Positions 1 to 64,000 of a stretch of 64,000 bases of DNA are shown here, in pieces. The stretch spans positions 1-64,000 of the forward strand of contig PKYB01000009.1 of NCBI GenBank assembly GCA_003133565.1, given 5' to 3'. How positions within the stretch are numbered: position 1 is the stretch's first letter; each line of letters begins with the position of its first letter. Made by a program: the position numbers and the translations under genes. The notes beneath the pieces are model-generated. The model did no database searches. It saw nothing but the letters and a program-made list of their open reading frames with translations, and was not told the DNA's origin. This stretch comes from Solirubrobacterales bacterium (lineage in GTDB: Bacteria; Actinomycetota; Thermoleophilia; Solirubrobacterales; Solirubrobacteraceae).

Positions 1-1056
1 AACGCCGGCACCGGCAAGGAGATGACCTCGCTCTACGCGCGCGTGCTCGACGAGCATCTCGAGCGCGCCTTCGACGTGATGGCGCAGATGATCACCGCGC
101 CGGCGATGGAGGGGCTCGCCGAGGAGCGCGAGGTGGTGCTCGAGGAGATCGCGATGTACGAGGACGATCCCCAGGAGCTGATCTTCGACGTGCTCGGCGA
201 GACGATCTTCCCCGGCGACGCGCTCGGGCGCGCGACGCTCGGACGGGCGGAGGTCGTGCGCTCGAGCACGCACGAGCAACTGGCGGCCTTCCATCGCGAG
301 CGCTACTTCGCGCGCAACATCGTGATCGCCGCGGCCGGCAGCGTCGAGCACGAGCAGGTGCTGGAATGGGCGCGGGCCGCCGTTTCGCCACCGAGCGAGG
401 GGCTCGGCCCGGACGTCCTCGCGCCGCCGCGCCCGGCACAGGCCGCGGGCACCGCGCGCTTTCGCCTGCGCGACACCGAGCAGTACCACGTCACGGTCGG
501 CGCGACCGCACTCGCGCGCGACGACGAGCGGCGCTTCGCCCTGCGCGTGCTGGACAGCATCCTCGGCGGCACATCCTCCTCCCGGCTGTTCCAGGCGGTC
601 CGCGAGCAGCGCGGCCTGGCCTACGCGGTCTTCAGCTTCCAGAGCCTCTACCGCGATACCGGCCAGATCGGGCTGTATGTCGGCACGCGGCCGGAGAACC
701 TCGCCGAGGTCTGCGAGGTGCTGGGGGGCGAACTTTCGCGCATCCGCGAGCAGCCGGTCAGCGCCGAGGAGCTCGCGCGGGCCAAGGACAACGTCAAGGG
801 GCGGATCGTCCTCGCGCTCGAGTCGACGGGCGCGCGGATGGACCGGCTGGGCTCCTCGGTGCTCGCCGGGCTGCCGATCCTCGAGCTCGACGAGACGATC
901 GAGCGGATCGAGACCGTCGACGCCGACTCGGTCGGCGCGCTCGCCCACGAACTGCTCGCGCCCGAACGCCTTTGCGCCGCGGCGATCGGCCCCGACGAGG
1001 AGGCCTTCCGCGCCGCGATCGTGCCACTGACGCCGGCGCTGGCCCCGGCACCGTGA
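1..1056 (+). CDS. M16 family metallopeptidase (5'-truncated by window edge)
   Basis: The reading frame is open from base 1 (NAGTGKEMTSLYARVL) and ends at TGA 1054-1056, so the gene starts before the window. The sequence fits the M16 (insulinase/processing-peptidase) family: the N-terminal lobe segment with EEREVVLEEIAMYEDDP, the region after the zinc site that supplies the third zinc ligand, then the second lobe with GGTSSSRLFQAVREQRGLAYAV. The HxxEH zinc motif would lie just upstream, out of view. The TGA overlaps the GTG of dapB, so the two are translationally coupled. Family assignment is firm; the substrate is unknown. Confidence 0.9.
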   Translation, partial: NAGTGKEMTSLYARVLDEHLERAFDVMAQMITAPAMEGLAEEREVVLEEIAMYEDDPQELIFDVLGETIFPGDALGRATLGRAEVVRSSTHEQLAAFHRERYFARNIVIAAAGSVEHEQVLEWARAAVSPPSEGLGPDVLAPPRPAQAAGTARFRLRDTEQYHVTVGATALARDDERRFALRVLDSILGGTSSSRLFQAVREQRGLAYAVFSFQSLYRDTGQIGLYVGTRPENLAEVCEVLGGELSRIREQPVSAEELARAKDNVKGRIVLALESTGARMDRLGSSVLAGLPILELDETIERIETVDADSVGALAHELLAPERLCAAAIGPDEEAFRAAIVPLTPALAPAP

Positions 1057-1718
1057 CCGCCGTCGGCGTTGCCGGCGCCGCGGGGCGTATGGGGATCGCG
1101 GCCTGCGCCGCAATCTCCGGAGCGGCCGATCTGGAGTTGGCGGGTCGTGCTGATCCGGCCATTGGGGTGGAGCTCTCGTCGATTCTCGGCGATTGTGAGG
1201 TGGTGGTCGATTTCACGGCGCCGGACGCGGCGTTGGCGAATGCGCGCGCTTGCGTGGCGGCGGGGGTGCATGTGGTGATCGGGACGACGGGGTTTGATGT
1301 CGGGGCGCTCGAGGGGTTGAGCGGGGCGAACGTCTTCTGGGCGCCGAACTTTGCGATCGGCGCGGTTCTGATGATGCGCTTTGCGGCGGAGGCGGCTGCG
1401 CATATGGCGGCGGCGGAGATCATCGAGCTGCACCACGACCGCAAGCTCGACGCGCCGAGCGGCACGGCCCTGCGTACGGCCGAGCTGATGGCCGCGGCCA
1501 GCGGCCGCCCGGCGCCGCCGATTCACTCGGTGCGCCTGCCGGGCCTCGTCGCCCACCACGAGGTGATCTTTGGCGACGTCGGTCAGACGCTGACGATCCG
1601 CCACGACTCGCTCGATCGCGAATCGTTCATGCCCGGGGTGCTGCTCGCGGTGCGGCGGGTGGCGACGCTCGAGCACTCGCCGACCGTCGGACTCGAGCAG
1701 CTTCTTTTTGCGCACTGA
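1053..1718 (+). CDS. dapB: 4-hydroxy-tetrahydrodipicolinate reductase
   Basis: NAD(P)H-dependent reductase of the DAP/lysine pathway, about 221 aa. The track ORF (366..1718) is over-extended into the M16 gene; the GTG at 1053 overlapping the upstream TGA gives the normal N-terminus. Visible motifs: the dinucleotide-binding GxxGxxG (GAAGRMG, residues 8-14), DFTAPDA, GTTGFD, and the catalytic signature HHDRKLDAPSGTA near residues 127-139. It is somewhat shorter than many DapB proteins (245-270 aa) but carries all the expected blocks. It lies upstream of dapA, and the two act consecutively. Confidence 0.93.
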   Translation: MTAVGVAGAAGRMGIAACAAISGAADLELAGRADPAIGVELSSILGDCEVVVDFTAPDAALANARACVAAGVHVVIGTTGFDVGALEGLSGANVFWAPNFAIGAVLMMRFAAEAAAHMAAAEIIELHHDRKLDAPSGTALRTAELMAAASGRPAPPIHSVRLPGLVAHHEVIFGDVGQTLTIRHDSLDRESFMPGVLLAVRRVATLEHSPTVGLEQLLFAH

Positions 1719-1805
1719 ATGCAGGGAGGCCGATCATTTTGACGCCCGGTGAATCCGTCTGCGGTGAGTGCGATCGCCTGATCGGCCCCGACCGCGATCG
1801 CCTGA

Positions 1806-1811
1806 GATACT
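1806..1811 (+). promoter_or_regulatory. Putative -10 element of dapA (leaderless)
   Basis: GATACT ends six bases before the dapA ATG, and no purine-rich ribosome-binding site lies in between. A start site about 7 nt downstream of the hexamer would coincide with the start codon, giving a leaderless mRNA. The same geometry recurs at several other genes in this window. The -35 region is not obvious. Confidence 0.5.
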
Positions 1812-1817
1812 GAGAGT

Positions 1818-2678
1818 ATGGAGGAGCTAGGCAGCGTAATCACCGCGATCGTCACCCCGTTTGACGATCAGCTTGCGGTCGACGAGGACGCCTTCGTCGC
1901 CCTGATGGCCCACCTCGCCGCGAACGGCACGGACGGCTTCGTCGTCGCCGGCACGACGGGCGAGGCCTCGACGCTCAGCGACGACGAGCACCTTGGTCTG
2001 GTCGAGCTCGCCGTCCGCGAACGTCCGCCGGGGACCACCATCATCGCCGGGGCCGGCTCCAACGACACGCGCCACGCCGTCTATCTCACCGAGCGCGCGT
2101 CGGCGCTCGGCGTCGACGCGGTGCTTTCGGTGACGCCTTACTACAACCGGCCGAGCCGCCGCGGCATCCTCCGCCACTATCAGGAGGTCGCACGCGCCTC
2201 GAGCGTCCCGGTCGTTCTCTACAACATCCCCGCGCGCACCGGCACCGACATGCCCAACGATCTGCTCGCCGAGCTGGCGCAGATCGAACGCATCGACTTC
2301 GTCAAGCAGGCCAACGACGCCAACCTGGCGCCGGTCGACGGCCTGCGGATCTATGCCGGTAACGACGGCACATTCGCGCGCGCGCTCGACATGGGCGAGC
2401 CGGGCGGGATTCTCGTGGCGAGCCACATTGTCGGCCCGGAGCAGCGACGGATGGTCGAGGAGCCTGAGAATCGCGCCGCGATCGACGCTTCGCTGCAGGA
2501 TGTCTACGCGACGCTCTTCATGACGGCGAGCCCGACCTGCACCAAGGCGGCGCTCGAAATGCTCGGTCACCGCGTCGGCGGGCTGCGGCTGCCGCTCGTC
2601 GAGGCCGACGAGCAAGAGCGCGCCGCCGTGCGCGCGATGCTCGAACGCCACCAACTGCTGGGGCAACTGACCGCGTGA
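1818..2678 (+). CDS. dapA: 4-hydroxy-tetrahydrodipicolinate synthase
   Basis: Condenses pyruvate with aspartate semialdehyde, the committed step to DAP and lysine. The 286 aa and TIM-barrel blocks match DapA: SVITAIVTPF at the N-terminus, GTTGEASTLS pyruvate-binding loop, VTPYYNRPS with the catalytic tyrosine near residue 108, and FVKQAND with the Schiff-base lysine near residue 162. The ATG at 1818 fits the leaderless -10 element. The stop overlaps the GTG of rnj (GTGA), so rnj is coupled to it; the dapA-rnj pairing is common in Actinobacteria. Confidence 0.95.
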   Translation: MEELGSVITAIVTPFDDQLAVDEDAFVALMAHLAANGTDGFVVAGTTGEASTLSDDEHLGLVELAVRERPPGTTIIAGAGSNDTRHAVYLTERASALGVDAVLSVTPYYNRPSRRGILRHYQEVARASSVPVVLYNIPARTGTDMPNDLLAELAQIERIDFVKQANDANLAPVDGLRIYAGNDGTFARALDMGEPGGILVASHIVGPEQRRMVEEPENRAAIDASLQDVYATLFMTASPTCTKAALEMLGHRVGGLRLPLVEADEQERAAVRAMLERHQLLGQLTA

Positions 2679-4339
2679 GTTCATTGCGTGTGCTGGCGCT
2701 CGGCGGTCTGGGCGAGATTGGCAAGAACATGACGGTCGTCGAACAGGACGGCCGCATCGTCGTCGTCGACGTTGGCCTGCGCTTCCCGACGCCGGAAATG
2801 ATCGGCATCGATCTCGTGCTGCCCGATTTCTCATACCTGCGGGAGCACGCCAACGAGATCGAGGCGATTGTCATCACCCACGGCCACGAGGATCACCTCG
2901 GCGCGCTGCCCTGGGTGCTGCGCGAGCTCGCCGCAAAGGTGACGCCACCCGTCTACGGCGGACCGTTGACGATGGCGATGGCACGCTCCAAGCTCGACGA
3001 GCACAAGCTGCGCGACGTCCACCTGGTCGATCTCGCCCCCGGTGACGAGATCGACCTCGGCCCGTTCAAGCTCGAGCTGATCCACATGACGCACTCGATT
3101 CCCGACTCCTGCGCCGTGGCGCTCAGCGGCGAGCTGGGCACGGTCCTCTTGACCGGCGACTACAAGTTCGACCAGACGCCCGTCGACGGCGAGCCGGCCG
3201 ACGTCTCGCGGCTAGCCCAGCTCGGCGCCGAGGGCGTGCTGCTGCTCTGCGGCGATTCGACCAACGCCGATCGCGAGGGCTTCTCGCCCTCGGAGTCGGG
3301 CGTCGGGCCCCACCTCGAGGAGGTCTTCGCGCGCGCCGACGGCCGCATCATCGTCACCAGCTTCGCTTCCAATATCCACCGCGTCCAGCAGGTGATCGAC
3401 GCCGCCGCGGCGCTCGACCGCAAGGTCGCGCTGATCGGGCGCTCGATGCGCAAGAACGTCGGCATCGGCAGCCAGCTCGGCCACATCGAGCTGCCGCCCG
3501 GCGTGATGGTCCAGGCGCGCGAGATCGATGACTTCCCCGACGATCGCATCGTGATCATCTCGACCGGCTCCCAGGGCGAGCCGCTGTCAGCGCTGCGCCG
3601 CATGGCCTACCTAGATCACCCCCAGGTCAAGCTGCACGAGGGCGACACGGTCGTCTTCTCGGCGACGCCGATCCCCGGCAACGAGCGCGCGGTCAACGAA
3701 ACCGTTGATCGCCTCTACCACATCGGTTGCGATGTGATCACGACGCGCGACGCGCCGATCCACGCCTCGGGCCACGGCTACGCCGAGGAGTTGAAGCTGA
3801 TGCTGAACCTCGTCAAGCCGCGCTACGTGATGCCCTTCCACGGCGACTACAAGCGGATCAAGCTCCACGGACAGCTCGCCGAAGCTGTGGGCATCGACGC
3901 TGCCTCGATCTTCCGGGCCGAGAACGGCATGGTGCTCGAGATCGACAAGCGCGGAGCGCGCTTCGGCACGCCGGTGCAGGCCGGGATGATCTTTGTGGAC
4001 GGCGTCGACATCGGCGACATCGCCGACGCCGCGCTGCGCGACCGGCGGATGCTTTCGGCCGACGGCATCTTCATCGTCGTGGCGACGATCTCCGAGCAGA
4101 GCGGCGGCTCGGTCGCCGATCCTGAGGTGATCTTCCGCGGCGTGCCCTTCATGGACGAGGCCGGCGAGCTCGTCGACGAGATCAAGGACGCCGTCGAGGA
4201 CGCCCTCGAGAGCGCCTTCGCCGAAGGCGTACGCGAGCTCGGGGTGCTCAGCGACCGCCTCCACGACCGTCTCGCTGCCCTCGTCTACGAGCGCCTACGC
4301 CGCCGGCCGATGGTCCTGCCGGTGGTCGTCGAGGTCTAG
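2675..4339 (+). CDS. rnj: Ribonuclease J
   Basis: Metallo-beta-lactamase/beta-CASP ribonuclease with 5'-3' exo- and endonuclease activity in RNA maturation and decay. 554 aa, the normal family length. The N-terminal LGGLGEIGKNM is followed by the zinc motif HGHEDHLGALP near residue 69, then TGDYKFDQTP, GDSTNADREGFSPSE, the beta-CASP block, and ASGHGYAEELKLML with MPFHGDYKRIK near the end of the catalytic part. A C-terminal domain rich in acidic helices follows. GTG start at 2675 overlaps the dapA stop. Confidence 0.95.
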   Translation: MSSLRVLALGGLGEIGKNMTVVEQDGRIVVVDVGLRFPTPEMIGIDLVLPDFSYLREHANEIEAIVITHGHEDHLGALPWVLRELAAKVTPPVYGGPLTMAMARSKLDEHKLRDVHLVDLAPGDEIDLGPFKLELIHMTHSIPDSCAVALSGELGTVLLTGDYKFDQTPVDGEPADVSRLAQLGAEGVLLLCGDSTNADREGFSPSESGVGPHLEEVFARADGRIIVTSFASNIHRVQQVIDAAAALDRKVALIGRSMRKNVGIGSQLGHIELPPGVMVQAREIDDFPDDRIVIISTGSQGEPLSALRRMAYLDHPQVKLHEGDTVVFSATPIPGNERAVNETVDRLYHIGCDVITTRDAPIHASGHGYAEELKLMLNLVKPRYVMPFHGDYKRIKLHGQLAEAVGIDAASIFRAENGMVLEIDKRGARFGTPVQAGMIFVDGVDIGDIADAALRDRRMLSADGIFIVVATISEQSGGSVADPEVIFRGVPFMDEAGELVDEIKDAVEDALESAFAEGVRELGVLSDRLHDRLAALVYERLRRRPMVLPVVVEV

Positions 4340-4396
4340 GACCGCAGACATTCCAACGCTGCCCCGCGCCCGCCGGCCGAAGCCGACCGTGCGTCC

Positions 4397-5029
4397 TCAG
4401 GCGCTGATCTCCCCGTTGTGTCGAATCGTGGCGCTATCGCCTAGTGCTGCCGCAACGTCGTCAACGCTGTCGGGAGCGGCGACCGTTTCCCGATGTTGTC
4501 GTTCGCGCAGGAGGTCGCTGACGACCGCCGTCACGCGCGTGCTCCGGGCTCCGATCATCTGCCAGGCCTTCGTGATCGCGACGAGGAAGAACACGATCAT
4601 CAGCAGCGTCTCGAAGCGGACAGGGCTTGCGCTGCTCGGATGCTGCAGCAGGTCGATCCCCGTGGCTAGCTGCAGGGCGTAGAGCGCGCCTAGGACGGGC
4701 ACGATGAGCAGGCCGAGGAGATCACGGCGCACCGGGGGGCTGCGAAGGCTGAGCACGGTCAGCCCGATCGTCGCGCTGATCCCGGCGCCGGCCAAGCTCA
4801 CCATCGCGATCCCCAGGTTCTCACCTGGGACAAGGGCGGCGAGGGCGACGACGAGCGCGTTGATCAGCGTCGTGAATGCGACGCCGGACTGGACCCGGAA
4901 CGCCAGCGGCGCGCTCGCCCCTCGGTCCTTGTGCGGCGACACCGAGATCGCCACGAAGAGCAGACCAATGAGCGTGCCGGCCACTGAAGCGCAGCCGCTG
5001 AAGAAGCTGTGGTAGTCGGCCGGGACCAT
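4397..5029 (-). CDS. Multi-pass membrane protein, unknown function
   Basis: 210 aa reading frame with four or five hydrophobic segments (for example SVAGTLIGLLFVAISV near residues 14-29, TLINALVVALAALV, LLGLLIVPVLGALYAL, LLMIVFFLVAI) and a polar C-terminal tail with a short charged stretch (VVSDLLRERQHRE). I do not recognise the family. It faces rnj convergently across a 57-bp gap. Codon usage and hydrophobic pattern are protein-like and the antisense ORFs are shadows. Location is the cytoplasmic membrane; the role is not inferable from neighbours. Confidence 0.7.
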   Translation of the reverse strand: MVPADYHSFFSGCASVAGTLIGLLFVAISVSPHKDRGASAPLAFRVQSGVAFTTLINALVVALAALVPGENLGIAMVSLAGAGISATIGLTVLSLRSPPVRRDLLGLLIVPVLGALYALQLATGIDLLQHPSSASPVRFETLLMIVFFLVAITKAWQMIGARSTRVTAVVSDLLRERQHRETVAAPDSVDDVAAALGDSATIRHNGEISA

Positions 5030-5043
5030 TGCGGCGTGGTCCC

Positions 5044-5578
5044 TCAGGGCCTTTCGCGCTTGTGGTCGCGGTGGTGGCGGTTGTGGTGATCTTCGTGGTG
5101 TCTCTGGAGGGCATCGGCGACGCTGCGTGCGACGGTCGCGGTGCTCACGGGGCGCCCTGCGGGCTGGTCGATCCGTGGGCGCGGCAGGTCGACGTCATCG
5201 CGCAAGATCGCCGGCCTCCCCGCCGGAACGGCCTCCGGTGCCGGCCCAGGTGACTGGAGTGCTGTGCTCGTTTGGCCGTCTGTCTCATGGAAGGAAGCCG
5301 GCTCTAGGGGAGCGATGACGTCGGCGAAGCGGGCTCTGTCTGGTTGGCGCGGTTTCGCACCGGCCGTCGCTGGCGGGTTGAGTACTCCGGTTGCGCCGCC
5401 TGTTCGAATCCAGACGACGATGGCTTCGCCGAGCAGGGTGAGCCCGAAGGGGAATGATTGCCGCCGCCACGGCGAGCGGGCGCAAGATGCGGAGCGTGTT
5501 GATCTTGCGATGGGCGCCGAGGTCTGCTTCAAGCACCGCGGTGAGCAGCACGGCATCGACGATCAGGGCTGAGTCCAT
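5044..5578 (-). pseudogene. Frameshifted small membrane protein gene
   Basis: The first 44 residues (MDSALIVDAVLLTAVLEADL...RILRPLAVAAAIIP) look like a typical actinobacterial small membrane protein. The frame then degenerates into Arg-rich shadow sequence. Removing one C from the CCCC run near 5450-5456 joins it to the frame of the 5044..5556 ORF, which continues hydrophobically (FGLTLLGEAIVVW) and ends in a Pro-rich and His-rich tail (HHEDHHNRHHRDH). Neither ORF makes sense alone. I therefore read this as one gene with a one-base insertion, or a sequencing error in a homopolymer. Function unknown. Confidence 0.55.
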
Positions 5579-6056
5579 AGCGATATCCCTACTGGTCAGG
5601 GGTTTGGTCGAGCCACGCCACGGTCGCGAGAGAGGCGATGCCAGCCACTGAAGAGATACTTCGAGTACCCCGATCTGGGCAATCCATCCTCCGCTGCGAC
5701 GTGCGTAAATACGCTGAAGTCACGTCGCGCTGCCGACACTGCTGCCGACGCCACGGTGGATGCCCTCGGTACGTCCATGCTACTCCCGGCGTCAAACGGC
5801 GGCGCTGGACTGAGGCGTATTTCTTGACAGGCGCAGTAGCTTTCGTGCTGGAGGCATAGCTGCGGGGTCGGCCAACGGCCGGCAGCGCGACATGACTTCT
5901 GACGGTTCATCAACCTCGGAGATCGTTATGCCGGATGCGCCCGCTGGCCCCGCTCCGCGCGACTGTGCCGTGCGTGCAATGGCTTCGGGTTACCCGGCAT
6001 TGACCCGCGCAGTGCACTTGCACGACGCGCCAACACCCCGCGGAGGGCGCTAACCC
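5579..6056. other. Gene-poor intergenic stretch
   Basis: No convincing coding frame was found in these 478 bases. The short ORFs on both strands are Arg/Cys-rich and lack family features. The segment contains a TTGACC box near 6000 and a GTGCAnnTGCAC palindrome close to the MMPL start, listed separately. Confidence 0.5.
6012..6023. promoter_or_regulatory. Palindrome GTGCA-CT-TGCAC upstream of MMPL gene
   Basis: Perfect 5+5 bp inverted repeat with a 2-bp spacer, 34-45 bp before the MMPL start codon and just downstream of a TTGACC (-35-like) box. Position and symmetry fit a repressor operator for the exporter, but no regulator gene is adjacent and the motif is short, so this is only a candidate. 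Confidence 0.3.
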
Positions 6057-8303
6057 ATGCCGCGACTAGCACGCTGGTGCATGGCCCACCGTCGCCGCGT
6101 CGTCTTGGCGTGGCTTGCGCTCGCTGTGGTCGCAACGGTCGCTTCGCACGCGGTCGGGCCGAACTACGTAACCGTCTACAGCCTTCCGGGCACCGACTCG
6201 CAACGCGCGCACGACCTTCTCGTTCAGGATTTCAAGACTCAGAGCGGTGACATCGACTCGATCGTTTTTCACGTCTCGAATGGAACGATCGACGCGCCGG
6301 CAGTGCGCGCAGCGATCACGCCGCTCCTGACGCACGTGAGCGGGCTCACTGACGTCACAGGCGTCGTCAGTCCGTACTCCGCGCAGGGCGCGCTCCAGGT
6401 CTCGAGCAATCGGATGACCGCGTTCGCCACGGTCAACTACAACAAGCCCGCCAACTCGCTTCCGACCGACGTCGGCAAACCGCTTCTCGCGGATGTCAAC
6501 GCCGTACACGTAGCGGGCCTTGAGGTCACAGCCGGCGGTCAGGTAATAGAGAACGCGGAGGGCTTCAGCATCGGTCCGGCGACGGAGGTCGGGGTGGTCG
6601 CGGCGCTCTTCATCTTGCTGATCACTTTCGGCTCGTTGATGGCGGCGGGCATGCCGCTGATCACGGCCGCCTTCGGCCTGATTACGGGGGTGGCGCTGAT
6701 CGGGCTCGCGACGCGCGTCACGAACATCTCAAACGTCGGTCCTGATCTCGCGCTGATGATCGGGCTCGGTGTCGGCATCGACTACTCGCTGTTCATCGTC
6801 ACGAGGTTCCGGGAGAACTACGCCAACTATGGAGACATCGAGCGGTCGGTGACCGAGGCGATGGACACCGCAGGAAGGGCGATCCTGCTCGCCGGCACGA
6901 CCGTCGTGATCGCCCTACTCGGCATGTTCGCCACCGGCGTTGCATTCATGTATGGCCTTGCGATCGCTGCCGTGATCGCGGTGCTGCTGACGCTTTTCGC
7001 GTCGCTGACACTGCTGCCCGCACTGCTATCGCGCTTTGGCCCGCGACTGGTACGACCGCGCGCCGCCCGCAGGAAAGTGTTTCGTCGTCGCACGCCGGTA
7101 GCGGGCGCTGACGGTGCAGGCGCGGCCAGCGCATCGCGCCGCCTGACGTGGCTTGGCTGGAGCAAGACGGTGCAGGCCCGGCCGTGGCCGCTTGCGATCG
7201 GGGCGCTCGTCGTGATGGTCGCGCTGCTGATCCCCGTTCTCGCGATGCGACTGGACAGCAGCGACGCTGGTAACGACCCGTCGAGCACCAGCTCACGGCA
7301 CGCCTTCGACCTACTTGCGCAAGGGTTCGGAGCGGGCTTCAACGGCCCACTCCTGCTGGTCGTGGAGCTTCCCAACCGCGACCAGGCGGCGCTCCCTGCG
7401 CTTCGTGCGGCTGTCAAATCCACTCCCGACATCGTCGCGGTCACCGCGCCGCGCATCGCGCCAGCGGGAACAGTCGCCGTCATCGAGGCCTATCCCAACT
7501 CGGCGCCGGAGGCCGTCAAGACGACCAATCTCGTCCACTTCCTCCGCGACGACGTGCTACCTAAATTCGATCGGCAGGCCGGCTTGCATGTCCTCGTCGG
7601 CGGCTTCACCGCCGGCTCGATCGACTTCTCCCACGTCCTCGGCAGCAAGTTACCGCTGTTCTTCGGCATCGTCATCCTGCTGTCGGCGCTTCTACTGCTT
7701 CTGATCTTCCGATCGGTGATCATCCCGATCCAAGCGGCGATCATGAACCTGCTGACGATCGGCGCTGCCCTTGGCGTGGTCGTCGCGGTGTTCCAGGACG
7801 GCATCGGCGCATCTTTGCTCGGAGTGCAAAAGGGTCCGATCGAGGCCTGGGTCCCGGTGATCATGTTCGCCGTTGTCTTCGGGCTTTCGATGGACTACGA
7901 GGTGTTTCTGATCTCCCGCGTACGAGAACGCTGGGTCCTCCGCCAAGACGCCTCGGGTGCCGTCGGCGACGGTATCGCGCTGACCGGGCGCGTGATCACA
8001 GCCGCCGCCGCAATCATGGTCTGCGTCTTCCTCTCGTTCGTGCTCGGCAACGAGCGCACCCTCAAGGAGTTTGGCTTCGGGCTCGCCATCGCCGTCTTTC
8101 TCGACGCGCTGATTGTGCGCTGCATGCTGCTGCCTGCGGTCCTCGAACTGCTCGGACCGATCACCTGGCGCCTGCCGCATTGGTTGGACACGGTGCTGCC
8201 GCAAATCAACATCGAGGGCGCGACCGCGCGTGGCCTACCCGAGATCGCCGGTGTCGCGCCTGACGCGACACCACCGCTTGAGCCGAGCGCAGCGGAGGTC
8301 TGA
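6057..8303 (+). CDS. MMPL-family (RND-like) membrane transporter
   Basis: 748 aa. An N-terminal transmembrane helix (VVLAWLALAVVATVASHAV) is followed by an extracytoplasmic domain (PGTDSQRAHDLL), a five-helix block including MIGLGVGIDYSLFIVTRFRE, a charged cytoplasmic loop, and a second copy of the same plan ending with VFGLSMDYEVFLISRVRERW. The duplicated GxxxDYxxF signatures are the MMPL hallmark. The protein probably exports a lipid or hydrophobic compound using the proton gradient. It is followed by an MBL hydrolase gene 33 bp downstream, possibly co-transcribed. Substrate unknown. Confidence 0.9.
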   Translation: MPRLARWCMAHRRRVVLAWLALAVVATVASHAVGPNYVTVYSLPGTDSQRAHDLLVQDFKTQSGDIDSIVFHVSNGTIDAPAVRAAITPLLTHVSGLTDVTGVVSPYSAQGALQVSSNRMTAFATVNYNKPANSLPTDVGKPLLADVNAVHVAGLEVTAGGQVIENAEGFSIGPATEVGVVAALFILLITFGSLMAAGMPLITAAFGLITGVALIGLATRVTNISNVGPDLALMIGLGVGIDYSLFIVTRFRENYANYGDIERSVTEAMDTAGRAILLAGTTVVIALLGMFATGVAFMYGLAIAAVIAVLLTLFASLTLLPALLSRFGPRLVRPRAARRKVFRRRTPVAGADGAGAASASRRLTWLGWSKTVQARPWPLAIGALVVMVALLIPVLAMRLDSSDAGNDPSSTSSRHAFDLLAQGFGAGFNGPLLLVVELPNRDQAALPALRAAVKSTPDIVAVTAPRIAPAGTVAVIEAYPNSAPEAVKTTNLVHFLRDDVLPKFDRQAGLHVLVGGFTAGSIDFSHVLGSKLPLFFGIVILLSALLLLLIFRSVIIPIQAAIMNLLTIGAALGVVVAVFQDGIGASLLGVQKGPIEAWVPVIMFAVVFGLSMDYEVFLISRVRERWVLRQDASGAVGDGIALTGRVITAAAAIMVCVFLSFVLGNERTLKEFGFGLAIAVFLDALIVRCMLLPAVLELLGPITWRLPHWLDTVLPQINIEGATARGLPEIAGVAPDATPPLEPSAAEV

Positions 8304-8336
8304 CCGCGGTCCGAACTCCTGAAAGGAGCGCATGCC

Positions 8337-9164
8337 ATGAAGATCCACGCGCTGAGCACGGGATCCGTGCAGGTGAAGCAGAGCTTCCTCTACCCCGGGC
8401 GGGGGCCACGACGACAGCTCAACCTATTCCTCCCGGGGGCCTGGGCGGACCCGCTACCGATCCACTGCTGGGCCATCGAGCACAACGGAGTTCTGCGGCT
8501 CGTTGACACCGGCGAGACCGCGACGGCGCATGACGTTCCGTTCGCGCGAATGGCGGTCAAGCCCGAGCAGGAGCTTCCTGGCGCCATGGCGGCGGCGGAC
8601 CTCGCGCTCGGGGACGTCTCGGAGGTCGTGCTCACTCACGCGCACGGCGACCACATCGATGGACTCGTCCACGTTCGCGCACCGGTACTCATCAACGACC
8701 TGGAGTTGCGCCATGTCGCCGCTCCCTTCTCGCGTTTCATGCGCCGAGTTCTCCACCAGCCGCTTCCCGAAGGCTTCGGCCCGACGACCTTCGCCCTCGA
8801 CGGCGGGCCATTCGGAGCGTTCTCTCACAGCCGTCCGATCAGTGACGACTGCCGCATAGTCGCCGTCGGAACGCCCGGCCACACACCGGGACACGTGTCC
8901 GTGATCTGCATCGATGACGACGGTCGCCACGTGATGCTCGCCGGGGATACGACAGACTCGCTCGAGCAACTGCACTCCCTGCGGGTCGATGCTGTCGCGC
9001 CCAAAGCCAAGACCCACCGAGCGACGATGGAAACGATCCTCGCTCACTGCTCGCAGCACGCGACGATCTACCTGCCGTCGCATGACCCGGGATCAGCGGC
9101 GCGCCTAGCAGGTGGGATTACGGTCGGCGAAGAGAGCGCTGCGCTCGTGGGCCGTTCTCAGTAG
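8337..9164 (+). CDS. MBL-fold metallo-hydrolase, N-acyl homoserine lactonase-like
   Basis: 275 aa. The metallo-beta-lactamase motif HAHGDHIDG (about residue 101) fits HxHxDH, followed by a downstream His in GTPGHTPGHVS, Asp in LAGDTTDS, and a terminal His in YLPSHDPGSA; together these supply a dinuclear zinc site. The overall arrangement (IHCWAIEHNGVLRLVDTGET) resembles AttM/AiiA-type lactonases, but other hydrolases share it. It has an RBS-like GAAAGGAG upstream of the ATG. The substrate is not established; the lactonase assignment is inference. Confidence 0.82.
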   Translation: MKIHALSTGSVQVKQSFLYPGRGPRRQLNLFLPGAWADPLPIHCWAIEHNGVLRLVDTGETATAHDVPFARMAVKPEQELPGAMAAADLALGDVSEVVLTHAHGDHIDGLVHVRAPVLINDLELRHVAAPFSRFMRRVLHQPLPEGFGPTTFALDGGPFGAFSHSRPISDDCRIVAVGTPGHTPGHVSVICIDDDGRHVMLAGDTTDSLEQLHSLRVDAVAPKAKTHRATMETILAHCSQHATIYLPSHDPGSAARLAGGITVGEESAALVGRSQ

Positions 9165-9227
9165 TGCGACCCGTCAACGACGGGTCAACCTGGCACGTCG
9201 ATCACCTAACGACGAGAGAGGAGCAGC

Positions 9228-9491
9228 ATGCACGCAGTCGTCGTCAAGCTCACGATCAACGACGCGGAGGCCGCTGAGAGGGCGCTGCGCGAGCAGTTGG
9301 TCCCTCGGGTCTCGCACGCTCCAGGATTCGTGACCGGCTACTGGACGAGCAAGGACGACACCGGGCTTTCGATCTTCATCTTCGACACGGAGGAGGCGGC
9401 CAACCTGATGAGCGAACAGGCCAAGCTCGGGGTTCCTGACGGCGTCACGCTCGAGGACATTGAGGTGCGCGAAGTGGTGGCGCATGCCTGA
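9228..9491 (+). CDS. Small alpha/beta-barrel (ABM-like) protein
   Basis: 87 aa with a clear RBS (GAGAGGAGCAGC then ATG). The pattern MHAVVVKLTINDAEAAERALREQ...APGFVTGYWTSKDDTG matches dimeric ferredoxin-like barrel proteins (antibiotic-biosynthesis-monooxygenase-like fold). The conserved block around SIFIFDTEEAAN supports this. No catalytic residue can be assigned. It lies 63 bp after the MBL hydrolase, probably in the same transcription unit. Confidence 0.72.
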   Translation: MHAVVVKLTINDAEAAERALREQLVPRVSHAPGFVTGYWTSKDDTGLSIFIFDTEEAANLMSEQAKLGVPDGVTLEDIEVREVVAHA

Positions 9492-9537
9492 CGGCCCAAC
9501 CCCCGGCACTTAGCGACCCTCGAGGGAGTCCCCAGCC

Positions 9538-10173
9538 ATGAATAACGATTACCCGGTAAGCCTTTCGATCGATTATCCCGACCGTGCTCTGAACCGGCTC
9601 ACGACGGCACTGCGGATCTTCACCGTGATCCCGATCGCGATCGTCCTCGGGGCCATCAGCGGCTACAACGCGCGCTACGGTGGCCACGGAAGCACCGGGG
9701 CAACGTCGATCGCCGCCGGCGGGACCGGATTGCTGTTCCTGCCGCCACTGCTGATGATCGTGTTTCGCCAGCGCTATCCGCGATGGTGGTTTGACTGGAA
9801 CCTGCAGATCCTGCGCTTCTTTACACGCGTCGGGCTCTACGTCGCGCTCATGGACGACCGCTACCCATCCACCGAGGACGAACAATCTCTGCACCTCGAC
9901 TTCGCCTACCCCGACGCCGAACACGGACTGAATCGCTGGCTGCCGCTCGTCAAATGGCTCCTAGCCATCCCTCATTACATCGTGCTCTTCTTCCTCTATC
10001 TCGGTGCGTTCATCGCGGTAATCGGCGCGTGGTTCGCGATCCTGCTCACTGGCCGCTATCCGCGCGGAATATTCGACTACGTCGAAGGCGTGATCCGCTG
10101 GCACAACCGTGTCGTCGGCTATGCATTCGTCCTCGTAACCGACCAGTACCCGCCATTCCGGCTAGGGCCCTGA
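9538..10173 (+). CDS. DUF4389-type membrane protein
   Basis: 211 aa. YPVSLSIDYPDRALNRLTTALRIFTVIPIAIV at the N-terminus, then repeated YP and W motifs (RQRYPRWWFDWNLQILRFFTRV, LTGRYPRGIFDYVEGVIRWHNRV, TDQYPPF) and three hydrophobic helices. This repeated R/W-rich arrangement is what I know from DUF4389 proteins. Function unknown; membrane location is evident. Last gene of the plus-strand run starting with the MMPL transporter. Confidence 0.8.
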   Translation: MNNDYPVSLSIDYPDRALNRLTTALRIFTVIPIAIVLGAISGYNARYGGHGSTGATSIAAGGTGLLFLPPLLMIVFRQRYPRWWFDWNLQILRFFTRVGLYVALMDDRYPSTEDEQSLHLDFAYPDAEHGLNRWLPLVKWLLAIPHYIVLFFLYLGAFIAVIGAWFAILLTGRYPRGIFDYVEGVIRWHNRVVGYAFVLVTDQYPPFRLGP

Positions 10174-10243
10174 TGCAACGAGACGGCGCCTAGCCGAGAA
10201 ACGCACGTGCGGCCGGCACAGCGCGACGAGGGGCCGTCTTGGT

Positions 10244-11011
10244 CTAGGTCCTGGTGGCGCTGATGAGCACGGCGTCGTAGTGCATCTCGAACGATCCGCC
10301 ATTCGCGTCGATGGCTTCGCTGACGGCTGCAAGCAAGCGCTCGCGACGCTCGGGTGGAAGTGCCTGGTGATCGCTGTGGGTGTTGAGCTCGTCGATCCAG
10401 CCGGCGGTGCTGTAGGTCATCGTCCACGCGAAAATTGCGTTTGACACCGTCCCGAACTCGGTCGATGCGGCGAGTGCGGCTACGTGCGGGGTTCCGAGTG
10501 CGCCGGGTTCCGCGCTGCCGAGCACGATCGAACGGTTCTCGATGCCTGGTTCGAGACGCTGATAGATCGGTGTCATCCACTCGCGCACGTGCGGTGGCGG
10601 AATGCCGATATTCCAGAACGCGCAGATCCGCCCTCCCGGGCGGAGCACAGCCGCGGCCTTCGCAGTGCCCACCTCGGGCTCCACCCAGTGCCAGGACTGC
10701 GCCGCCGTGACCAGGTCAAACATCCGGCCCGCTGGGTCCCAGAGCTCAAACGCCGCGACCTCGACCTCGATGCCCTTCGCGCGCGCAAGCTCTGCCATCC
10801 GCTCGTCGACTTCGACACCCAAAACTTGGCATCCGCGAGCCGTGAGCAGCGCCGTCGCGATCCCGGTTCCGCAGCCGACGTCCACAGCGGATCTGGGCCC
10901 ACCGACGAGGAGCGCGTCGATCAGCTGGGACGGATAAGACGGACGCACGCGGTCATAAAGCTCGGCGACCGAACCAAAAGACTCCGCACGCGCACGATCA
11001 TTGAACGCCAC
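10244..11011 (-). CDS. Class I SAM-dependent methyltransferase
   Basis: 255 aa. SAM-binding motif I is SAVDVGCGTGIATALL near residue 44, motif II acid in VLGVEVDERM, then DLVTAAQSWHWVEP and VLRPGGRICAFWN, typical of the UbiE/Methyltransf_11 group that resembles trans-aconitate-type enzymes. The N-terminus AESFGSVAELYDRVRPSYP is a common start in this group. The methyl acceptor cannot be told from sequence. Convergent with the DUF4389 gene. Confidence 0.85.
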   Translation of the reverse strand: MAFNDRARAESFGSVAELYDRVRPSYPSQLIDALLVGGPRSAVDVGCGTGIATALLTARGCQVLGVEVDERMAELARAKGIEVEVAAFELWDPAGRMFDLVTAAQSWHWVEPEVGTAKAAAVLRPGGRICAFWNIGIPPPHVREWMTPIYQRLEPGIENRSIVLGSAEPGALGTPHVAALAASTEFGTVSNAIFAWTMTYSTAGWIDELNTHSDHQALPPERRERLLAAVSEAIDANGGSFEMHYDAVLISATRT

Positions 11012-11150
11012 GCGTGGGATATTCGCAGCGCCTGCGCACCGTGGTCAGCGAGCGCGAAAGCGCAGGGTTCGCTGCGCCGGCGGTGGCGCCGGCGGCGCGG
11101 ATCTCACGTTTTGGGTGTCCGGAGCGTTTGGTTCAGATGACACGACCCAT

Positions 11151-11751
11151 TTGCGGCTATACGACTACGCCGCCTCATGCAATTGCTACAAGGTCCGGCT
11201 GCTCTTGGCACAACTCGGCGTTTCCTACGAGCGCGTCCCGATCGACATCTTCAACGGGGGGACGCTCACTGAGGACTACGGGCGGATCAACCCGATGCGC
11301 ACCACCCCGGTACTCGAGACCGCGGATGGCCGCGTACCGCGTACCTTCCTGATGATCCGCTTGAGCTCGCCCAGGTTGTGCGTTGGCTGATCTACGAACA
11401 AACCGACGTCATCCCAACGATCGGCGGCCTGCGCTTTCGGCTCCTCGTCGGACGGACCCGTCCCTCAGATCCTGACGCGATTCGCCGCCGCACCGGCGCC
11501 GGCCGCGTGCTTTCCCTGCTTGACGGCCACCTCAGCACACACGAGTTTTTCGTCGGCGGCCGCTACACGATCGCCGACATCACGATCTACGCCTACACCC
11601 ACCGTGCGCACGAGGCCGGGTGGACACGCGGCCATACCCAGCGCTTCGCTCCTGGTTTCAGCGCGTCGAGCAACAGCCCGGAGACATCGAAGACGTCGAG
11701 CCCTACGGTGCCAACGCGGCGCCCTACGCGGGCCGGTCGATCTACGACTGA
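11151..11751 (+). pseudogene. Glutathione S-transferase gene remnant (two frame disruptions)
   Basis: Three frames must be joined. Frame 1 gives LRLYDYAASCNCYKVRLLL through TTPVLETADGRV (thioredoxin-like N-domain). The sequence then jumps into the frame of the 11378.. ORF at LPDDPLELAQVVRWLIYEQ, skipping the usual PESNAIL block (about 50 bp deleted, at CCGCGTACCGCGTACC). The C-domain reads well to TIADITIYAYTHRAHEAG. It shifts again at GCCGGGTGG (one G missing) into VDTRPYPALRSWFQRVEQQPG and a stop at 11749-11751. The first codon is a TTG. Clearly an inactive GST. Confidence 0.8.
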
Positions 11752-11767
11752 CACGAGCCGTCGTTTG

Positions 11768-12988
11768 CTAGCTGCGATCAAGGCTCGGGATCGCGGTTTC
11801 TTCGATGATGAGCTTGATTGCGGCAGCGACGGGGATCGCGATGAGCGCTCCGATGATGCCGAGGAGGGCGCCGCCGATCACGGTCGCAACCACGGTGAGC
11901 AGTCCGGGGACTTGGACGGTCCGGGCCATGACCCGGGGTGTGAAGAGATAGTCCTCGAGGAACCGGTAAACGACGTAGAAGGCAACCGTCGCGACCGCGA
12001 CCTCCAGAGAGACGGTGAGCGCGATAAGGGCGACGATGATTCCTCCCACGGTTGAGCCGACGACCGGGATCAGGTCGAGCAACGCGACGAGCAAGCCGAG
12101 GAGAACCGCGTAGGGGATTCCCAGGATCAGACACCAGGCCCAGGTGCCAAACCCAGCAATGAACGACGTGAGCAGGTCGCCAAGGACATAGCCGCCGATA
12201 CGGCTCATGATCTCGTCGGTGAGGAGGACCATCCGTGGCCTACGTGAGGCGGGGGCGAGCTGGTAGAGGCCCCGTTTGACGCGTGGGAGGTCGGCCAGCA
12301 GGTAGATCGAGATGATCAGTACCAAGGCCACGGAGGCGATCAGGTCGAGCGCAAGCTTGCCGAATCCGAGCACCCCTCCAGCGATCGCTGAGGAGCCGCC
12401 CTTGCTGATGAATGTCTGGATCGACGTGACGATGTGGTAGCGCCCGTTCAGCTTCCCCAGGAACGTGTGGTTGTTATTGAGTGTGTGCAGGTAATGGGGG
12501 ATTTCTTTCGTGAGTGCCGAGGCTTGGTTGACCATGACCGGCACAGCCACCGCGATGAACCCGCCAAAGATGCCGAGCGCGACCGCGAGCACGACGACGA
12601 CGGAGGCCCACCGGGGGAGGCCGCGGCGGTGCACCCACACGACGGCTGGGTCCAGGCCGACCGCGATGACGACCGTGAGCGCGAGCAGGAGCAGGATCTG
12701 TCCGGCGGCAAGCACCGCCGAGACAAACGCGTAGACGACCGCAACGCCGAACGCGCCCGTCAAGCCGACGAAGAACGGGGAACTCCGGTCGAACTGCCGA
12801 CCTATGCGGCCATAGGCCCGCTCTTCGGTTGCGCCTGCCTCTTCCGCAGCGGCCGCGTGAATCTCGTCAACGACGTCCTGCGCGCTCTTACCGTCCGTCT
12901 CACCCTCCTCGATCAGTGCGGTGACCTCGGACTCGTCGCCGATCACGGTCGTGGGCTCGTCGTCGGGCGTTGACTTCGGCTTAGCCAT
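11768..12988 (-). CDS. AI-2E family transporter (PF01594-type permease)
   Basis: 406 aa. An acidic N-terminal tail of about 75 residues (DDEPTTVIGDESEVTALIEEGE) precedes seven or eight hydrophobic segments. The C-terminal block LLDLIPVVGSTVGGIIVALIAL followed by PRVMARTVQVPGLLTVVATVIGGALLGIIGALIAIPVAA is the family signature. Members have been linked to autoinducer-2 export or Na+(Li+)/H+ antiport, so the substrate is open. The 3' end lies 17 bp from the GST remnant. Confidence 0.87.
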   Translation of the reverse strand: MAKPKSTPDDEPTTVIGDESEVTALIEEGETDGKSAQDVVDEIHAAAAEEAGATEERAYGRIGRQFDRSSPFFVGLTGAFGVAVVYAFVSAVLAAGQILLLLALTVVIAVGLDPAVVWVHRRGLPRWASVVVVLAVALGIFGGFIAVAVPVMVNQASALTKEIPHYLHTLNNNHTFLGKLNGRYHIVTSIQTFISKGGSSAIAGGVLGFGKLALDLIASVALVLIISIYLLADLPRVKRGLYQLAPASRRPRMVLLTDEIMSRIGGYVLGDLLTSFIAGFGTWAWCLILGIPYAVLLGLLVALLDLIPVVGSTVGGIIVALIALTVSLEVAVATVAFYVVYRFLEDYLFTPRVMARTVQVPGLLTVVATVIGGALLGIIGALIAIPVAAAIKLIIEETAIPSLDRS

Positions 12989-13059
12989 CTCGTCTCCTCA
13001 GTGATCACGCGCAGACGGAACGAGCGCGAACCCTACGACGATTCGGAAAGCGCGTGTTT

Positions 13060-14613
13060 CTAAGACGCTGCGCTTGCCGCCAAGGCTTCGCGTTCGTCTT
13101 GCGCCGCTGGGACCGCTGCCGGGGTGTGGGCGGGGAGTCGCACGGTGAAGCGGGTGCCGGTGCGGCGCGTGCTCTTGACCGTGACGGTGCCGCCGTGGGC
13201 CTGGGTGACGGCCTCGACGATCGCCAGGCCAAGGCCGAACGAGCCGCTGCTCTCGCCGCCGCCGCGCACGAAGCGCTCGAACAGGTGGTCCCTGATCGCG
13301 GGCGGGATGCCCGGTCCGTCGTCGGCGACGGTCAACTCGGCTTGCCCGTCGCGACGCAGGCGCGTCGTGGCGGTGATGTGGGTGCCCGGCGGGGTGTGGC
13401 GGATCGCGTTCTCGATCAGGTTGATCGCGACGCGCTGGAGGTCATCGGCGCTGCCAACCAGCGGCGTCGGCTCGACGTCCAGCGTGAGCACGTGGTTATC
13501 GGTTGTCGGCTCGAGTTCACTCGCCGCGGCCACGACGCGGTCCGCGAGGTCGAGCGGACCGGACGACGGCGGGTGCTTGACGTCCGAGCGCGCGAGCAGC
13601 AGGAGGTCGGCGACCAGACGGCGCATCCGTTGGGTCGAGCGCAGGGCCGAGCGCGCGAGCTCGCGCTCAGGTCCATCCAGCGTGTCCTCGAGCAGCTCGA
13701 GGTTTGCCAGCACGCTCGTCAGCGGTGTGCGCAGCTCGTGCGAGGCATCGGCAACGAAGAGTCGTTGGCGGTCGAGCGCGGATTCGGTGCGCGCGCGCGC
13801 GTCGTTGAGCGAGGTGAGCATCGTCGCCAGCGTGCGCGATAGCTCGGCAACCTCGTCGTCGGCGGTCGGCTCGGGGAGCGTGCGCGTCGGATCCCCGGTC
13901 CGCTCGATCTCACTCGCCGCCGCCGTAAGCTCCGCGATCGGCATGATCGCGCGTTGTGCGACCAGCCACCCGGCGCCGAACGCGAGGGCCGTACCGGCGA
14001 GGACGCCGAGCAGGACGAGCAGGTCGAGGTTGGCAATGTCCGAGTTGAGCGGGGCCGTCGAGAGCCCGTACTGGATCAGCAGGCTGTCGCCGTTCTGATA
14101 GACCGGAGCCTCCGTCACAACCCGGTAGCCGTTCACGGTGTCGGCGCGATAGCCGTTGGGAGGTGGATCGGGCGTCGGGGACCCCAGGTAGGGCCCGCTG
14201 GAGGATGTCGCGGGTGTTCCGTCGAGGTCGTACATCCTGACCGCGCCGCCGCCGATTTCGAAGTCCGCCAGGTTCGCGTTCGAGATACCGAGCGTCCGTG
14301 AGGCGAACTCGGGATGAACGTCGCTCGCGAGATTGCCGGCCTGGGCGATGACCTGCGAGTCGAAGTTCGACCGTAGGCGATGCGCCGTGAGGTCGCGGAC
14401 CGCCATGCCGAACACGACCAACATCAGGAACGTCACGCCGCTCACGCTGACCGCCAGTCGCAAGCGGATCGGCAGCCGCGATAGCGGCGTCCGCATGCGC
14501 CGAGCCTCGGGGACCGGGGGCGTGGGCTCCGCCGCCGGCTCGGGCGCGGGCGAGGCCTCAGGCGCGGAGGACGTAGCCGGCTCCACGGATTGTGTGCAGT
14601 AGGCGCGGCTCAC
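13060..14613 (-). CDS. Sensor histidine kinase (HAMP, HisKA, HATPase)
   Basis: Up to 517 aa. A Pro/Glu-rich N-terminus precedes helix TM1 (LAVSVSGVTFLMLVVFGMAV), an extracytoplasmic sensor region of about 130 aa, and TM2 (LLVLLGVLAGTALAFGAGWLV). A HAMP linker follows, then the H-box SHELRTPLTSVLANLE near residue 291, the N-box NLIENAIRHTP, and G-boxes DDGPGIPP and GSFGLGLAIV. The gene overlaps the 3' end of the response-regulator gene; starts downstream of 14613 (for example MRTPLSR) are possible. It forms a standard two-component operon with that regulator. The stimulus is unknown. Confidence 0.92.
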   Translation of the reverse strand: MSRAYCTQSVEPATSSAPEASPAPEPAAEPTPPVPEARRMRTPLSRLPIRLRLAVSVSGVTFLMLVVFGMAVRDLTAHRLRSNFDSQVIAQAGNLASDVHPEFASRTLGISNANLADFEIGGGAVRMYDLDGTPATSSSGPYLGSPTPDPPPNGYRADTVNGYRVVTEAPVYQNGDSLLIQYGLSTAPLNSDIANLDLLVLLGVLAGTALAFGAGWLVAQRAIMPIAELTAAASEIERTGDPTRTLPEPTADDEVAELSRTLATMLTSLNDARARTESALDRQRLFVADASHELRTPLTSVLANLELLEDTLDGPERELARSALRSTQRMRRLVADLLLLARSDVKHPPSSGPLDLADRVVAAASELEPTTDNHVLTLDVEPTPLVGSADDLQRVAINLIENAIRHTPPGTHITATTRLRRDGQAELTVADDGPGIPPAIRDHLFERFVRGGGESSGSFGLGLAIVEAVTQAHGGTVTVKSTRRTGTRFTVRLPAHTPAAVPAAQDEREALAASAAS

Positions 14614-15244
14614 TGCCGGCCTCGAGCTTGCGCCGCAGGTTGGAGACGAAGACCTCGATCGTGTTGGTCGTCGAGAACGGGTCGTAGCCCCAGACCTCGT
14701 CGAGCAGGCGCTGGCGCGAGATCACGATGCGCTCGTTGCGCAGCAGGTACTCGAGCAACTCGAACTCGCGCTGGGTCAGATCGATGCTGCGCTCGCCGCG
14801 AAAGACCTCGTGGGTGTCCGGGTTGAGCGACAAATCGGCGACGCGCAACGACGCGCTACCGCGCGGCGGGCGGCGCCGCAACAGGGCGCGGAGTCGCGCC
14901 AGGAGCTCCTGGCGCTCGAACGGTTTGACGAGATAGTCGTCGGCGCCGGCATCGAGGCCGACGACCCGCGCTTCGAGCGCGTCGCGGGCGGTCAGCATCA
15001 AGATCGGCACGTCGTCGTCGCTGCGCAGCTGCTTGGCGACGTCGACGCCGTCCATCCGCGGCAGGCCGAGATCGAGGATCACGACGTCCGGCAGGAAGGC
15101 GTGGGCCTCGTCCAGCGCGATGACGCCGTCGGTCGCCAGTCGCACGTCGTAGCCCTCGAGGCGCAGCGAGCGCACGAGCACGTCGGCGATGTCTCCATCG
15201 TCCTCAACCACGAGCACGCGGGGAGAACGCGCATAGTCATTCAT
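14558..15244 (-). CDS. OmpR/PhoB-family response regulator
   Basis: A receiver domain carries the acidic pair VVEDDGD, phosphoacceptor Asp in VILDLGLPRMDG, Thr in MLTARDA and Lys in DDYLVKPF, followed by a C-terminal winged helix (REFELLEYLLRNERIVISRQRLLDEVWGY and the wing NLRRKLEAG). The ATG at 15244 is preferred over the GTG at 15247 because a TAACAT -10-like hexamer (15252-15257) leaves exactly 7 nt to it. Partner of the overlapping histidine kinase. Confidence 0.93.
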   Translation of the reverse strand: MNDYARSPRVLVVEDDGDIADVLVRSLRLEGYDVRLATDGVIALDEAHAFLPDVVILDLGLPRMDGVDVAKQLRSDDDVPILMLTARDALEARVVGLDAGADDYLVKPFERQELLARLRALLRRRPPRGSASLRVADLSLNPDTHEVFRGERSIDLTQREFELLEYLLRNERIVISRQRLLDEVWGYDPFSTTNTIEVFVSNLRRKLEAGSEPRLLHTIRGAGYVLRA

Positions 15245-15340
15245 CACGACGATGTTAGGGCGTGCGCAGCGGCTGCTTTGCGATCTTTATTGCCCGTTGA
15301 AGGCGCAGGCAAACGCGCGCCGGTGTCGAATGGCCAGGCG

Positions 15341-17860
15341 ATGGCTCCCCGAGCAAGCCCCAAGCGCCGTGCCACACCGGCGCGTGGCGCCGCCAAGCGC
15401 CGCCGAACGCCCGCGCGCGGGAGGGCGAGCGGTCGTCGGCGCACGCGGCGGCGGCGCAGCTGGCCGAGCTGGCGTGACTTCAAGCTCGACCAGCGCGAGC
15501 TCGACGTGCTCGGCCTCGGCCTCGCCGCGGTGGGCGTTTTCCTCGGCGGGGTGCTCTACGCGCACTGGAATGGCGGCAGCGCCGGCAACGGCGCCGCGCG
15601 CGGGCTGGCCTGGCTCCTCGGCGTGGCGCGCGACGGCGTTCCCGTCGCCCTCGGCGCCGCCGGCGCGATGCTCGTGCTGGCGCCGCTGATCAGCTCACCG
15701 CGACCGCTGCGCGCGAGCCCGTTCTTCCTCTTTGCGTCGGCGACGCTTGCGCTTGGCGCAAACACGCTCGGCATCAGCGGTTCCGCGGCGCCGGCGCACT
15801 ACTGGAGCGCCACGCTGTTCGAGCACCGCGGTGGCATCGTCGGTCAGGCCGAGCTGTGGGCAGCCAGTCACGTCGCCGGGACGCTCGGGGCGGACTTCCT
15901 CGCCGTCTTCCTGCTCCTCGCCGGCACCGTGTTGCTGAGCGGCGGCTCGCTGGCCCTCGCAATCGGCGCCGCCGGCGGCACGCTCGCCCGTGCCAGGGGG
16001 CGGCTGGGGGAGGTCTCGACGGTGCGCCGTACGACGATGACAAGGACATCGCTGCCCTATGACACCGAGCTGCCGCCGGCGATCGTGGCGCCCGACCCGC
16101 ACGGGCGCGAGCTCGTCATCCGCGCCGGTCACGTCGAGGCGCCGTCCAACGACGAACGCGACTTCGACGCTTTCGAGCCCGACAGCAACGCCTCGCTCTT
16201 CGATGCCGCCATCCTCGAGGCGGAGCCCGAAGGGGCGGAGCCAATAGAAGAGGAGCCGCCGCTGGGGGCGCTCGACGCCGCGAGCCTCACGCCGCAGGGG
16301 CGTTTTCGCGCCTCGGTCACCGACGATCCGAGCTTTCACTGGCGCCTGCCGAGCGCCAACATCCTCACGCGGTCGAGCGGCGGAGAGACTCGCCCGGACA
16401 CCGCGGGGCAGGCGAAGGTGGCCGCGCGGCTGGTCGAGGCGCTCGGACACTTCGGCGTGCAGGCGACCGTCGTCGGGACCGTCGCCGGCCCCCACATCAC
16501 GCGCTATGAGCTGCGCCTCGCCGCCGGCATCAAGGTGGCTAAGGTTGCGGCGCTGAAGGACGACCTGGCCTACGCGCTCGCCGCCACAGACGTGCGGATC
16601 CTCGCGCCGATCCCCGGCAAGCAGGCGGTCGGGGTCGAGGTTCCGAACGCCAAGCGGCGGATCGTCCGCCTCGGCGACGTCTACCAGGAGCCGCCTGAGG
16701 ACTGGTCGCCGCTGACGGTCTGGCTCGGCAAGGACGTGGCGGGACGCGCGATCGGCGCCGACCTCGCGAAGATGCCGCACCTGCTGGTCGCGGGGACAAC
16801 CGGGTCCGGCAAATCGGCCGCGGTCAACGCGATGCTCGCGAGCATCCTGCTGCGCGCCACACCGCACGACGTGCGGCTCGTGCTGGTCGACCCGAAACAG
16901 GTCGAGCTGAACCACTACGACTCGATTCCGCACCTGCTGACGCCGGTGATCACGAGCCCGCGGATGGCGGCCAACGCGCTGATGAACCTGGTGCGAGAGA
17001 TGGAGCAGCGCTACGGAATCATGTCGCTCTCGCGCACGCGCTCGTTGGTCGAGCTCAATCGTGTGCGGTTGGCGGCGGGCGAGCCGCCGCTGCCCTACAT
17101 CCTCTGCGTGATCGACGAGCTCGCCGACCTGATGATGGTCGCGCCGACCGATGTCGAGGATTCGATCATCCGCCTCGCGCAGAAGGCGCGCGCCGTCGGC
17201 ATCCACCTCGTGCTCGCGACGCAGTCGCCGCGCGTCGACGTGATCACGGGAATGATCAAGGCCAACGTCCCGTCGCGGATCGCGTTCTCGGTGTCCTCGC
17301 AGATCGACTCGCGCGTGATTCTTGACCAGAACGGCGCCGAGTCGCTGCTCGGGGCCGGTGACATGCTGTTCGCGCCGATCGGCAGCTCCTCCTCGCAGCG
17401 CATCCAGGGCGCCTACGTCGACGAGGCGCAGATCGCCGCGCTGACCGATCACTGGCGCCGCCAGGGTGAGCCGGAGCTGCGCGAGGAGCTTTTGCAGGAG
17501 GTCGAAGCGCACGAGGAGGAGGGCGACGGCGAGAGCGACGGCTTTGATCCCGACGAGGATCCGCTGCTCGAGGCGGCGATCGAGCTGGTCGTCGAGATGG
17601 GAACGGCGTCGACGTCGATGCTGCAGCGCCGGCTGCGCCTCGGTTACACGCGCGCCGGCCGCGTCATCGACATGCTCGAGCGGCGCGGGATCATCTCCGG
17701 CTACGAAGGCTCGAAACCGCGTCAGGTGCTCGTGACCGAGGCTGACCTGCCGCGCGTGCTGGCGGCGCTCGGCGAGCGCTCACAGCGGGCCGGCGGTGGC
17801 GTGGCAGGCGGCGCGGGCGCCAGCGAGGCGATTCACATCGCCGGATCCGACACGCAGTAG
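15341..17860 (+). CDS. ftsK: DNA translocase FtsK/SpoIIIE
   Basis: Septal DNA pump that clears chromosome ends at division. The track ORF is over-extended antisense to the regulator; the ATG at 15341 (MAPRASPKRR) gives about 839 aa. The N-terminus is Arg-rich, followed by four hydrophobic helices (DVLGLGLAAVGVFLGGVLY onward), an acidic linker, the alpha/beta motor with Walker A AGTTGSGKSAAV near residue 485, Walker B LCVIDELADLMM, ATQSPRVDVITGMIKAN, and a C-terminal gamma winged helix (TSMLQRRLRLGYTRAGRVIDMLERRGI) that reads KOPS-type polarity sites. All elements are complete. Confidence 0.95.
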   Translation: MAPRASPKRRATPARGAAKRRRTPARGRASGRRRTRRRRSWPSWRDFKLDQRELDVLGLGLAAVGVFLGGVLYAHWNGGSAGNGAARGLAWLLGVARDGVPVALGAAGAMLVLAPLISSPRPLRASPFFLFASATLALGANTLGISGSAAPAHYWSATLFEHRGGIVGQAELWAASHVAGTLGADFLAVFLLLAGTVLLSGGSLALAIGAAGGTLARARGRLGEVSTVRRTTMTRTSLPYDTELPPAIVAPDPHGRELVIRAGHVEAPSNDERDFDAFEPDSNASLFDAAILEAEPEGAEPIEEEPPLGALDAASLTPQGRFRASVTDDPSFHWRLPSANILTRSSGGETRPDTAGQAKVAARLVEALGHFGVQATVVGTVAGPHITRYELRLAAGIKVAKVAALKDDLAYALAATDVRILAPIPGKQAVGVEVPNAKRRIVRLGDVYQEPPEDWSPLTVWLGKDVAGRAIGADLAKMPHLLVAGTTGSGKSAAVNAMLASILLRATPHDVRLVLVDPKQVELNHYDSIPHLLTPVITSPRMAANALMNLVREMEQRYGIMSLSRTRSLVELNRVRLAAGEPPLPYILCVIDELADLMMVAPTDVEDSIIRLAQKARAVGIHLVLATQSPRVDVITGMIKANVPSRIAFSVSSQIDSRVILDQNGAESLLGAGDMLFAPIGSSSSQRIQGAYVDEAQIAALTDHWRRQGEPELREELLQEVEAHEEEGDGESDGFDPDEDPLLEAAIELVVEMGTASTSMLQRRLRLGYTRAGRVIDMLERRGIISGYEGSKPRQVLVTEADLPRVLAALGERSQRAGGGVAGGAGASEAIHIAGSDTQ

Positions 17861-17892
17861 CCCGCTCGCCGGGTCGCGCCGGAGCGCGGCGC

Positions 17893-17898
17893 TACGCT
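17893..17898 (+). promoter_or_regulatory. Putative -10 element TACGCT of the rodZ-like gene
   Basis: TACGCT lies 10 nt upstream of the ATG at 17909, the same hexamer as in front of murT and the kdp operon in this window. There is no Shine-Dalgarno sequence between it and the start, consistent with a leaderless or near-leaderless transcript. Confidence 0.4.
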
Positions 17899-17908
17899 TG
17901 CCCTGCAT

Positions 17909-18757
17909 ATGCCCGGAATTGGACCGACACTCCGTGAAGCGCGTATGCGCGATGGGCGGGATATCTCCGAGATCGAGGAGGCCACGCGGATCCGCGCGAA
18001 GTACCTGCGGGCGCTCGAAAACGAGGAATGGAGCCTGCTGCCGGGCCCGACCTATACCAAGGCGTTTCTGCGCTCCTATGGCGACATGCTCGGCCTCGAC
18101 GGGCGGATGCTCGTCGACGAGTACAAGCGCCAGTGGGAGGAACCGCACGAGCTCGACCTGATTCCGGTGCGCCCGAGTTTCGGGTCGGGCGCGCGCGCCG
18201 GCGGTGGTGGCGGCGGCGGCGGCGGCGCGCGAGGGGGGCGGAGGCGCCGCGCGCGCTGGGCCGGAACCGCGGGGCTGATCGTCGTACTCGCGGTCGCGGT
18301 TGTGTTGATCGAGCGCGGCGGTGGTTCGTCCTCGCCGGCAGGTTCGTCGCACACGCTGGCGTCTCGGGTCGGGTCGGGGGCGACGATGCACGCGGCCGCG
18401 GGCGCGGGGAGTGGGACCACGACCGGCGGGCGGACGGTCGCGGCGCGCGGTTGCGCCAGCACGCCGCTGCCGAGCGACTGCGTGTCGCTTGAGGTGCAGC
18501 CGACCACGTCGGTTTATGTCTGCCTCGTCGCCGACGCCGGCCGCATCCGCATTCCTGGCGTTATTCTCGACGCGCGATCGCCCCGCGTGACCTATCACTC
18601 GCGCGAGTTCATCCTCACCCTGGGCAACACGTCGGCGAGGCTTGAGATCGACGGTCACACGTTTGCCATCCAGCAGGCCGGCGGCGATGTCCGCTATGAG
18701 ATCACCGCGAAGCTGCGCAAGAAGCTGGCAACGCCGACGCGGCTTGAGTGCACGTGA
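17909..18757 (+). CDS. RodZ-like HTH membrane protein
   Basis: 282 aa. The N-terminal xre-type helix-turn-helix (GPTLREARMRDGRDISEIEEATRIRAKYLRALENE) with PGPTYTKAFLRSYGDMLGLD is the RodZ signature that contacts MreB in other bacteria. It is followed by a Gly-rich basic linker, one transmembrane helix (GTAGLIVVLAVAVVLI), and an extracytoplasmic DUF4115-like domain at the C-terminus (SLEVQPTTSVYVCLVADAGR). Position between ftsK and cinA is common in actinobacteria. It probably links cell-shape machinery to the membrane; whether MreB exists here is not visible. Confidence 0.83.
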   Translation: MPGIGPTLREARMRDGRDISEIEEATRIRAKYLRALENEEWSLLPGPTYTKAFLRSYGDMLGLDGRMLVDEYKRQWEEPHELDLIPVRPSFGSGARAGGGGGGGGGARGGRRRRARWAGTAGLIVVLAVAVVLIERGGGSSSPAGSSHTLASRVGSGATMHAAAGAGSGTTTGGRTVAARGCASTPLPSDCVSLEVQPTTSVYVCLVADAGRIRIPGVILDARSPRVTYHSREFILTLGNTSARLEIDGHTFAIQQAGGDVRYEITAKLRKKLATPTRLECT

Positions 18758-20076
18758 GCGTGCGCGGGGCAATCGTCGTCACCGGCACCGAGCTGCTCGG
18801 CGGCCGCGTGAGCGATCGCAACGGTCCCTGGCTTGCCGCGCGCTTCTTCGAGCTCGGTATCGATCTCGCGCACGTGACGATCGTCGGCGACCGCCCCGAT
18901 GACATGCTCGCAGCGCTCGAGTGGTGCTCCTCGCTCGGCGTCAGCCTTGTCGTCACGAGCGGCGGTCTCGGACCGACCGCCGATGACCTCACCGCCAGCG
19001 TCGTCGGCGGCTTCGCCGGGCGGGCGATGGTCCTCGATGTCGCGCTCGAGGAGCGGATCGCCGAGATCCTGCGGCCGATGCGCAGTCGCTGGCCGCACCT
19101 CACCGAGGAGGAGATCCGGGCGTCGAACCGCAAGCAGGCGGTCGTGCCCGAAGGTGCGACGGTGCTCGCACCGGTCGGAACGGCGCCGGGACTTGTCGTG
19201 CCGCCAGCCGAGGGTCTCGTTGGACCGACGGTCGTCGTGCTTCCGGGGCCGCCGCGCGAGCTGCAGGCGCTATGGCATGCCGCAGTGGAGACGGAGACGT
19301 TTGCTCGCGCCGTGGCCGGGCGGACGACCTACGAGCAGCGGATGCTGCGCCTCTACGGCTTGCCCGAGTCGCAGATCGCCCAGACGCTGCGGCTGGCCGA
19401 CGAGCGGGGCGTCGATTTCGGGCGGATCGAGGTGACGACATGCCTGCGCCGCGGCGAGATCGAGATCGTCACGCGCTTCGAGGCCGGCGACGCCGCGATC
19501 TACGAGGCGTTCGTTGCTGTTGTGCGCGAGCGCCACGGCGAGGAACTGTTCTCCGAGGACGGCAGCCTCGTCGACGACCAGGTTGCGGGGATGCTCGTCG
19601 AGCAGGGCTTTAGCCTGGCGGTCGCCGAGTCCTGCACCGGTGGGCTCCTCGCCGGGCGGCTGACCGAACGGCCCGGGTCCTCGGCCTACCTGCGAGGTGG
19701 GATCGTCGCCTACTCCGACGCCGTGAAGGAGGAGCTGGTCGGCGTGGGCCACGACGTGCTCGTGGAGCATGGGGCGGTTTCGGCGCAGACGGCGCTGGCG
19801 CTCGCTGAGCGGGCGCGCGAGCGGCTCTCTGCCGACGTTGGGGTGGGTGTTACCGGAATCGCCGGTCCCGGCGGTGGGAGTGCCGAGAAGCCGGTCGGTC
19901 TCGTCTTTGTGGCCGCGAGCGGGCGTGACGGACGGCGGCTCGTGCGCCGCGCGCAGCTACCGGGTAACCGCGCGGAGGTGCGCGATCGCACGACGACGCT
20001 GGCGATGCACCTGCTGCGCCGGCTGCTGTTGGGCGAGAGCGATGCGGCCGCGGAAGGCGACACGGCCGCAGCGTGA
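18748..20076 (+). CDS. cinA: Competence/damage-inducible protein CinA
   Basis: 442 aa with both CinA domains. The N-terminal MoaB-like part has VTGTELLGGRVSDRNGPWLA, VVTSGGLGPTADDLT and VVLPGPPRELQALW. The C-terminal nicotinamide-nucleotide-amidase domain has AVAESCTGGLLAGRLTERPGSS, GGIVAYSDAVK and GVTGIAGPGGGSAEKPVGLVF. It therefore likely acts in pyridine-nucleotide salvage. GTG starts at 18748 or 18754 both overlap the stop of the RodZ-like gene, showing coupling. Confidence 0.93.
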   Translation: MHVSVRGAIVVTGTELLGGRVSDRNGPWLAARFFELGIDLAHVTIVGDRPDDMLAALEWCSSLGVSLVVTSGGLGPTADDLTASVVGGFAGRAMVLDVALEERIAEILRPMRSRWPHLTEEEIRASNRKQAVVPEGATVLAPVGTAPGLVVPPAEGLVGPTVVVLPGPPRELQALWHAAVETETFARAVAGRTTYEQRMLRLYGLPESQIAQTLRLADERGVDFGRIEVTTCLRRGEIEIVTRFEAGDAAIYEAFVAVVRERHGEELFSEDGSLVDDQVAGMLVEQGFSLAVAESCTGGLLAGRLTERPGSSAYLRGGIVAYSDAVKEELVGVGHDVLVEHGAVSAQTALALAERARERLSADVGVGVTGIAGPGGGSAEKPVGLVFVAASGRDGRRLVRRAQLPGNRAEVRDRTTTLAMHLLRRLLLGESDAAAEGDTAAA

Positions 20077-20735
20077 GCCCCGCCGGCCGCAGCGACGCGG
20101 GTGGTGTCCGCGCGCGGCTCTTCATCGCCGTGAGCCTGCCCGTCGAGGTCAGCGCGGAGCTGGCGCGCTGGGCGCGCGCGGCGCTCGGCGTTGTAGGTGC
20201 CGTGAGCGGCGGCCCTGCGGGGGGCGCGCGCCGTCTCGCGCCGGAGGCGCTGCACATCACGCTCTGCTTCCTCGGCGAGCAGCCGCTTGCCTGCGTCGAG
20301 GGACTTGCCGGCTTGCTCGGCGCGGCGGCTGAGCCCGTCGCGGCGATCGGCGAGCTTGCGCTCGGCGCGCCGGTGTTCCTGCCGCCGCGCCAACCGCGTG
20401 TGCTCGCCGTCGAGGTGGGAGATCCGGACGGCGGTCTCGGCCGGCTGCGTTCGGTGCTTGTGCGCGAGATCGCCGCGACGATCGACTGGGCCCCGGGACG
20501 GGAGCGCTTCCGCCCGCACGTGACGGTGGCGCGGATGCGGGCGGGGATCGGTGGTCGTCGTGGTCGCTTTGGCGGCAAATCCGCTGAGCACATGGCACGC
20601 AACGAGATGCTCGCGAGTGGGTTTCCGCCAACGCCGCAGCTCTCGTTCGTGGCCGACAAAGTTGTTCTCTTGCGGTCTTATTTGGAGCCCGAGGGCGCGC
20701 GCTACGAGGCGCTTGCCAGCGTCGGGGGGTGGTGA
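20073..20735 (+). CDS. thpR: RNA 2',3'-cyclic phosphodiesterase (2'-5' RNA ligase-like)
   Basis: About 220 aa, a two-histidine (2H) phosphoesterase: first motif HITLCFLG near residue 61 and second motif HVTVARMR near residue 149. RLFIAVSLPVEV is the usual N-terminus and the C-terminus FVADKVVLLRSYLEPEGARYEAL is also typical. The GTG start at 20073 overlaps the cinA stop. Order cinA-thpR-recA is the conserved arrangement. The physiological RNA substrate in bacteria is unclear. Confidence 0.9.
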   Translation: MSPAGRSDAGGVRARLFIAVSLPVEVSAELARWARAALGVVGAVSGGPAGGARRLAPEALHITLCFLGEQPLACVEGLAGLLGAAAEPVAAIGELALGAPVFLPPRQPRVLAVEVGDPDGGLGRLRSVLVREIAATIDWAPGRERFRPHVTVARMRAGIGGRRGRFGGKSAEHMARNEMLASGFPPTPQLSFVADKVVLLRSYLEPEGARYEALASVGGW

Positions 20736-20759
20736 GCGGGCCAGGTCGCTGCGATCGCG

Positions 20760-20787
20760 TTGTTCTGTCCGGATTGGCCCGTAGCGT
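20760..20787 (+). promoter_or_regulatory. Putative recA promoter
   Basis: TTGTTC (20760-20765) and TAGCGT (20782-20787) with a 16-bp spacer lie about 30 bp before the recA start, ahead of a normal RBS (GAGGAGC). No GAAC-N4-GTTC-type actinobacterial LexA box is visible here. A loose inverted pair TTGTTCTGT / ACAGACAAACAA flanks the start-site region. Confidence 0.4.
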
Positions 20788-20819
20788 GGCCCTACAGACA
20801 AACAAGAGGAGCTTTCAGG

Positions 20820-21983
<1,164 letters not shown>

Positions 21984-22538
21984 GTGGGGGCGGGGCTCGA
22001 TCCCGCGCCGGCGTTTCCGCCGCGGCGCGGGCTCCTAGGCGATCCCACCGCAGCCGAAGGGGCCAACGCGCCGAACGACGCGCTCGCGTTGGACGACGCG
22101 CTCGCGCGCTGCTATTCCCATCTCGCCCGGCGCGAGCACAGCGTCGCCGAGCTGCACGGGCGGCTGGCGCGAGCCGGAGTTGAGGAGCAGACTGCCAGCG
22201 CCGCGATAGAGGTCGTCGTCGAGCAGGGCTACCTCGACGACGCGCGCTACGCGCGCATGCTCGCCGAGGACCGACGCAAGATCGAAGGCTGGGGGGTGGA
22301 GCGCATACGTGCCCGCCTGCTCAGCGCCGGTGTTGACCGTGAGTTGATCGAGCTGACGCTCGCCGAGTTCGATGCGCCAAGCGAATGCGACGCTGCGGTC
22401 GCCCTGCTTCGTCGCCGTTTCCCGCGGCCGCTCCGCAGTGACCCCGAGCGCCAGCGCGCCTTCGCTGTGTTGATCCGCCAGGGCTACGACAGCGACGTCG
22501 CCTACGACGCTATTCGCCGTCACGAGCGAGATGATTGA
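21984..22538 (+). CDS. recX: Regulatory protein RecX
   Basis: 184 aa, starting with a GTG directly after the recA TAG. Three-helix RecX repeats are visible: CYSHLARREHSVAELHGRLARAG, GYLDDARYARMLAEDRRKIEGWGVERIRARLLSAGV, and RQRAFAVLIRQGYDSDVAYDAI. RecX caps RecA filaments and limits RecA activity. The first 30 residues are not RecX-like, so a later internal start is possible. Confidence 0.92.
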   Translation: MGAGLDPAPAFPPRRGLLGDPTAAEGANAPNDALALDDALARCYSHLARREHSVAELHGRLARAGVEEQTASAAIEVVVEQGYLDDARYARMLAEDRRKIEGWGVERIRARLLSAGVDRELIELTLAEFDAPSECDAAVALLRRRFPRPLRSDPERQRAFAVLIRQGYDSDVAYDAIRRHERDD

Positions 22539-22585
22539 TTTGAGGCCGAACCATTAGTCGTCCCATGAACTCGGCTGTTCCCCAA

Positions 22586-22602
22586 GCCCGGCGACGACGG
22601 GC
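22586..22602. terminator. Hairpin between convergent recX and Dabb genes
   Basis: GCCCG-7-CGGGC stem-loop in the gap between two convergent genes. A longer alternative pairing CGACGAC / GTCGTCG reaches into the Dabb stop codon. There is no U-tract, as usual in such GC-rich genomes. Confidence 0.35.
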
Positions 22603-22605
22603 ACG

Positions 22606-22905
22606 CTAAGCGTCGTCGAGCTCGAACTGAATGCTCGCCCGGTCGGCGGTGTTGGGCTTGGTGTGCGTGCGAATGAACTCGACGTGGAAAGGGTGGTCGC
22701 GATAGGCGACGTACCCCTCGACGTCGTCGAACTCTCCGACGAGCACGACGTCGAACGCGTCCGGATTCACGCCGGCGTTCTCGCCGACGGTCCAGCCGCG
22801 AATCGTGGGAACGTGGCTTGGAAGCCCACGCAGCCCCGCAACCACCGTCGCCCGCGTCTCGGCGTTGGCTTCGGGCTTGAAGCGCAACATCACAATGTGT
22901 CGCAA
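22606..22905 (-). CDS. Dabb (stress-responsive alpha/beta-barrel) domain protein
   Basis: 99 aa. MRHIVMLRFKPEANAETRATVVAGLRGLPSHVP at the start, then DVVLVGEFDDVEGYVAYRDHPFHVEFI, is the Dabb fold (dimeric ferredoxin-like barrel). Members are stress proteins or cofactor-less enzymes; no function can be given here. Confidence 0.85.
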   Translation of the reverse strand: MRHIVMLRFKPEANAETRATVVAGLRGLPSHVPTIRGWTVGENAGVNPDAFDVVLVGEFDDVEGYVAYRDHPFHVEFIRTHTKPNTADRASIQFELDDA

Positions 22906-23056
22906 CAGTTCAGGGCCTCCGATCCGGGAGGCAGTGATTTTTCCACGGAGTGGGCGGTGGCGCTGGAGCGAGCGTCGCCGGAGCGGCCCCAGCTAACCGG
23001 ACGAGACGCCATATTGAGCTACCGGTACGGAACAGACCTGGTTCGTCACCGGCTCC
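22906..23056. other. Intergenic region upstream of the Dabb gene
   Basis: No coding frame supported. The composition is less biased than in flanking genes. It leads into the repeat-bearing segment 23057-23678. Confidence 0.4.
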
Positions 23057-23317
23057 TCATTGACGCCCGCGCCGGGTCGAACTCAGGATGCCGCGTTTAC
23101 GCGCCGGCGGAGGGTTCGGGCAGGTCCCCTGAGTCGGCGCGTCGTGCAAGCCACTTGCGCTGTGAACGTCAGCCGTGCGCATGTCAAGCGGCTGCCGGTC
23201 TGCTGCATTAGTGAGGCACAGTAGAGCTTCGAGGCGATCTCGTGGAATTGCGAGGACGTAGTCCAAGCTCTCACTGACGAAGTACTCGTCACCGTTGTGC
23301 AGCGTGATTATTGTCAT
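23057..23317 (-). CDS. Small hypothetical protein, possibly degraded at its 3' end
   Basis: 86 aa ORF preceded by AAGGA about 11 nt before the ATG. The first 35 residues (MTIITLHNGDEYFVSESLDY then VLAIPRDRLEALL) have a balanced, protein-like composition. After about residue 45 the sequence turns Pro/Arg-rich and looks non-coding. A TGTCAAGCGG repeat unit falls at the transition. It may be a truncated gene. No family recognised. Confidence 0.35.
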   Translation of the reverse strand: MTIITLHNGDEYFVSESLDYVLAIPRDRLEALLCLTNAADRQPLDMRTADVHSASGLHDAPTQGTCPNPPPARKRGILSSTRRGRQ

Positions 23318-23346
23318 GGCGGTATTAGTCCTTGGGGTGCCACTGC

Positions 23347-23380
23347 TGTCAAGTGGACTAGGCGCATGTCAAGCGGACTA
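23347..23380 (+). repeat. Tandem 14-bp direct repeats TGTCAAGyGGACTA
   Basis: TGTCAAGTGGACTA (23347-23360) and TGTCAAGCGGACTA (23367-23380) differ at one base and are spaced 20 bp start to start. A third partial unit TGTCAAGCGG sits at 23182-23191, sharing a 15-bp identical block (GCGCATGTCAAGCGG) with the second. Multiple short repeats of this kind are found at ends of some insertion sequences, but no transposase gene remains. Confidence 0.6.
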
Positions 23381-23499
23381 TGCGGGATGTGTTGTCATAG
23401 GCCCGATGAGCCGCCGTTCGCCGGTGGGCTCAACCAGTGGGATCGGCCGTTCGGCGAGCAGGCGCAGGCCCAGGTTTGGCTGGCGCGCCACGCCCGGCG

Positions 23500-23535
23500 G
23501 CGGGCGCCCGGCCGTCGCGGAGGCCGGGCGCCCGC
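23500..23535. terminator. Perfect 14-bp GC hairpin
   Basis: GCGGGCGCCCGGCC pairs perfectly with GGCCGGGCGCCCGC across an 8-nt loop. No T-tract follows. It may serve as a factor-dependent terminator or insulator before miaB, or be the stem of a mobile repeat. Confidence 0.45.
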
Positions 23536-23678
23536 GTGACGCAGAATGGATCGGGAGGATGTTTCTGTTATCGGAGGCCACCCACGGGCAGCACATACAC
23601 TCCGCGTCGTATCTGCGCCGCCGACCGCTCAAAAAACCCGCGCCGTGAACTATCCCCTGTGGACCGTCGCCGTTTATC

Positions 23679-25079
23679 GTGACGGCGATGACAACGCGAC
23701 GAATCGCAGCGGGAGCGCCGGCCGTCATGATCGACGTGCGCGACACTGCCCGTATGCGAATGCGGTACCACGTCACGACGTTCGGGTGCCAGATGAACGA
23801 GCACGACTCCGAACGGATGCGGGGCATGCTCGACGCCCTCGGCTATAGCGAGGCGGACTCGCGCGCCGAAGCGGACCTGATCCTCTTCAACACCTGCTCG
23901 ATCCGGGAATCGGCCGACAATCGCCTGATTGCCCATCTCGGCGAGGCCAAGCGGCTGAAGCGCGAGGATCCCTCGCGCATTGTCGGTGTTGGCGGCTGCT
24001 GGGCGCAGTCACTCAAGGACGAGGTGTTCGAGCGCTTCCCCTTCGTCGATGTGGCGTTCGGACCGGGACAAGTGAACCGGCTCGCCGACTTTCTCCTCAG
24101 CGACTCGCTCAGCGCGCAGGGCTACTTCGAGTTCGAATCCTTCACCGGCGATTTGCCGGCCAAGCGCGGCCGTGCGACCCAGGGATGGCTGCAAATCAGC
24201 GTCGGCTGCAACTGCCGCTGCGCCTATTGCATCGTCCCTTCGACACGCGGTCTCGAGGTCAGCCGTCCGCTGCAAGACCTCGTCGCCGAGGCCCGCGCGA
24301 TGGCCGACGACGGGGTCTGCGAGATCACCCTGCTCGGCCAGAACGTCAACTCCTACGGCCGTGACCTGCGCCCCACCCGGGCGAGCTTTGCCGAGCTGCT
24401 TGGCGAGCTCGACGCTATCGGAGGCCTCGAACGGATCCGCTACACGAGCCCACATCCCAAAGACATGCGTGAGGATGTGATCCGCGCGCACGCTGAGCTG
24501 CGCTCGCTGTGCGAGCACATCCACCTGCCGCTGCAGTCCGGATCCTCGCGTGTGCTGCGCGCGATGCGCCGCACATACGATCGCGAGCGCTACCTCGATC
24601 GTGTCGCGCTGATCCGCGAGTACGTCCCCGACGTCGCTCTCACCACCGACATCATCGTCGGTTTCCCCGGTGAGACCGAGGCCGATTTCGAGCAGACGCT
24701 CGAGGTGGTCGACGCCGTTGGCTACGACGGCGGGTTCACGTTTCTCTTCTCGCCGCGTCGCGGTACGGAGGCGGCCACCGTGACCACCGGCCTCGTGTCA
24801 CATGACGTCAAGCTCGCGCGGATGGAGCGGTTGCTCGAGCTCGTCCAGCGTCGAGCGCGCGAACGCGCCCAGCGCTTCGTCGGGCGCACCGTCGAGGTCC
24901 TGGTCGAAGGGGAGAGCCGCACCGATCCGGAGCGCCTACGCGGGCGAAGCCGCCACAACAAGGTCGTCAACTTCACTGGGCTTGCGAGGCCGGGAGAGTT
25001 CGCGATGGTCAGCGTGACGGCCGCGACGAGTCAGACGCTCGCGGGCGAGGAGCGGATTGCCGCACGCGCAGTGGGCTGA
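23679..25079 (+). CDS. miaB: tRNA-2-methylthio-N6-dimethylallyladenosine synthase
   Basis: Radical-SAM methylthiotransferase modifying A37 of tRNA. The UPF0004 domain has three cluster cysteines (TFGCQMNEHDS, FNTCSIRES, GGCWAQ). The radical-SAM domain has the CxxxCxxC signature in VGCNCRCAYCIVPSTRG, then ITLLGQNVNSYG, HLPLQSGSSRVLRAMRR, TDIIVGFPGETEADF, and a C-terminal TRAM domain (GRTVEVLVEGES...GRSRHNKVVNF). The first ~27 residues precede the family start; an internal ATG (MRMRYHVTT) is likely. It works with miaA, which begins about 850 bp downstream. Confidence 0.94.
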   Translation: MTAMTTRRIAAGAPAVMIDVRDTARMRMRYHVTTFGCQMNEHDSERMRGMLDALGYSEADSRAEADLILFNTCSIRESADNRLIAHLGEAKRLKREDPSRIVGVGGCWAQSLKDEVFERFPFVDVAFGPGQVNRLADFLLSDSLSAQGYFEFESFTGDLPAKRGRATQGWLQISVGCNCRCAYCIVPSTRGLEVSRPLQDLVAEARAMADDGVCEITLLGQNVNSYGRDLRPTRASFAELLGELDAIGGLERIRYTSPHPKDMREDVIRAHAELRSLCEHIHLPLQSGSSRVLRAMRRTYDRERYLDRVALIREYVPDVALTTDIIVGFPGETEADFEQTLEVVDAVGYDGGFTFLFSPRRGTEAATVTTGLVSHDVKLARMERLLELVQRRARERAQRFVGRTVEVLVEGESRTDPERLRGRSRHNKVVNFTGLARPGEFAMVSVTAATSQTLAGEERIAARAVG

Positions 25080-25080
25080 G

Positions 25081-25098
25081 CGCCGGGTGCCACCGGCG
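25081..25098. terminator. Bidirectional hairpin between miaB and the SDR gene
   Basis: CGCCGG-GTGCCA-CCGGCG, a perfect 6-bp stem in the 27-bp gap between two convergent stop codons. No U-run on either strand. Confidence 0.4.
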
Positions 25099-25106
25099 GC
25101 GTAGCC

Positions 25107-25910
25107 TCAGCGTTTGTCGGTCTGTCCTTCTTCGAAGCAACGCGCTACGCGATCGCCACCGAGGGCGCGAGTGCCACGGGCTGCAAGCTCGGGGGCGAGC
25201 AAGGCAATGCTCGCGCCGGCGCGCAGCGCCAGCGGCGCAACCGTGACCTCGCCGCGGTTGTGGCGGATCGCTCCCACAACAGCGTCCGCCACCCGCTCGG
25301 GGCTGACAATGCCGACGCCTGGCGGCAGCTTCACACGCGAGTCCGCGTACATCCCGGCAGCGCCGATGAATCCGGGCTCGATCAGCGCCACGCCGACGCC
25401 GCTGCGCGCTAGCTCGGCGCGCAACGCGAGCGCGAAGCCGCGAAGGCCGAACTTTGTCGCGTTGTAGACCGACGATCCGGCGGTCGCCGCTTTACCGGAG
25501 AGCGAGCCGATAAAAACGATCTGGCCGCTTCCCCGCTCGACCATCTGCGGCGCGAGCGCCTGGCTGAGGATGATCGGCGCGCGCAGGTTAACGTCAATCG
25601 CGCGGTCGATGTGGACCGGTTCGAGCGTCGCCAGCCTCCCGCTGCCGGGCGCCGCGGCGTTGGCGATGAGGATGTCGACGCTTCCGGCCGCACAGAGCAG
25701 CCGGTCGACCTCCTCAGGGTCACCGAGGTCAGCGGCGATCACCTCGCCACCGATCTCGGCAGCGAGCGCATCGAGGATGTCCCGCCGCCGACCAGTGAGG
25801 ATCAGCTTTGCGCCCTCGCTCGCGAACCTGCGCGCAAGCACGCCGCCAAGGCCGCCGCTCGCTCCGGTGATCAGCGTGCTCGCGCCACTGATCTGCATGC
25901 GCCGCGCCAT
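25107..25910 (-). CDS. SDR family oxidoreductase
   Basis: NAD(P)-dependent short-chain dehydrogenase/reductase. Cofactor motif TGASGGLGG follows the start. NAxA-type IANAAAPGSG, the catalytic serine region FIGSLSGKAATAGSS and YNATKFG (YxxxK) are all present. The start is set at the ATG 25910 (MARRMQ), because the longer track ORF runs through the divergent miaA promoter; the ATG 25897 is an alternative. Substrate unknown. Confidence 0.88.
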   Translation of the reverse strand: MARRMQISGASTLITGASGGLGGVLARRFASEGAKLILTGRRRDILDALAAEIGGEVIAADLGDPEEVDRLLCAAGSVDILIANAAAPGSGRLATLEPVHIDRAIDVNLRAPIILSQALAPQMVERGSGQIVFIGSLSGKAATAGSSVYNATKFGLRGFALALRAELARSGVGVALIEPGFIGAAGMYADSRVKLPPGVGIVSPERVADAVVGAIRHNRGEVTVAPLALRAGASIALLAPELAARGTRALGGDRVARCFEEGQTDKR

Positions 25911-25920
25911 GCGTGACCAC

Positions 25921-25926
25921 GATACT
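25921..25926. promoter_or_regulatory. Shared -10 region of divergent miaA and SDR genes
   Basis: GATACT reads as a -10 for miaA (6 nt before the GTG 25933). Its complement AGTATC with the following bases gives TATCGT on the minus strand, 8 nt before the SDR ATG. One symmetric element may therefore fire both leaderless transcripts. Confidence 0.4.
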
Positions 25927-25932
25927 GAGCCG

Positions 25933-26823
25933 GTGAGCAGGGAGATCATTGCGCTGTTCGGCCCGACCGGTGTTGGCAAGACGACGATCGCGATCGCGCT
26001 GGCGGCACGTCTGCGTGCGCGCGGCGAGCAGCCGGTAGCGGTCTCGGCCGACGCCCTGCAGCTCTACGCCGGCATCGAGCTGCTGACCGCCGCGCCAACC
26101 GCCGCCGAGCAAGCCGTGCTCGAACACCGCCTCGTCTCCTGCGTGGCGCTCGATCAGCGCGTCAGCGTCGCCGAATACGCCCGCCTTGCGCACGTCGAGA
26201 TCGACGACCTGCTCGAAGCGGGCGCGACGCCGATCGTCGTTGGCGGCACCGGCCTCTATCTCCGCGCCGCGCTCAGCGATCTCGATCTGCGACCGCCACC
26301 GCCGCTGGCTGTGCGCGAGCGCTGGATGGGTGAGCTCGAGGCACGCGGACCGGAAGCGCTGCACGGCGTACTGAGCGAGCGCGCGCCCTGGGCTGCGGAG
26401 CAGATCGCCCCGGGTGACCGGCACCGCATCGTCCGCGCGCTCGAACTCGAGGAAATCGGGGCCCTCACGCCGCCACCCGAGCGCTCACAGCTTTGGAGCG
26501 ACGTCGTACGCCATCCGACGCGCCTGATCGGGCTGGCGATGGAGCGAAAGGCGCTCTACGCACGAATCGACGCGCGCGTCGATCAGATCGTTGCCGCTGG
26601 TGCACGCGAGCAGGTCGCCGCCGCTGAGCAGGCCGGTGTCTCGGCGACGGCGCGCAAAGCGCTCGGGTTCCAAGAGCTGATCGACGGCGACATAGAGGCG
26701 CTGAAGCGCCACACGCGCAACTACGCGCGACGCCAGCTGACCTGGCTTCGCAAGTTGCCCAACGTCGAGCTGATCGATGTGACCGGCCGGTCGCCCGACG
26801 ACGTCGCCGCGGCGCTGCAATGA
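25933..26823 (+). CDS. miaA: tRNA dimethylallyltransferase
   Basis: Transfers dimethylallyl to A37 of tRNA, producing the substrate of MiaB. P-loop ALFGPTGVGKTTIAIAL, then SADALQLYAGIELLTAAPT (DxxQ-type region), VGGTGLYLRAALSDL, and C-terminal ALGFQELIDGD with RNYARRQLTWLRKLPNVELID. About 296 aa from the GTG 25933, chosen because GATACT lies 6 nt upstream; the ATG 25909 is an alternative and would overlap the SDR start. Confidence 0.94.
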   Translation: MSREIIALFGPTGVGKTTIAIALAARLRARGEQPVAVSADALQLYAGIELLTAAPTAAEQAVLEHRLVSCVALDQRVSVAEYARLAHVEIDDLLEAGATPIVVGGTGLYLRAALSDLDLRPPPPLAVRERWMGELEARGPEALHGVLSERAPWAAEQIAPGDRHRIVRALELEEIGALTPPPERSQLWSDVVRHPTRLIGLAMERKALYARIDARVDQIVAAGAREQVAAAEQAGVSATARKALGFQELIDGDIEALKRHTRNYARRQLTWLRKLPNVELIDVTGRSPDDVAAALQ

Positions 26824-26857
26824 TCGCCGCTGTACACCGCAAGCGGAACGGAGGCGC

Positions 26858-27709
26858 GTGCAGTTCGAGAAGTGGCAGGCGCTCGGCAACGACTACGTGA
26901 TCGTCGAAGCATCGGCGCTGCCATGGGAGCTCAGCCCGGCGCGCATCCGGCGAATCTGCGATCCCCACCTCGGGGTGGGGGCGGACGGAATCCTGGTGCT
27001 CGAACGGAGCGAAGATCCCGCCTACGTCGCGAACTTGCGCGTCTTCAACCCTGACGGCTCGGAGTCGGAGCTGTCCGGCAACGGCTCGCGAGAGGCGATC
27101 ATGTACCTGCGCGAGCGTGGCTTCACCGACCGCGACGAGTTCGCGATCCTCACCGCGGCGGGCCCGGTGCGACCGCGGATTACCGGCCCGCACACCTGCG
27201 CGGTCGACATCGGTCGAGCGAGCACCGTGTCAAAGGACTTCCCCTCGGGACCGCCCGATGGCGTCGCTGAGCTCGAGGCCGACGGGCGGCTCTGGCGCTT
27301 TCAGCATGTTTCGATCGGCAATCCGCAGTGCGCCATCGCCTGCGCGGAGCTCGACCAACTCGAGCAGCTCGACCTCGGCGCGATTGGGCCCGCGATCGAG
27401 CACCACCCGCTCTTTCCCAACCGCACCAACGTGTCGTGGTACCACGCGCTCGCGCCGGAGGAGATCCGGGTCCGCATCTTCGAGCGTGGCGTCGGCGAAA
27501 CGCTCTCCTCGGGCACCGGGGCGAGCGGCGCTGCGGTCGCCCATCATCTGGCCGGCGGCGCGAGCCGGATCACCGTGCGGCTCGACGGTGGCCAGCTCGA
27601 AGTGGTCGTAGGAGGAGACTTGAACGTGACCCTGAGCGGCTGGGCGCTGCCGGTATATGCGGGAGTGCTCGCCGACGACTTCGTCAAGGAACTACATGAG
27701 ACACAGTGA
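26858..27709 (+). CDS. dapF: Diaminopimelate epimerase homologue with Ser at both catalytic Cys positions
   Basis: 283 aa, DapF fold throughout: KWQALGNDYVIVE, CDPHLGVGADGILVLE, FNPDGSESELSGNG, IGNPQCAIA, HHPLFPNRTNVSW, IRVFERGVGETLSSGTGASGAAVA. In characterised DapF the two racemising cysteines lie in the motifs E-x-C-GNG and xx-C-GtG; here the codons are TCC and TCG, so both are serine. Other blocks are conserved, including the substrate-binding Asn and Arg-Gly regions. Normal DapF activity is therefore doubtful. A GTG start follows a GGAGG RBS. It overlaps dapL by 14 nt. Confidence 0.85.
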   Translation: MQFEKWQALGNDYVIVEASALPWELSPARIRRICDPHLGVGADGILVLERSEDPAYVANLRVFNPDGSESELSGNGSREAIMYLRERGFTDRDEFAILTAAGPVRPRITGPHTCAVDIGRASTVSKDFPSGPPDGVAELEADGRLWRFQHVSIGNPQCAIACAELDQLEQLDLGAIGPAIEHHPLFPNRTNVSWYHALAPEEIRVRIFERGVGETLSSGTGASGAAVAHHLAGGASRITVRLDGGQLEVVVGGDLNVTLSGWALPVYAGVLADDFVKELHETQ

Positions 27710-28862
27710 CCGCCTCGAGCGCATTCCGCCCTACCTCTTCGCACAGCTGGAGCGGAAGATCGCGGACAAGCGCGCAGCGGGGGTCGATGTGATCACGCTC
27801 GCGATCGGCGACCCCGATACGCCCACCTACCCGCCGATCGTCGATACGGCCCAGCGGGCGCTCGCCAACCCGACGACGCACACCTACCCCTCAAACCGTG
27901 GTCGCGAGGAGTTCCGCGAAGCGGTATCGACCTTCTACGCGCGGCGCTTTTCGGTCGAGATCGATCCCGACGGCGAGGTGATGCCGGCGATCGGCGCCAA
28001 GGAATGCATCTTCAATCTCAACCTCGCGTTCCTCGATCCTGGTGATGTCGCGCTGGCCGCTGATCCGGGCTACCCCGTGTACACGGGCGGACCGTTGCTC
28101 GTTGGCGGCGAGGCCGTCTTGATGCCGCTCGTGCCGGAGCTCGGCTTCATCCCTGACCTTGACGCGATAGACGCCAAGACGCGCGCGCGGGCGCGCGTCC
28201 TCTTCGTCAACTATCCGAACAACCCCACCGGCGCCGTCGTGCCAGAGGGGTTCTTCGAGCGCCTCGTCGAGTTCGGCGCCGCCAACGACATCCTGATCGT
28301 CCACGACAACGCCTATTCCGAGACCACGTTCGATGGCTACGTCGCGCCGTCGTTCCTCGCGACGCCTGGAGCCAAGGACGTCGGCGTCGAGGTGTTTTCG
28401 CTCTCCAAGGGCTACAACATGACGGGCTGGCGCTGCGCGACGATCGTTGGCAATCGCGAGGCGATCGCCTCGTATTGGCGCCTGAAGACAAACGTCGACT
28501 CCGGCCTTTTCGAGGCCGTACAGCTAGCCGGTGCGGCCGCTCTCGCGCCCAATATCGACCATTACGTCCGCGCGATGAACGGGATCTACCAGCGGCGTCG
28601 CGATCTCGTCTGCGCGGCACTGGCAAAGATCGGCGTCAACGTGACACCACCGCGGGGAACGGTCTACATCTGGGCGCCGGTACCAGCGGGCTTTGAAAGC
28701 GCCGCGGCATACTGCGAGCACGTGCTCGAGGAAGTGGCAGTCGTGATTTCGCCCGGCGGCGCCTACGGACCAAACGGCGAGGGCTTCTTCCGGATCTCGC
28801 TGACAACCCCCGATGATCGTCTGATGACGGCAATCGAGCGGCTCGGGAAGCTGGCACGGTGA
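27696..28862 (+). CDS. dapL: LL-diaminopimelate aminotransferase
   Basis: PLP fold-type I enzyme of about 388 aa that makes LL-DAP directly from tetrahydrodipicolinate, bypassing the DapCDE steps. RIPPYLFAQLERKI at the N-terminus, LAIGDPDTPTYP, SNRGREEFREAV, NYPNNPTGAV, DNAYSETTFDGY, and PLP-lysine motif SLSKGYNMTGWR. The track ORF is over-extended; the ATG 27696 follows AAGGAACTAC and overlaps the dapF end. Related class I aminotransferases look similar, but the dap context supports DapL. Confidence 0.85.
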   Translation: MRHSDRLERIPPYLFAQLERKIADKRAAGVDVITLAIGDPDTPTYPPIVDTAQRALANPTTHTYPSNRGREEFREAVSTFYARRFSVEIDPDGEVMPAIGAKECIFNLNLAFLDPGDVALAADPGYPVYTGGPLLVGGEAVLMPLVPELGFIPDLDAIDAKTRARARVLFVNYPNNPTGAVVPEGFFERLVEFGAANDILIVHDNAYSETTFDGYVAPSFLATPGAKDVGVEVFSLSKGYNMTGWRCATIVGNREAIASYWRLKTNVDSGLFEAVQLAGAAALAPNIDHYVRAMNGIYQRRRDLVCAALAKIGVNVTPPRGTVYIWAPVPAGFESAAAYCEHVLEEVAVVISPGGAYGPNGEGFFRISLTTPDDRLMTAIERLGKLAR

Positions 28863-30130
28863 GAACCGCGCGCGCGAGCCAGCGCGCCGTCACCTTCGCC
28901 GCGCAGTCGCGGCCAGAGGATCTCGCCGAGCTCGAGGAACTGCTGCGCACCGCCGGGGTGGCTGTGGTCGGGACGCTCGTGCAGCAGCGCGAGCACCCGC
29001 ATCCCAAGAGCTACCTCGGACCGGGCAAGCTCGCCGAGCTCAAGGCGCTGGCCCTGGCACTCGACGCGAACATCGTGGCCTGCGACGACGAGCTCACGCC
29101 GCGCCAGGAGCGCACTCTCGAGGATGAGCTCGGGATCGCCGTGATCGATCGCACGGCCGTGATCCTCGACATCTTCGCGCGCCACGCCGGCAGCGCCGAG
29201 GGCAAGCTCCAGGTGGAGCTCGCACAGCTCGAATACAACCTCTCACGGATGCGGGGACTGTGGACACACCTCGAACGCCTCGGTGGTGGCGTCGGCACAC
29301 GCGGACCGGGCGAAGCCCAGATCGAGACCGATCGCCGTCTCGCGCGCAATCGCATCTCGACGCTCCGTCGGCGACTCCGCGCCGTGGCGGGCACCCGCCA
29401 GATCATGCGCAACGAGCGCGAGCGCACGCAGTTACCGGCGATCGCGCTGGCCGGCTACACGAACGCGGGCAAGTCCTCACTGCTCGCAGCGCTGACGGGT
29501 GCGGAGGTCCCCGTTGCCGACCGCCTGTTCCACACACTCGACCCCACGACCCGTCTGCTCGAGGTCAACGGCCGTAGCTACCTTCTGACTGACACCGTCG
29601 GCTTCATCCGCAAACTGCCCCACCAGCTCGTTGACGCCTTTGGCGCAACCCTCGAGGAGACGCGGCGCGCCACCCTGATCATCCACGTCGTCGATGCCCA
29701 CGCGCCGGAGGACCAGATCGAGGCGATGATGGCCGCGGTAGAGGATGTCCTCGAGGAGATCGGCGCGGGCGAGGTGCCGCGCCTGCTGGCGCTCAACAAG
29801 GCGGACCTGCTTGACGAAGAAATGCGCGCCCGAGCCTGGAGCGGGCGGCGCGACGCACTGCTCGTCTCCGCCGTCAGCGGCGAGGGGCTCGACGAGCTGC
29901 GCGAGCGGGTTGACGCGCAGTTCGTGCGCTCACTCGAGCCGGTCGAGCTGCTCGTTCCCTACAGCGACGGTGGCCAACTCGCCGAACTCCACACGCTCGC
30001 CGGCGAACTGCAGCGCGAGGACACCGCCGAGGGCGTCCGCGTGAGCGCACTGCTACCCGCGGCAAGCGCCGCCCGTTTCGCGCGCTACCGCACGACGCCA
30101 GTGAGCGCCAACGGCAAGCCGAAGCCATGA
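28859..30130 (+). CDS. hflX: GTPase HflX
   Basis: 423 aa ribosome-associated GTPase that splits stalled ribosomes. N-terminal HflX domain (PHPKSYLGPGKLAELK, ACDDELTPRQERTLED, DRTAVILDIFARHA), coiled region with GGGVGTRGPGEAQIETDRR, then the G domain: G1 AGYTNAGKSSLL near residue 200, G3 DTVGFI, G4 NKAD. GTG start overlapping the dapL stop; its own stop overlaps dut. Confidence 0.94.
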   Translation: MRTARASQRAVTFAAQSRPEDLAELEELLRTAGVAVVGTLVQQREHPHPKSYLGPGKLAELKALALALDANIVACDDELTPRQERTLEDELGIAVIDRTAVILDIFARHAGSAEGKLQVELAQLEYNLSRMRGLWTHLERLGGGVGTRGPGEAQIETDRRLARNRISTLRRRLRAVAGTRQIMRNERERTQLPAIALAGYTNAGKSSLLAALTGAEVPVADRLFHTLDPTTRLLEVNGRSYLLTDTVGFIRKLPHQLVDAFGATLEETRRATLIIHVVDAHAPEDQIEAMMAAVEDVLEEIGAGEVPRLLALNKADLLDEEMRARAWSGRRDALLVSAVSGEGLDELRERVDAQFVRSLEPVELLVPYSDGGQLAELHTLAGELQREDTAEGVRVSALLPAASAARFARYRTTPVSANGKPKP

Positions 30131-30555
30131 GGGTCCGCGTCGCGCGGCTCGAGGAACACGCGCTGATGCCGACCCGTGCCTACGAGGCAGATGCCGGCCT
30201 CGACCTCTACAGCGCGCAGGACGTGCGGATCGAGCCCGGGGAGCGGGCGAGCGTCGGCACCGGTATCGCGGTCGCAATACCGACCGGCCACGCCGGGCTC
30301 GTGCTGCCACGTTCGGGGCTTGCGGCGCGCCATGGCATCGCGCTGGTCAATGCTCCCGGGCTGATCGACGCGGGCTACCGCGGTGAGCTGCGCGTGTTGC
30401 TCTTGAACACCGACCGCGCCGAGGCGTTCGAGATCCGTCCCGGCGACCGCATCGCGCAGCTCGTGATCGTCAGCCTGCCCGAGGTCGAGCTCGAGGAAGC
30501 AGAGGAGCTCGAGGCTGCCGAGCGCGGAACCCGCGGATTCGGCTCGAGCGGCTGA
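30127..30555 (+). CDS. dut: dUTP diphosphatase
   Basis: 142 aa trimeric dUTPase. The five motifs are visible: EADAGLDLYS (1), PRSGLAARHGI (2), GLIDAGYRGELRV (3), RPGDRIAQLVI (4), and the C-terminal RGTRGFGSSG (5). Hydrolyses dUTP to dUMP, limiting uracil in DNA. The ATG overlaps the hflX stop. Last gene of the plus-strand dapF-dapL-hflX-dut unit. Confidence 0.95.
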   Translation: MRVRVARLEEHALMPTRAYEADAGLDLYSAQDVRIEPGERASVGTGIAVAIPTGHAGLVLPRSGLAARHGIALVNAPGLIDAGYRGELRVLLLNTDRAEAFEIRPGDRIAQLVIVSLPEVELEEAEELEAAERGTRGFGSSG

Positions 30556-30581
30556 GCCACGACACCTGACCGTCGGCGCGA

Positions 30582-31301
30582 TCAGCGCCCGGCGGCATGC
30601 AGGGCGCTAGCGTGCGCGGCGTCCTCGAGCGCATCGTCGAGCACAGCGAGCGTCTCCGGCTCGACTGCCAGCGCGCGCGCGATCAGCCAGTCGCACAGCC
30701 AGGCGTTTTTCGGCAGCAGCGGGCCGTGGATGTAGGTGCCAAGGACGTTGTCGCGCCGCGCGCCCTCAAAGCCGCTGTGCCCGTCGTTGCCGTGACCGCT
30801 CAGCACGCGCCCAAGCGGCGGCTGGTCTGGCCCGAGGCGCGTGCGCCCGGCGTGATTCTCGAAGCCGACAAGCACGCCCTCCTCGAGCGTGATCGCGATG
30901 TTGCCGATCAAGCGCGGTCCATCCTCGCGCACGGTCCGTACGTCAAGCAGTCCAACTCCCTCGACGTGCTCCTCGCCGATCTCATAGGAGTGGCCGAGCA
31001 GCTGGTAGCCACCGCAGACGCCGAGCACGATCGCGCCGCGCGCCGCCGCCGCACGCAGGGCGGGCGCCTTGCGGGCCACGAGATCGGCGGCACAAAGGCG
31101 CTGGTCGGAGTCCTGTCCGCCGCCGATGTAGTAGATGTCGTGCTCGTCACGGAGCGGCGCCTCGAGCGTGCTGGGGCTCAGGCGAAAGTCGATCCCACGC
31201 CACCTACAGCGCTGTTCGAGCATCAGCAGGTTGCCGCGGTCGGCGTAGATGTTCATCAGTTCCGGGTAGAGCGCACAGACCCGGACCACCTGCGCGCTCA
31301 T
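30582..31301 (-). CDS. gatD: Lipid II isoglutaminyl synthase, glutaminase subunit
   Basis: 239 aa class I glutamine amidotransferase of the CobB/CobQ-like type. YPELMNIYADRGNLLMLEQRC start, nucleophile Cys in VLGVCGGYQLLG near residue 95, VGFENHAGRT, and catalytic His in GTYIHGPLLPKN. GatD releases ammonia for MurT, which amidates the D-Glu of lipid II. Third gene of a minus-strand operon; overlaps the methyltransferase by 4 nt. Confidence 0.9.
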   Translation of the reverse strand: MSAQVVRVCALYPELMNIYADRGNLLMLEQRCRWRGIDFRLSPSTLEAPLRDEHDIYYIGGGQDSDQRLCAADLVARKAPALRAAAARGAIVLGVCGGYQLLGHSYEIGEEHVEGVGLLDVRTVREDGPRLIGNIAITLEEGVLVGFENHAGRTRLGPDQPPLGRVLSGHGNDGHSGFEGARRDNVLGTYIHGPLLPKNAWLCDWLIARALAVEPETLAVLDDALEDAAHASALHAAGR

Positions 31302-32008
31302 GGCGCCACCGCGCTCAGCAGGAGCACCGCGCTACCGACATGCTCGGTGGTGGGGGGGATGGAGCTCACGCCGTGGAGTGCGAATCCGCTGGGGACCGTT
31401 TCGGCGAGCACCGTGGCGGCGTCCAGCTGCTGGAGCGTGACGACGTCAAGCGAGGCGTATTCAACAGCCTCGCCTTCCGCGCGACGGCGCCGTTCGATCA
31501 CGACGGTGGCGGTCGTTTGCCGAAGCGCCGTCGGCGTGCTCGTGTAGCGCACGCCGCCGCGTTCGAGCACATCGGCCTCGAGCTCGACCGAGAACGGCTG
31601 GACGCCCTCGCCGAGCAGCGCGAGCGCAAGTACGCCGCCAGGGACCAGGGCTGCCCGCGCACACCGGAAAAACGCTCCGCGATCGTCCAGCAGCTGCACG
31701 GTCTGCATCGGCACGATACAAAGCGAAACCCGCTGCTCCAGCGCGAAATCGCAAGCGTCGGCACAGAGCACGTCGATCGGCAGATCCCGCGCGCGCCGTT
31801 TGAGCTCATGGGCGAGCGCCTCGTCGCGTTCGAGCGCGATGACCCGCTGTCCCCGGGTCGCCAGGTCGAGCGCGACGCGGCCTGTCCCGGCGCCCACCTC
31901 GAGGATCGGCCCCGCCGCATGCGCGAACGCGAGCTCACGCCAGAGCGGCAGGTCGGCGGCGTAGGTGCCGCACTCGAGGTCGTGCCAGATCACGGCGTCT
32001 TCGCTCAC
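31298..32008 (-). CDS. SAM-dependent methyltransferase embedded in the murT-gatD operon
   Basis: 236 aa. N-terminal YAADLPLWRELAFAHAAGPILEVGAGTGRVALDLA with motif I GAGTGR, motif II IALERDE, ADACDFAL, and ALVPGGVLALALLGEG; a class I methyltransferase of the MdcE/Methyltransf_25 style. The GTG start overlaps the murT stop by 4 nt and its stop overlaps gatD by 4 nt, so it is made together with the amidotransferase pair. The acceptor is unknown; a peptidoglycan-precursor role is only suggested by the operon. Confidence 0.85.
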   Translation of the reverse strand: MSEDAVIWHDLECGTYAADLPLWRELAFAHAAGPILEVGAGTGRVALDLATRGQRVIALERDEALAHELKRRARDLPIDVLCADACDFALEQRVSLCIVPMQTVQLLDDRGAFFRCARAALVPGGVLALALLGEGVQPFSVELEADVLERGGVRYTSTPTALRQTTATVVIERRRRAEGEAVEYASLDVVTLQQLDAATVLAETVPSGFALHGVSSIPPTTEHVGSAVLLLSAVAP

Positions 32009-33384
32009 GTCCGGTCCCAGAAGTTCGTAGCCTGCCCGCGGCGCCCGAGCACCTCGCGGAGCTCGAGCATCGCCGTATATGTGGGCAGCGCGTAGAGTTT
32101 GCCGTCTTCCGGCGCCGCCGCCACGGCGGCATCGAGTGCCCGCGCGAGGTTTGGTTCGAGCGCGATCCGCGTCGTCGGGACGCCGGCGTATTTCAGCCGC
32201 AGCGCCAGCTCCGGTGCGCGCGTGCCAGCGCAGGTGACGTGGCGCACGCGCGGGGCGAACTCTTCGAAGTCGGCGTCCCAGATCCAGGAGACGTCGCGGC
32301 CGTCGGCGATCTGGTCGTTGAGCACGCCGAGCAGGTCGTGCTCGCCCGGTTCGAGCGCGAGCGTGCGCAGAACCTCATTCGCGCCCGCCGGGTTCTTGAT
32401 CAGGAGGATCTGCAGCTCGCGCTTGCCGATTTGCACAAGCTCGGCCCGTCCGAACATCGCCGGAGCCGCACCCAGACCGTCGACGATGGTCGCGAGCGGG
32501 ATCTCGAGCGCCGTCGCCAGCGCCGCCGCCGCGAGCGCGTTGTAGACGTTGTAAAGGCCCGGGAGCGCCAGCGTGACCGTGCCGCTACCCGCCGGTGTAC
32601 GGAGCTCGAAGCGCGCCGAGCGCGCGCCCTCGAGCACCACGTTGTGCGCGCTCACGCCGGGCTGCGGGCGCCGCAGGCCGCAGTTCGAGCACTCATACAC
32701 GCCGAGGTGCCCGACGTAGACGTGCGCGTAGCGGTAGGCGCCGCCACAGCGCCGGCATTGCGTCGAGTCCGCGGCGTGGGCGAGTCCAGTCGAGCGCGCG
32801 ACGTTCGGATCTTCGATGCCGAAGTAGAGCGGCTCCTGCGCACCCACGCCGAGATAGGCGACGAGCGGATCGTCTGCGCCGAGGACAAGGCGGGCCGAGG
32901 ATCCGGCGACGACGCCCGCCCAGCGCTCGCCGATCGTCTCGAGCTCGCCGTAGCGGTCAAGTTGGTCGCGAAACAGATTGCTCAGCACGATCACGCGAGG
33001 GTCAAGCTCGGCCGCGACCGGCGCAAGCCAGAACTCGTCGACCTCGAACACCCCGAGCTCGCCCGACAGCGCCCCAGCGCGGCCGCGCGCAGCCAAAAGC
33101 GCAGATGCGATGCCGCCGGCCATGTTCGCGCCGGCGAAGTTGTCGACCGTCGTGATCCCCGCACGCGCAAGGATCGACCCCGCGAGCGCGGCGGTCGTCG
33201 TCTTGCCGTTGGTCGCGGAGATCACGACGCTGCCGCGACGAAGGCCGGCGGCCAGCCGCGCGATCGCGTGCTGGTCGAGTTGGAGCAGCACGGATCCGGG
33301 CACGCTGGTCGCGCCCCGTCCGGCGAGCCTCGACGCGACAGCCGCGGAGCGTGCGACGGCCGCCTTCGCGCTGAATACGCTCAC
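32005..33384 (-). CDS. murT: Lipid II isoglutaminyl synthase, Mur-ligase-like subunit
   Basis: 459 aa. Mur-ligase ATP site SATNGKTTTAALAG near residue 57, VFEVDEFWL, NLFRDQLDRYGE, then a four-cysteine zinc ribbon (CRRCGG...CSNCG), the LPGLYNVYNALAAA block, and the C-terminal DUF1727 domain (KNPAGANEVLR, WIWDADFE). MurT activates the alpha-carboxylate of D-Glu on lipid II. GTG start with TACGCT (complement at 33391-33396) 6 nt upstream, suggesting a leaderless operon. Confidence 0.93.
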   Translation of the reverse strand: MSVFSAKAAVARSAAVASRLAGRGATSVPGSVLLQLDQHAIARLAAGLRRGSVVISATNGKTTTAALAGSILARAGITTVDNFAGANMAGGIASALLAARGRAGALSGELGVFEVDEFWLAPVAAELDPRVIVLSNLFRDQLDRYGELETIGERWAGVVAGSSARLVLGADDPLVAYLGVGAQEPLYFGIEDPNVARSTGLAHAADSTQCRRCGGAYRYAHVYVGHLGVYECSNCGLRRPQPGVSAHNVVLEGARSARFELRTPAGSGTVTLALPGLYNVYNALAAAALATALEIPLATIVDGLGAAPAMFGRAELVQIGKRELQILLIKNPAGANEVLRTLALEPGEHDLLGVLNDQIADGRDVSWIWDADFEEFAPRVRHVTCAGTRAPELALRLKYAGVPTTRIALEPNLARALDAAVAAAPEDGKLYALPTYTAMLELREVLGRRGQATNFWDRT

Positions 33385-33390
33385 GGACGA

Positions 33391-33396
33391 AGCGTA
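33391..33396 (-). promoter_or_regulatory. Putative -10 element TACGCT of the murT operon
   Basis: Read on the minus strand, TACGCT ends 6 nt before the murT GTG, in the 19-bp gap after the upstream gene. No RBS is present, fitting leaderless translation. Confidence 0.45.
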
Positions 33397-33403
33397 TTGG
33401 CCG

Positions 33404-33688
33404 TCAGCCGCTCCAGCCCTGTTCGGCGATGAATGCGGTCACCTCGTCCGGGCGGTCGGTGATCACGTAGGCGTCGATCATCGCGCCGTCGCTGTTGATC
33501 GTGATCGACAGACCCGAGGCGACGGGCCGTACCTTGGAGATCAGCGCCACGGGGCGCCCCGCACCCATCCGCGGCGTCACGCGTCCGGTCGCGACGCGGT
33601 GAACGTCGGGGTGGGCCGCCAGGCGGTCGAGCAGGCGCCGGTAGGACTTGGTCGAGGAGTGTTTGTGGTGCGTGCGTTTCGGGCTCAT
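33404..33688 (-). CDS. Conserved-looking small protein, unknown
   Basis: 94 aa. A basic His-rich start (MSPKRTHHKHSSTKSYRRLLDRL) is followed by HPDVHRVATGRVTPRMGAGRPVALISKV and an antiparallel-looking strand pattern to the end. The HHKH stretch could bind metal and the overall look recalls DUF2103-type proteins, but I am not certain of the family. It precedes murT on the same strand. Confidence 0.65.
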   Translation of the reverse strand: MSPKRTHHKHSSTKSYRRLLDRLAAHPDVHRVATGRVTPRMGAGRPVALISKVRPVASGLSITINSDGAMIDAYVITDRPDEVTAFIAEQGWSG

Positions 33689-33694
33689 GAGCTC

Positions 33695-33714
33695 GACGGC
33701 GCGCTGGCGCCGTC
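33695..33714. terminator. Hairpin GACGGCGC-GCTG-GCGCCGTC
   Basis: Perfect 8-bp stem with a 4-nt loop in the 49-bp gap between two minus-strand genes. It could end the upstream transcript or lie in the leader of the 94-aa gene. No U-run. Confidence 0.4.
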
Positions 33715-33737
33715 ACACTCATTATGCGCCGAGCCCT

Positions 33738-34352
33738 TCAGCGCGCCGGAGCGCCGCGCTTGGCCAGCGCCGCGTTGCGCCGGCGGCGCCCGAACGCCGC
33801 GAGGATTGCGAGCACCACGCCGTCAAGGATTACCCCGAGCAGGACGCCTGGGGGGATGCCGATGCCGCCGAACGGCAGCGCGATCAGCTCGACGACCCCG
33901 AAGCCTGCCGCGATCAGCGCGATCACCAGACCGATCCCGATCAGCACACCGCGAGCGCGGCGGACGAGGCCCGAGCCGCGTGGGGGCGCGATCAAGCCGA
34001 TCATCCGCAGGCCGAACAGCTGCCGTCCGCTCGGCGGCTCCTGCCCAAGCTTCTCGACCGCGTCACGAAGGTCCCCGGCCCGCCGCTCGGCGAGCGCGAG
34101 CGAAGCGTCAGCCATGCGCCGGATCTGCATCCGCTCCTGTGGTCGCGCCGCGGCGATCGCGCGCTCGAAATAGCTGCGGGCAGCCGGGGCGTCGTAGCGC
34201 TCGGCGGCACGGCCGCCGAGAATCGCCATCGCGATCGAGCGGTACTTCGTCTCGGCTTCCAGCTGCTCGTCGCTGCGCGTCTGCAGCTCCTCCATCACCT
34301 CGGGGCCGCCGACGCGCTGCTCCATGCGGAATTGACGTTGCTTGGGAGGCAC
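33738..34352 (-). CDS. Membrane protein with helical TPR-like N-terminus
   Basis: 204 aa from the GTG at 34352 (the track ORF runs far upstream into an unrelated frame). The N-terminal ~130 residues are helical with a TPR-like repeat (RYDAPAARSYFERAIAAARPQERMQIRRMADASLALAERRAGDLRDAVEKL). Two hydrophobic helices follow (VLIGIGLVIALIAAGFGVVELIAL and PPGVLLGVILDGVVLAILAAF) and a basic C-terminus. TAAACT lies 7 nt before the GTG. Function unknown. Confidence 0.68.
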   Translation of the reverse strand: MPPKQRQFRMEQRVGGPEVMEELQTRSDEQLEAETKYRSIAMAILGGRAAERYDAPAARSYFERAIAAARPQERMQIRRMADASLALAERRAGDLRDAVEKLGQEPPSGRQLFGLRMIGLIAPPRGSGLVRRARGVLIGIGLVIALIAAGFGVVELIALPFGGIGIPPGVLLGVILDGVVLAILAAFGRRRRNAALAKRGAPAR

Positions 34353-34397
34353 GGGGCGAAGTTTAGAGCCCGGGCCGGTGGGGGTTATATTGCGACG
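34353..34397. promoter_or_regulatory. Interleaved divergent promoters
   Basis: A 45-bp gap separates two divergent start codons. On the plus strand TATATT (34386-34391) ends 6 nt before the ATG 34398. On the minus strand TAAACT (complement 34360-34365) ends 7 nt before the GTG 34352. Each -10 falls where the other promoter's -35 should be, so polymerases would compete. Confidence 0.45.
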
Positions 34398-34865
34398 ATG
34401 GCGCGAGCGCCCCGATTTGGCCGCAAAGGCAGGCGCGCGCGCGTCGCCACCCTGCTCCTCGGCGCGCTCTTCCTGGCCCTGGTGATCGTGCCGGCGGCGA
34501 GCGCAAGCAATACCGCAACCAGCACCGCACCGCTGACGACGCTGCCGACGACGCCGATACCGAGCACAACAACTACAACGCCGACAACCACCCAGACTGG
34601 CCCGGTCACCGTTCCCACGCCGGCCCCCGCGACGAGCAGCGGTGGGCTTTCGAGCGCCGAGGAGATCGCGATTTTCGTCGCCGCGGCCCTTGTGATCGCT
34701 GGCATCGCGCGGATCATCGTCAAGGATGCGCGCAGTCACACGCCCTCCGGAGAGGCACCGAGCATCGATCGCCCGAAGGGGACGATCGCGCCGATTGAGC
34801 ACCGTCTGAGGCGCTCGCGCGCGAGGGCCAAACGCGCGCGCAAAGCCCGCCGCGCCGGGCGCTGA
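34398..34865 (+). CDS. Small exported/membrane protein with Thr/Pro-rich linker
   Basis: 155 aa from the ATG at 34398; the track ORF is over-extended. Basic N-terminus and hydrophobic signal (VATLLLGALFLALVIVPAASA), a Thr/Pro-rich low-complexity linker of about 50 residues, a transmembrane helix (EEIAIFVAAALVIAGIARIIV), and an Arg/Lys-rich cytoplasmic tail. Not a recognised family; this plan is frequent among actinobacterial membrane proteins. Confidence 0.6.
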   Translation: MARAPRFGRKGRRARVATLLLGALFLALVIVPAASASNTATSTAPLTTLPTTPIPSTTTTTPTTTQTGPVTVPTPAPATSSGGLSSAEEIAIFVAAALVIAGIARIIVKDARSHTPSGEAPSIDRPKGTIAPIEHRLRRSRARAKRARKARRAGR

Positions 34866-34879
34866 GCTGTGCGCGCGCG

Positions 34880-36706
34880 CTAGCTGCGCGCGCGCCGTGT
34901 CGCCTTGGTGCGGTCGACCTTCGACAGCACAACCTTGCGCAGCCGCACCGCGGCCGGCGTGACCTCGGCGCACTCGTCGGGGCGCAGCAGCTCGAGCGCC
35001 TGGTCGAGTGAGAGCTCGCGATGGGGAACCAGACGCACCAGCACCTCCGCGGTCGAGGAGCGAATGTTGTTGAGGTGCTTCTCCTTGCAGGCGTTGACGT
35101 CGAGGTCGTCGGTGCGCGCGTTCTCGCCGACGATCATGCCCTCGTACACCTCGTCCCCGGGACCGATGAAGAGCGTGCCGCGCTCCTGCAGGTTCATCAG
35201 CGCGAACTGCGCCGCAGTCCCGGTGCGGTCTGCGACGAGCGCCCCGGTCGGGCGGACCCGCAACTCGCCCGCCCAAGGCTCCCAACGGTCGAACACGTGG
35301 TGGGCGAGCCCCGTGCCGCGAGTCTCGGTGAGGAATTCTGTTCGCAGGCCGATCAGGCCGCGGGCCGGCACGAGGTACTCCATACGCACCCACCCGGTGC
35401 CGTGGTTGACCATCTGCTCGAGCCGCCCCTTGCGTAGCGCGATCAGCTGCGTGACGACACCGATGTAATCCTCCGGGACGTCGATCGCGAGGCGCTCGAC
35501 CGGCTCGTGGCGGCGTCCGTCGATCTCGCGCGTCAGCACCTGCGGCTGGCCGACGGTGAGCTCGAAGCCCTCGCGGCGCATCAGCTCGACCAGCACGGCG
35601 AGCGCCAGCTCACCGCGGCCCTGGACCTCCCAGGTGTCCGGGCGCTCGGTGTCGAGCACGCGGATCGACACGTTGCCAATGGTCTCTGCTGCCAGGCGCG
35701 CCTTCAGTGCCCGCGCGGTCAGCTTCGTCCCGCTGCGACCGGCGAGGGGGGAGGTGTTGAGGCCGACCGTGATCGATAGCGACGGCTCGTCCACTGTGAT
35801 GATCGGCAGCGGGCGCGGGTCGTCGGGATCGGCGAGCGTCTCACCGATCGTCACCTCGGCGATGCCGGCGATCGCGACGATCTCGCCCGGTCCCGCCTCA
35901 TCGGTCTCCACCCGGTCGAGCGCGTCGGTGACGTAGAGCTCGCCGATCTGCGCGCGCTCGACTGAACCGTCGGCGCGACACCAGGCGATCGGCGCGCCGC
36001 GGCGGGCAACCCCGTTGTAGATCCGGCAGAGCGCCAGGCGGCCGACGTAGGGCGAGGCGTCGAGGTTCGTGACGAGCGCCTGGAAGGGGTGCTCGGGGTC
36101 GTGCAGTGGCGGTGGGATCCGCTCCAGCAGGAGGTCCATCAGCGGCGCGAGGCTGGTGCCGACGCCGCCGGCCTCGAGTGACGCCCAGCCGGCCTTCGCG
36201 TTGGTGTAGACGATCGGGAACTCGATCTGGTCCTCGGTCGCATCGAGATCGAGGAAGAGCTCATAGACCTCATCGACGACCTCGCTGATCCGTGCGTCCG
36301 GTCGGTCGACCTTGTTGACGACGAGGATCACCGGCAGCCTCGCCTCGAGGGCCTTGCGCAGGACAAAGCGCGTTTGCGGCAGCGGCCCCTCGCTGGCGTC
36401 GACCAGCAGCAGCACGCCGTCGACCATCGTGATCCCGCGCTCGACCTCGCCACCGAAATCGGAATGCCCGGGCGTGTCGACGATGTTGAGCTTGACGTCG
36501 CGGTAGCGAACCGAGGTGTTCTTGGCGAGGATCGTGATGCCCTTCTCGCGCTCCAGGTCCATCGAGTCCATCACGCGCTTGACGACGTCCTGCCCAGCGC
36601 GGAAGGCGCCCGATTGCCAGAGCATGGCGTCGACCAGCGTGGTCTTGCCATGGTCGACGTGCGCGATGATCGCCACGTTTCGAATGTCATCGCGCGCTAC
36701 AAGCAA
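34880..36706 (-). CDS. typA: Ribosome-associated GTPase TypA/BipA
   Basis: 608 aa translational GTPase. [22 protein letters not shown] (G1), EREKGITI (G2), [14 protein letters not shown] (G3), NKVDRPDAR (G4), then domain II, EF-G-like domains and the C-terminal BipA-specific domain ([19 protein letters not shown]). The only start near the family N-terminus is a TTG at 36706. A TAGCCT hexamer (complement 36715-36720) lies 8 nt upstream. Confidence 0.94.
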
Positions 36707-36719
36707 GATGACTCAGGCT

Positions 36720-36776
36720 AGTGCCCGGCCCAGATCGGTGCGCCGACCTCCTCTAAGCGGACGCTCACCGGGCACT
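36720..36776. repeat. Inverted repeat AGTGCCCGG / CCGGGCACT
   Basis: Nine-base arms at 36720-36728 and 36768-36776 separated by 39 bp, with an inner pair TCTAAG / CTTAGA (36752-36757, 36775-36780). They lie in the 104-bp divergent region between typA and the reductase gene. May be a regulatory structure or a small inserted repeat. Confidence 0.4.
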
Positions 36777-36810
36777 TAGAGTTCACACATCTGTCCGCGG
36801 GACGATCCAA

Positions 36811-38043
36811 GTGCGCGTGTCCGCACCCACCCCGACCGAGGGATCAGCAGTTGACCAAAGGAAAGCTCTAGTGGAGGACCAAGGCGTGCTCATCGTTGGC
36901 GGCGGGTTGGCAGCTCAACGCTGCGCCGAGACGCTGCGCCGTGGCGGCTTCGAGGGCCGCTTGCGGATCGTCTGCGGCGAGCAGTACCGGCCCTACGACC
37001 GCCCGCCGCTCTCCAAGGAGCTCCTCGCGCCCGGGGCGGACGAGGCCTTCCCACTGTTTCGCCCCGCCGCGTGGTACGGCGAGCACGCGGTCGAGCTGAT
37101 CGCCGGCGTCCGCGCCAGCGAGCTCGACCACGAGGCCCGTCGCGTCGAGCTCGCTGACGGATCTGCGCTTCACTTCGATCACTTGGTTGCGGCCACTGGG
37201 GCGCGCCCGCGGACTCTTCCCGACTTTGCGCCGTATGCGAACGTCAGCACGCTGCGCACGCTCGATGACTCGCGCCGCCTGCGCGAGCTGCTAGGCGAAG
37301 GCCGCCGGCTCGTGATCATCGGCGCCGGTTTCATCGGGCTCGAGGTCGCCGCGGCGGCCCGCGCGGTCGATGCGCCGGTCGCCGTGGTCGAGCTCGCGCG
37401 GCAGCCGCTGAACGGCGTCCTCGGCGCCGAGGTCAGTGATTTGCTCGTCAGGCTTCACCGCGGCGCGGGAGTGGAGCTCTTCTTCGAGACCGAAGTCAGC
37501 GAGATCGACGGCGGCGAGCGCGTCGAGGCGCTGACGCTGACCAACGGGGTGCGCCTAGACGTCGATCATCTCCTGGTCGCGATCGGCATCGTTCCGGACC
37601 TCGCCTGGCTCTCCTCGAGCGGCCTCCCGACCTCGGGTGTCCCGACCGACCTCGGCGGACGCAGCGCACTGCCGGACGTCTACGCGGCCGGCGACGCGGC
37701 GGCGTTCTACGACCCGTTTCTCGAACGCCACGCGCTGATCGGCCACTGGGAGGCCGCGTCCCGTCAGGGCGCCGCGGTCGCAAGGACGATCCTCGGCGAG
37801 GACCCCGCGCCGGCACCGCTCTCGAGCTTCTGGAGCGACCAGTACGGCATGCGCATCCAATACCTCGGCCACGCGGCGCTCGCCGACGAGGTGACGATCG
37901 AAGGCGAACTCGACGCGCGCGACTTTGTCGCGCACTACACCCGCGCCGGCCAGCTCGTCGCCGCCGTTATCGTCGGCCGACCCCGGGCGGTCCCCGAGCT
38001 GCGCGATCGCCTCAGCTACCTGACCGAAGGGATGTCGGTATGA
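36811..38043 (+). CDS. FAD-dependent ferredoxin reductase
   Basis: About 390-410 aa, a BenC/ThcD/putidaredoxin-reductase-like flavoprotein. FAD motif VLIVGGGLAAQRCAETLRRGG, PYDRPPLSKELL, ATGARPR, second nucleotide motif IIGAGFIGLEVAAAAR for NAD(P)H, and VYAAGDAAAFYDP. An internal GTG at 36871 after AAGGAAAGCTCTA is a good alternative start. It overlaps the ferredoxin gene by 4 nt, so the pair forms an electron-transfer chain, usually for P450 or dioxygenase; no such terminal enzyme is in view. Confidence 0.9.
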   Translation: MRVSAPTPTEGSAVDQRKALVEDQGVLIVGGGLAAQRCAETLRRGGFEGRLRIVCGEQYRPYDRPPLSKELLAPGADEAFPLFRPAAWYGEHAVELIAGVRASELDHEARRVELADGSALHFDHLVAATGARPRTLPDFAPYANVSTLRTLDDSRRLRELLGEGRRLVIIGAGFIGLEVAAAARAVDAPVAVVELARQPLNGVLGAEVSDLLVRLHRGAGVELFFETEVSEIDGGERVEALTLTNGVRLDVDHLLVAIGIVPDLAWLSSSGLPTSGVPTDLGGRSALPDVYAAGDAAAFYDPFLERHALIGHWEAASRQGAAVARTILGEDPAPAPLSSFWSDQYGMRIQYLGHAALADEVTIEGELDARDFVAHYTRAGQLVAAVIVGRPRAVPELRDRLSYLTEGMSV

Positions 38044-38246
38044 CGCTGATCCCGCTGATCGACGCCGCGGCATGCTCGGCGCACGGCGACTGTGAGGACC
38101 TCGCCCCGGAGATCTTCCGCCTCGAGGACGTTGCGGTAGTGATCGGCGACGGCCCCGACGAGCTCATGCTGGCCGCCGCAGAGGCCTGCCCGTCGATCGC
38201 GATCCGCATCATCGAGCGCGAAAGCGGCCTTCAGGTCTACCCCTAG
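38040..38246 (+). CDS. [3Fe-4S]-type ferredoxin
   Basis: 68 aa. Cysteine pattern CSAHGDC near residues 12-18 and ACPSIAI near residue 50 gives three ligands, with a non-Cys residue at the fourth position, as in P450-partner ferredoxins. DLAPEIFRLED is the common middle block. The ATG overlaps the reductase stop, so the two are expressed together. Confidence 0.9.
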   Translation: MTLIPLIDAAACSAHGDCEDLAPEIFRLEDVAVVIGDGPDELMLAAAEACPSIAIRIIERESGLQVYP

Positions 38247-38318
38247 CCGCGCGGGCGCCGGCCGCCACGGGCCAACACAACGGCGAGCGCCCGGCGGACG
38301 GAGGACAATGTGTGAACT

Positions 38319-39779
38319 ATGCCTCCGCGCGCACTTTCGCCGCTGTTGCCAGGCAACGCCCGGCCGCCGCTGCTGATCGGCATCCTCGTCGCGGCCGGCG
38401 GAACGGCGCTCGAGACGCTCGCGATCTATCCGCTCAAGCACGTCGCGCCGGTCGACTCGCTGATCGTCGTCTACCTGCTTACGGTCGTCGTCGTCGCGAC
38501 CTACTGGGGGATGCTCCTCGGCCTGTCCACGACGCTTGTGAGCGCGCTCGCGTTCAACTTCTTTCAGCTGCCGCCCGTAGGCAGCCTCCGCCTCGCGGAC
38601 TCGCGCGACTGGGTGGCGCTCGCGGCGTTCGTCGTCGTCGCCGTGGTCGTCGGCCTGGTCGGCGAGCTCGCCCGCAACCGGGCCGCGGAGGCTGAACAGC
38701 GCCGTCGCGAGGCTGATCTCGCGACGGAGATGGCGCGGGTATTGCTCGGTGGCACCCGCCTCGACGTCGCGGTCGCCGCCGCCTCCCAGCGCCTGGCGAG
38801 CGCGATCGGCGTCAGCTCGGCGGCGATCGAGCTCCACGCCGTGGCGGCGAGCGAGCGCCGGCGGACATTTCCGCTCCGCGACGGCGAAACGGTCATCGGC
38901 ACCCTCGTTCTACCGGCGACCTTGAGCGCCACAGAACAGCAGCGTGTCGCCGAGCGCATCGTCCCGGCGCTGCAGTCGGTGCTGGCCGCCGCGCTGCACC
39001 GCGCGGACTTGCAGGCGGAGGTCGTCGAGACGGCACTGCTGCGCCGCAACGACGAGATGAAGACCGCCGTGCTGCGCTCCGTCTCGCACGACCTGCGCAC
39101 GCCGCTTACGGCGATTCTGAGCGCCGCCGGAGCCCTCGATCCGCACACGTCGGGACCAAGCGAGGCCGCCGAAGCGCGCGCCGTCGTGCTCGAGGCGGCA
39201 ACACGCCTGCACCGCCTGGTTGAGAAGCTGCTCGACCTCTCCCTGCTCCAGGCAGGCGCGCCGGAGCACCGCAGCGACCTCTACTCGCTCGAGGATGTCC
39301 TGCACGAAGCGGTCGCCGACATCGACGCGGACGGCAGCACGCCGCTCTTTCGCCTGTCGCTCGACGAGGACCTGCCGCTACTCGAAGGCGACGCCGGCCA
39401 GCTCGAGCGGGCATTCGCGAATCTGTTCGAGAACGCCGCGCGCTATTCCGCCGGCAAGCCGGTCTCGGTGCGAGCGCACGTCGTCGGCGAGCGTCTTCGT
39501 GTGCGCATCGTCGATCAGGGCCCAGGGATTCGCGCCAGCGAGCTCGACCGCATCTTTCTTCCGTTCTATCGCTCACCGACGGAGCGCCCCGGCCACCTCG
39601 GGGCGGGACTCGGCCTCGCGATCGCGCGCGGGTTCGTCGAGGTCAACGGCGGCCGAATCACGGTCGAGTCGCTGCCCGGTCAGGGGACGACGTTCGTCGT
39701 CGAGTTCCAACTCACGCACGGAGCCGACGCTGGCGATCAGGGCGCACCCGCGCCAGTGCGCACGCGCGCCAAGGCTTGA
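38319..39779 (+). CDS. kdpD: KdpD C-terminal half: DUF4118 sensor histidine kinase
   Basis: 486 aa. Four closely spaced transmembrane helices (LLIGILVAAGGTALETLAI ... AFVVVAVVVGLVGELA; DUF4118), a GAF-like region, the H-box SVSHDLRTPLTAILSAAGAL near residue 257, N-box FANLFENAARYSA, and G-boxes VDQGPGIR and GAGLGLAIARGFVEVNGG. This equals the KdpD kinase part but lacks the N-terminal KdpD/Usp domains, which are encoded separately at 41019-42149. Followed directly by kdpE (1-nt overlap). Confidence 0.88.
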   Translation: MPPRALSPLLPGNARPPLLIGILVAAGGTALETLAIYPLKHVAPVDSLIVVYLLTVVVVATYWGMLLGLSTTLVSALAFNFFQLPPVGSLRLADSRDWVALAAFVVVAVVVGLVGELARNRAAEAEQRRREADLATEMARVLLGGTRLDVAVAAASQRLASAIGVSSAAIELHAVAASERRRTFPLRDGETVIGTLVLPATLSATEQQRVAERIVPALQSVLAAALHRADLQAEVVETALLRRNDEMKTAVLRSVSHDLRTPLTAILSAAGALDPHTSGPSEAAEARAVVLEAATRLHRLVEKLLDLSLLQAGAPEHRSDLYSLEDVLHEAVADIDADGSTPLFRLSLDEDLPLLEGDAGQLERAFANLFENAARYSAGKPVSVRAHVVGERLRVRIVDQGPGIRASELDRIFLPFYRSPTERPGHLGAGLGLAIARGFVEVNGGRITVESLPGQGTTFVVEFQLTHGADAGDQGAPAPVRTRAKA

Positions 39780-40459
39780 TGGCGGGCGAGCGGATCCTCG
39801 TCTGCGATGACGACCCGCAGATCCTGCGGGCCCTGCGCCTGATGCTGCGCGGCGCGGGCTATGAGGTGCTCGCGACCGCCACCGCGGAGGACGCACTCGA
39901 TCGCGCGGCGATCGCCGGACCGCACGCGGCGATCATCGACCTGATGCTGCCCGACCGCCCAGGGCTCGAGGTCTGTTGCGAGCTGCGCGAATGGAGCGAG
40001 CTCCCGATCATCGTGCTCTCTGCGCTGGACGAGGAGGAAACCAAAATCGCCGCTTTGCACAGCGGCGCCGACGATTACGTGACAAAGCCGTTCGCACCAG
40101 GGGAGCTCGTTGCGCGCCTCCAGGCGGTGCTCCGGCGCGCCGGACGCGCTGAGGTCGAGCCGCGGATCGAGCTGGACGGCCTCGTCGTCGATCTCGCGGC
40201 CCACAGCGTGAGCCTCGATGGCGAGGAGATCCGCTTGACGCCGCTCGAGTTCGCGCTGCTAAAGGCGCTCGCGACCAACCGTGGCCTCCTGATGACCCAT
40301 CGCAAGCTGCTGAGCGAGGTCTGGGGCCCCGAGTACGCGGACGCGACGCCGCTCTTGCGTACCCACATCGCCAACCTGCGGCGCAAGCTGGCGGTCGGCG
40401 ACGAGCGGCGGCACTTCATCCGCACCGAGTCAGGAGTCGGCTACCGCTTCGGCGTGTGA
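39779..40459 (+). CDS. kdpE: KdpE-type response regulator
   Basis: 226 aa OmpR/PhoB-type regulator: ILVCDDDPQILRALRLML, phosphoacceptor region AAIIDLMLPDRPG, IIVLSALDEEE, DDYVTKPFAPGEL, and winged helix (TPLEFALLKALATNRGLLMTHRKLLSEVWGPEY, HIANLRRKL, GVGYRFGV) matching KdpE. The ATG at 39779 overlaps the kinase stop. Its 3' end overlaps the convergent Usp-like gene by 19 bp. The likely target is the kdp promoter near 46961-46994. Confidence 0.9.
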   Translation: MAGERILVCDDDPQILRALRLMLRGAGYEVLATATAEDALDRAAIAGPHAAIIDLMLPDRPGLEVCCELREWSELPIIVLSALDEEETKIAALHSGADDYVTKPFAPGELVARLQAVLRRAGRAEVEPRIELDGLVVDLAAHSVSLDGEEIRLTPLEFALLKALATNRGLLMTHRKLLSEVWGPEYADATPLLRTHIANLRRKLAVGDERRHFIRTESGVGYRFGV

Positions 40460-41022
40460 ATGTGCCTGCGAGCCCAACGCACGTGACCGGGGAGCGGGGC
40501 AAAGCCAAGACGTCCACCGGAGCGGATCACGATGATCTCGCCTTCCACGTTCTCGAGGATCCAGCCGATGTCGTTCGGGTGAAATCCCGCGTCGGTCGCA
40601 TCGACGGCAGCCACGACGAGCGCATCGAACTGCTCGTGGCGCGTGAGCTCGGCAAGCGCGTGGCGAAGCGTGCGTCCACGCTCGATGCGGGCGTCGACCG
40701 CAACTCCGGCGCGCGTCGCGCGCTGCTCGATGACTTCGAGCAGCGGCATCGCGCTCGCGCTCTGACGCGGCAGCGCGGCGTCGATCGGAAGGCGCATCGG
40801 CACGCGCGCGAGCAACGCCGGTACGAGCGTCCCGCCCTCGTTGCGGGCGATTCGGAGGGCCGCGTCTAGCCCACGCTCGGAGAGACCTGAGGCAATGAAA
40901 GGGAAGAGGATGCGCGACGAAGACCCGGCGACCGGCTTTTTGCGTCTGCTCGATTCGCGTATGCCGAGCGCCACCAGCACCGCCACGAGCGCGACCGCAA
41001 GAATCACCGTGGCAACGTTCAT
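40441..41022 (-). CDS. Membrane-anchored universal-stress-protein-like protein
   Basis: 193 aa. One N-terminal transmembrane helix (VATVILAVALVAVLVALGI) is followed by a Usp-like alpha/beta domain (RILFPFIASGLSERGLDAALRIARNEGGTLVPALLA, HEQFDALVVAAVDA, ENVEGEIIVIRSGG). It overlaps the 3' end of the KdpD N-terminal half by 4 nt, so it is likely a partner of that protein in K+ sensing. The GxxG nucleotide motif of ATP-binding Usps is not clear. Confidence 0.72.
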   Translation of the reverse strand: MNVATVILAVALVAVLVALGIRESSRRKKPVAGSSSRILFPFIASGLSERGLDAALRIARNEGGTLVPALLARVPMRLPIDAALPRQSASAMPLLEVIEQRATRAGVAVDARIERGRTLRHALAELTRHEQFDALVVAAVDATDAGFHPNDIGWILENVEGEIIVIRSGGRLGFAPLPGHVRWARRHIHTPKR

Positions 41023-42149
41023 AGGCCGTCCGGCCCTCGCTGCGTGCGGTCGGCGACGATCCGCAGGTCAACCTCGGGTAGGACGCGAAGCAGCTCGAAC
41101 GGCAGCGAGGCCGACGACAGGCGCGCCAGCGCGTTGCGAGGCTTTGGTCTCCCCATCAGGATGTAGGTCGTACCACGTTCGCGCGCGACGCGCGCGGCCA
41201 CCTCAGCCACGTTGTCGCCCTCCTCGACCAGAAGGTGGGCGCCGAGGACCGATGCAAGGCGGCGAATCGCCGCAAGCTCGCGATCGCGATCGGGACTGAG
41301 GTTGCTGCCGGGCTTGGCGACGTGAAGCAGGTCGAGCTCGCCCCCAAGACGCTGGGCCGACCGCCACGCACGCCGGATCACCCGTTGCGATGCCGGGGTG
41401 AGCTTGATCAGCGCGAGCAGCCGTTCGGAGAATGCCTGCGGTGCCGCCGTCTCGGCAAGTCGCTCCTCGCGCGCCGGGCCGACGGGCGCCAGTCGCTTGG
41501 CCCCGACCTCCTGCGCGACCTGGCGCAACGCCACCTCGCGCAGCGCCGCGAGGTTCTCGACGCGGAAGAAGTTGTTGAGCGCGGCCTCCACACGATCCTG
41601 CTTGTAGACCTTGCCCGAGCGCAGCCGCTCGATCAGCGCCTGCGGCGTGAGGTCGATCATCACGATCTCATCCGCGGTCGCGAGCACCGCATCGGGGATC
41701 GTCTCGCGCACGCGTGTTCCGGTCAGCTCGGCGACCTGGTCGTTGAGACTCTCGAGGTGCTGAACGTTGACGGTCGAAAAGACGTCGATGCCCGCGGCCA
41801 GCACATCGGCGACGTCCTCCCAACGTTTCGCATGCTCAACCCCGACGGCGTTGGTATGCGCGAGCTCGTCGATCAGGCAGAGCTCCGGCGCGCGCTCGAG
41901 GATCGCCGGGAGATCCATCTCCTCGAGCGTCGTGTCGCGATAGGGGACACGACGCCGCGCCAGGATCTCCAGTCCGCGCGCCTGATATTCGGTTTCGGCC
42001 CGGCCGTGGGTCTCGAGGAAGCCAATCACCACGTCGCGTCCGCTCTCGGCCTCAGCCTGACCCTCCAACAGCATCCGGTAGGTCTTGCCGACACCGGCGG
42101 CCATACCCAGGAAAACGCGATGCGATCCCCGTCGCGGCGACTCGCTCAC
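41019..42149 (-). CDS. kdpD: KdpD N-terminal half (KdpD plus Usp domains, no kinase)
   Basis: 376 aa. The KdpD family domain with P-loop VFLGMAAGVGKTYRMLLEG, IGFLETHGRAETE, LCLIDELAHTNAVG, VNVQHLESLNDQVAELTG, and a Usp domain (ILMGRPKPRNALARLSSASLPFELLR) at the end. It stops where intact KdpD would enter the membrane and kinase segments. The start is 37 bp after kdpB in the same orientation. It probably acts in trans with the separate kinase at 38319-39779. Confidence 0.92.
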   Translation of the reverse strand: MSESPRRGSHRVFLGMAAGVGKTYRMLLEGQAEAESGRDVVIGFLETHGRAETEYQARGLEILARRRVPYRDTTLEEMDLPAILERAPELCLIDELAHTNAVGVEHAKRWEDVADVLAAGIDVFSTVNVQHLESLNDQVAELTGTRVRETIPDAVLATADEIVMIDLTPQALIERLRSGKVYKQDRVEAALNNFFRVENLAALREVALRQVAQEVGAKRLAPVGPAREERLAETAAPQAFSERLLALIKLTPASQRVIRRAWRSAQRLGGELDLLHVAKPGSNLSPDRDRELAAIRRLASVLGAHLLVEEGDNVAEVAARVARERGTTYILMGRPKPRNALARLSSASLPFELLRVLPEVDLRIVADRTQRGPDGL

Positions 42150-42185
42150 TGCTGCTCCGAGGCTCAGCAGCCCCGAGGGCGGGGG

Positions 42186-44264
<2,079 letters not shown>

Positions 44265-44978
44265 CTAGCGACCCCCGTTGCCGATGGCGTCAAGCGCGAG
44301 GTTGAGCTCGAGCACGTCGACACCTGGCTCGCCGAGGAAGCCGAGGCTGCGAGCGGTCGTGTACTTCGCGACGAACCGATCGACGGTTGCGAGCGAGAGG
44401 TGGCGCACCGCGGCCACGCGGTAGGCCTGAATCTTGGCGTTCGCGACCGAAATGTCAGGGTCGATACCCGAGGCTGAGGTGTCGACGCCATCGACCGGGA
44501 TCTGTGAAGCCTTGGTGATGTGGGGGTCGTAGAGCGTGTCTGACGCGCTGAAGCCCTTGCTGTCGCAGGTCGTGTAGGGGACGCTCGAGTTCATACACAG
44601 GTAGGTCGTGATGTTGCCCTGGAGCGCCGCGAGCGTGACCGTGCTGTTCGGGCCGTAGTCAGCGAACTCGGTGTACTCGGCGTTGTCAGCCGGGTCGGTC
44701 CCTGACGGGCGCGTCTGGAAGTACTTGGGGTCGGGCTGTGTCACCGGCGAGCCCTTGCTCATCTCGACCTTGCCGTTCGCTCCGATGACGTTCTCGTAGA
44801 ACTGCTGGCCGATCAACGCGGAGCCGACGACCTTGCCGTCGCGCTTGATCAGCGAGCCGTCGGCCTTCCCCGGGAAAATCACCTGGCTGACGCCGGTGAC
44901 AACCATCGGGTAGCCGAAGCCGAACAGGACCGTGAGGACGACCATCGCGACAAATGCTCTGAGGGCCTCGCGCGCCAT
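44265..44978 (-). CDS. kdpC: K+-transporting ATPase, KdpC subunit (with insertion)
   Basis: 237 aa, longer than the usual ~190. N-terminal transmembrane helix (AFVAMVVLTVLFGFGYPMVVTGV), GSALIGQQF, FQTRPSGTDP, and the conserved ending SASGIDPDISVANAKIQ ... GEPGVDVLELNLALD. Relative to E. coli KdpC an extra segment of about 40 residues (roughly 110-155) contains two cysteines, C128 and C138, in the extracytoplasmic domain. The ATG overlaps the kdpA stop by 1 nt. Confidence 0.93.
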   Translation of the reverse strand: MAREALRAFVAMVVLTVLFGFGYPMVVTGVSQVIFPGKADGSLIKRDGKVVGSALIGQQFYENVIGANGKVEMSKGSPVTQPDPKYFQTRPSGTDPADNAEYTEFADYGPNSTVTLAALQGNITTYLCMNSSVPYTTCDSKGFSASDTLYDPHITKASQIPVDGVDTSASGIDPDISVANAKIQAYRVAAVRHLSLATVDRFVAKYTTARSLGFLGEPGVDVLELNLALDAIGNGGR

Positions 44979-46753
44979 CAGCTGTAGAGGTGTCCGGTCA
45001 GGGCTTGGACGATCGGACCGAGCAGGAGAGCGGGGAAGAAGGTGAGCGCTCCGACGAGGACGATCACGCCGATCAGCAGTACGACAAACGTCCCGTTGTC
45101 GGTGCGCATCGTGCCGAGGCCAACCGGGCTCACGCGCTTACCGGCAAGGACGCCACCAATCGCGAGCGCGAAGAGGATCGGCGCGTAGCGCGCGAGCAGC
45201 ATCACACCGCCACCCAGCAGATCGGCAAACGTGACGCCCGCGGAGTGGAGGTTGCCGACGTTCGGGTTGTTGTAGCCGTCGTAGCCGGCGAAGGCTGAGC
45301 CGTTGTTGTTGGACTGCGAGAGATAGGCGTAGAAGCTCTCGGAGAAGGCCTGCGGTCCGCCCGCGGCCAGCGAGGGAATGGACGCTCGTCCGGCAGAGCT
45401 CGCCACCGCCAGCGCGGTCGCGAAAAGCGCAGTCAGCGGCGTGATCAACAGGCCGATCGCGACAAGCTTGATCTCCTTCGCCTCGATCTTCTTGCCGAGG
45501 TATTCCGGCGTTCGCCCGACCATCAGGCCGCCGATGAAGACGGCGAGAATCACGTACATGAGGATCGAGTACATGCCCGTGCCGACGCCGCCCCAGATCA
45601 CCTCGCTCGCCGAGAGGTTGGCGAACGGGACGGCTCCGCCGAGACCTGTGTAGGACTCGAGCGCGCTGTTGACCGAGCCGTTGGAGGTCGCGGTCGTGGA
45701 GACGTCGAAGAGCACTGAGTCGGCGATGCCGAAGCGCTGTTCCTTGCCCTCGAGGTTGCCGCCGGTCGAGTCGGCGATCACCTGCGTGTGTAGCCCAGCG
45801 GCGTGCTGGGCGGGTGATCCATGCGCCTCGGCCGCGTAGGCGACGGTGACGCCGCCGAACCACATCACGAACATGGTCGTGAAGATCGCCAGGGCCTGGC
45901 GGCGCGAGCCAACCATCCGGCCATACATCCAGACCAGCGAGGCCGGGAGGATCAGGACCATGAAGACAATGAAGAAGTTCGTGAAGCCGTTCGGATTCTC
46001 GAACGGGTGCGAGGCGTTGACGTCAAAGAAGCCGCCGCCGTTGCTCCCGAGGTCCTTGATCGCCTCCATCGACGCGACGGGACCCTGAGCGATCGTCTGC
46101 GCAATGCCGCTGATTCCGTCCACCGAGGTGTAGTGCGAGAGGTTCTGCAGCACGCCCTGCGAAACGAGGACCAGCGCGGCGATGAACGACATCGGCAGCA
46201 GCACGTAGAGGATCGTGCGGGTAACGTCGGCGTAGAAGTTGCCGAGGTTCTTGCCGCTGCGACCGGCGATGCCGCGGATCATCGCGACGGCGACGGCGAT
46301 ACCTACGGCGGAGGAGCAGAACTGCTGCACCGTCAGCCCGAGCATCTGGCTGACGTAGGTCATCGTGTCCTCGCCGCTGTAGTACTGCCAGTTCGTGTTG
46401 GTGAGGAACGAGGAGACGGTGTTGAACGTGACGTTCCATGGGGCCGAGTAGAACTTCACCCCGCCGTAGTTGTTCCAGGGATCGAGCGTCTGGGTGCGCA
46501 GGATCAGGTAGAGGATCAGCCAGCCCGCAAGCGAGAAGAGGAGGAGGCTCTTCGCATAGGACTTCCAGTCCTGTTCGCGCTTAGCATCGACGCCGAAGGC
46601 GCGATAGAGCCCCCGCTCGAACCAGCCGAAAACCGGCGTGAGGAAGACGCGCTCGCCCATGTAGACCTTGGCGAGGTAGCCACCAACGATCGGCGACAAA
46701 CCGATCAGCAGAGCGCAGAAGATGACGATCTGCAGCCAGCCGTTGACGGTCAT
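44978..46753 (-). CDS. kdpA: K+-transporting ATPase, KdpA subunit
   Basis: 591 aa channel-like subunit binding K+. Start MTVNGWLQIVIFCALLIGLSPIVGGYLAKVY; selectivity-filter-type segments SFLTNTNWQYYSGE, LGSNGGGFFDVNASHPFENP, and a third and fourth repeat near ASEVIWGGVGTGM and GYDGYNNPNVGN. The length is typical (about 560-590). Preceded by kdpF, 9 bp apart. Confidence 0.96.
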   Translation of the reverse strand: MTVNGWLQIVIFCALLIGLSPIVGGYLAKVYMGERVFLTPVFGWFERGLYRAFGVDAKREQDWKSYAKSLLLFSLAGWLILYLILRTQTLDPWNNYGGVKFYSAPWNVTFNTVSSFLTNTNWQYYSGEDTMTYVSQMLGLTVQQFCSSAVGIAVAVAMIRGIAGRSGKNLGNFYADVTRTILYVLLPMSFIAALVLVSQGVLQNLSHYTSVDGISGIAQTIAQGPVASMEAIKDLGSNGGGFFDVNASHPFENPNGFTNFFIVFMVLILPASLVWMYGRMVGSRRQALAIFTTMFVMWFGGVTVAYAAEAHGSPAQHAAGLHTQVIADSTGGNLEGKEQRFGIADSVLFDVSTTATSNGSVNSALESYTGLGGAVPFANLSASEVIWGGVGTGMYSILMYVILAVFIGGLMVGRTPEYLGKKIEAKEIKLVAIGLLITPLTALFATALAVASSAGRASIPSLAAGGPQAFSESFYAYLSQSNNNGSAFAGYDGYNNPNVGNLHSAGVTFADLLGGGVMLLARYAPILFALAIGGVLAGKRVSPVGLGTMRTDNGTFVVLLIGVIVLVGALTFFPALLLGPIVQALTGHLYS

Positions 46754-46762
46754 TTCGCCTTC

Positions 46763-46873
46763 CTAGAACTTCTCGCCGCGAAGCAGGGCGTAGAGGAGGT
46801 AGGCGGAGATCAGTACCGAGACGATGAGCCCAAAGAGGTCCGCGGCGCCCATGAAGGCAAGCGGCGGAGTCAT
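46763..46873 (-). CDS. kdpF: KdpF small membrane subunit (below ORF-track cut-off)
   Basis: 36 aa, found by reading the gap upstream of kdpA. The peptide is one hydrophobic helix (LFGLIVSVLISAYLLYALL) ending in RGEKF, the usual KdpF ending (xPExF/GEKF). KdpF stabilises the KdpABC complex. Its ATG overlaps the TGA of the upstream 27-aa ORF (ATGA) and it ends 9 bp before kdpA. Confidence 0.88.
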   Translation of the reverse strand: MTPPLAFMGAADLFGLIVSVLISAYLLYALLRGEKF

Positions 46874-46953
46874 ACGCGGTCGATGCCCTCGATCAGCAGG
46901 TAGAGGATCGCGAAAGCGACGATGGCAAGGACTACGGCGAGGAGATCATTCAT
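46870..46953 (-). CDS. 27-aa membrane micropeptide at the head of the kdp operon
   Basis: ATG 46953 to TGA 46870, translating as a single hydrophobic helix (LLAVVLAIVAFAILYLLIEG) with charged end IDRV. The stop overlaps the kdpF start (ATGA), so the two are coupled. TACGCT sits 7 nt before the ATG, making this the first, probably leaderless, gene of the operon. It is distinct from KdpF. Similar micro-ORFs may sit unannotated in other kdp operons; function unknown. Confidence 0.65.
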   Translation of the reverse strand: MNDLLAVVLAIVAFAILYLLIEGIDRV

Positions 46954-46960
46954 CCCAGCG

Positions 46961-46994
46961 AGCGTAGGACCAGCAGCATCAAGGCCGCATCAAG
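46961..46994 (-). promoter_or_regulatory. kdp operon promoter with 11-bp-spaced direct repeats (putative KdpE box)
   Basis: On the minus strand CTTGATGC-n3-CTTGATGC (complements at 46976-46983 and 46987-46994) have an 11-bp period. They end 9 nt upstream of the -10 TACGCT (complement 46961-46966), occupying the -35 place. This is the geometry used by OmpR/PhoB-family activators, and kdpE lies in the same locus. Confidence 0.5.
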
Positions 46995-47106
46995 ATCCGT
47001 GCACCCGGCATGGAGATTTCATAAAGGTCCGCTAAGCGCTTCAGCGGCGTCAATCGGCCGCGCGCGCGTCCCGCCGGCAGCGCACGCTCGCTAGCCTGGG
47101 CGCAGC

Positions 47107-47346
47107 GTGCGTCGAGCATTTGCCATCGCGGTCCCAGTCGTCTGCGGGCTCGCCGGCTTCCTCATCCTGGAGGAAAACACAAGCAATGCGCTCGCCGCGG
47201 TAGGCGGCGTTCTGCTCGGCGGTGCGCTGATCGTGGCGCTCGGCGTGATGATGATCCGCCTCGTGCCGCGCAGCGAATCGGACCGCGAGCGCGAGGCGAA
47301 GGCGCGCGAGGAGTTCGATCGCACCGGGCGCTGGCCGGGGGAGTGA
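47107..47346 (+). CDS. Small membrane protein, unknown
   Basis: 79 aa with two hydrophobic helices (AFAIAVPVVCGLAGFLIL and VGGVLLGGALIVALGVMMIRLV) and a charged C-terminal tail (SESDREREAKAREEF). GTG start with TAGCCT 9 nt upstream. Divergent from the kdp operon across a 153-bp region; whether it is K+-related is unknown. Confidence 0.62.
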   Translation: MRRAFAIAVPVVCGLAGFLILEENTSNALAAVGGVLLGGALIVALGVMMIRLVPRSESDREREAKAREEFDRTGRWPGE

Positions 47347-47354
47347 GGCGCGCC

Positions 47355-47783
47355 CTAGCGACCCTCAGTCCAGGGTCCGACCCCGCCGATGTACTCGACG
47401 GTGATCCGCGAGACGACTCCTTGTGGCGGATCGGGCATCGGGGGAAAGATCACCTCCGGCCCGAGGTAGGTGTGGGCGAGGCGCTGCAGGAGCTCTGGCG
47501 CGCCACCCTCCTGCAGTCGCGCCGTGCCACGGATCACGAGGTACTCGTTCAGCCCGATCTCGTTGGTCGTCGGGGATTGCAACGAGAGCGCGACACGGGG
47601 ATCGCGCGCGATCCGTCGCAGCTTTGGCTGGTCTTTGTCGAGGTGGCCGGCAACGATCTCATCGCCTTCGAGTCCGACCCAGATCAATGTGATGCGCGGA
47701 CTGCCATCGGCGGCCAGCGTGACGAGGTGAGCCAGCGTCTCGGTTTCGATGAGCGCGCGGGCGCTCGGTGGTAGTTGAGTCAT
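47355..47783 (-). CDS. PPOX-class (pyridoxamine 5'-phosphate oxidase-like) flavin/F420 protein
   Basis: 142 aa split beta-barrel. LIETETLAHLVTLAADGSPRITLIWVGLEGDEIVAGHLDKDQPKLRRIARDPRVALSL is the typical PNPOx-like block. The group in actinobacteria often binds F420 (FDOR-B type) and reduces diverse substrates; F420 use cannot be decided from the sequence here. Immediately downstream of the epimerase gene on the same strand. Confidence 0.82.
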   Translation of the reverse strand: MTQLPPSARALIETETLAHLVTLAADGSPRITLIWVGLEGDEIVAGHLDKDQPKLRRIARDPRVALSLQSPTTNEIGLNEYLVIRGTARLQEGGAPELLQRLAHTYLGPEVIFPPMPDPPQGVVSRITVEYIGGVGPWTEGR

Positions 47784-48755
47784 TCACTTCTCCTTGATGG
47801 CGCGCGCCGCGGACGCGAGCGCAGCGGACGCTGGCTGGGAGGTGTAGTTGAGCTCGCGTCGAGCGAGGCTGTCATCAAAGCGCATCGGCCAGCGGCCGAC
47901 GCGCACCTCGTCGAGTATCAGCAGTGAGGGCTCACGCCGTGCGACTCGCAGGGCGAGATCGCTGACGCGCGCGCTGGCGTAGACGATCGTCCAGGGAATC
48001 GGCAGCGCCGGCGCCGGGCGGCCGACGGCGGTGGCAATCGCCGCAAACACCTCGCGCATCGCGAGGTTCTCACCGCCGAGCAGGTAGCGCTGTCCCGCGC
48101 GGCCGCGTTCGAAAGCCAGCAGCTGACCACGGGCGACGTCCTCGACGGCGACGATGTTGAGCGCGCTGCGAGCGAGGTACGCGCGTGCGCGACCGTTTGC
48201 GACGTCGGCGACCATCTTTCCGGTCGGCGTCGGCCGGCGATCACCGGGCCCGATCGGCGTGGTCGGGTTCACGACGACGACGTCGCCGCCGGCTGCCGCG
48301 GCGCGCAGCGCGATCTCCTCCCCGGCGAGCTTGGTTTGCTTGTAGGGCACGCGGCGCTCCCATGCGGCGGGGTGGTCGGCTTCGGTCGCCGCCCGACCGG
48401 CGACCGGACCACACGTTGCGCATGAGCTCGTGTGCACGACTCGCCGCCTGCGCGGACCACTCAGCGCGGCCTCGAGAACGGTCCGCGTGCCCTCGACGTT
48501 GATCGCATGCATAGCGCCGGCGTCGGCGCGGGAGTAGCTGTAGAGCGCTGCGAGGTGGAAAACCGCGTCGCAATCCCCAAGCGCACGTGCGACGGCGTCG
48601 CGGTCGCAGATGTCGCCGAGGACGAAATCATCGCTCGGGTCGGTCGCGTGGGGGAGGTGGCGGTCAAATCCGCGCACCTCTGCGCCGCCGGCGAGAAGGG
48701 CCTTCACGACATGCGCGCCGATGAAGCCTGCAGCGCCCGTGACGAGCGCCTTCAT
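47784..48755 (-). CDS. NAD-dependent epimerase/dehydratase (HpnA-like extended SDR)
   Basis: About 323 aa. MKALVTGAAGFIGAHVVKALLAGG Rossmann motif, DICDRDAVARALGDCDAVFHLAALYS, HTSSCATCGP, PYKQTKLAGEE (YxxxK) and VNPTTPIGPGDRRPTPTGK, resembling hopanoid-associated sugar epimerase/DFR-like proteins. The ATG 48755 overlaps the upstream aminotransferase stop by 4 nt; the longer track start lies inside that gene. Substrate uncertain. Confidence 0.85.
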   Translation of the reverse strand: MKALVTGAAGFIGAHVVKALLAGGAEVRGFDRHLPHATDPSDDFVLGDICDRDAVARALGDCDAVFHLAALYSYSRADAGAMHAINVEGTRTVLEAALSGPRRRRVVHTSSCATCGPVAGRAATEADHPAAWERRVPYKQTKLAGEEIALRAAAAGGDVVVVNPTTPIGPGDRRPTPTGKMVADVANGRARAYLARSALNIVAVEDVARGQLLAFERGRAGQRYLLGGENLAMREVFAAIATAVGRPAPALPIPWTIVYASARVSDLALRVARREPSLLILDEVRVGRWPMRFDDSLARRELNYTSQPASAALASAARAIKEK

Positions 48756-50149
48756 CGCGAACGGGCGCGAGCACTCCCGCGAGCCATCTGCCAAGCAAGC
48801 CCGGCGAACGCGCGTGGCAGGCGCTCGGTACGGGCGAGGACGTCATCGAGTGCCGCCGCGAAGCGGTGGATGTCCTCCTCCTCGATGATCAGTGGCGGCA
48901 GCGCCTTGACGACGTTCATCCGGTGCCCGGCCACCTGGCAGAAGATGCGGTGGCGGCGGAACAGCGGCACGGTCAGCAGCTGAGCAGCGAGACCTGGCTG
49001 TCGCCGCTCGACCCCTTCCCAAACCCGCCGGTTCGCACCGCGTGGTGGTGCCCCAAGCTCAATCGCCCACATCAGCCCGAGGCCTCGCACCTCGCGCACG
49101 ATCGCGTAACGCTCGACGAGCGGCTGGGTCAGCTCGAGCAGCAACGCTCCCATGCGCTCCGCGCGCTCGACCAGTCCCTCATTGTCGATGACTCGTAGCG
49201 TCGCGAGGCCGGCCGCAGCTGCGAGGTCGTTGCCGCCAAACGTCGAGCCGTGCCGTACGCCGCGCTCCATCGCGTCAAAGACGCGATCGCGCACCTGACT
49301 CGAGATGAGCAGGGCGCCAACCGGCACGAAGCCTCCCGAGAGGACCTTCGCCAGGCAGATCATGTCGGGATCGAGTCCCCAGTGCTCGAGCGCGAGGAAG
49401 CGGCCTGTGCGGCCGAGGCCGCTCTGCACCTCGTCACAGACGAAGAGCGCGCCGCTCGCGCGGCAAGCCGCCTGCGCCGCGCCGAGGTACTGGGGCGGCG
49501 GCAGGTTCACGCCCTTGCCCTGGATGGGCTCAACGATGAAAGCGGCGACGTCGCCGCTCGCGAGCTCGCGTTCGAGGCTCGGAAGATCCCCAAACGGAAC
49601 CGCGCTGCAATCGGCCAACAGCGGCCCAAAGCCGTCGCGGAACTCAGCGTTGCCGTTGAGCGAGAGCGAGCCGAGGGTCAGCCCGTGAAACGCGTGCTCG
49701 GCGTAGATGATGCGCGGGCGTCCTGTCGCGGCGCGCGCGAGCTTGATCGCCGCCTCAACCGCCTCGGTGCCGCTGTTCGCGGTGACCATCGCCGTGATCC
49801 GACTCGGTGCGCGCGTGACGAGCTGCTCGGCCAAGACGCCGGTGAGCACGCTCACGCCGAGTTGGGGCAGGTTGGCGCTCTGGGCATCGAGCGCCTCTTT
49901 CATGCCTGCGCGAACGTCAGGGTGGTTGCGCCCGAGGGCGAAGACGCCGTAGCCGGAGAGCAGATCGAGGTAGCGCTCGCCGTGCTCGTCGATCAGGTAG
50001 GAGCCCTCGCCGCGCTGCCAGTTGCGGTCGACGCCGAGGGTGCGAACGATCCGACCCAGCTGGGGGTTGAGATAGCGGTCGTTGAGCGAGAGCGCATCGT
50101 TCGCCCGGGTCTCGAGGATCTCCGCTATCGGCGGTGGAACGTCGGTCAT
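48752..50149 (-). CDS. Class III PLP aminotransferase
   Basis: 465 aa. NSGTEAVEAAIKLARAATGRPRIIY, HAFHGLTLGSLSL, FIVEPIQGKGV, FVCDEVQSGLGRTGRF, and PLP-lysine motif CLAKVLSGGFVPVGA near residue 278, followed by HGSTFGGNDLAAAAGLA. It resembles ornithine/acetylornithine-type and HpnO-like enzymes. Translational overlap with an HpnA-like epimerase raises a hopanoid or lipid head-group role, but no squalene-hopene genes are present in this window. Confidence 0.88.
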   Translation of the reverse strand: MTDVPPPIAEILETRANDALSLNDRYLNPQLGRIVRTLGVDRNWQRGEGSYLIDEHGERYLDLLSGYGVFALGRNHPDVRAGMKEALDAQSANLPQLGVSVLTGVLAEQLVTRAPSRITAMVTANSGTEAVEAAIKLARAATGRPRIIYAEHAFHGLTLGSLSLNGNAEFRDGFGPLLADCSAVPFGDLPSLERELASGDVAAFIVEPIQGKGVNLPPPQYLGAAQAACRASGALFVCDEVQSGLGRTGRFLALEHWGLDPDMICLAKVLSGGFVPVGALLISSQVRDRVFDAMERGVRHGSTFGGNDLAAAAGLATLRVIDNEGLVERAERMGALLLELTQPLVERYAIVREVRGLGLMWAIELGAPPRGANRRVWEGVERRQPGLAAQLLTVPLFRRHRIFCQVAGHRMNVVKALPPLIIEEEDIHRFAAALDDVLARTERLPRAFAGLAWQMARGSARARSR

Positions 50150-50169
50150 CGTTGAAGCCTACGTGGCGC

Positions 50170-50216
50170 TTGCCGCGTCGCTAGTTGTGGTGCTACACTT
50201 ACTTCTCCTTCGTAAG
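50170..50216 (+). promoter_or_regulatory. lon promoter with operator-like inverted repeat
   Basis: TTGCCG (50170-50175) and TACACT (50194-50199) with an 18-bp spacer. CTTAC (50198-50202) and GTAAG (50212-50216) form an inverted repeat with a 9-bp spacer straddling the expected start site. The HxlR-type regulator encoded just after lon could be the binder. Confidence 0.45.
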
Positions 50217-50221
50217 CAAGT

Positions 50222-52531
50222 ATGGAGTTGATACGCATGACGTCGCTAAGGCTAGTCCCACTGGATGAGATGGTGATTTTCCCCGGCATGAGTGTCACGC
50301 TGGCGGTTTCCGTCGCTGACGACGAGCGCGTAGTGCTCGTGCCGCGCCGCGAACAGGAATTCGCCGAGGTCGGCGTCATCGCCGCGGTTACAGATCGCGT
50401 CAAGCTGCCCGGCGGAGGACAGGCTGTAGCTGTCAACGCCGAGCATCGCGCACTGATCGGGGCGGCCCACACGGGCCCCGACGGCGACCTCTATGTCGAG
50501 GTCGACGAGCGGCCCGACACAGTGCCAGTCGATGGTCGCACACGTGAGCTCCAGCGCGAGTACCGCGCCGTTGTCGAGGAGATCCTCGAGCTGCGCGGCG
50601 CCGATCGGCGCATTTCGGAATGGCTGCGCGCGATCAGCGAACCGGGGGCGCTGGCCGATTCCTGCGGCTACAGCCCGGACCTTGACTACGACCAGCGGAT
50701 CAGCTTGCTGCGCACGATCGATGTGACTGAGCGCCTCGAGCTGGCCCTGTCGCTCCAGCGCGAACGCCTCGCAGAGTTCCAGATCCGTAAGCGGATAAGC
50801 GAGGACGTCCAGGAGGGTGCCGAGAAGCAGCAGCGCGAGTACTTCCTGCGCAAGCAGATGGACTCGATTCGCAAAGAGCTCGGCGAGGACGACGCATCAG
50901 TCGTTGAGGAGTACCGCACCAAGATCGAGGACGCAGGGATGCCCGAGGAGGCACACAAGCAGGCGCTCAAGGAGCTCTCGCGTCTCGAGCGCATGGGTGA
51001 GCAGTCGGGCGAGGCGAGCATGATCCGCGGCTATCTCGACTGGCTGATCGCGGTGCCTTGGAGCAAGCGTTCTGAGGAGCATCTCGACCCCGTCTCGGCG
51101 CGCGAGGTGCTCGATGCTGACCACGCCGGCCTCGAGGACGTCAAGGACCGTGTGACCGAGTATCTGGCGGTGCGCAAGCTGCGCCAGGATCGCGGTATCG
51201 AAGCCGACCCACGCTCCGGTGCGATCCTCACGTTGATCGGACCGCCGGGCACGGGCAAGACCTCGATCGGCGAATCGATCGCGCGCGCCACAGGCCGTGA
51301 GTTCGTCCGCATGTCGTTGGGCGGCGTCCGTGACGAGGCTGAGATCCGCGGTCACCGGCGTACCTACATCGGGGCTTTGCCTGGCCGCTTGGTGCGGGCG
51401 CTTCGCGACGCCGGAACGATGAACCCGGTGATCCTGCTCGATGAGGTCGACAAGGTCGGCGCGGATTGGCGCGGCGACCCGAGTTCGGCGCTGCTCGAGG
51501 TGCTGGATCCGGCGCAGAATCACAGCTTCCGCGATCACTACCTCGACGTCCAGCTCGACCTGAGCCAGGTGCTTTTCATCGCGACGGGCAACCAGTCGGA
51601 CACGATTCCCGGCCCGTTGCTTGACCGCATGGAGGTCATCCGCTTCGACGGCTACACCAGCGAGGAGAAGCTAGCCATCGCCAAGGGCTACCTGCTGCCG
51701 CGTCAGCGCGACCGCAACGGCCTGTTGCCCGACGAGGTGACGATCTCCGACGCGGTACTGGCGACGATCATCGCCGAGTACACACGAGAGGCAGGCGTGC
51801 GCAACCTCGAGCGCGAGCTCGGCAAGGTGCTGCGCAAGACAGCCACCCAGATCGCGTCGAGCGAGCCCAAGGGACCCGTGGAGATCGACATCGACATGGT
51901 GCGCGACGCGCTGGGACGCCAGAAGTTCTTTCAGGAATCGGCGGTGCGAACCGCTGTGCCCGGCGTGGCGACCGGCCTCGCGGTGACCGGAGCGGGCGGC
52001 GACGTCCTCTTCGTCGAGGCGACGACGATGAAGTCGCAGTCCTCGACGGGGAGCGCACTCGAGCTCACCGGTCAACTGGGTGATGTGATGAAGGAGTCGG
52101 CGCGCATCGCGCTCTCCTACGCCCGCGGCCATGCGGCGGAGCTCGGGATCTCCGAGGATGCATTCGAGAACCATGAGGTTCACATCCACGTCCCGGCTGG
52201 TGCGATCCCCAAGGACGGTCCGAGCGCCGGCGTAACGATGCTGACGGCGCTGGTGTCGTTGCTCACCGGACGCCCGGTCAAGCACACCGTCGGCATGACT
52301 GGCGAGATCACTCTGCAAGGACGGGTACTGCCAATCGGCGGCCTAAAGCAGAAGGCGTTGGCTGCCTACGCGGCTGGCCTCACCGACGTCGTGATGCCCG
52401 AGCGCAACCGCGGCGACCTCGACAAGATCCCTAGCGAGGTGCGTGAGCACATCACGTTCCATCCGGTGATGACCATCGCCGAGGTACTCGACCTCGCGCT
52501 GGAGCCGGTGCGTGATGTCGCGCTGTCATAG
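50222..52531 (+). CDS. lon: ATP-dependent protease Lon
   Basis: 769 aa. N-terminal substrate-binding domain (RLVPLDEMVIFPGMSVTLAV), AAA+ module with Walker A IGPPGTGKTSIGESIA near residue 340 and Walker B ILLDEVDKVG, and C-terminal serine-lysine protease with DGPSAGVTM (catalytic Ser near 667) and GGLKQKALAAYAAG (Lys near 709). Degrades misfolded and regulatory proteins. Starts at 50222 or 50237 (ATGACGTCG) are both possible. Confidence 0.96.
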   Translation: MELIRMTSLRLVPLDEMVIFPGMSVTLAVSVADDERVVLVPRREQEFAEVGVIAAVTDRVKLPGGGQAVAVNAEHRALIGAAHTGPDGDLYVEVDERPDTVPVDGRTRELQREYRAVVEEILELRGADRRISEWLRAISEPGALADSCGYSPDLDYDQRISLLRTIDVTERLELALSLQRERLAEFQIRKRISEDVQEGAEKQQREYFLRKQMDSIRKELGEDDASVVEEYRTKIEDAGMPEEAHKQALKELSRLERMGEQSGEASMIRGYLDWLIAVPWSKRSEEHLDPVSAREVLDADHAGLEDVKDRVTEYLAVRKLRQDRGIEADPRSGAILTLIGPPGTGKTSIGESIARATGREFVRMSLGGVRDEAEIRGHRRTYIGALPGRLVRALRDAGTMNPVILLDEVDKVGADWRGDPSSALLEVLDPAQNHSFRDHYLDVQLDLSQVLFIATGNQSDTIPGPLLDRMEVIRFDGYTSEEKLAIAKGYLLPRQRDRNGLLPDEVTISDAVLATIIAEYTREAGVRNLERELGKVLRKTATQIASSEPKGPVEIDIDMVRDALGRQKFFQESAVRTAVPGVATGLAVTGAGGDVLFVEATTMKSQSSTGSALELTGQLGDVMKESARIALSYARGHAAELGISEDAFENHEVHIHVPAGAIPKDGPSAGVTMLTALVSLLTGRPVKHTVGMTGEITLQGRVLPIGGLKQKALAAYAAGLTDVVMPERNRGDLDKIPSEVREHITFHPVMTIAEVLDLALEPVRDVALS

Positions 52532-52541
52532 AGGTGACCCG

Positions 52542-52877
52542 GTGCCTGAGGATGTCCGCCGCGCGGCGGACCTCCTCGAGCGCCGCTGGCTCATTTCGAT
52601 CGTCTTTGCGGCGTGCGCCGGCGAGGTCCGGTTCAACGCCTTCATCGACGCCGTAGAAGGCATCTCCCCGCGGATGCTGGCCGAGCGCCTGCGCGACCTC
52701 GAGCGAGCCGGGCTGATCGAGCGACGCGTGCTACCGCACAGTCCGCCGTCGGTCGAGTATCACCTCACCCCGCGCGGACGCGCGCTCGAGCCGGTGATCG
52801 AGGCTCTACGCGGCTACGCCGCGGGCGAAGCGACGATCGCTAGTCGCTCTCACGCAGCAGCGTCGGCTCCTCGATGA
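52542..52877 (+). CDS. HxlR-family winged-helix transcriptional regulator
   Basis: About 111 aa from the GTG 52542, which has AGGTGA 4 nt upstream right after the lon stop; the longer track start overlaps lon. ADLLERRWLISIVFAACAGEVRFNAFIDAVEGISPRMLAERLRDLERAGLIERRVLP...VEYHLTPRGRALEPVIEAL is the HxlR pattern. Being translationally downstream of lon, it may control the lon promoter. Overlaps groES tail-to-tail by 38 bp. No cysteine is in the usual redox-sensing position. Confidence 0.85.
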   Translation: MPEDVRRAADLLERRWLISIVFAACAGEVRFNAFIDAVEGISPRMLAERLRDLERAGLIERRVLPHSPPSVEYHLTPRGRALEPVIEALRGYAAGEATIASRSHAAASAPR

Positions 52878-53172
52878 ACTCGAGGACGCCGAGCAGCTCA
52901 CCGACGCGGCAGACGAGCAGGCGCTCCTCTTCAACCTCGACCCAAGCGCCGGCAGAGAACGGAAACACGACGTGGTCGCCGGGACGCACCGGCATTTCCA
53001 CGCCGGCCTGACTCCACCAGTCAAGACCGGCACCGACAGCGAGCACAATCCCGTGCTGGGGTGGCGGCTCGTGTGTACCGGGCGGCACGACAATCCCCGA
53101 CTGGCGTATGCGATCGGGTTCGAGCTCTTTGATCACGACACGGTCAAAAAGTGGGCGTAGCGCTTGACGCAT
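52840..53172 (-). CDS. groES: Co-chaperone GroES (stand-alone)
   Basis: 110 aa. RPLFDRVVIKELEPDRIRQSGIVVPPG, QHGIVLAVGAGLDWW, VRPGDHVVFPFSAGAWVEVEEERLLVCRVGELLGVLE correspond to the GroES barrel with its mobile-loop region. The C-terminus is a little extended. No groEL follows, so it acts with a GroEL encoded elsewhere. An ATG start with TAACCT 8 nt upstream. Confidence 0.85.
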   Translation of the reverse strand: MRQALRPLFDRVVIKELEPDRIRQSGIVVPPGTHEPPPQHGIVLAVGAGLDWWSQAGVEMPVRPGDHVVFPFSAGAWVEVEEERLLVCRVGELLGVLEFIEEPTLLRESD

Positions 53173-53180
53173 TGCCTAGA

Positions 53181-53201
53181 AGGTTAGTCGGCTCAGCCGA
53201 C
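53181..53201 (-). promoter_or_regulatory. groES -10 and adjacent palindrome
   Basis: TAACCT (complement 53181-53186) lies 8 nt before the groES ATG. Directly upstream is a perfect GTCGGC-TCA-GCCGAC repeat (53187-53201) inside the -10/-35 spacer, a good repressor position. It is not a CIRCE element. Confidence 0.4.
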
Positions 53202-53467
53202 AAAGCAGCCGGTGGCGCGCGATCGGAGCGCACACCGGACCTGCATTCCGCCGGCGAGCAGCCTTCCGGTCGCGGAGATCGCCCGTCGCCTGCTTTGGGC
53301 GGTCCGCATGCTAGCGTCCGACCTGACGGTGGTTGGCATGGATCTCGTCGACGTCATTCCGACGGCGATCCGGGTCAGCTGACATCACGGCCCCTGTTGG
53401 CGAGCGCGTCGTGCACGAGGCGCTCACGGGAATTGCGCTGCGCCGTGAGCGCGGGACGGAGACATAG

Positions 53468-54874
53468 ATGCCGCAGTCGCCGAGCCATCAGCCAGCCGAT
53501 GTATTCGTGATCTTCGGCATCACCGGTGACCTCGCGCGCAAGATGACGTTGCGCTCGCTCTACCGACTCGAACGACGTGGCTTGCTCAACTGCCCGATCG
53601 TCGGCGTTGCCGTCGACCATTGGACGGTAAATGAGCTGCGCGACCACGCCCGCCAAGCGATTGTCGCCGGCGGCGAGACGATCGACACAAAGGTCTTCGC
53701 ACGGTTCGCCAAGCGACTTAGCTATATCGGCGGTGACTTCGCGAAACCGAGCACGTTTGCCGCCGTCGCCAAGGCAATCGGCAGTGCTAGCACGCCGGTC
53801 TTCTACCTCGAGATCCCGCCCGCACTCTTTGCACCGGTCGTCGACAGCCTCGCCAGCGCCAAGATCCTGCCGCCAACCGCGCGCGTGGTAATCGAAAAGC
53901 CGTTTGGCCACGACCTCGCATCGGCCCGTGCGCTCGCCGCCGAGCTGCACACCCATCTACGGGAAGACCAGATCTATCGCATCGACCACTTCCTCGGCAA
54001 GATGGGACTGGAGGAGTTTCTCTATCTGCGCTTCGCCAACACGATGCTCGAGCCGCTGTGGAATCGCTACTACGTTGGCAGCGTCCAGATCACAATGGCT
54101 GAGCAGTTCGGCGTTGAGGACCGCGGAGCCTTCTATGACCCGGTCGGGGCGCTTCGCGACGTCGTCGTCAACCACTTGATGCAGCTGCTGGCGGCCGTCG
54201 CTCAGGATCCGCCGGCCGCGGGCGACGCCAGCGCGCTGGCCGACGCCAAGTACGCGGTCTTGCGCTCGGTCACCGATGCCGACCCGGCCCACTACGTGCG
54301 CGGGCAGTACGACGGCTACCGCTCGATTGAGGGCGTGGCAAAAGACTCGACTACCGAGACCTACGCGGCGCTGCGGCTCGAAATCGACAACTGGCGCTGG
54401 GCGGGTGTGCCCTTCCTCATTCGCACCGGTAAGCGGCTGCCGCTGACCCAGACCGAGGTCCGCCTTGTCTTCCGCCATGCGCCACGGCTGCCCTTCGCCA
54501 AGATCAACCACCGCCGGCCGGAGCCGAACCAGATCGTCGTGCGCGTCGATCCCGGTACCGGCGTGAAAATCAACCTCGACGCGATGCGCGCCGACCACAG
54601 CGGGCCCGCGGAGATCGAGCTGCCGATGCGCTTCCAGGACGAGGGGGGAGAGGCGCCGACGCCGTATGAGGTGCTGCTCGAGGCGGCGCTGAAAGGCGAC
54701 GCCACGCGCTTCGCGCGTCAGGACGCGATCGAGGAGAGTTGGCGCGTGTGCGCGCCGCTGCTCGACGAGCCTCCCAAGGTCGAGTCCTACGCCGACGGCT
54801 CCTGGGGGCCGGCGGCAGCCCAGCGACTCGTCAAAGGGCTCGGCCGCTGGCACGAACCCTGGGTTGACGCCTGA
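53468..54874 (+). CDS. zwf: Glucose-6-phosphate 1-dehydrogenase
   Basis: 468 aa, first enzyme of the oxidative pentose phosphate pathway. NADP site VIFGITGDLARKMTLRSLYRLE, EKPFGHD, active-site signature YRIDHFLGK near residue 172, NHLMQLLAAVAQDPP, and RTGKRLPLTQTEV. An ATG start after GGAGACAT. The upstream 266 bp from the groES promoter hold no supported gene. Coupled to the downstream epimerase (TGATG). Confidence 0.96.
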   Translation: MPQSPSHQPADVFVIFGITGDLARKMTLRSLYRLERRGLLNCPIVGVAVDHWTVNELRDHARQAIVAGGETIDTKVFARFAKRLSYIGGDFAKPSTFAAVAKAIGSASTPVFYLEIPPALFAPVVDSLASAKILPPTARVVIEKPFGHDLASARALAAELHTHLREDQIYRIDHFLGKMGLEEFLYLRFANTMLEPLWNRYYVGSVQITMAEQFGVEDRGAFYDPVGALRDVVVNHLMQLLAAVAQDPPAAGDASALADAKYAVLRSVTDADPAHYVRGQYDGYRSIEGVAKDSTTETYAALRLEIDNWRWAGVPFLIRTGKRLPLTQTEVRLVFRHAPRLPFAKINHRRPEPNQIVVRVDPGTGVKINLDAMRADHSGPAEIELPMRFQDEGGEAPTPYEVLLEAALKGDATRFARQDAIEESWRVCAPLLDEPPKVESYADGSWGPAAAQRLVKGLGRWHEPWVDA

Positions 54875-55788
54875 TGGCGCTCGCGCCATCAGGCGAGCAG
54901 ATCGAACTCAGCAGCGGCGATCAGCGCGCCGTTGTCGTGGAGGTTGGCGGCGGACTGCGCTCATTCAACGTCGGCGAACGGGCGGTTCTCGACGGCTACG
55001 CGGTCGATGAGCTCTGTAGCGGCGGGCGCGGCCAGCCGCTGATTCCCTGGCCCAACCGCGTGCGCGACGGGCGCTACGAATGGGAGGGCGAGGAGCTGCA
55101 GCTCGATATCAGCGAGCCGGCGCTCGACAACGCCATCCACGGCCTTTTGCGCTGGTGCAACTGGCGCGTGCGCGAGCGCAAAAGCTCGCGCGTCGTGCTC
55201 GGAGAGCTCCTGCACCCAACGCCGGGCTACCCATTCACGCTCGATGTGGAGCTCACCTATCAGCTGCTCGACGACGGTCTGACCGTCACCGCGCACGCCA
55301 CCAACGTCGGCGGCCGCGCCTGCCCCTACGGCGTCGGCTTTCATCCCTACATGAGGCTGGCTGACGCGCCACGGATCGACGACGGCCTGCTCACCCTGCC
55401 GGCCGCCGTCCGTCTGCTCGCCGACGAGCGGTTGATCCCGCACTCGCGCGAAGCGGTTGACGGCGACTACGACTTTCGCGCGCCGCGCCGCGTTGGCGCC
55501 ACCGTCCTCGACAGTTGCTTCACCGAACTCGAACGCGACGCCGACGGCCTCGCCCGCGTCGTGTTCGAACACAGCGACGGCTCCGCGCGCTGGGTGCTCT
55601 GGGTGGACTCCGCCTACCCGTTCTTGATGGTCTTTACCGGTGACACGCTGGCGCCCGGCGAGCAGCGGCGCGGCCTGGCGGTCGAACCGATGTCGTGTGC
55701 GCCGAACGCGCTGCAGAGCGGGGAGGGGCTAGTGCGACTCGAACCCGGCGAGTCTCATACGGCGCGCTGGGGTCTCACCGTCGTGTAG
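54874..55788 (+). CDS. Aldose 1-epimerase
   Basis: 304 aa galactose mutarotase-like protein. GGLRSFNVGERAVLDGY, GQPLIPWPNRVRDGRYEWEG, AIHGLLRWCNWRV (catalytic-His region), PYGVGFHPYMRL (second catalytic His), and LAVEPMSCAPNALQSG with the catalytic Glu. Starts with ATG overlapping the zwf stop, so it likely interconverts hexose anomers feeding glucose-6-phosphate metabolism. Confidence 0.9.
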   Translation: MALAPSGEQIELSSGDQRAVVVEVGGGLRSFNVGERAVLDGYAVDELCSGGRGQPLIPWPNRVRDGRYEWEGEELQLDISEPALDNAIHGLLRWCNWRVRERKSSRVVLGELLHPTPGYPFTLDVELTYQLLDDGLTVTAHATNVGGRACPYGVGFHPYMRLADAPRIDDGLLTLPAAVRLLADERLIPHSREAVDGDYDFRAPRRVGATVLDSCFTELERDADGLARVVFEHSDGSARWVLWVDSAYPFLMVFTGDTLAPGEQRRGLAVEPMSCAPNALQSGEGLVRLEPGESHTARWGLTVV

Positions 55789-55806
55789 ACGCGGCGTACG
55801 CCCGGA

Positions 55807-56580
55807 TCAGCGCCGGGCGCCGCCGAATATCCGCAGCAGCGAGATGAACAGGTTGATGAAGTCGAGGTAGAGCATCAGCGCGCCGTAGATCGCGAACTTC
55901 TCGCCACCCGCGGCAACCGTCAACGGCTGGCCGCCACCGCGTCCGCGGAATCCGCCGCCAAAGCCGAAGCGGCCGCGACCGATGCGCATCTGCTTCAGGT
56001 TCTGGATGTCGTAGGCGGTCAGGCCGGAGAAGATGATCACGCCGGCGAAGCCGATCAACAGATTCAGTACGCCGCCGCCGGTGAAGATGAAGACAACGCT
56101 CGCCACGATGATCCCGATCAGCGCGCCGAACAGGATCGGGCCAAAGCGCGTGAGGTCAGACTTCGTCGTGTAGCCCCACAGCGCCATGCCAGCGAACACA
56201 CCGCAGGCGCCGCCGAACGCGCCGACGACGGACTTCGTCGTGTACACGTCGAGCAGGATCGAGAAGACGACGCCGGTCAGCGCGGCGTAGAGGAAGAAGA
56301 CCAGCGCGGCGACCTGCACGGAAACGCGCTGCGAGGCGACGATCGGGCGCAAGGCGATGACGAAGCCGAGCTGGGCGAAGAGCGCGACGTAGAACAGCGT
56401 CTGATGCGTGGAGAAGTAGTTCAGCGCGGCGTTGCTCTCGTGAAACCAGATCGCGACACCGGTGGTAAGTGCGAGCGCCAGGAACATCCAGGCGAACACC
56501 TGGCGAAGGAAGTCACGCTCGGCGAGCGCGTCGGTTCCAAATGCGGCGGTTGCGTCATACGTGGGCACGGCTGTGGTCAC
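55807..56580 (-). CDS. Bax inhibitor-1/YccA family membrane protein
   Basis: 257 aa with seven transmembrane helices. FLRQVFAWMFLALALTTGVAIWF, FIALRPIVASQRVSVQVAALVFFLYAALTGVVFS, GVIIFSGLTAYDIQNLKQM and the C-terminal YGALMLYLDFINLFISLLRIFGG are BI-1 signatures. A Gly/Arg-rich loop (GRGRFGFGGGFRGRGGGQ) is inserted before the last helix. RBS GAGGAAA before the GTG. Likely Ca2+/H+ leak or membrane quality-control role. Confidence 0.92.
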   Translation of the reverse strand: MTTAVPTYDATAAFGTDALAERDFLRQVFAWMFLALALTTGVAIWFHESNAALNYFSTHQTLFYVALFAQLGFVIALRPIVASQRVSVQVAALVFFLYAALTGVVFSILLDVYTTKSVVGAFGGACGVFAGMALWGYTTKSDLTRFGPILFGALIGIIVASVVFIFTGGGVLNLLIGFAGVIIFSGLTAYDIQNLKQMRIGRGRFGFGGGFRGRGGGQPLTVAAGGEKFAIYGALMLYLDFINLFISLLRIFGGARR

Positions 56581-56831
56581 TTTCCTCGGGGATTCCGGTC
56601 CTTATTAATCTAGCGTGTGACGGCGCCACGTCGCCACAACAAAGCCGATACGCGCTAGCCTGAAGGTCCGGCGGATTGCCTACTCGGCCATGGCACCTAG
56701 CGTGCTGAGCCGGGCAACGCACCGACTTCGGTGGGTGGCCTGTCCCGGTGGCCGGGAGTGTCACGCCAACCCAGGCAAGACACAAAGTCCTGGGACGTTG
56801 TAGTAGAGCGGCGATCTATGACCGGGCGGAA

Positions 56832-56856
56832 CCGGGCGAGCCCTAGGCTCGCCCGG
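56832..56856 (-). terminator. Terminator hairpin containing the MFS stop codon
   Basis: CCGGGCGAGCC-CTA-GGCTCGCCCGG, an 11-bp perfect stem whose 3-nt loop is exactly the complement of the MFS TAG stop. No U-run on the minus strand. Confidence 0.5.
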
Positions 56857-58108
56857 CCGCATTTTGGGGCGAGTTGGGCATGCTGACGACCGGGTGCTGG
56901 CGTCGTGGGCGCACGCTCAAGAAGACGACCAGTGCCGCGCTCGCCAACACAGCGCCGAAGAGGGGAGTGCTCGCGAGTCCGACCGTCGATAACGCTAGGC
57001 CGCCAAAGAGCGGCCCGCTCGCGATCCCCACATTGAACGAGGCCGAGTACCAGGCTGACGCGATATCGGTGCTGCGCGGCGCGGCCACGAGGACCCCGGT
57101 TTGCATCGCGATCACGAGGCCGCCAAAGCCGACGCTGTCCAGCGCCACGAAAATCACGGCCGCAGGGCCGTTTCCGCCGAACGCGTAGAGGCTCACGAGA
57201 GAGATTGCGAGGAGCGCGATCGGGGCGATCGTTGCCGCGCGTGGCCGCCGGCTGTAGAGAGCACCAACCGCCGTGATGCCGAGGGTGCCGGTGATTCCAG
57301 TGAACAGCAGGACCGGTGCGATGTCGTGCTGTGGCAGTCCGCTCACGCGGTGCAGGAAGGGGCTGATGAAGGTAAACGCGGTGAAGAACCCCGCGACGGC
57401 GAGGACCGCCGTAACCACGATCACGCGATAGCGCCGGGCGTCTGGATCGCTCCCGGCCGCGGCATGGCTATCGGAGGGTTTAGTGGTCGGGATGAGGAGC
57501 GCAACCGCGCCGAGACTCACGAGTCCAATCCCGGCGAGCACGACGAAAGAAATGCGCCAACCCGCTTGCTGGCCGATCCAGGTCCCTGCGGGGACGCCCA
57601 AAACGACTCCGACCGAGCTGCCGGCGAAGACGCCGGCGACCGCGCGAGCTCGCTCAGTCGGTTTGAATAGTCCCGCCGCCGTTACCGCTGCCACCGACCA
57701 GTACACGGCTTGTGACAGCGCCGTAATGGCTCGCGCCGCCACCAGCCAGCCGTAGCTCGGCGCCACTGCCGCCCCGAGCGTGCCGAGGACGAAGATGCCG
57801 AGCAAGCCGGAAAGCAGTAGCCGTCGCGGAATCCGATGTGTGAGATGCGTCAACGGCGCCGAGGCCAGTACGACGACACCGGCATAGACGGTGACCAGCA
57901 AGCCGGTGGCCGATAGCGACGAGTGGAGCCCCGCCGATATCTGAGGCAGGAGGCCAACAGGAAGGTTTTCGCCCGTGACAAAGCAAAACGCCGCCGTCCC
58001 TACAGCAGCCACCGCCAGGACCGCGGCGAACGGGCGCTGCGTGGACAGCAAATCGACGTCCGCGGAGCCCGCGGGCCGGTCGGGCTCACGGGGGCCAACC
58101 CCCTCCAC
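56843..58108 (-). CDS. MFS transporter (DHA1/AraJ-like)
   Basis: 421 aa, 12 hydrophobic helices. FVTGENLPVGLLPQISAGLHSSLSATGLLVTVYAG and HLTHRIPRRLLLSGLLGIFVLGTL (motif A-like) with VLGVPAGTWIGQQAGWR (motif C) are typical of drug/sugar-efflux DHA1 proteins. GTG start after GGGAGGT. The 262-bp gap between this gene and BI-1 has no supported ORF. Substrate unknown. Confidence 0.88.
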   Translation of the reverse strand: MEGVGPREPDRPAGSADVDLLSTQRPFAAVLAVAAVGTAAFCFVTGENLPVGLLPQISAGLHSSLSATGLLVTVYAGVVVLASAPLTHLTHRIPRRLLLSGLLGIFVLGTLGAAVAPSYGWLVAARAITALSQAVYWSVAAVTAAGLFKPTERARAVAGVFAGSSVGVVLGVPAGTWIGQQAGWRISFVVLAGIGLVSLGAVALLIPTTKPSDSHAAAGSDPDARRYRVIVVTAVLAVAGFFTAFTFISPFLHRVSGLPQHDIAPVLLFTGITGTLGITAVGALYSRRPRAATIAPIALLAISLVSLYAFGGNGPAAVIFVALDSVGFGGLVIAMQTGVLVAAPRSTDIASAWYSASFNVGIASGPLFGGLALSTVGLASTPLFGAVLASAALVVFLSVRPRRQHPVVSMPNSPQNAAGRA

Positions 58109-58145
58109 GCATACCTCCCGCTAGCTGACCTCGCAATCTAGTCGC

Positions 58146-58964
58146 TTGACCCGCGAAAACAGGGTAGGCCCGACGGTGCGGATCGTTAATGTGCGTTGGG
58201 TGAGCGACTACCCGCAGCGCATTGTCCCTGTCAACCACATCGAGCCGGTGCCGCGGCGGGTGCGCGCCTTTTTGGGTGGGGCGGCTGTGCTCGACACAAC
58301 CCACGCTCTGTATGTCTGGGAGTCGCCGCATTTTCCTCAGTACTACATTCCGCTCGGCGACGTGAACTCGGCGGTACTTGTCGACGAGGGGCACGTCGAG
58401 CATCTACTCCGTGGCACAGCACAACGACACGGTTTGCGCGTCGGCGAAGCAACTAGGCCAGGCGCTGCCCACGTCTACGGCACCGACGCATTGGCCGGGC
58501 TGGCCGGCACCGTGCGCTTTGAATGGCACGCCCTCGAAGCCTGGTTCGAGGAAGACGAGGAGATCTTTGTACATCCGCGCGACCCCTACGTTCGGGTGGA
58601 CGCGCTGCGGTCCAATCGCACCATTCGCGTCGAATTGGAGGGCGTTCTCCTCGCGGAATCCTCCTCTCCGGTCATGGTCTTTGAGACCGGGTTACCGACC
58701 CGCTACTACCTCGACCGCACCACTGTCGACTTTGACCATTTGGTCCATACCGAGACGGTCACTTCGTGCCCATACAAAGGTACGACCAACGAGTACTGGT
58801 CGGCCCACATCGGCGATGAAATACACCAGGACATCGCCTGGTCCTATCGCTTTCCGACCGGCGCCCTGCTGCCGATCGCGGGTCTGATCGCGTTCTACAA
58901 CGAGAAGGTCGACCTGACGTTGGACGGCGTGGCGCTCGAGCGGCCCCCGATCAAGTCAAAGTAA
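58146..58964 (+). CDS. DUF427 domain protein (two copies)
   Basis: 272 aa. Two DUF427 repeats: the first (VRAFLGGAAVLDTTHALYVWESPHFPQYYIPLGDV) and the second (RVELEGVLLAESSSPVMVFETGLPTRYYLDRTTVDFDHLVHTETVTSCPYKGTTNEYWSA), with the signature CPYKGTxxYW. The start is TTG 58146 or a later GTG (58176). Enzymatic role unknown. Divergent from the MFS gene. Confidence 0.87.
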   Translation: MTRENRVGPTVRIVNVRWVSDYPQRIVPVNHIEPVPRRVRAFLGGAAVLDTTHALYVWESPHFPQYYIPLGDVNSAVLVDEGHVEHLLRGTAQRHGLRVGEATRPGAAHVYGTDALAGLAGTVRFEWHALEAWFEEDEEIFVHPRDPYVRVDALRSNRTIRVELEGVLLAESSSPVMVFETGLPTRYYLDRTTVDFDHLVHTETVTSCPYKGTTNEYWSAHIGDEIHQDIAWSYRFPTGALLPIAGLIAFYNEKVDLTLDGVALERPPIKSK

Positions 58965-59052
58965 GCCCGGTTTCGGTTACATAATCCGCGACCGGGGGGT
59001 GGGCCTGGAAATCGCGGAGCCAATCTCTTTCTCGCTGCATGCGTGGCGCTGC

Positions 59053-59703
59053 TCACAGTCCGCCTGGCAACGCGCCGTGCAGCTTGGTGCACGTCCGATT
59101 CGCGCGCAGGAAGATCGGCGAGTTGGGGTCGAGGTCGCTGCCAGGGCGCCAGTTGAGCTCCAAACCGGCGCTCGTCGGGTCGGGGAAGTCGAGCACGCCA
59201 TGGCTGCGCATGCACTGCGCGTAGACGACCGCCTGTTTGAGGAACAGCTGCTGCTGGGCGAGGCTGGCCGTGGCGTTGGTCAGGTCCTTATTGCACCTCT
59301 CCTGCGCGGCCATGATCTCGGACGAGCCCGGGACGATCCCGACGAATGCTCCCTGCGAGTTCGGATCGGGGAAGTTGGGGTCGCCGTTCACGCGCGCGCA
59401 CTGCGCGAACTTGAGCAGCTGTGCGTTGCTGTAGGAGCGTCCTGTTGCGCTTATCTCCTTAACCGAAGCGCCGGCCACCAGCGAAGTCGAGCTCGGCGCG
59501 CCGCCGCCGGCAGGGGACGACCGCACGCCACTGTTCGAGCCGGAGCTGTTGACGGCCGAGCCGGAGTGCGACTTGCCGAGGCTGGCGACACCGGGCGAAC
59601 TACCGCCGCAGGCACCAAGCAACAGACCGACCGCGATCGCCGAGATCGCCGCCACGAGCCCACGCGCCCGCACGCGATGTATCACGGTCCTAATGGCTGA
59701 CAA
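59053..59703 (-). CDS. Putative lipoprotein with two AQCxR-FPDP repeats
   Basis: About 216 aa. Signal peptide with lipobox (AISAIAVGLLLGAC, Cys followed by GG), a Ser/Gly-rich linker, then two related motifs (LLKFAQCARVNGDPNFPDP and AVVYAQCMRSHGVLDFPDP). The pattern AQCMRsHGxxxFPDP is common in actinobacterial lipoproteins of unknown role. The track start is a TTG; a later GTG start is equally possible. Cell-surface location is likely. Confidence 0.72.
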   Translation of the reverse strand: MSAIRTVIHRVRARGLVAAISAIAVGLLLGACGGSSPGVASLGKSHSGSAVNSSGSNSGVRSSPAGGGAPSSTSLVAGASVKEISATGRSYSNAQLLKFAQCARVNGDPNFPDPNSQGAFVGIVPGSSEIMAAQERCNKDLTNATASLAQQQLFLKQAVVYAQCMRSHGVLDFPDPTSAGLELNWRPGSDLDPNSPIFLRANRTCTKLHGALPGGL

Positions 59704-60067
59704 CTGAGCCGGTTCCCTCTCTGACGGATCATAGAACGCCTCACAACGAGTCGTGGGTCGGCCTCACGCCGAGATCTCCGGCACGGTGACGCCAGGACGC
59801 CATGTCAGGGGGGACCCGAGCGTAAACGCTCACGAAGACAGCGGAGCGACGCCGAGCGGACCGCTCTGCAGCAGCACCTACCACTGGACCGCGCGCGCGT
59901 AACCTCCGCGGCGCCTGCGTGCGAGCGCGCCACCACAGTCGACCGAGCGGCCACCCGCGGCTGACCGGCCAGTTCAGTGTCCCCAACGCCTTCCTTCGGG
60001 CGCAAACGCCACAAACAAGCCCCTGATGCCGCGGCTACCGCTCCCTCGCGGCTGGCAACACTACATA

Positions 60068-60087
60068 AGATAGATTATCGAGCGTAA
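60068..60087 (+). repeat. 20-bp repeat copy A (GATAGATTATCGAGCGTAA)
   Basis: Matches copy B at 60482-60501 in 17 of 20 positions, same orientation, 414 bp apart. Both contain AGCGTA, the complement of the TACGCT -10 hexamer seen elsewhere in this window, so they could be minus-strand promoters. Confidence 0.45.
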
Positions 60088-60230
60088 TTGATCGTGAACG
60101 GGACGCCGAAGGAGCACTCCAAGGCGTACAGCCGGTTTCGGCGGGTTGTTGTCGGTACCCCGCCGGCACGAGGAGCATCCCGGCTCGACCAGCTGCGCTG
60201 GATGCGCGGCGTCTACGTACGAGTGCTGCC

Positions 60231-60377
60231 GTGGAGCGTGCCGTGTTACTGGTCATAGCCCTCTGGTATCCCTGCTGGCTGCCAGCAGCGTTCGGCGTTT
60301 TGTGGATCGCCGGCGTGACTAACATCAGCCTCCGGATTCGCCGCGAGCAGGGACACCACGCGAGACCCGGCTCGTAG
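60231..60377 (+). CDS. Candidate small membrane protein, very tentative
   Basis: GTG-started frame of 48 codons with a hydrophobic core (AVLLVIALWYPCWLPAAFGV then LWIAGV) and a basic end (SLRIRREQGHH). No RBS or homology could be confirmed; it could be a chance open frame in non-coding sequence. Confidence 0.2.
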   Translation: MERAVLLVIALWYPCWLPAAFGVLWIAGVTNISLRIRREQGHHARPGS

Positions 60378-60394
60378 CCTGCGCTCCAGGCCCA

Positions 60395-60444
60395 TCAAGA
60401 GGCGCCCTTCGGGCGCTGCGCGTCGCTGACGCGACGGCTCTTGA
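60395..60444. ncRNA. Three-way-junction inverted repeat (structured element)
   Basis: Outer arms TCAAGAG (60395-60401) and CTCTTGA (60438-60444) enclose two hairpins: GCGCCC-TTC-GGGCGC (60402-60416) and CGTCGC-TGAC-GCGACG (60421-60436). The pairing is symmetric, so either strand could fold. It may be a terminator for the NRPS (115 nt downstream of its stop), a small RNA or a mobile repeat. Confidence 0.4.
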
Positions 60445-60481
60445 CTAGCCCTCCGCTAAGGCGCAGTGCAGTTTCACCCGG

Positions 60482-60501
60482 TGATAGATAAACGAGCGTA
60501 A
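60482..60501 (+). repeat. 20-bp repeat copy B (GATAGATAAACGAGCGTAA)
   Basis: Second copy of the repeat at 60068-60087. It lies just beside the three-way-junction element; on the minus strand the contained TACGCT would fire toward that element. Confidence 0.45.
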
Positions 60502-60558
60502 CGGGAGCGACGTCAGGCGCACCTCAACGCACGCGATCTTCCCGGGTGGAAGGGAACG

Positions 60559-63500
60559 CTACGGCTGCGACCGCGTGTCGAGATTGTTCAGTTCGTCCGC
60601 TAGAGCGGTGGCCAGGTCATCGACGTCTGGTGCGGTAAACACCGACGCGTGGTTGCCCGGGATTGATCGTGTGCCGATCGGTCCAGCGACGTGTCGATTC
60701 CATCCGAGCTGCGGTCCGCCCATCAGGATCTCGCTGCGCGACGTGTGCAGGACGGTCACGGGCGCGGCCAGGCGCGATGGGCGGTAGCGACGCATGAGCT
60801 GCAGTGCTCCGGCCTGGTCCCACGGATCGTCGAAGCCGCGCGGCCAGGTCTGGAGAGGTCGCTGACCGCGCGTCAGCGCGAGCCCGAGTCGCAGCGCGTT
60901 GCGAACTAGATCGGCCTGTTCCCGCGCACGACGAGCCAACGACTCGCCTCTCACGGTGCGGTCGCGCGCCGCAATGCGCCCACGCCAGCGGAACCCTTCA
61001 GGCGCGACTGTATCGATCAGGATCACCAGCTCGACGCGCGCGCCTGCCGCAATCAGACTGAGCGCCATCTCGAACGCGACGAGGCCGCCGAGCGAGTGCC
61101 CGCCAAGTCGGTACGGGCCCTCCGGATCGCGTGCCCGGACAGCGACTAGGCATGCGGTCGCAATCTCCTGCACGCTGGAGTTGCGCCACGAGGGAACCGC
61201 GGGGTCGACTGCCTGCATGGCATAAACAGGCTGATCGGTGAGCACCGCCGGAAGCACGTTTCGCAGACCGATCACACCGCGCTGGTCCGTCAACACACAG
61301 ATCCATGGTGGCCTTGTACCGGTCGGCCGGAGCGGAATGAGCATGTTTGATGTCGGTACCAACTGCGCCGACTCGATCGCGGTGGCCTGATCCGCCAGGG
61401 TGGTCGACGTAAGCAGTGCACCGACCGACAGTTTCCGGCCGAAGCGATCCTCGACGGCGGCGAGCAGGTGCAGCGCGCTGAGCGAGTCTCCGCCGAGCGC
61501 AAAGAAATCGTCGTCGCCGGCAATTGGCGTCGCGATATCGAGTACCTCGCTCCAGAGCTCAGCGAGACTGCGCTGAGCAGCGTCGGTCACCACTCCCCCA
61601 TTCGCCTTCGCGGCGCCCGCACTGGGGTCCGGTAGAGCACGACGGTCGAGCTTCCCGTTCGGTGTGAGCGGGAGCGCGTCGAGGACGACGATCGCGCTTG
61701 GCAACAGGGCAGCTGGCAGCCGGCTTGCGAGCGTCTCATGGACCCGCGTCAGGTCAGGCGGCGTGCTTGAGGCGGAGACCACGTAGGCCACCAGCTTGCG
61801 CTCGCCGCCTTCGCCACGCACAACGACGGTCGCATCGGCAATCGAGTCCTGATCGGCCAGTGCCTGCGCCAGCTCGCCGGGCTCGATGCGCACGCCGCGG
61901 ATCTTCACTTGATCATCGAGTCTCCCGCGATATTCGAGCAAACCGTCCCGCGTCCAGCACGCCAGATCCCCGGTGCGATATACCCGCACAGGATCAGCCC
62001 CCGTAAATGTGAGCTCGGGGAAGCGCTCAGCCGTCAGCTCTACTCGCCCGAGATAGCCGCGCGCGAGACCGAAGCCAGCGAGCAGCAGCTCACCAGCGAC
62101 GCCCTCTGGAACAGGCCGAAGATGGCGGTCGACGATGTAGGCCTGTGTCCCAGGTAGTGGTCGTCCGATGTACGGGCGGCCCCCGGGCTCGCAGCGATGG
62201 GCTGTCGAGTACGTTGAGTCCTCGCTAGGACCGTAGAGGTTCCAGACGGCACGGATGCCCTGCTGGGCATAGAGCCGATCGATGAGCGCCGCTGGCAGTG
62301 CTTCGCCGCCCAGGCCGACGGTGTGCACAGACCGCGGCAGGTCGCGAACTCGCAGCAGCTCGCTCAGGGCGGACGGGATGGTGTTGACGAACGCGATCTC
62401 GTGACGGAAGTCAGGGTCGCTAAGCGCCAGGATGTCGTCAACGAGCACGATGCGTCCCCCGAGCGCCAGCGTCACGAGGATCTCGAACACGGAGAGGTCG
62501 AAGCTCAGCGAGGTGGACGCGAGCATCCCGTCCCGCTCATCGTCGGCAAACGTTGTCGCGGCCCACGCGACGAGCTGCGCTACCGAGCGATGCTCGACCA
62601 TCACCGCCTTTGGCGTTCCTGTCGAGCCCGATGTATAGATGAGGTGCGAGAGATCGTCAGGCGCCACGGACCGCGCTGGCGACGCCCCGGCGTTATTCGC
62701 GGGCCGGCCGTCGGCGATTAGAACGGCGCAGTGTTCGAGCGTCGGTAGCAGGCTCCGCGACCGCGCATCGGTGACCACGAGCTCGGCCCCGCTGTCGTCG
62801 AGCATGAAGGCCAGTCGTTCGGCTGGGTACCGCGGATCAAGCGGCAGATAAGCCGCGCCGGTACGTTGCACCGCTAGCAGCGCAACGACCATATCGGCCG
62901 TGCGCGCCATAGCGATGCCGACGATCGTGCCGCGGCCCGCACCGAGCTCCGTGAGGTCTGCTGCGAGCTGCTCCGCTCGCGCGCCGATTTCGCCATAGCT
63001 CAGGCGCTCGTCGCCGTGCTCGACTGCGATGCGCTCGGGATGGTCGAGGATCCGCTCGCGAACGAGGACGGGCACGAGCTCTCCGGCGGTGGGCGGGTGA
63101 GCGTCGCTTGTCTCGCCCGAGAGCGCTCGCCGCCGCTGCGGGCTGAGCTCGCAGACGGCCCCCACTGCCGCCTCCGGATCGGACACGCAAACGCGCACCA
63201 TCGCTTCGTAGCGGTCGATGATGCGGATGACCTCATCGACTGGAACGAGCGTCTCGTCGTAGAGCACGTTGACGCGGATCTCGGCATCGCCAAAGGCTTC
63301 GAGCGTCAGCGGAAAATCGAGCTGCTCGATCAGCCGAACGTCACGGCGCTCCCATGCTGGATCGAGGCCACGTAGCACGGCATTCATCGAGGCCGTCTCG
63401 TAGGAGAACAGCGTCTCGGCGATCGGCCGCGAGCGCGCGAGCGCGCTCCAGCGTCGCATCTCCGACAGCGGCGCATGTTCGAACTCGCGCACCGCAAGGT

Positions 63501-64000
63501 TGAATTCGCGAACCCGCGTCATCCACTGCCTCACTGTTTCGTCCGGCTGCAGACGCAGCCGGACCGGCGAGGTCACCATCAGTAGCCCGATGATGCCTTC
63601 GGTATCGAACGGTGGCGATCGACGTCCGGCACGCGTCGTCGCAAACAGCAGGTCGTCGCTGTCAGCCTCCTGCGCAAGGAGCAGTCCGTAGGCGCCTTGG
63701 AGGATGGTTGCTGGGGTGAGCTCGTACGCCGACGCCATGCTGCGCAGCGCGTTCGAGAGTTCCGCGTCGAGCAGTCGCGACATCATGCCGCCGCCGTGCT
63801 CGCTGGAATTCTTCGATCCGTCGGTCGGACGAGCGCCCGGCGCAGGCGTCGGCTCGTCGATCCCATCGAGGACCTCGCGCCAGAACGCCTCGGTCGCGGC
63901 ATCACTGCCGCGGCTCGCCGCCCACTCCGCAAACTGCTCGAACGATGTCGCCGCTTCTTCCTGTCCCGCGCGGCCGGATGGGTTCTCGCGGTAGATCTCG
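60559..64000 (-). CDS. Nonribosomal peptide synthetase, terminal C-A-PCP-TE module (5'-truncated)
   Basis: The frame stays open upstream of the track ATG to the window edge (EIYRENPSGRAGQEEAATSFEQFAEW...), so the gene begins beyond 64000. Order: end of a condensation domain; adenylation domain with A3 LIYTSGSTGTPKAVMVEH (near residue 385 of the track ORF), A5 NLYGPSEDSTYST, A7 YRTGDLACW, A8 GRLDDQVKIRGVRIEPGE, A10 NGKLDRR; carrier with FFALGGDSLSALHL near 765; thioesterase with GGHSLGG near 898. The hand-read pocket code D-L-F-N...L-T-Y-K is Ala-like. A terminal, product-releasing module. Confidence 0.93.
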   Translation of the reverse strand, partial: EIYRENPSGRAGQEEAATSFEQFAEWAASRGSDAATEAFWREVLDGIDEPTPAPGARPTDGSKNSSEHGGGMMSRLLDAELSNALRSMASAYELTPATILQGAYGLLLAQEADSDDLLFATTRAGRRSPPFDTEGIIGLLMVTSPVRLRLQPDETVRQWMTRVREFNLAVREFEHAPLSEMRRWSALARSRPIAETLFSYETASMNAVLRGLDPAWERRDVRLIEQLDFPLTLEAFGDAEIRVNVLYDETLVPVDEVIRIIDRYEAMVRVCVSDPEAAVGAVCELSPQRRRALSGETSDAHPPTAGELVPVLVRERILDHPERIAVEHGDERLSYGEIGARAEQLAADLTELGAGRGTIVGIAMARTADMVVALLAVQRTGAAYLPLDPRYPAERLAFMLDDSGAELVVTDARSRSLLPTLEHCAVLIADGRPANNAGASPARSVAPDDLSHLIYTSGSTGTPKAVMVEHRSVAQLVAWAATTFADDERDGMLASTSLSFDLSVFEILVTLALGGRIVLVDDILALSDPDFRHEIAFVNTIPSALSELLRVRDLPRSVHTVGLGGEALPAALIDRLYAQQGIRAVWNLYGPSEDSTYSTAHRCEPGGRPYIGRPLPGTQAYIVDRHLRPVPEGVAGELLLAGFGLARGYLGRVELTAERFPELTFTGADPVRVYRTGDLACWTRDGLLEYRGRLDDQVKIRGVRIEPGELAQALADQDSIADATVVVRGEGGERKLVAYVVSASSTPPDLTRVHETLASRLPAALLPSAIVVLDALPLTPNGKLDRRALPDPSAGAAKANGGVVTDAAQRSLAELWSEVLDIATPIAGDDDFFALGGDSLSALHLLAAVEDRFGRKLSVGALLTSTTLADQATAIESAQLVPTSNMLIPLRPTGTRPPWICVLTDQRGVIGLRNVLPAVLTDQPVYAMQAVDPAVPSWRNSSVQEIATACLVAVRARDPEGPYRLGGHSLGGLVAFEMALSLIAAGARVELVILIDTVAPEGFRWRGRIAARDRTVRGESLARRAREQADLVRNALRLGLALTRGQRPLQTWPRGFDDPWDQAGALQLMRRYRPSRLAAPVTVLHTSRSEILMGGPQLGWNRHVAGPIGTRSIPGNHASVFTAPDVDDLATALADELNNLDTRSQP

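What the first reader, a model, noticed from the sequence alone, without database searches (positions are those of the whole stretch)
26858..27709. DapF homologue with both catalytic cysteines replaced by serine
Characterised diaminopimelate epimerases use two cysteines, one before GNG and one before G-T/S-G, as the acid/base pair. Here the positions read ELSGNG (TCC) and TLSSGTG (TCG), so both are Ser, while the rest of the fold and substrate residues are intact. The gene sits in the operon with dapL, where an epimerase is expected. Either serine-based chemistry works, the protein has a different role, or another epimerase supplies meso-DAP. A cell wall with LL-DAP would be another outcome.
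Basis: partly seen in the sequence, partly recalled or inferred. Interest (0 to 1): 0.8.

Follow-up and report, generated by a model that had tools for sequence, protein, structure and literature searches.

The report
Cell-wall epimerase with serine-only active site
A whole order of soil bacteria makes its cell-wall and lysine building block with what looks like the usual epimerase, except that the two cysteines said to be indispensable for the reaction are both serine in every species, so either serine can do chemistry thought to need cysteine or an unknown enzyme does the job.

Summary
The window's only diaminopimelate (DAP) epimerase homologue (26858-27709 +) has Ser73 (TCC) and Ser218 (TCG) where DapF has its catalytic cysteines. 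It is not a private mutation: 101 of 101 full-length DapFs from Solirubrobacterales genomes are Ser/Ser. The serines are written with TCN and AGY codons alike. Every checked DAP-contact residue is invariant, and no genome has a second DapF. The gene sits in the same miaB-miaA-dapF-dapL-hflX locus as the Cys/Cys DapFs of neighbouring families. Twelve genomes examined lack meso-DAP dehydrogenase and keep LysA and a DAP-type (DNPR) MurE. Conexibacter woesei, matched by its chromosome length, has only a Ser/Ser DapF and is published as having meso-DAP peptidoglycan. Ser/Ser arose several times in Actinomycetota; single-Ser forms (Ser/Cys, Cys/Ser) also occur as sole DapF. Engineered Cys-to-Ser mutants of relatives keep under 0.1% activity, so this is a real puzzle. 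Best reading: an active DAP epimerase using a serine pair (or a remodelled site) as acid and base. A different, unidentified epimerase is not excluded. No activity has been measured. An LL-DAP wall is unlikely. I found no published description of such a DapF.

The parts
26858..27709 (+). dapF orthologue, 283 aa, Ser/Ser active site (P0001)
   Evidence: TIGR00652 187.6 bits; two PF01678 halves; AlphaFold2 pLDDT 97.6; best PDB match is ligand-bound DapF 9mro
27074..27076 (+). Ser73 codon TCC at the position of catalytic Cys73
   Evidence: Ser in 102/102 Solirubrobacterales DapFs
27509..27511 (+). Ser218 codon TCG at the position of catalytic Cys217
   Evidence: Ser in 101/101
27326..27328 (+). 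Gln157 (GNPQ) where other DapFs have His159 (GNPH)
   Evidence: Gln in 102/102 Solirubrobacterales; His in the f7 and f11 Ser/Ser lineages and in all Thermoleophilia Cys/Cys DapFs read
25928..26823 (+). miaA, conserved upstream neighbour (start approximate)
   Evidence: TIGR00174 just over cut-off; synteny
23679..25079 (+). miaB, conserved upstream neighbour
   Evidence: TIGR01574; synteny
27696..28862 (+). dapL (LL-DAP aminotransferase), overlapping dapF by 14 bases
   Evidence: NF006756 LL-diaminopimelate aminotransferase over cut-off; TIGR03540 500 bits, below its cut-off of 593; synteny
28859..30130 (+). hflX, conserved downstream neighbour
   Evidence: TIGR03156; synteny

Best explanation
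This is the organism's DAP epimerase: a DapF orthologue that binds LL-DAP in the ordinary DapF pocket and interconverts it with meso-DAP, but uses two serine hydroxyls (Ser73, Ser218) at the N-termini of the two active-site helices in place of the thiol/thiolate pair, probably helped by a remodelled surrounding. Shown: both residues are Ser, invariant and codon-independent; the DAP-contact residues are intact; it is the only DapF; it is the syntenic orthologue of Cys/Cys DapFs; the pathway still needs meso-DAP. Inferred: that the protein is catalytically active and that the serines are the acid and base.
For: (1) Ser/Ser in 101/101 full-length DapFs of Solirubrobacterales, with TCG, TCC, TCA, TCT, AGC and AGT all in use, so the residue and not the codon is kept (first seen). 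(2) The DAP-contact and neighbouring positions N11, N64, G74, N75, R78, N155, N191, E209, R210, G219, T220 are invariant in the same set; contacts as listed for Anabaena DapF in PMC12039745. (3) One DapF per genome: of 102 order genomes with a match, the two double matches are gene fragments; 20 near-complete genomes, several closed. (4) No DAP dehydrogenase over cut-off in 12 genomes; LysA over cut-off in 12/12; MurE over cut-off with DNPR in 12/12. (6) Same locus as Cys/Cys orthologues. (7) In the AlphaFold2 model (pLDDT 97.6) both serines directly precede helices 74-86 and 219-231, as the cysteines do in DapF. (8) Ser/Ser recurs as sole, syntenic DapF in f7, f11 and f46/f49, and Ser/Cys or Cys/Ser in other families. 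(9) Precedent: a natural Ser/Cys hydroxyproline epimerase and a Ser/Thr dehydratase with catalytic Ser in the same fold (PMC4113996).
Against: No activity data exist. Each single Cys-to-Ser change in the related racemase PddB leaves less than 0.1% activity, as reported also for M. tuberculosis DapF (PMC8225329), and HisR C67S/C209S are greatly reduced (PMC11602996). No compensating base was identified: His159, which might have helped, is Gln in this order. The natural Ser precedents keep a Cys or do another reaction.
Confidence: 0.68

Rival explanations
1. Another, unrecognised enzyme (for example a PLP-dependent racemase or a promiscuous alanine racemase) makes meso-DAP, and the Ser/Ser DapF is a slow, vestigial or regulatory DAP-binding protein.
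For: Cys-to-Ser mutants of relatives are nearly dead (PMC8225329; PMC11602996). Every genome searched has at least one Alr whose promiscuity is unknown. E. coli DapF has a catalysis-independent role in activating RppH (PMC4227774).
Against: No candidate found: no DAP dehydrogenase over cut-off; no proline-racemase family member in 13 of 15 genomes; a single Alr in 13 of 15. A vestigial protein would not keep Ser at both sites and all DAP contacts over an order, nor would that recur in several lineages.
Confidence: 0.2
2. The protein is an epimerase, but the acid/base residues are not the two serines: another side chain or a bound water does the proton transfer and the serines only hold the site.
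For: Residues around the site differ from Cys/Cys DapFs in this order (Gln157, Ser193, Glu/Gln79, Ala80, Leu72, Leu60), so the site is remodelled.
Against: None of these differences is shared by all Ser/Ser lineages as one new residue (His159 is kept in f7 and f11). In Cys-type DapF no basic residue lies near the catalytic sulfurs (PMC12039745). The serines themselves are invariant.
Confidence: 0.1
3. The organism has an LL-DAP cell wall and does not need a DAP epimerase.
For: Dead-looking epimerase next to dapL, which makes LL-DAP.
Against: C. woesei and, as stated there, all Solirubrobacterales have meso-DAP (PMC3035278); Solirubrobacter likewise (PMC10722151). LysA, a meso-DAP decarboxylase by family, is in 12/12 genomes.
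Confidence: 0.02

Closest known systems
Diaminopimelate epimerase DapF (EC 5.1.1.7; TIGR00652, PF01678)
   Same: Fold, length, two-domain repeat, every DAP-contact residue checked, dapL-linked locus, sole copy in a DAP-dependent pathway.
   Different: Both catalytic cysteines are Ser; His159 is Gln in this order.
Ser-containing proline racemase superfamily members: Ser/Cys 4-hydroxyproline 2-epimerase Avi_0518 and Ser/Thr t3Hyp dehydratase Avi_7022 (PMC4113996)
   Same: Natural use of a catalytic Ser at the first Cys position in a related fold.
   Different: Different family and substrates; the epimerase keeps Cys at the second site; a Ser/Ser racemase or epimerase was not found in the papers read.
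Engineered Cys-to-Ser DapF and relatives (H. influenzae C73S 2q9h and C217S 2q9j; PddB C101S/C233S; HisR C67S/C209S)
   Same: Same side-chain change at one site.
   Different: Single and artificial, and nearly inactive where measured; here both changes are natural, fixed and in the only copy.
PhzF
   Same: DapF-like fold without the Cys pair (Foldseek hits around 14% identity).
   Different: Uses Glu45 (own knowledge), binds another substrate and lacks the DapF DAP-contact set.

Membership tests
DapF, DAP epimerase | Two-domain DapF fold and family model over cut-off | tested here: met
   TIGR00652 187.6 vs 114.65 bits; PF01678 x2; model pLDDT 97.6 and Foldseek to DapF structures
DapF, DAP epimerase | Catalytic cysteine pair (Cys73/Cys217) | tested here: not met
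   Ser73/Ser218 here and in 101/101 full-length relatives of the order
DapF, DAP epimerase | DAP-contact residues conserved | tested here: met
   N11, N64, G74, N75, N155, N191, E209, R210, G219, T220 invariant; contacts from PMC12039745
DapF, DAP epimerase | Orthologous locus and pathway context | tested here: met
   miaB-miaA-dapF-dapL-hflX shared with Cys/Cys orthologues; LysA and MurE DNPR present
DapF, DAP epimerase | LL-DAP to meso-DAP epimerase activity | not testable with these tools
   needs purified protein
Proline racemase superfamily (PF05544) | PF05544 match | tested here: not met
   P0001 matches only PF01678 at E <= 0.001
PhzF (PF02567) | PF02567 match | tested here: not met
   P0001 matches only PF01678 at E <= 0.001

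The most novel reading that the evidence does not exclude
A cofactor-independent amino-acid epimerase whose acid/base pair is two serines, evolved several times from the thiol/thiolate enzyme and serving as the sole source of meso-DAP for a whole order of bacteria.
Probability: 0.55. Interest if true: 0.85.

Novelty: new variant of a known kind. Interest (0 to 1): 0.75.

Why it matters
DapF is the model enzyme for deprotonating an amino-acid alpha-carbon (pKa about 29) with a weak thiolate base, and the Cys pair is taken as essential and targeted by inhibitors. A natural, fixed, repeatedly evolved Ser/Ser version in organisms that need meso-DAP shows either that an alcohol pair can do this chemistry or that a missing DAP epimerase remains to be found; one expression experiment decides between the two. 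If active, it would not be expected to react with thiol-directed inhibitors or to have the disulfide redox switch described for C. glutamicum DapF (PMC5296763). Annotation rules that rest on the Cys pair would also need revision for Actinomycetota.

Tried and rejected
Sequencing error, frameshift or pseudogene: rejected, since Ser/Ser holds in 101/101 relatives with mixed codons. Second DapF: none; the double matches in G202 and G240 are fragments of the same gene. DAP dehydrogenase: none over cut-off. Proline racemase as substitute: absent in 13 of 15 genomes. Extra alanine racemase: only in the two Conexibacter-like genomes G198 and G111. A single compensating residue common to all Ser/Ser lineages: not found; the sign test on independent pairs had too few pairs to be informative. 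Ser/Ser as a Solirubrobacterales-only trait: rejected, because it also occurs in Thermoleophilia families f7 and f11, in f46/f49, and in non-syntenic paralogues L126 and L151 of genomes that also hold a Cys/Cys copy. The phylum pattern scan found Ser/Ser only in Solirubrobacterales, but its sensitivity is limited and it missed f7, f11 and f46/f49. An in-frame TGA reported for L137 and L145 lies outside the DapF reading frame read here. No other phyla were surveyed.

Full report
WHAT IS THERE. The ORF at 26858-27709 (+) encodes a 283-residue protein. It scores 187.6 bits against the DapF equivalog model TIGR00652 (cut-off 114.65), carries the two halves of PF01678, is modelled by AlphaFold2 with mean pLDDT 97.6, and its best structural match in the PDB is the ligand-bound Anabaena DapF 9mro. 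Aligned with E. coli DapF, the first catalytic cysteine is Ser73 (TCC, 27074-27076) and the second is Ser218 (TCG, 27509-27511).

HOW WIDESPREAD. The window belongs to a MAG (G000, 2.68 Mb, 86% complete); its nearest named relatives are Solirubrobacterales MAGs. A search of 299 genomes of the class gave 102 genomes of the same order with a DapF. I read the DapF of each: 101 of 101 with both sites sequenced are Ser/Ser, and one is truncated before the second site. At site 1 the codons are TCG 52, TCC 41, TCA 4, AGC 3, TCT 2; at site 2 TCG 43, TCC 29, AGC 17, TCA 5, TCT 5, AGT 2. Moves between the TCN and AGY boxes while Ser is kept mean that selection holds serine itself. In the same set N11, N64, D66, G74, N75, G76, R78, N155, N191, E209, R210, G219 and T220 do not vary. 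These include the contacts to the reacting and distal ends of DAP listed for Anabaena DapF (PMC12039745). So the DAP pocket is kept and only the acid/base pair is exchanged.

NOT ONE EVENT. In other Thermoleophilia families most DapFs are Cys/Cys, but families f7 (8 of 8 read) and f11 (4 of 4) are Ser/Ser, and one f9 member is Ser/Cys. In 50 DapFs of other Actinomycetota families I found 30 Cys/Cys, 11 Ser/Cys, 5 Cys/Ser and 4 Ser/Ser. On a tree built without the two catalytic positions, the Ser/Ser label needs at least five changes, of which well-supported branches force four (quick gene tree, so numbers are approximate). Two of the Ser/Ser cases outside Thermoleophilia (L137, L145) sit in the miaB-miaA-dapF-dapL locus as the only copy; the other two (L126, L151) are extra copies elsewhere in genomes whose Cys/Cys copy keeps that locus.

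LOCUS. Ser/Ser and Cys/Cys DapFs lie in the same miaB-miaA-dapF-dapL-(hflX) order, so this is the orthologue at its ancestral place. In the window dapL starts inside the end of dapF (14-base overlap).

DOES THE CELL NEED MESO-DAP? In 12 Solirubrobacterales genomes, several closed, no meso-DAP dehydrogenase reaches the family cut-off, LysA does in 12/12 and MurE does in 12/12 with the DNPR motif of DAP-adding enzymes. All 20 near-complete genomes examined have a single DapF. The closed genome G198 has the exact length published for Conexibacter woesei (6,359,369 bp); that paper reports A1gamma peptidoglycan with meso-DAP and says meso-DAP is diagnostic for all Solirubrobacterales (PMC3035278). 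Solirubrobacter is likewise meso-DAP (PMC10722151). An LL-DAP wall is therefore unlikely.

WHY IT IS A PUZZLE. Changing either Cys to Ser in the related racemase PddB leaves under 0.1% activity, and the same is cited for M. tuberculosis DapF (PMC8225329); HisR Cys-to-Ser mutants are greatly reduced (PMC11602996) and such mutants are used to slow the enzyme for crystallography (PMC12039745). There is natural precedent for a catalytic Ser in the wider fold family: a Ser/Cys hydroxyproline epimerase and a Ser/Thr dehydratase (PMC4113996). I found no report of a Ser/Ser epimerase or racemase, nor of Ser variants of DapF in nature (open-access papers only, so absence is weak evidence).

MECHANISM. 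The most likely mechanism is DapF chemistry with two hydroxyls. Ser73 and Ser218 directly precede helices 74-86 and 219-231 in the model, the position in which the cysteines gain helix-dipole and backbone-NH stabilisation in DapF. Shown: identity, invariance, context, need for the product. Inferred: activity and the role of the serines. No residue common to all Ser/Ser lineages stands out as a new base. Gln157 for His159 is specific to this order among those read. The conserved Met60 and Met72 of Cys/Cys DapFs are largely lost in Ser/Ser ones. Met is lower in Ser/Ser DapF (0.9-1.5%) than in Thermoleophilia Cys/Cys DapF (2.7%), with a smaller or no consistent difference in MiaA and DapL. A gain in oxidation resistance is conceivable, given the reversible disulfide between the catalytic cysteines of C. 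glutamicum DapF (PMC5296763), but this is speculation.

RIVALS. A different epimerase cannot be excluded. The families searched offer no candidate: PF05544 is absent in 13 of 15 genomes and there is a single alanine racemase in 13 of 15, although a promiscuous Alr or an unknown PLP enzyme remains possible. A non-catalytic role is known for E. coli DapF (RppH activation, PMC4227774), but it would not explain the conserved active site.

MEMBERSHIP. By descent, fold, pocket and locus this is DapF. The catalytic Cys pair, a defining feature, was tested and not met. I therefore describe it as a Ser/Ser variant orthologous to DapF that most likely works as a DAP epimerase, not as a standard member.

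LIMITS. The wider survey used about one genome per family of Actinomycetota and no other phyla. No biochemical data exist.

Noticed in passing
L129, L153, L155, L157, L158, L160, L162, L166, L167, L169, L170 (and L063): Natural Ser/Cys DapFs (first catalytic Cys replaced), mostly the only DapF found in the genome. L158 lies on a 2,158,157-bp contig, which from memory is the size of the Acidimicrobium ferrooxidans genome.
   Followed up: partly
L128, L139, L147, L148, L150: Natural Cys/Ser DapFs (second catalytic Cys replaced), each the only DapF found in its genome.
   Followed up: partly
L126 (G362) and L151 (G312): Second, Ser/Ser DapF paralogues in genomes that also have a Cys/Cys DapF. The GTG motif is altered (SSATGAC, ASAAGAS) and DG is DA, so they may have another substrate or function.
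   Followed up: no
window 26858-27709 and relatives; E. coli positions 60 and 72: Ser/Ser DapFs have also lost the conserved Met60 and Met72 near the active site, and their overall Met content is below that of Cys/Cys DapFs.
   Followed up: partly
window 30582-33384 (-): A murT-gatD pair (MurT_C; CobB/CobQ-like amidotransferase), expected to amidate the peptidoglycan D-Glu, with a methyltransferase-domain gene (31298-32008) inserted between them; the three genes overlap by 4 bases.
   Followed up: partly
genomes G198 and G111: Two alanine racemases, against one in the 13 other Solirubrobacterales genomes searched.
   Followed up: no
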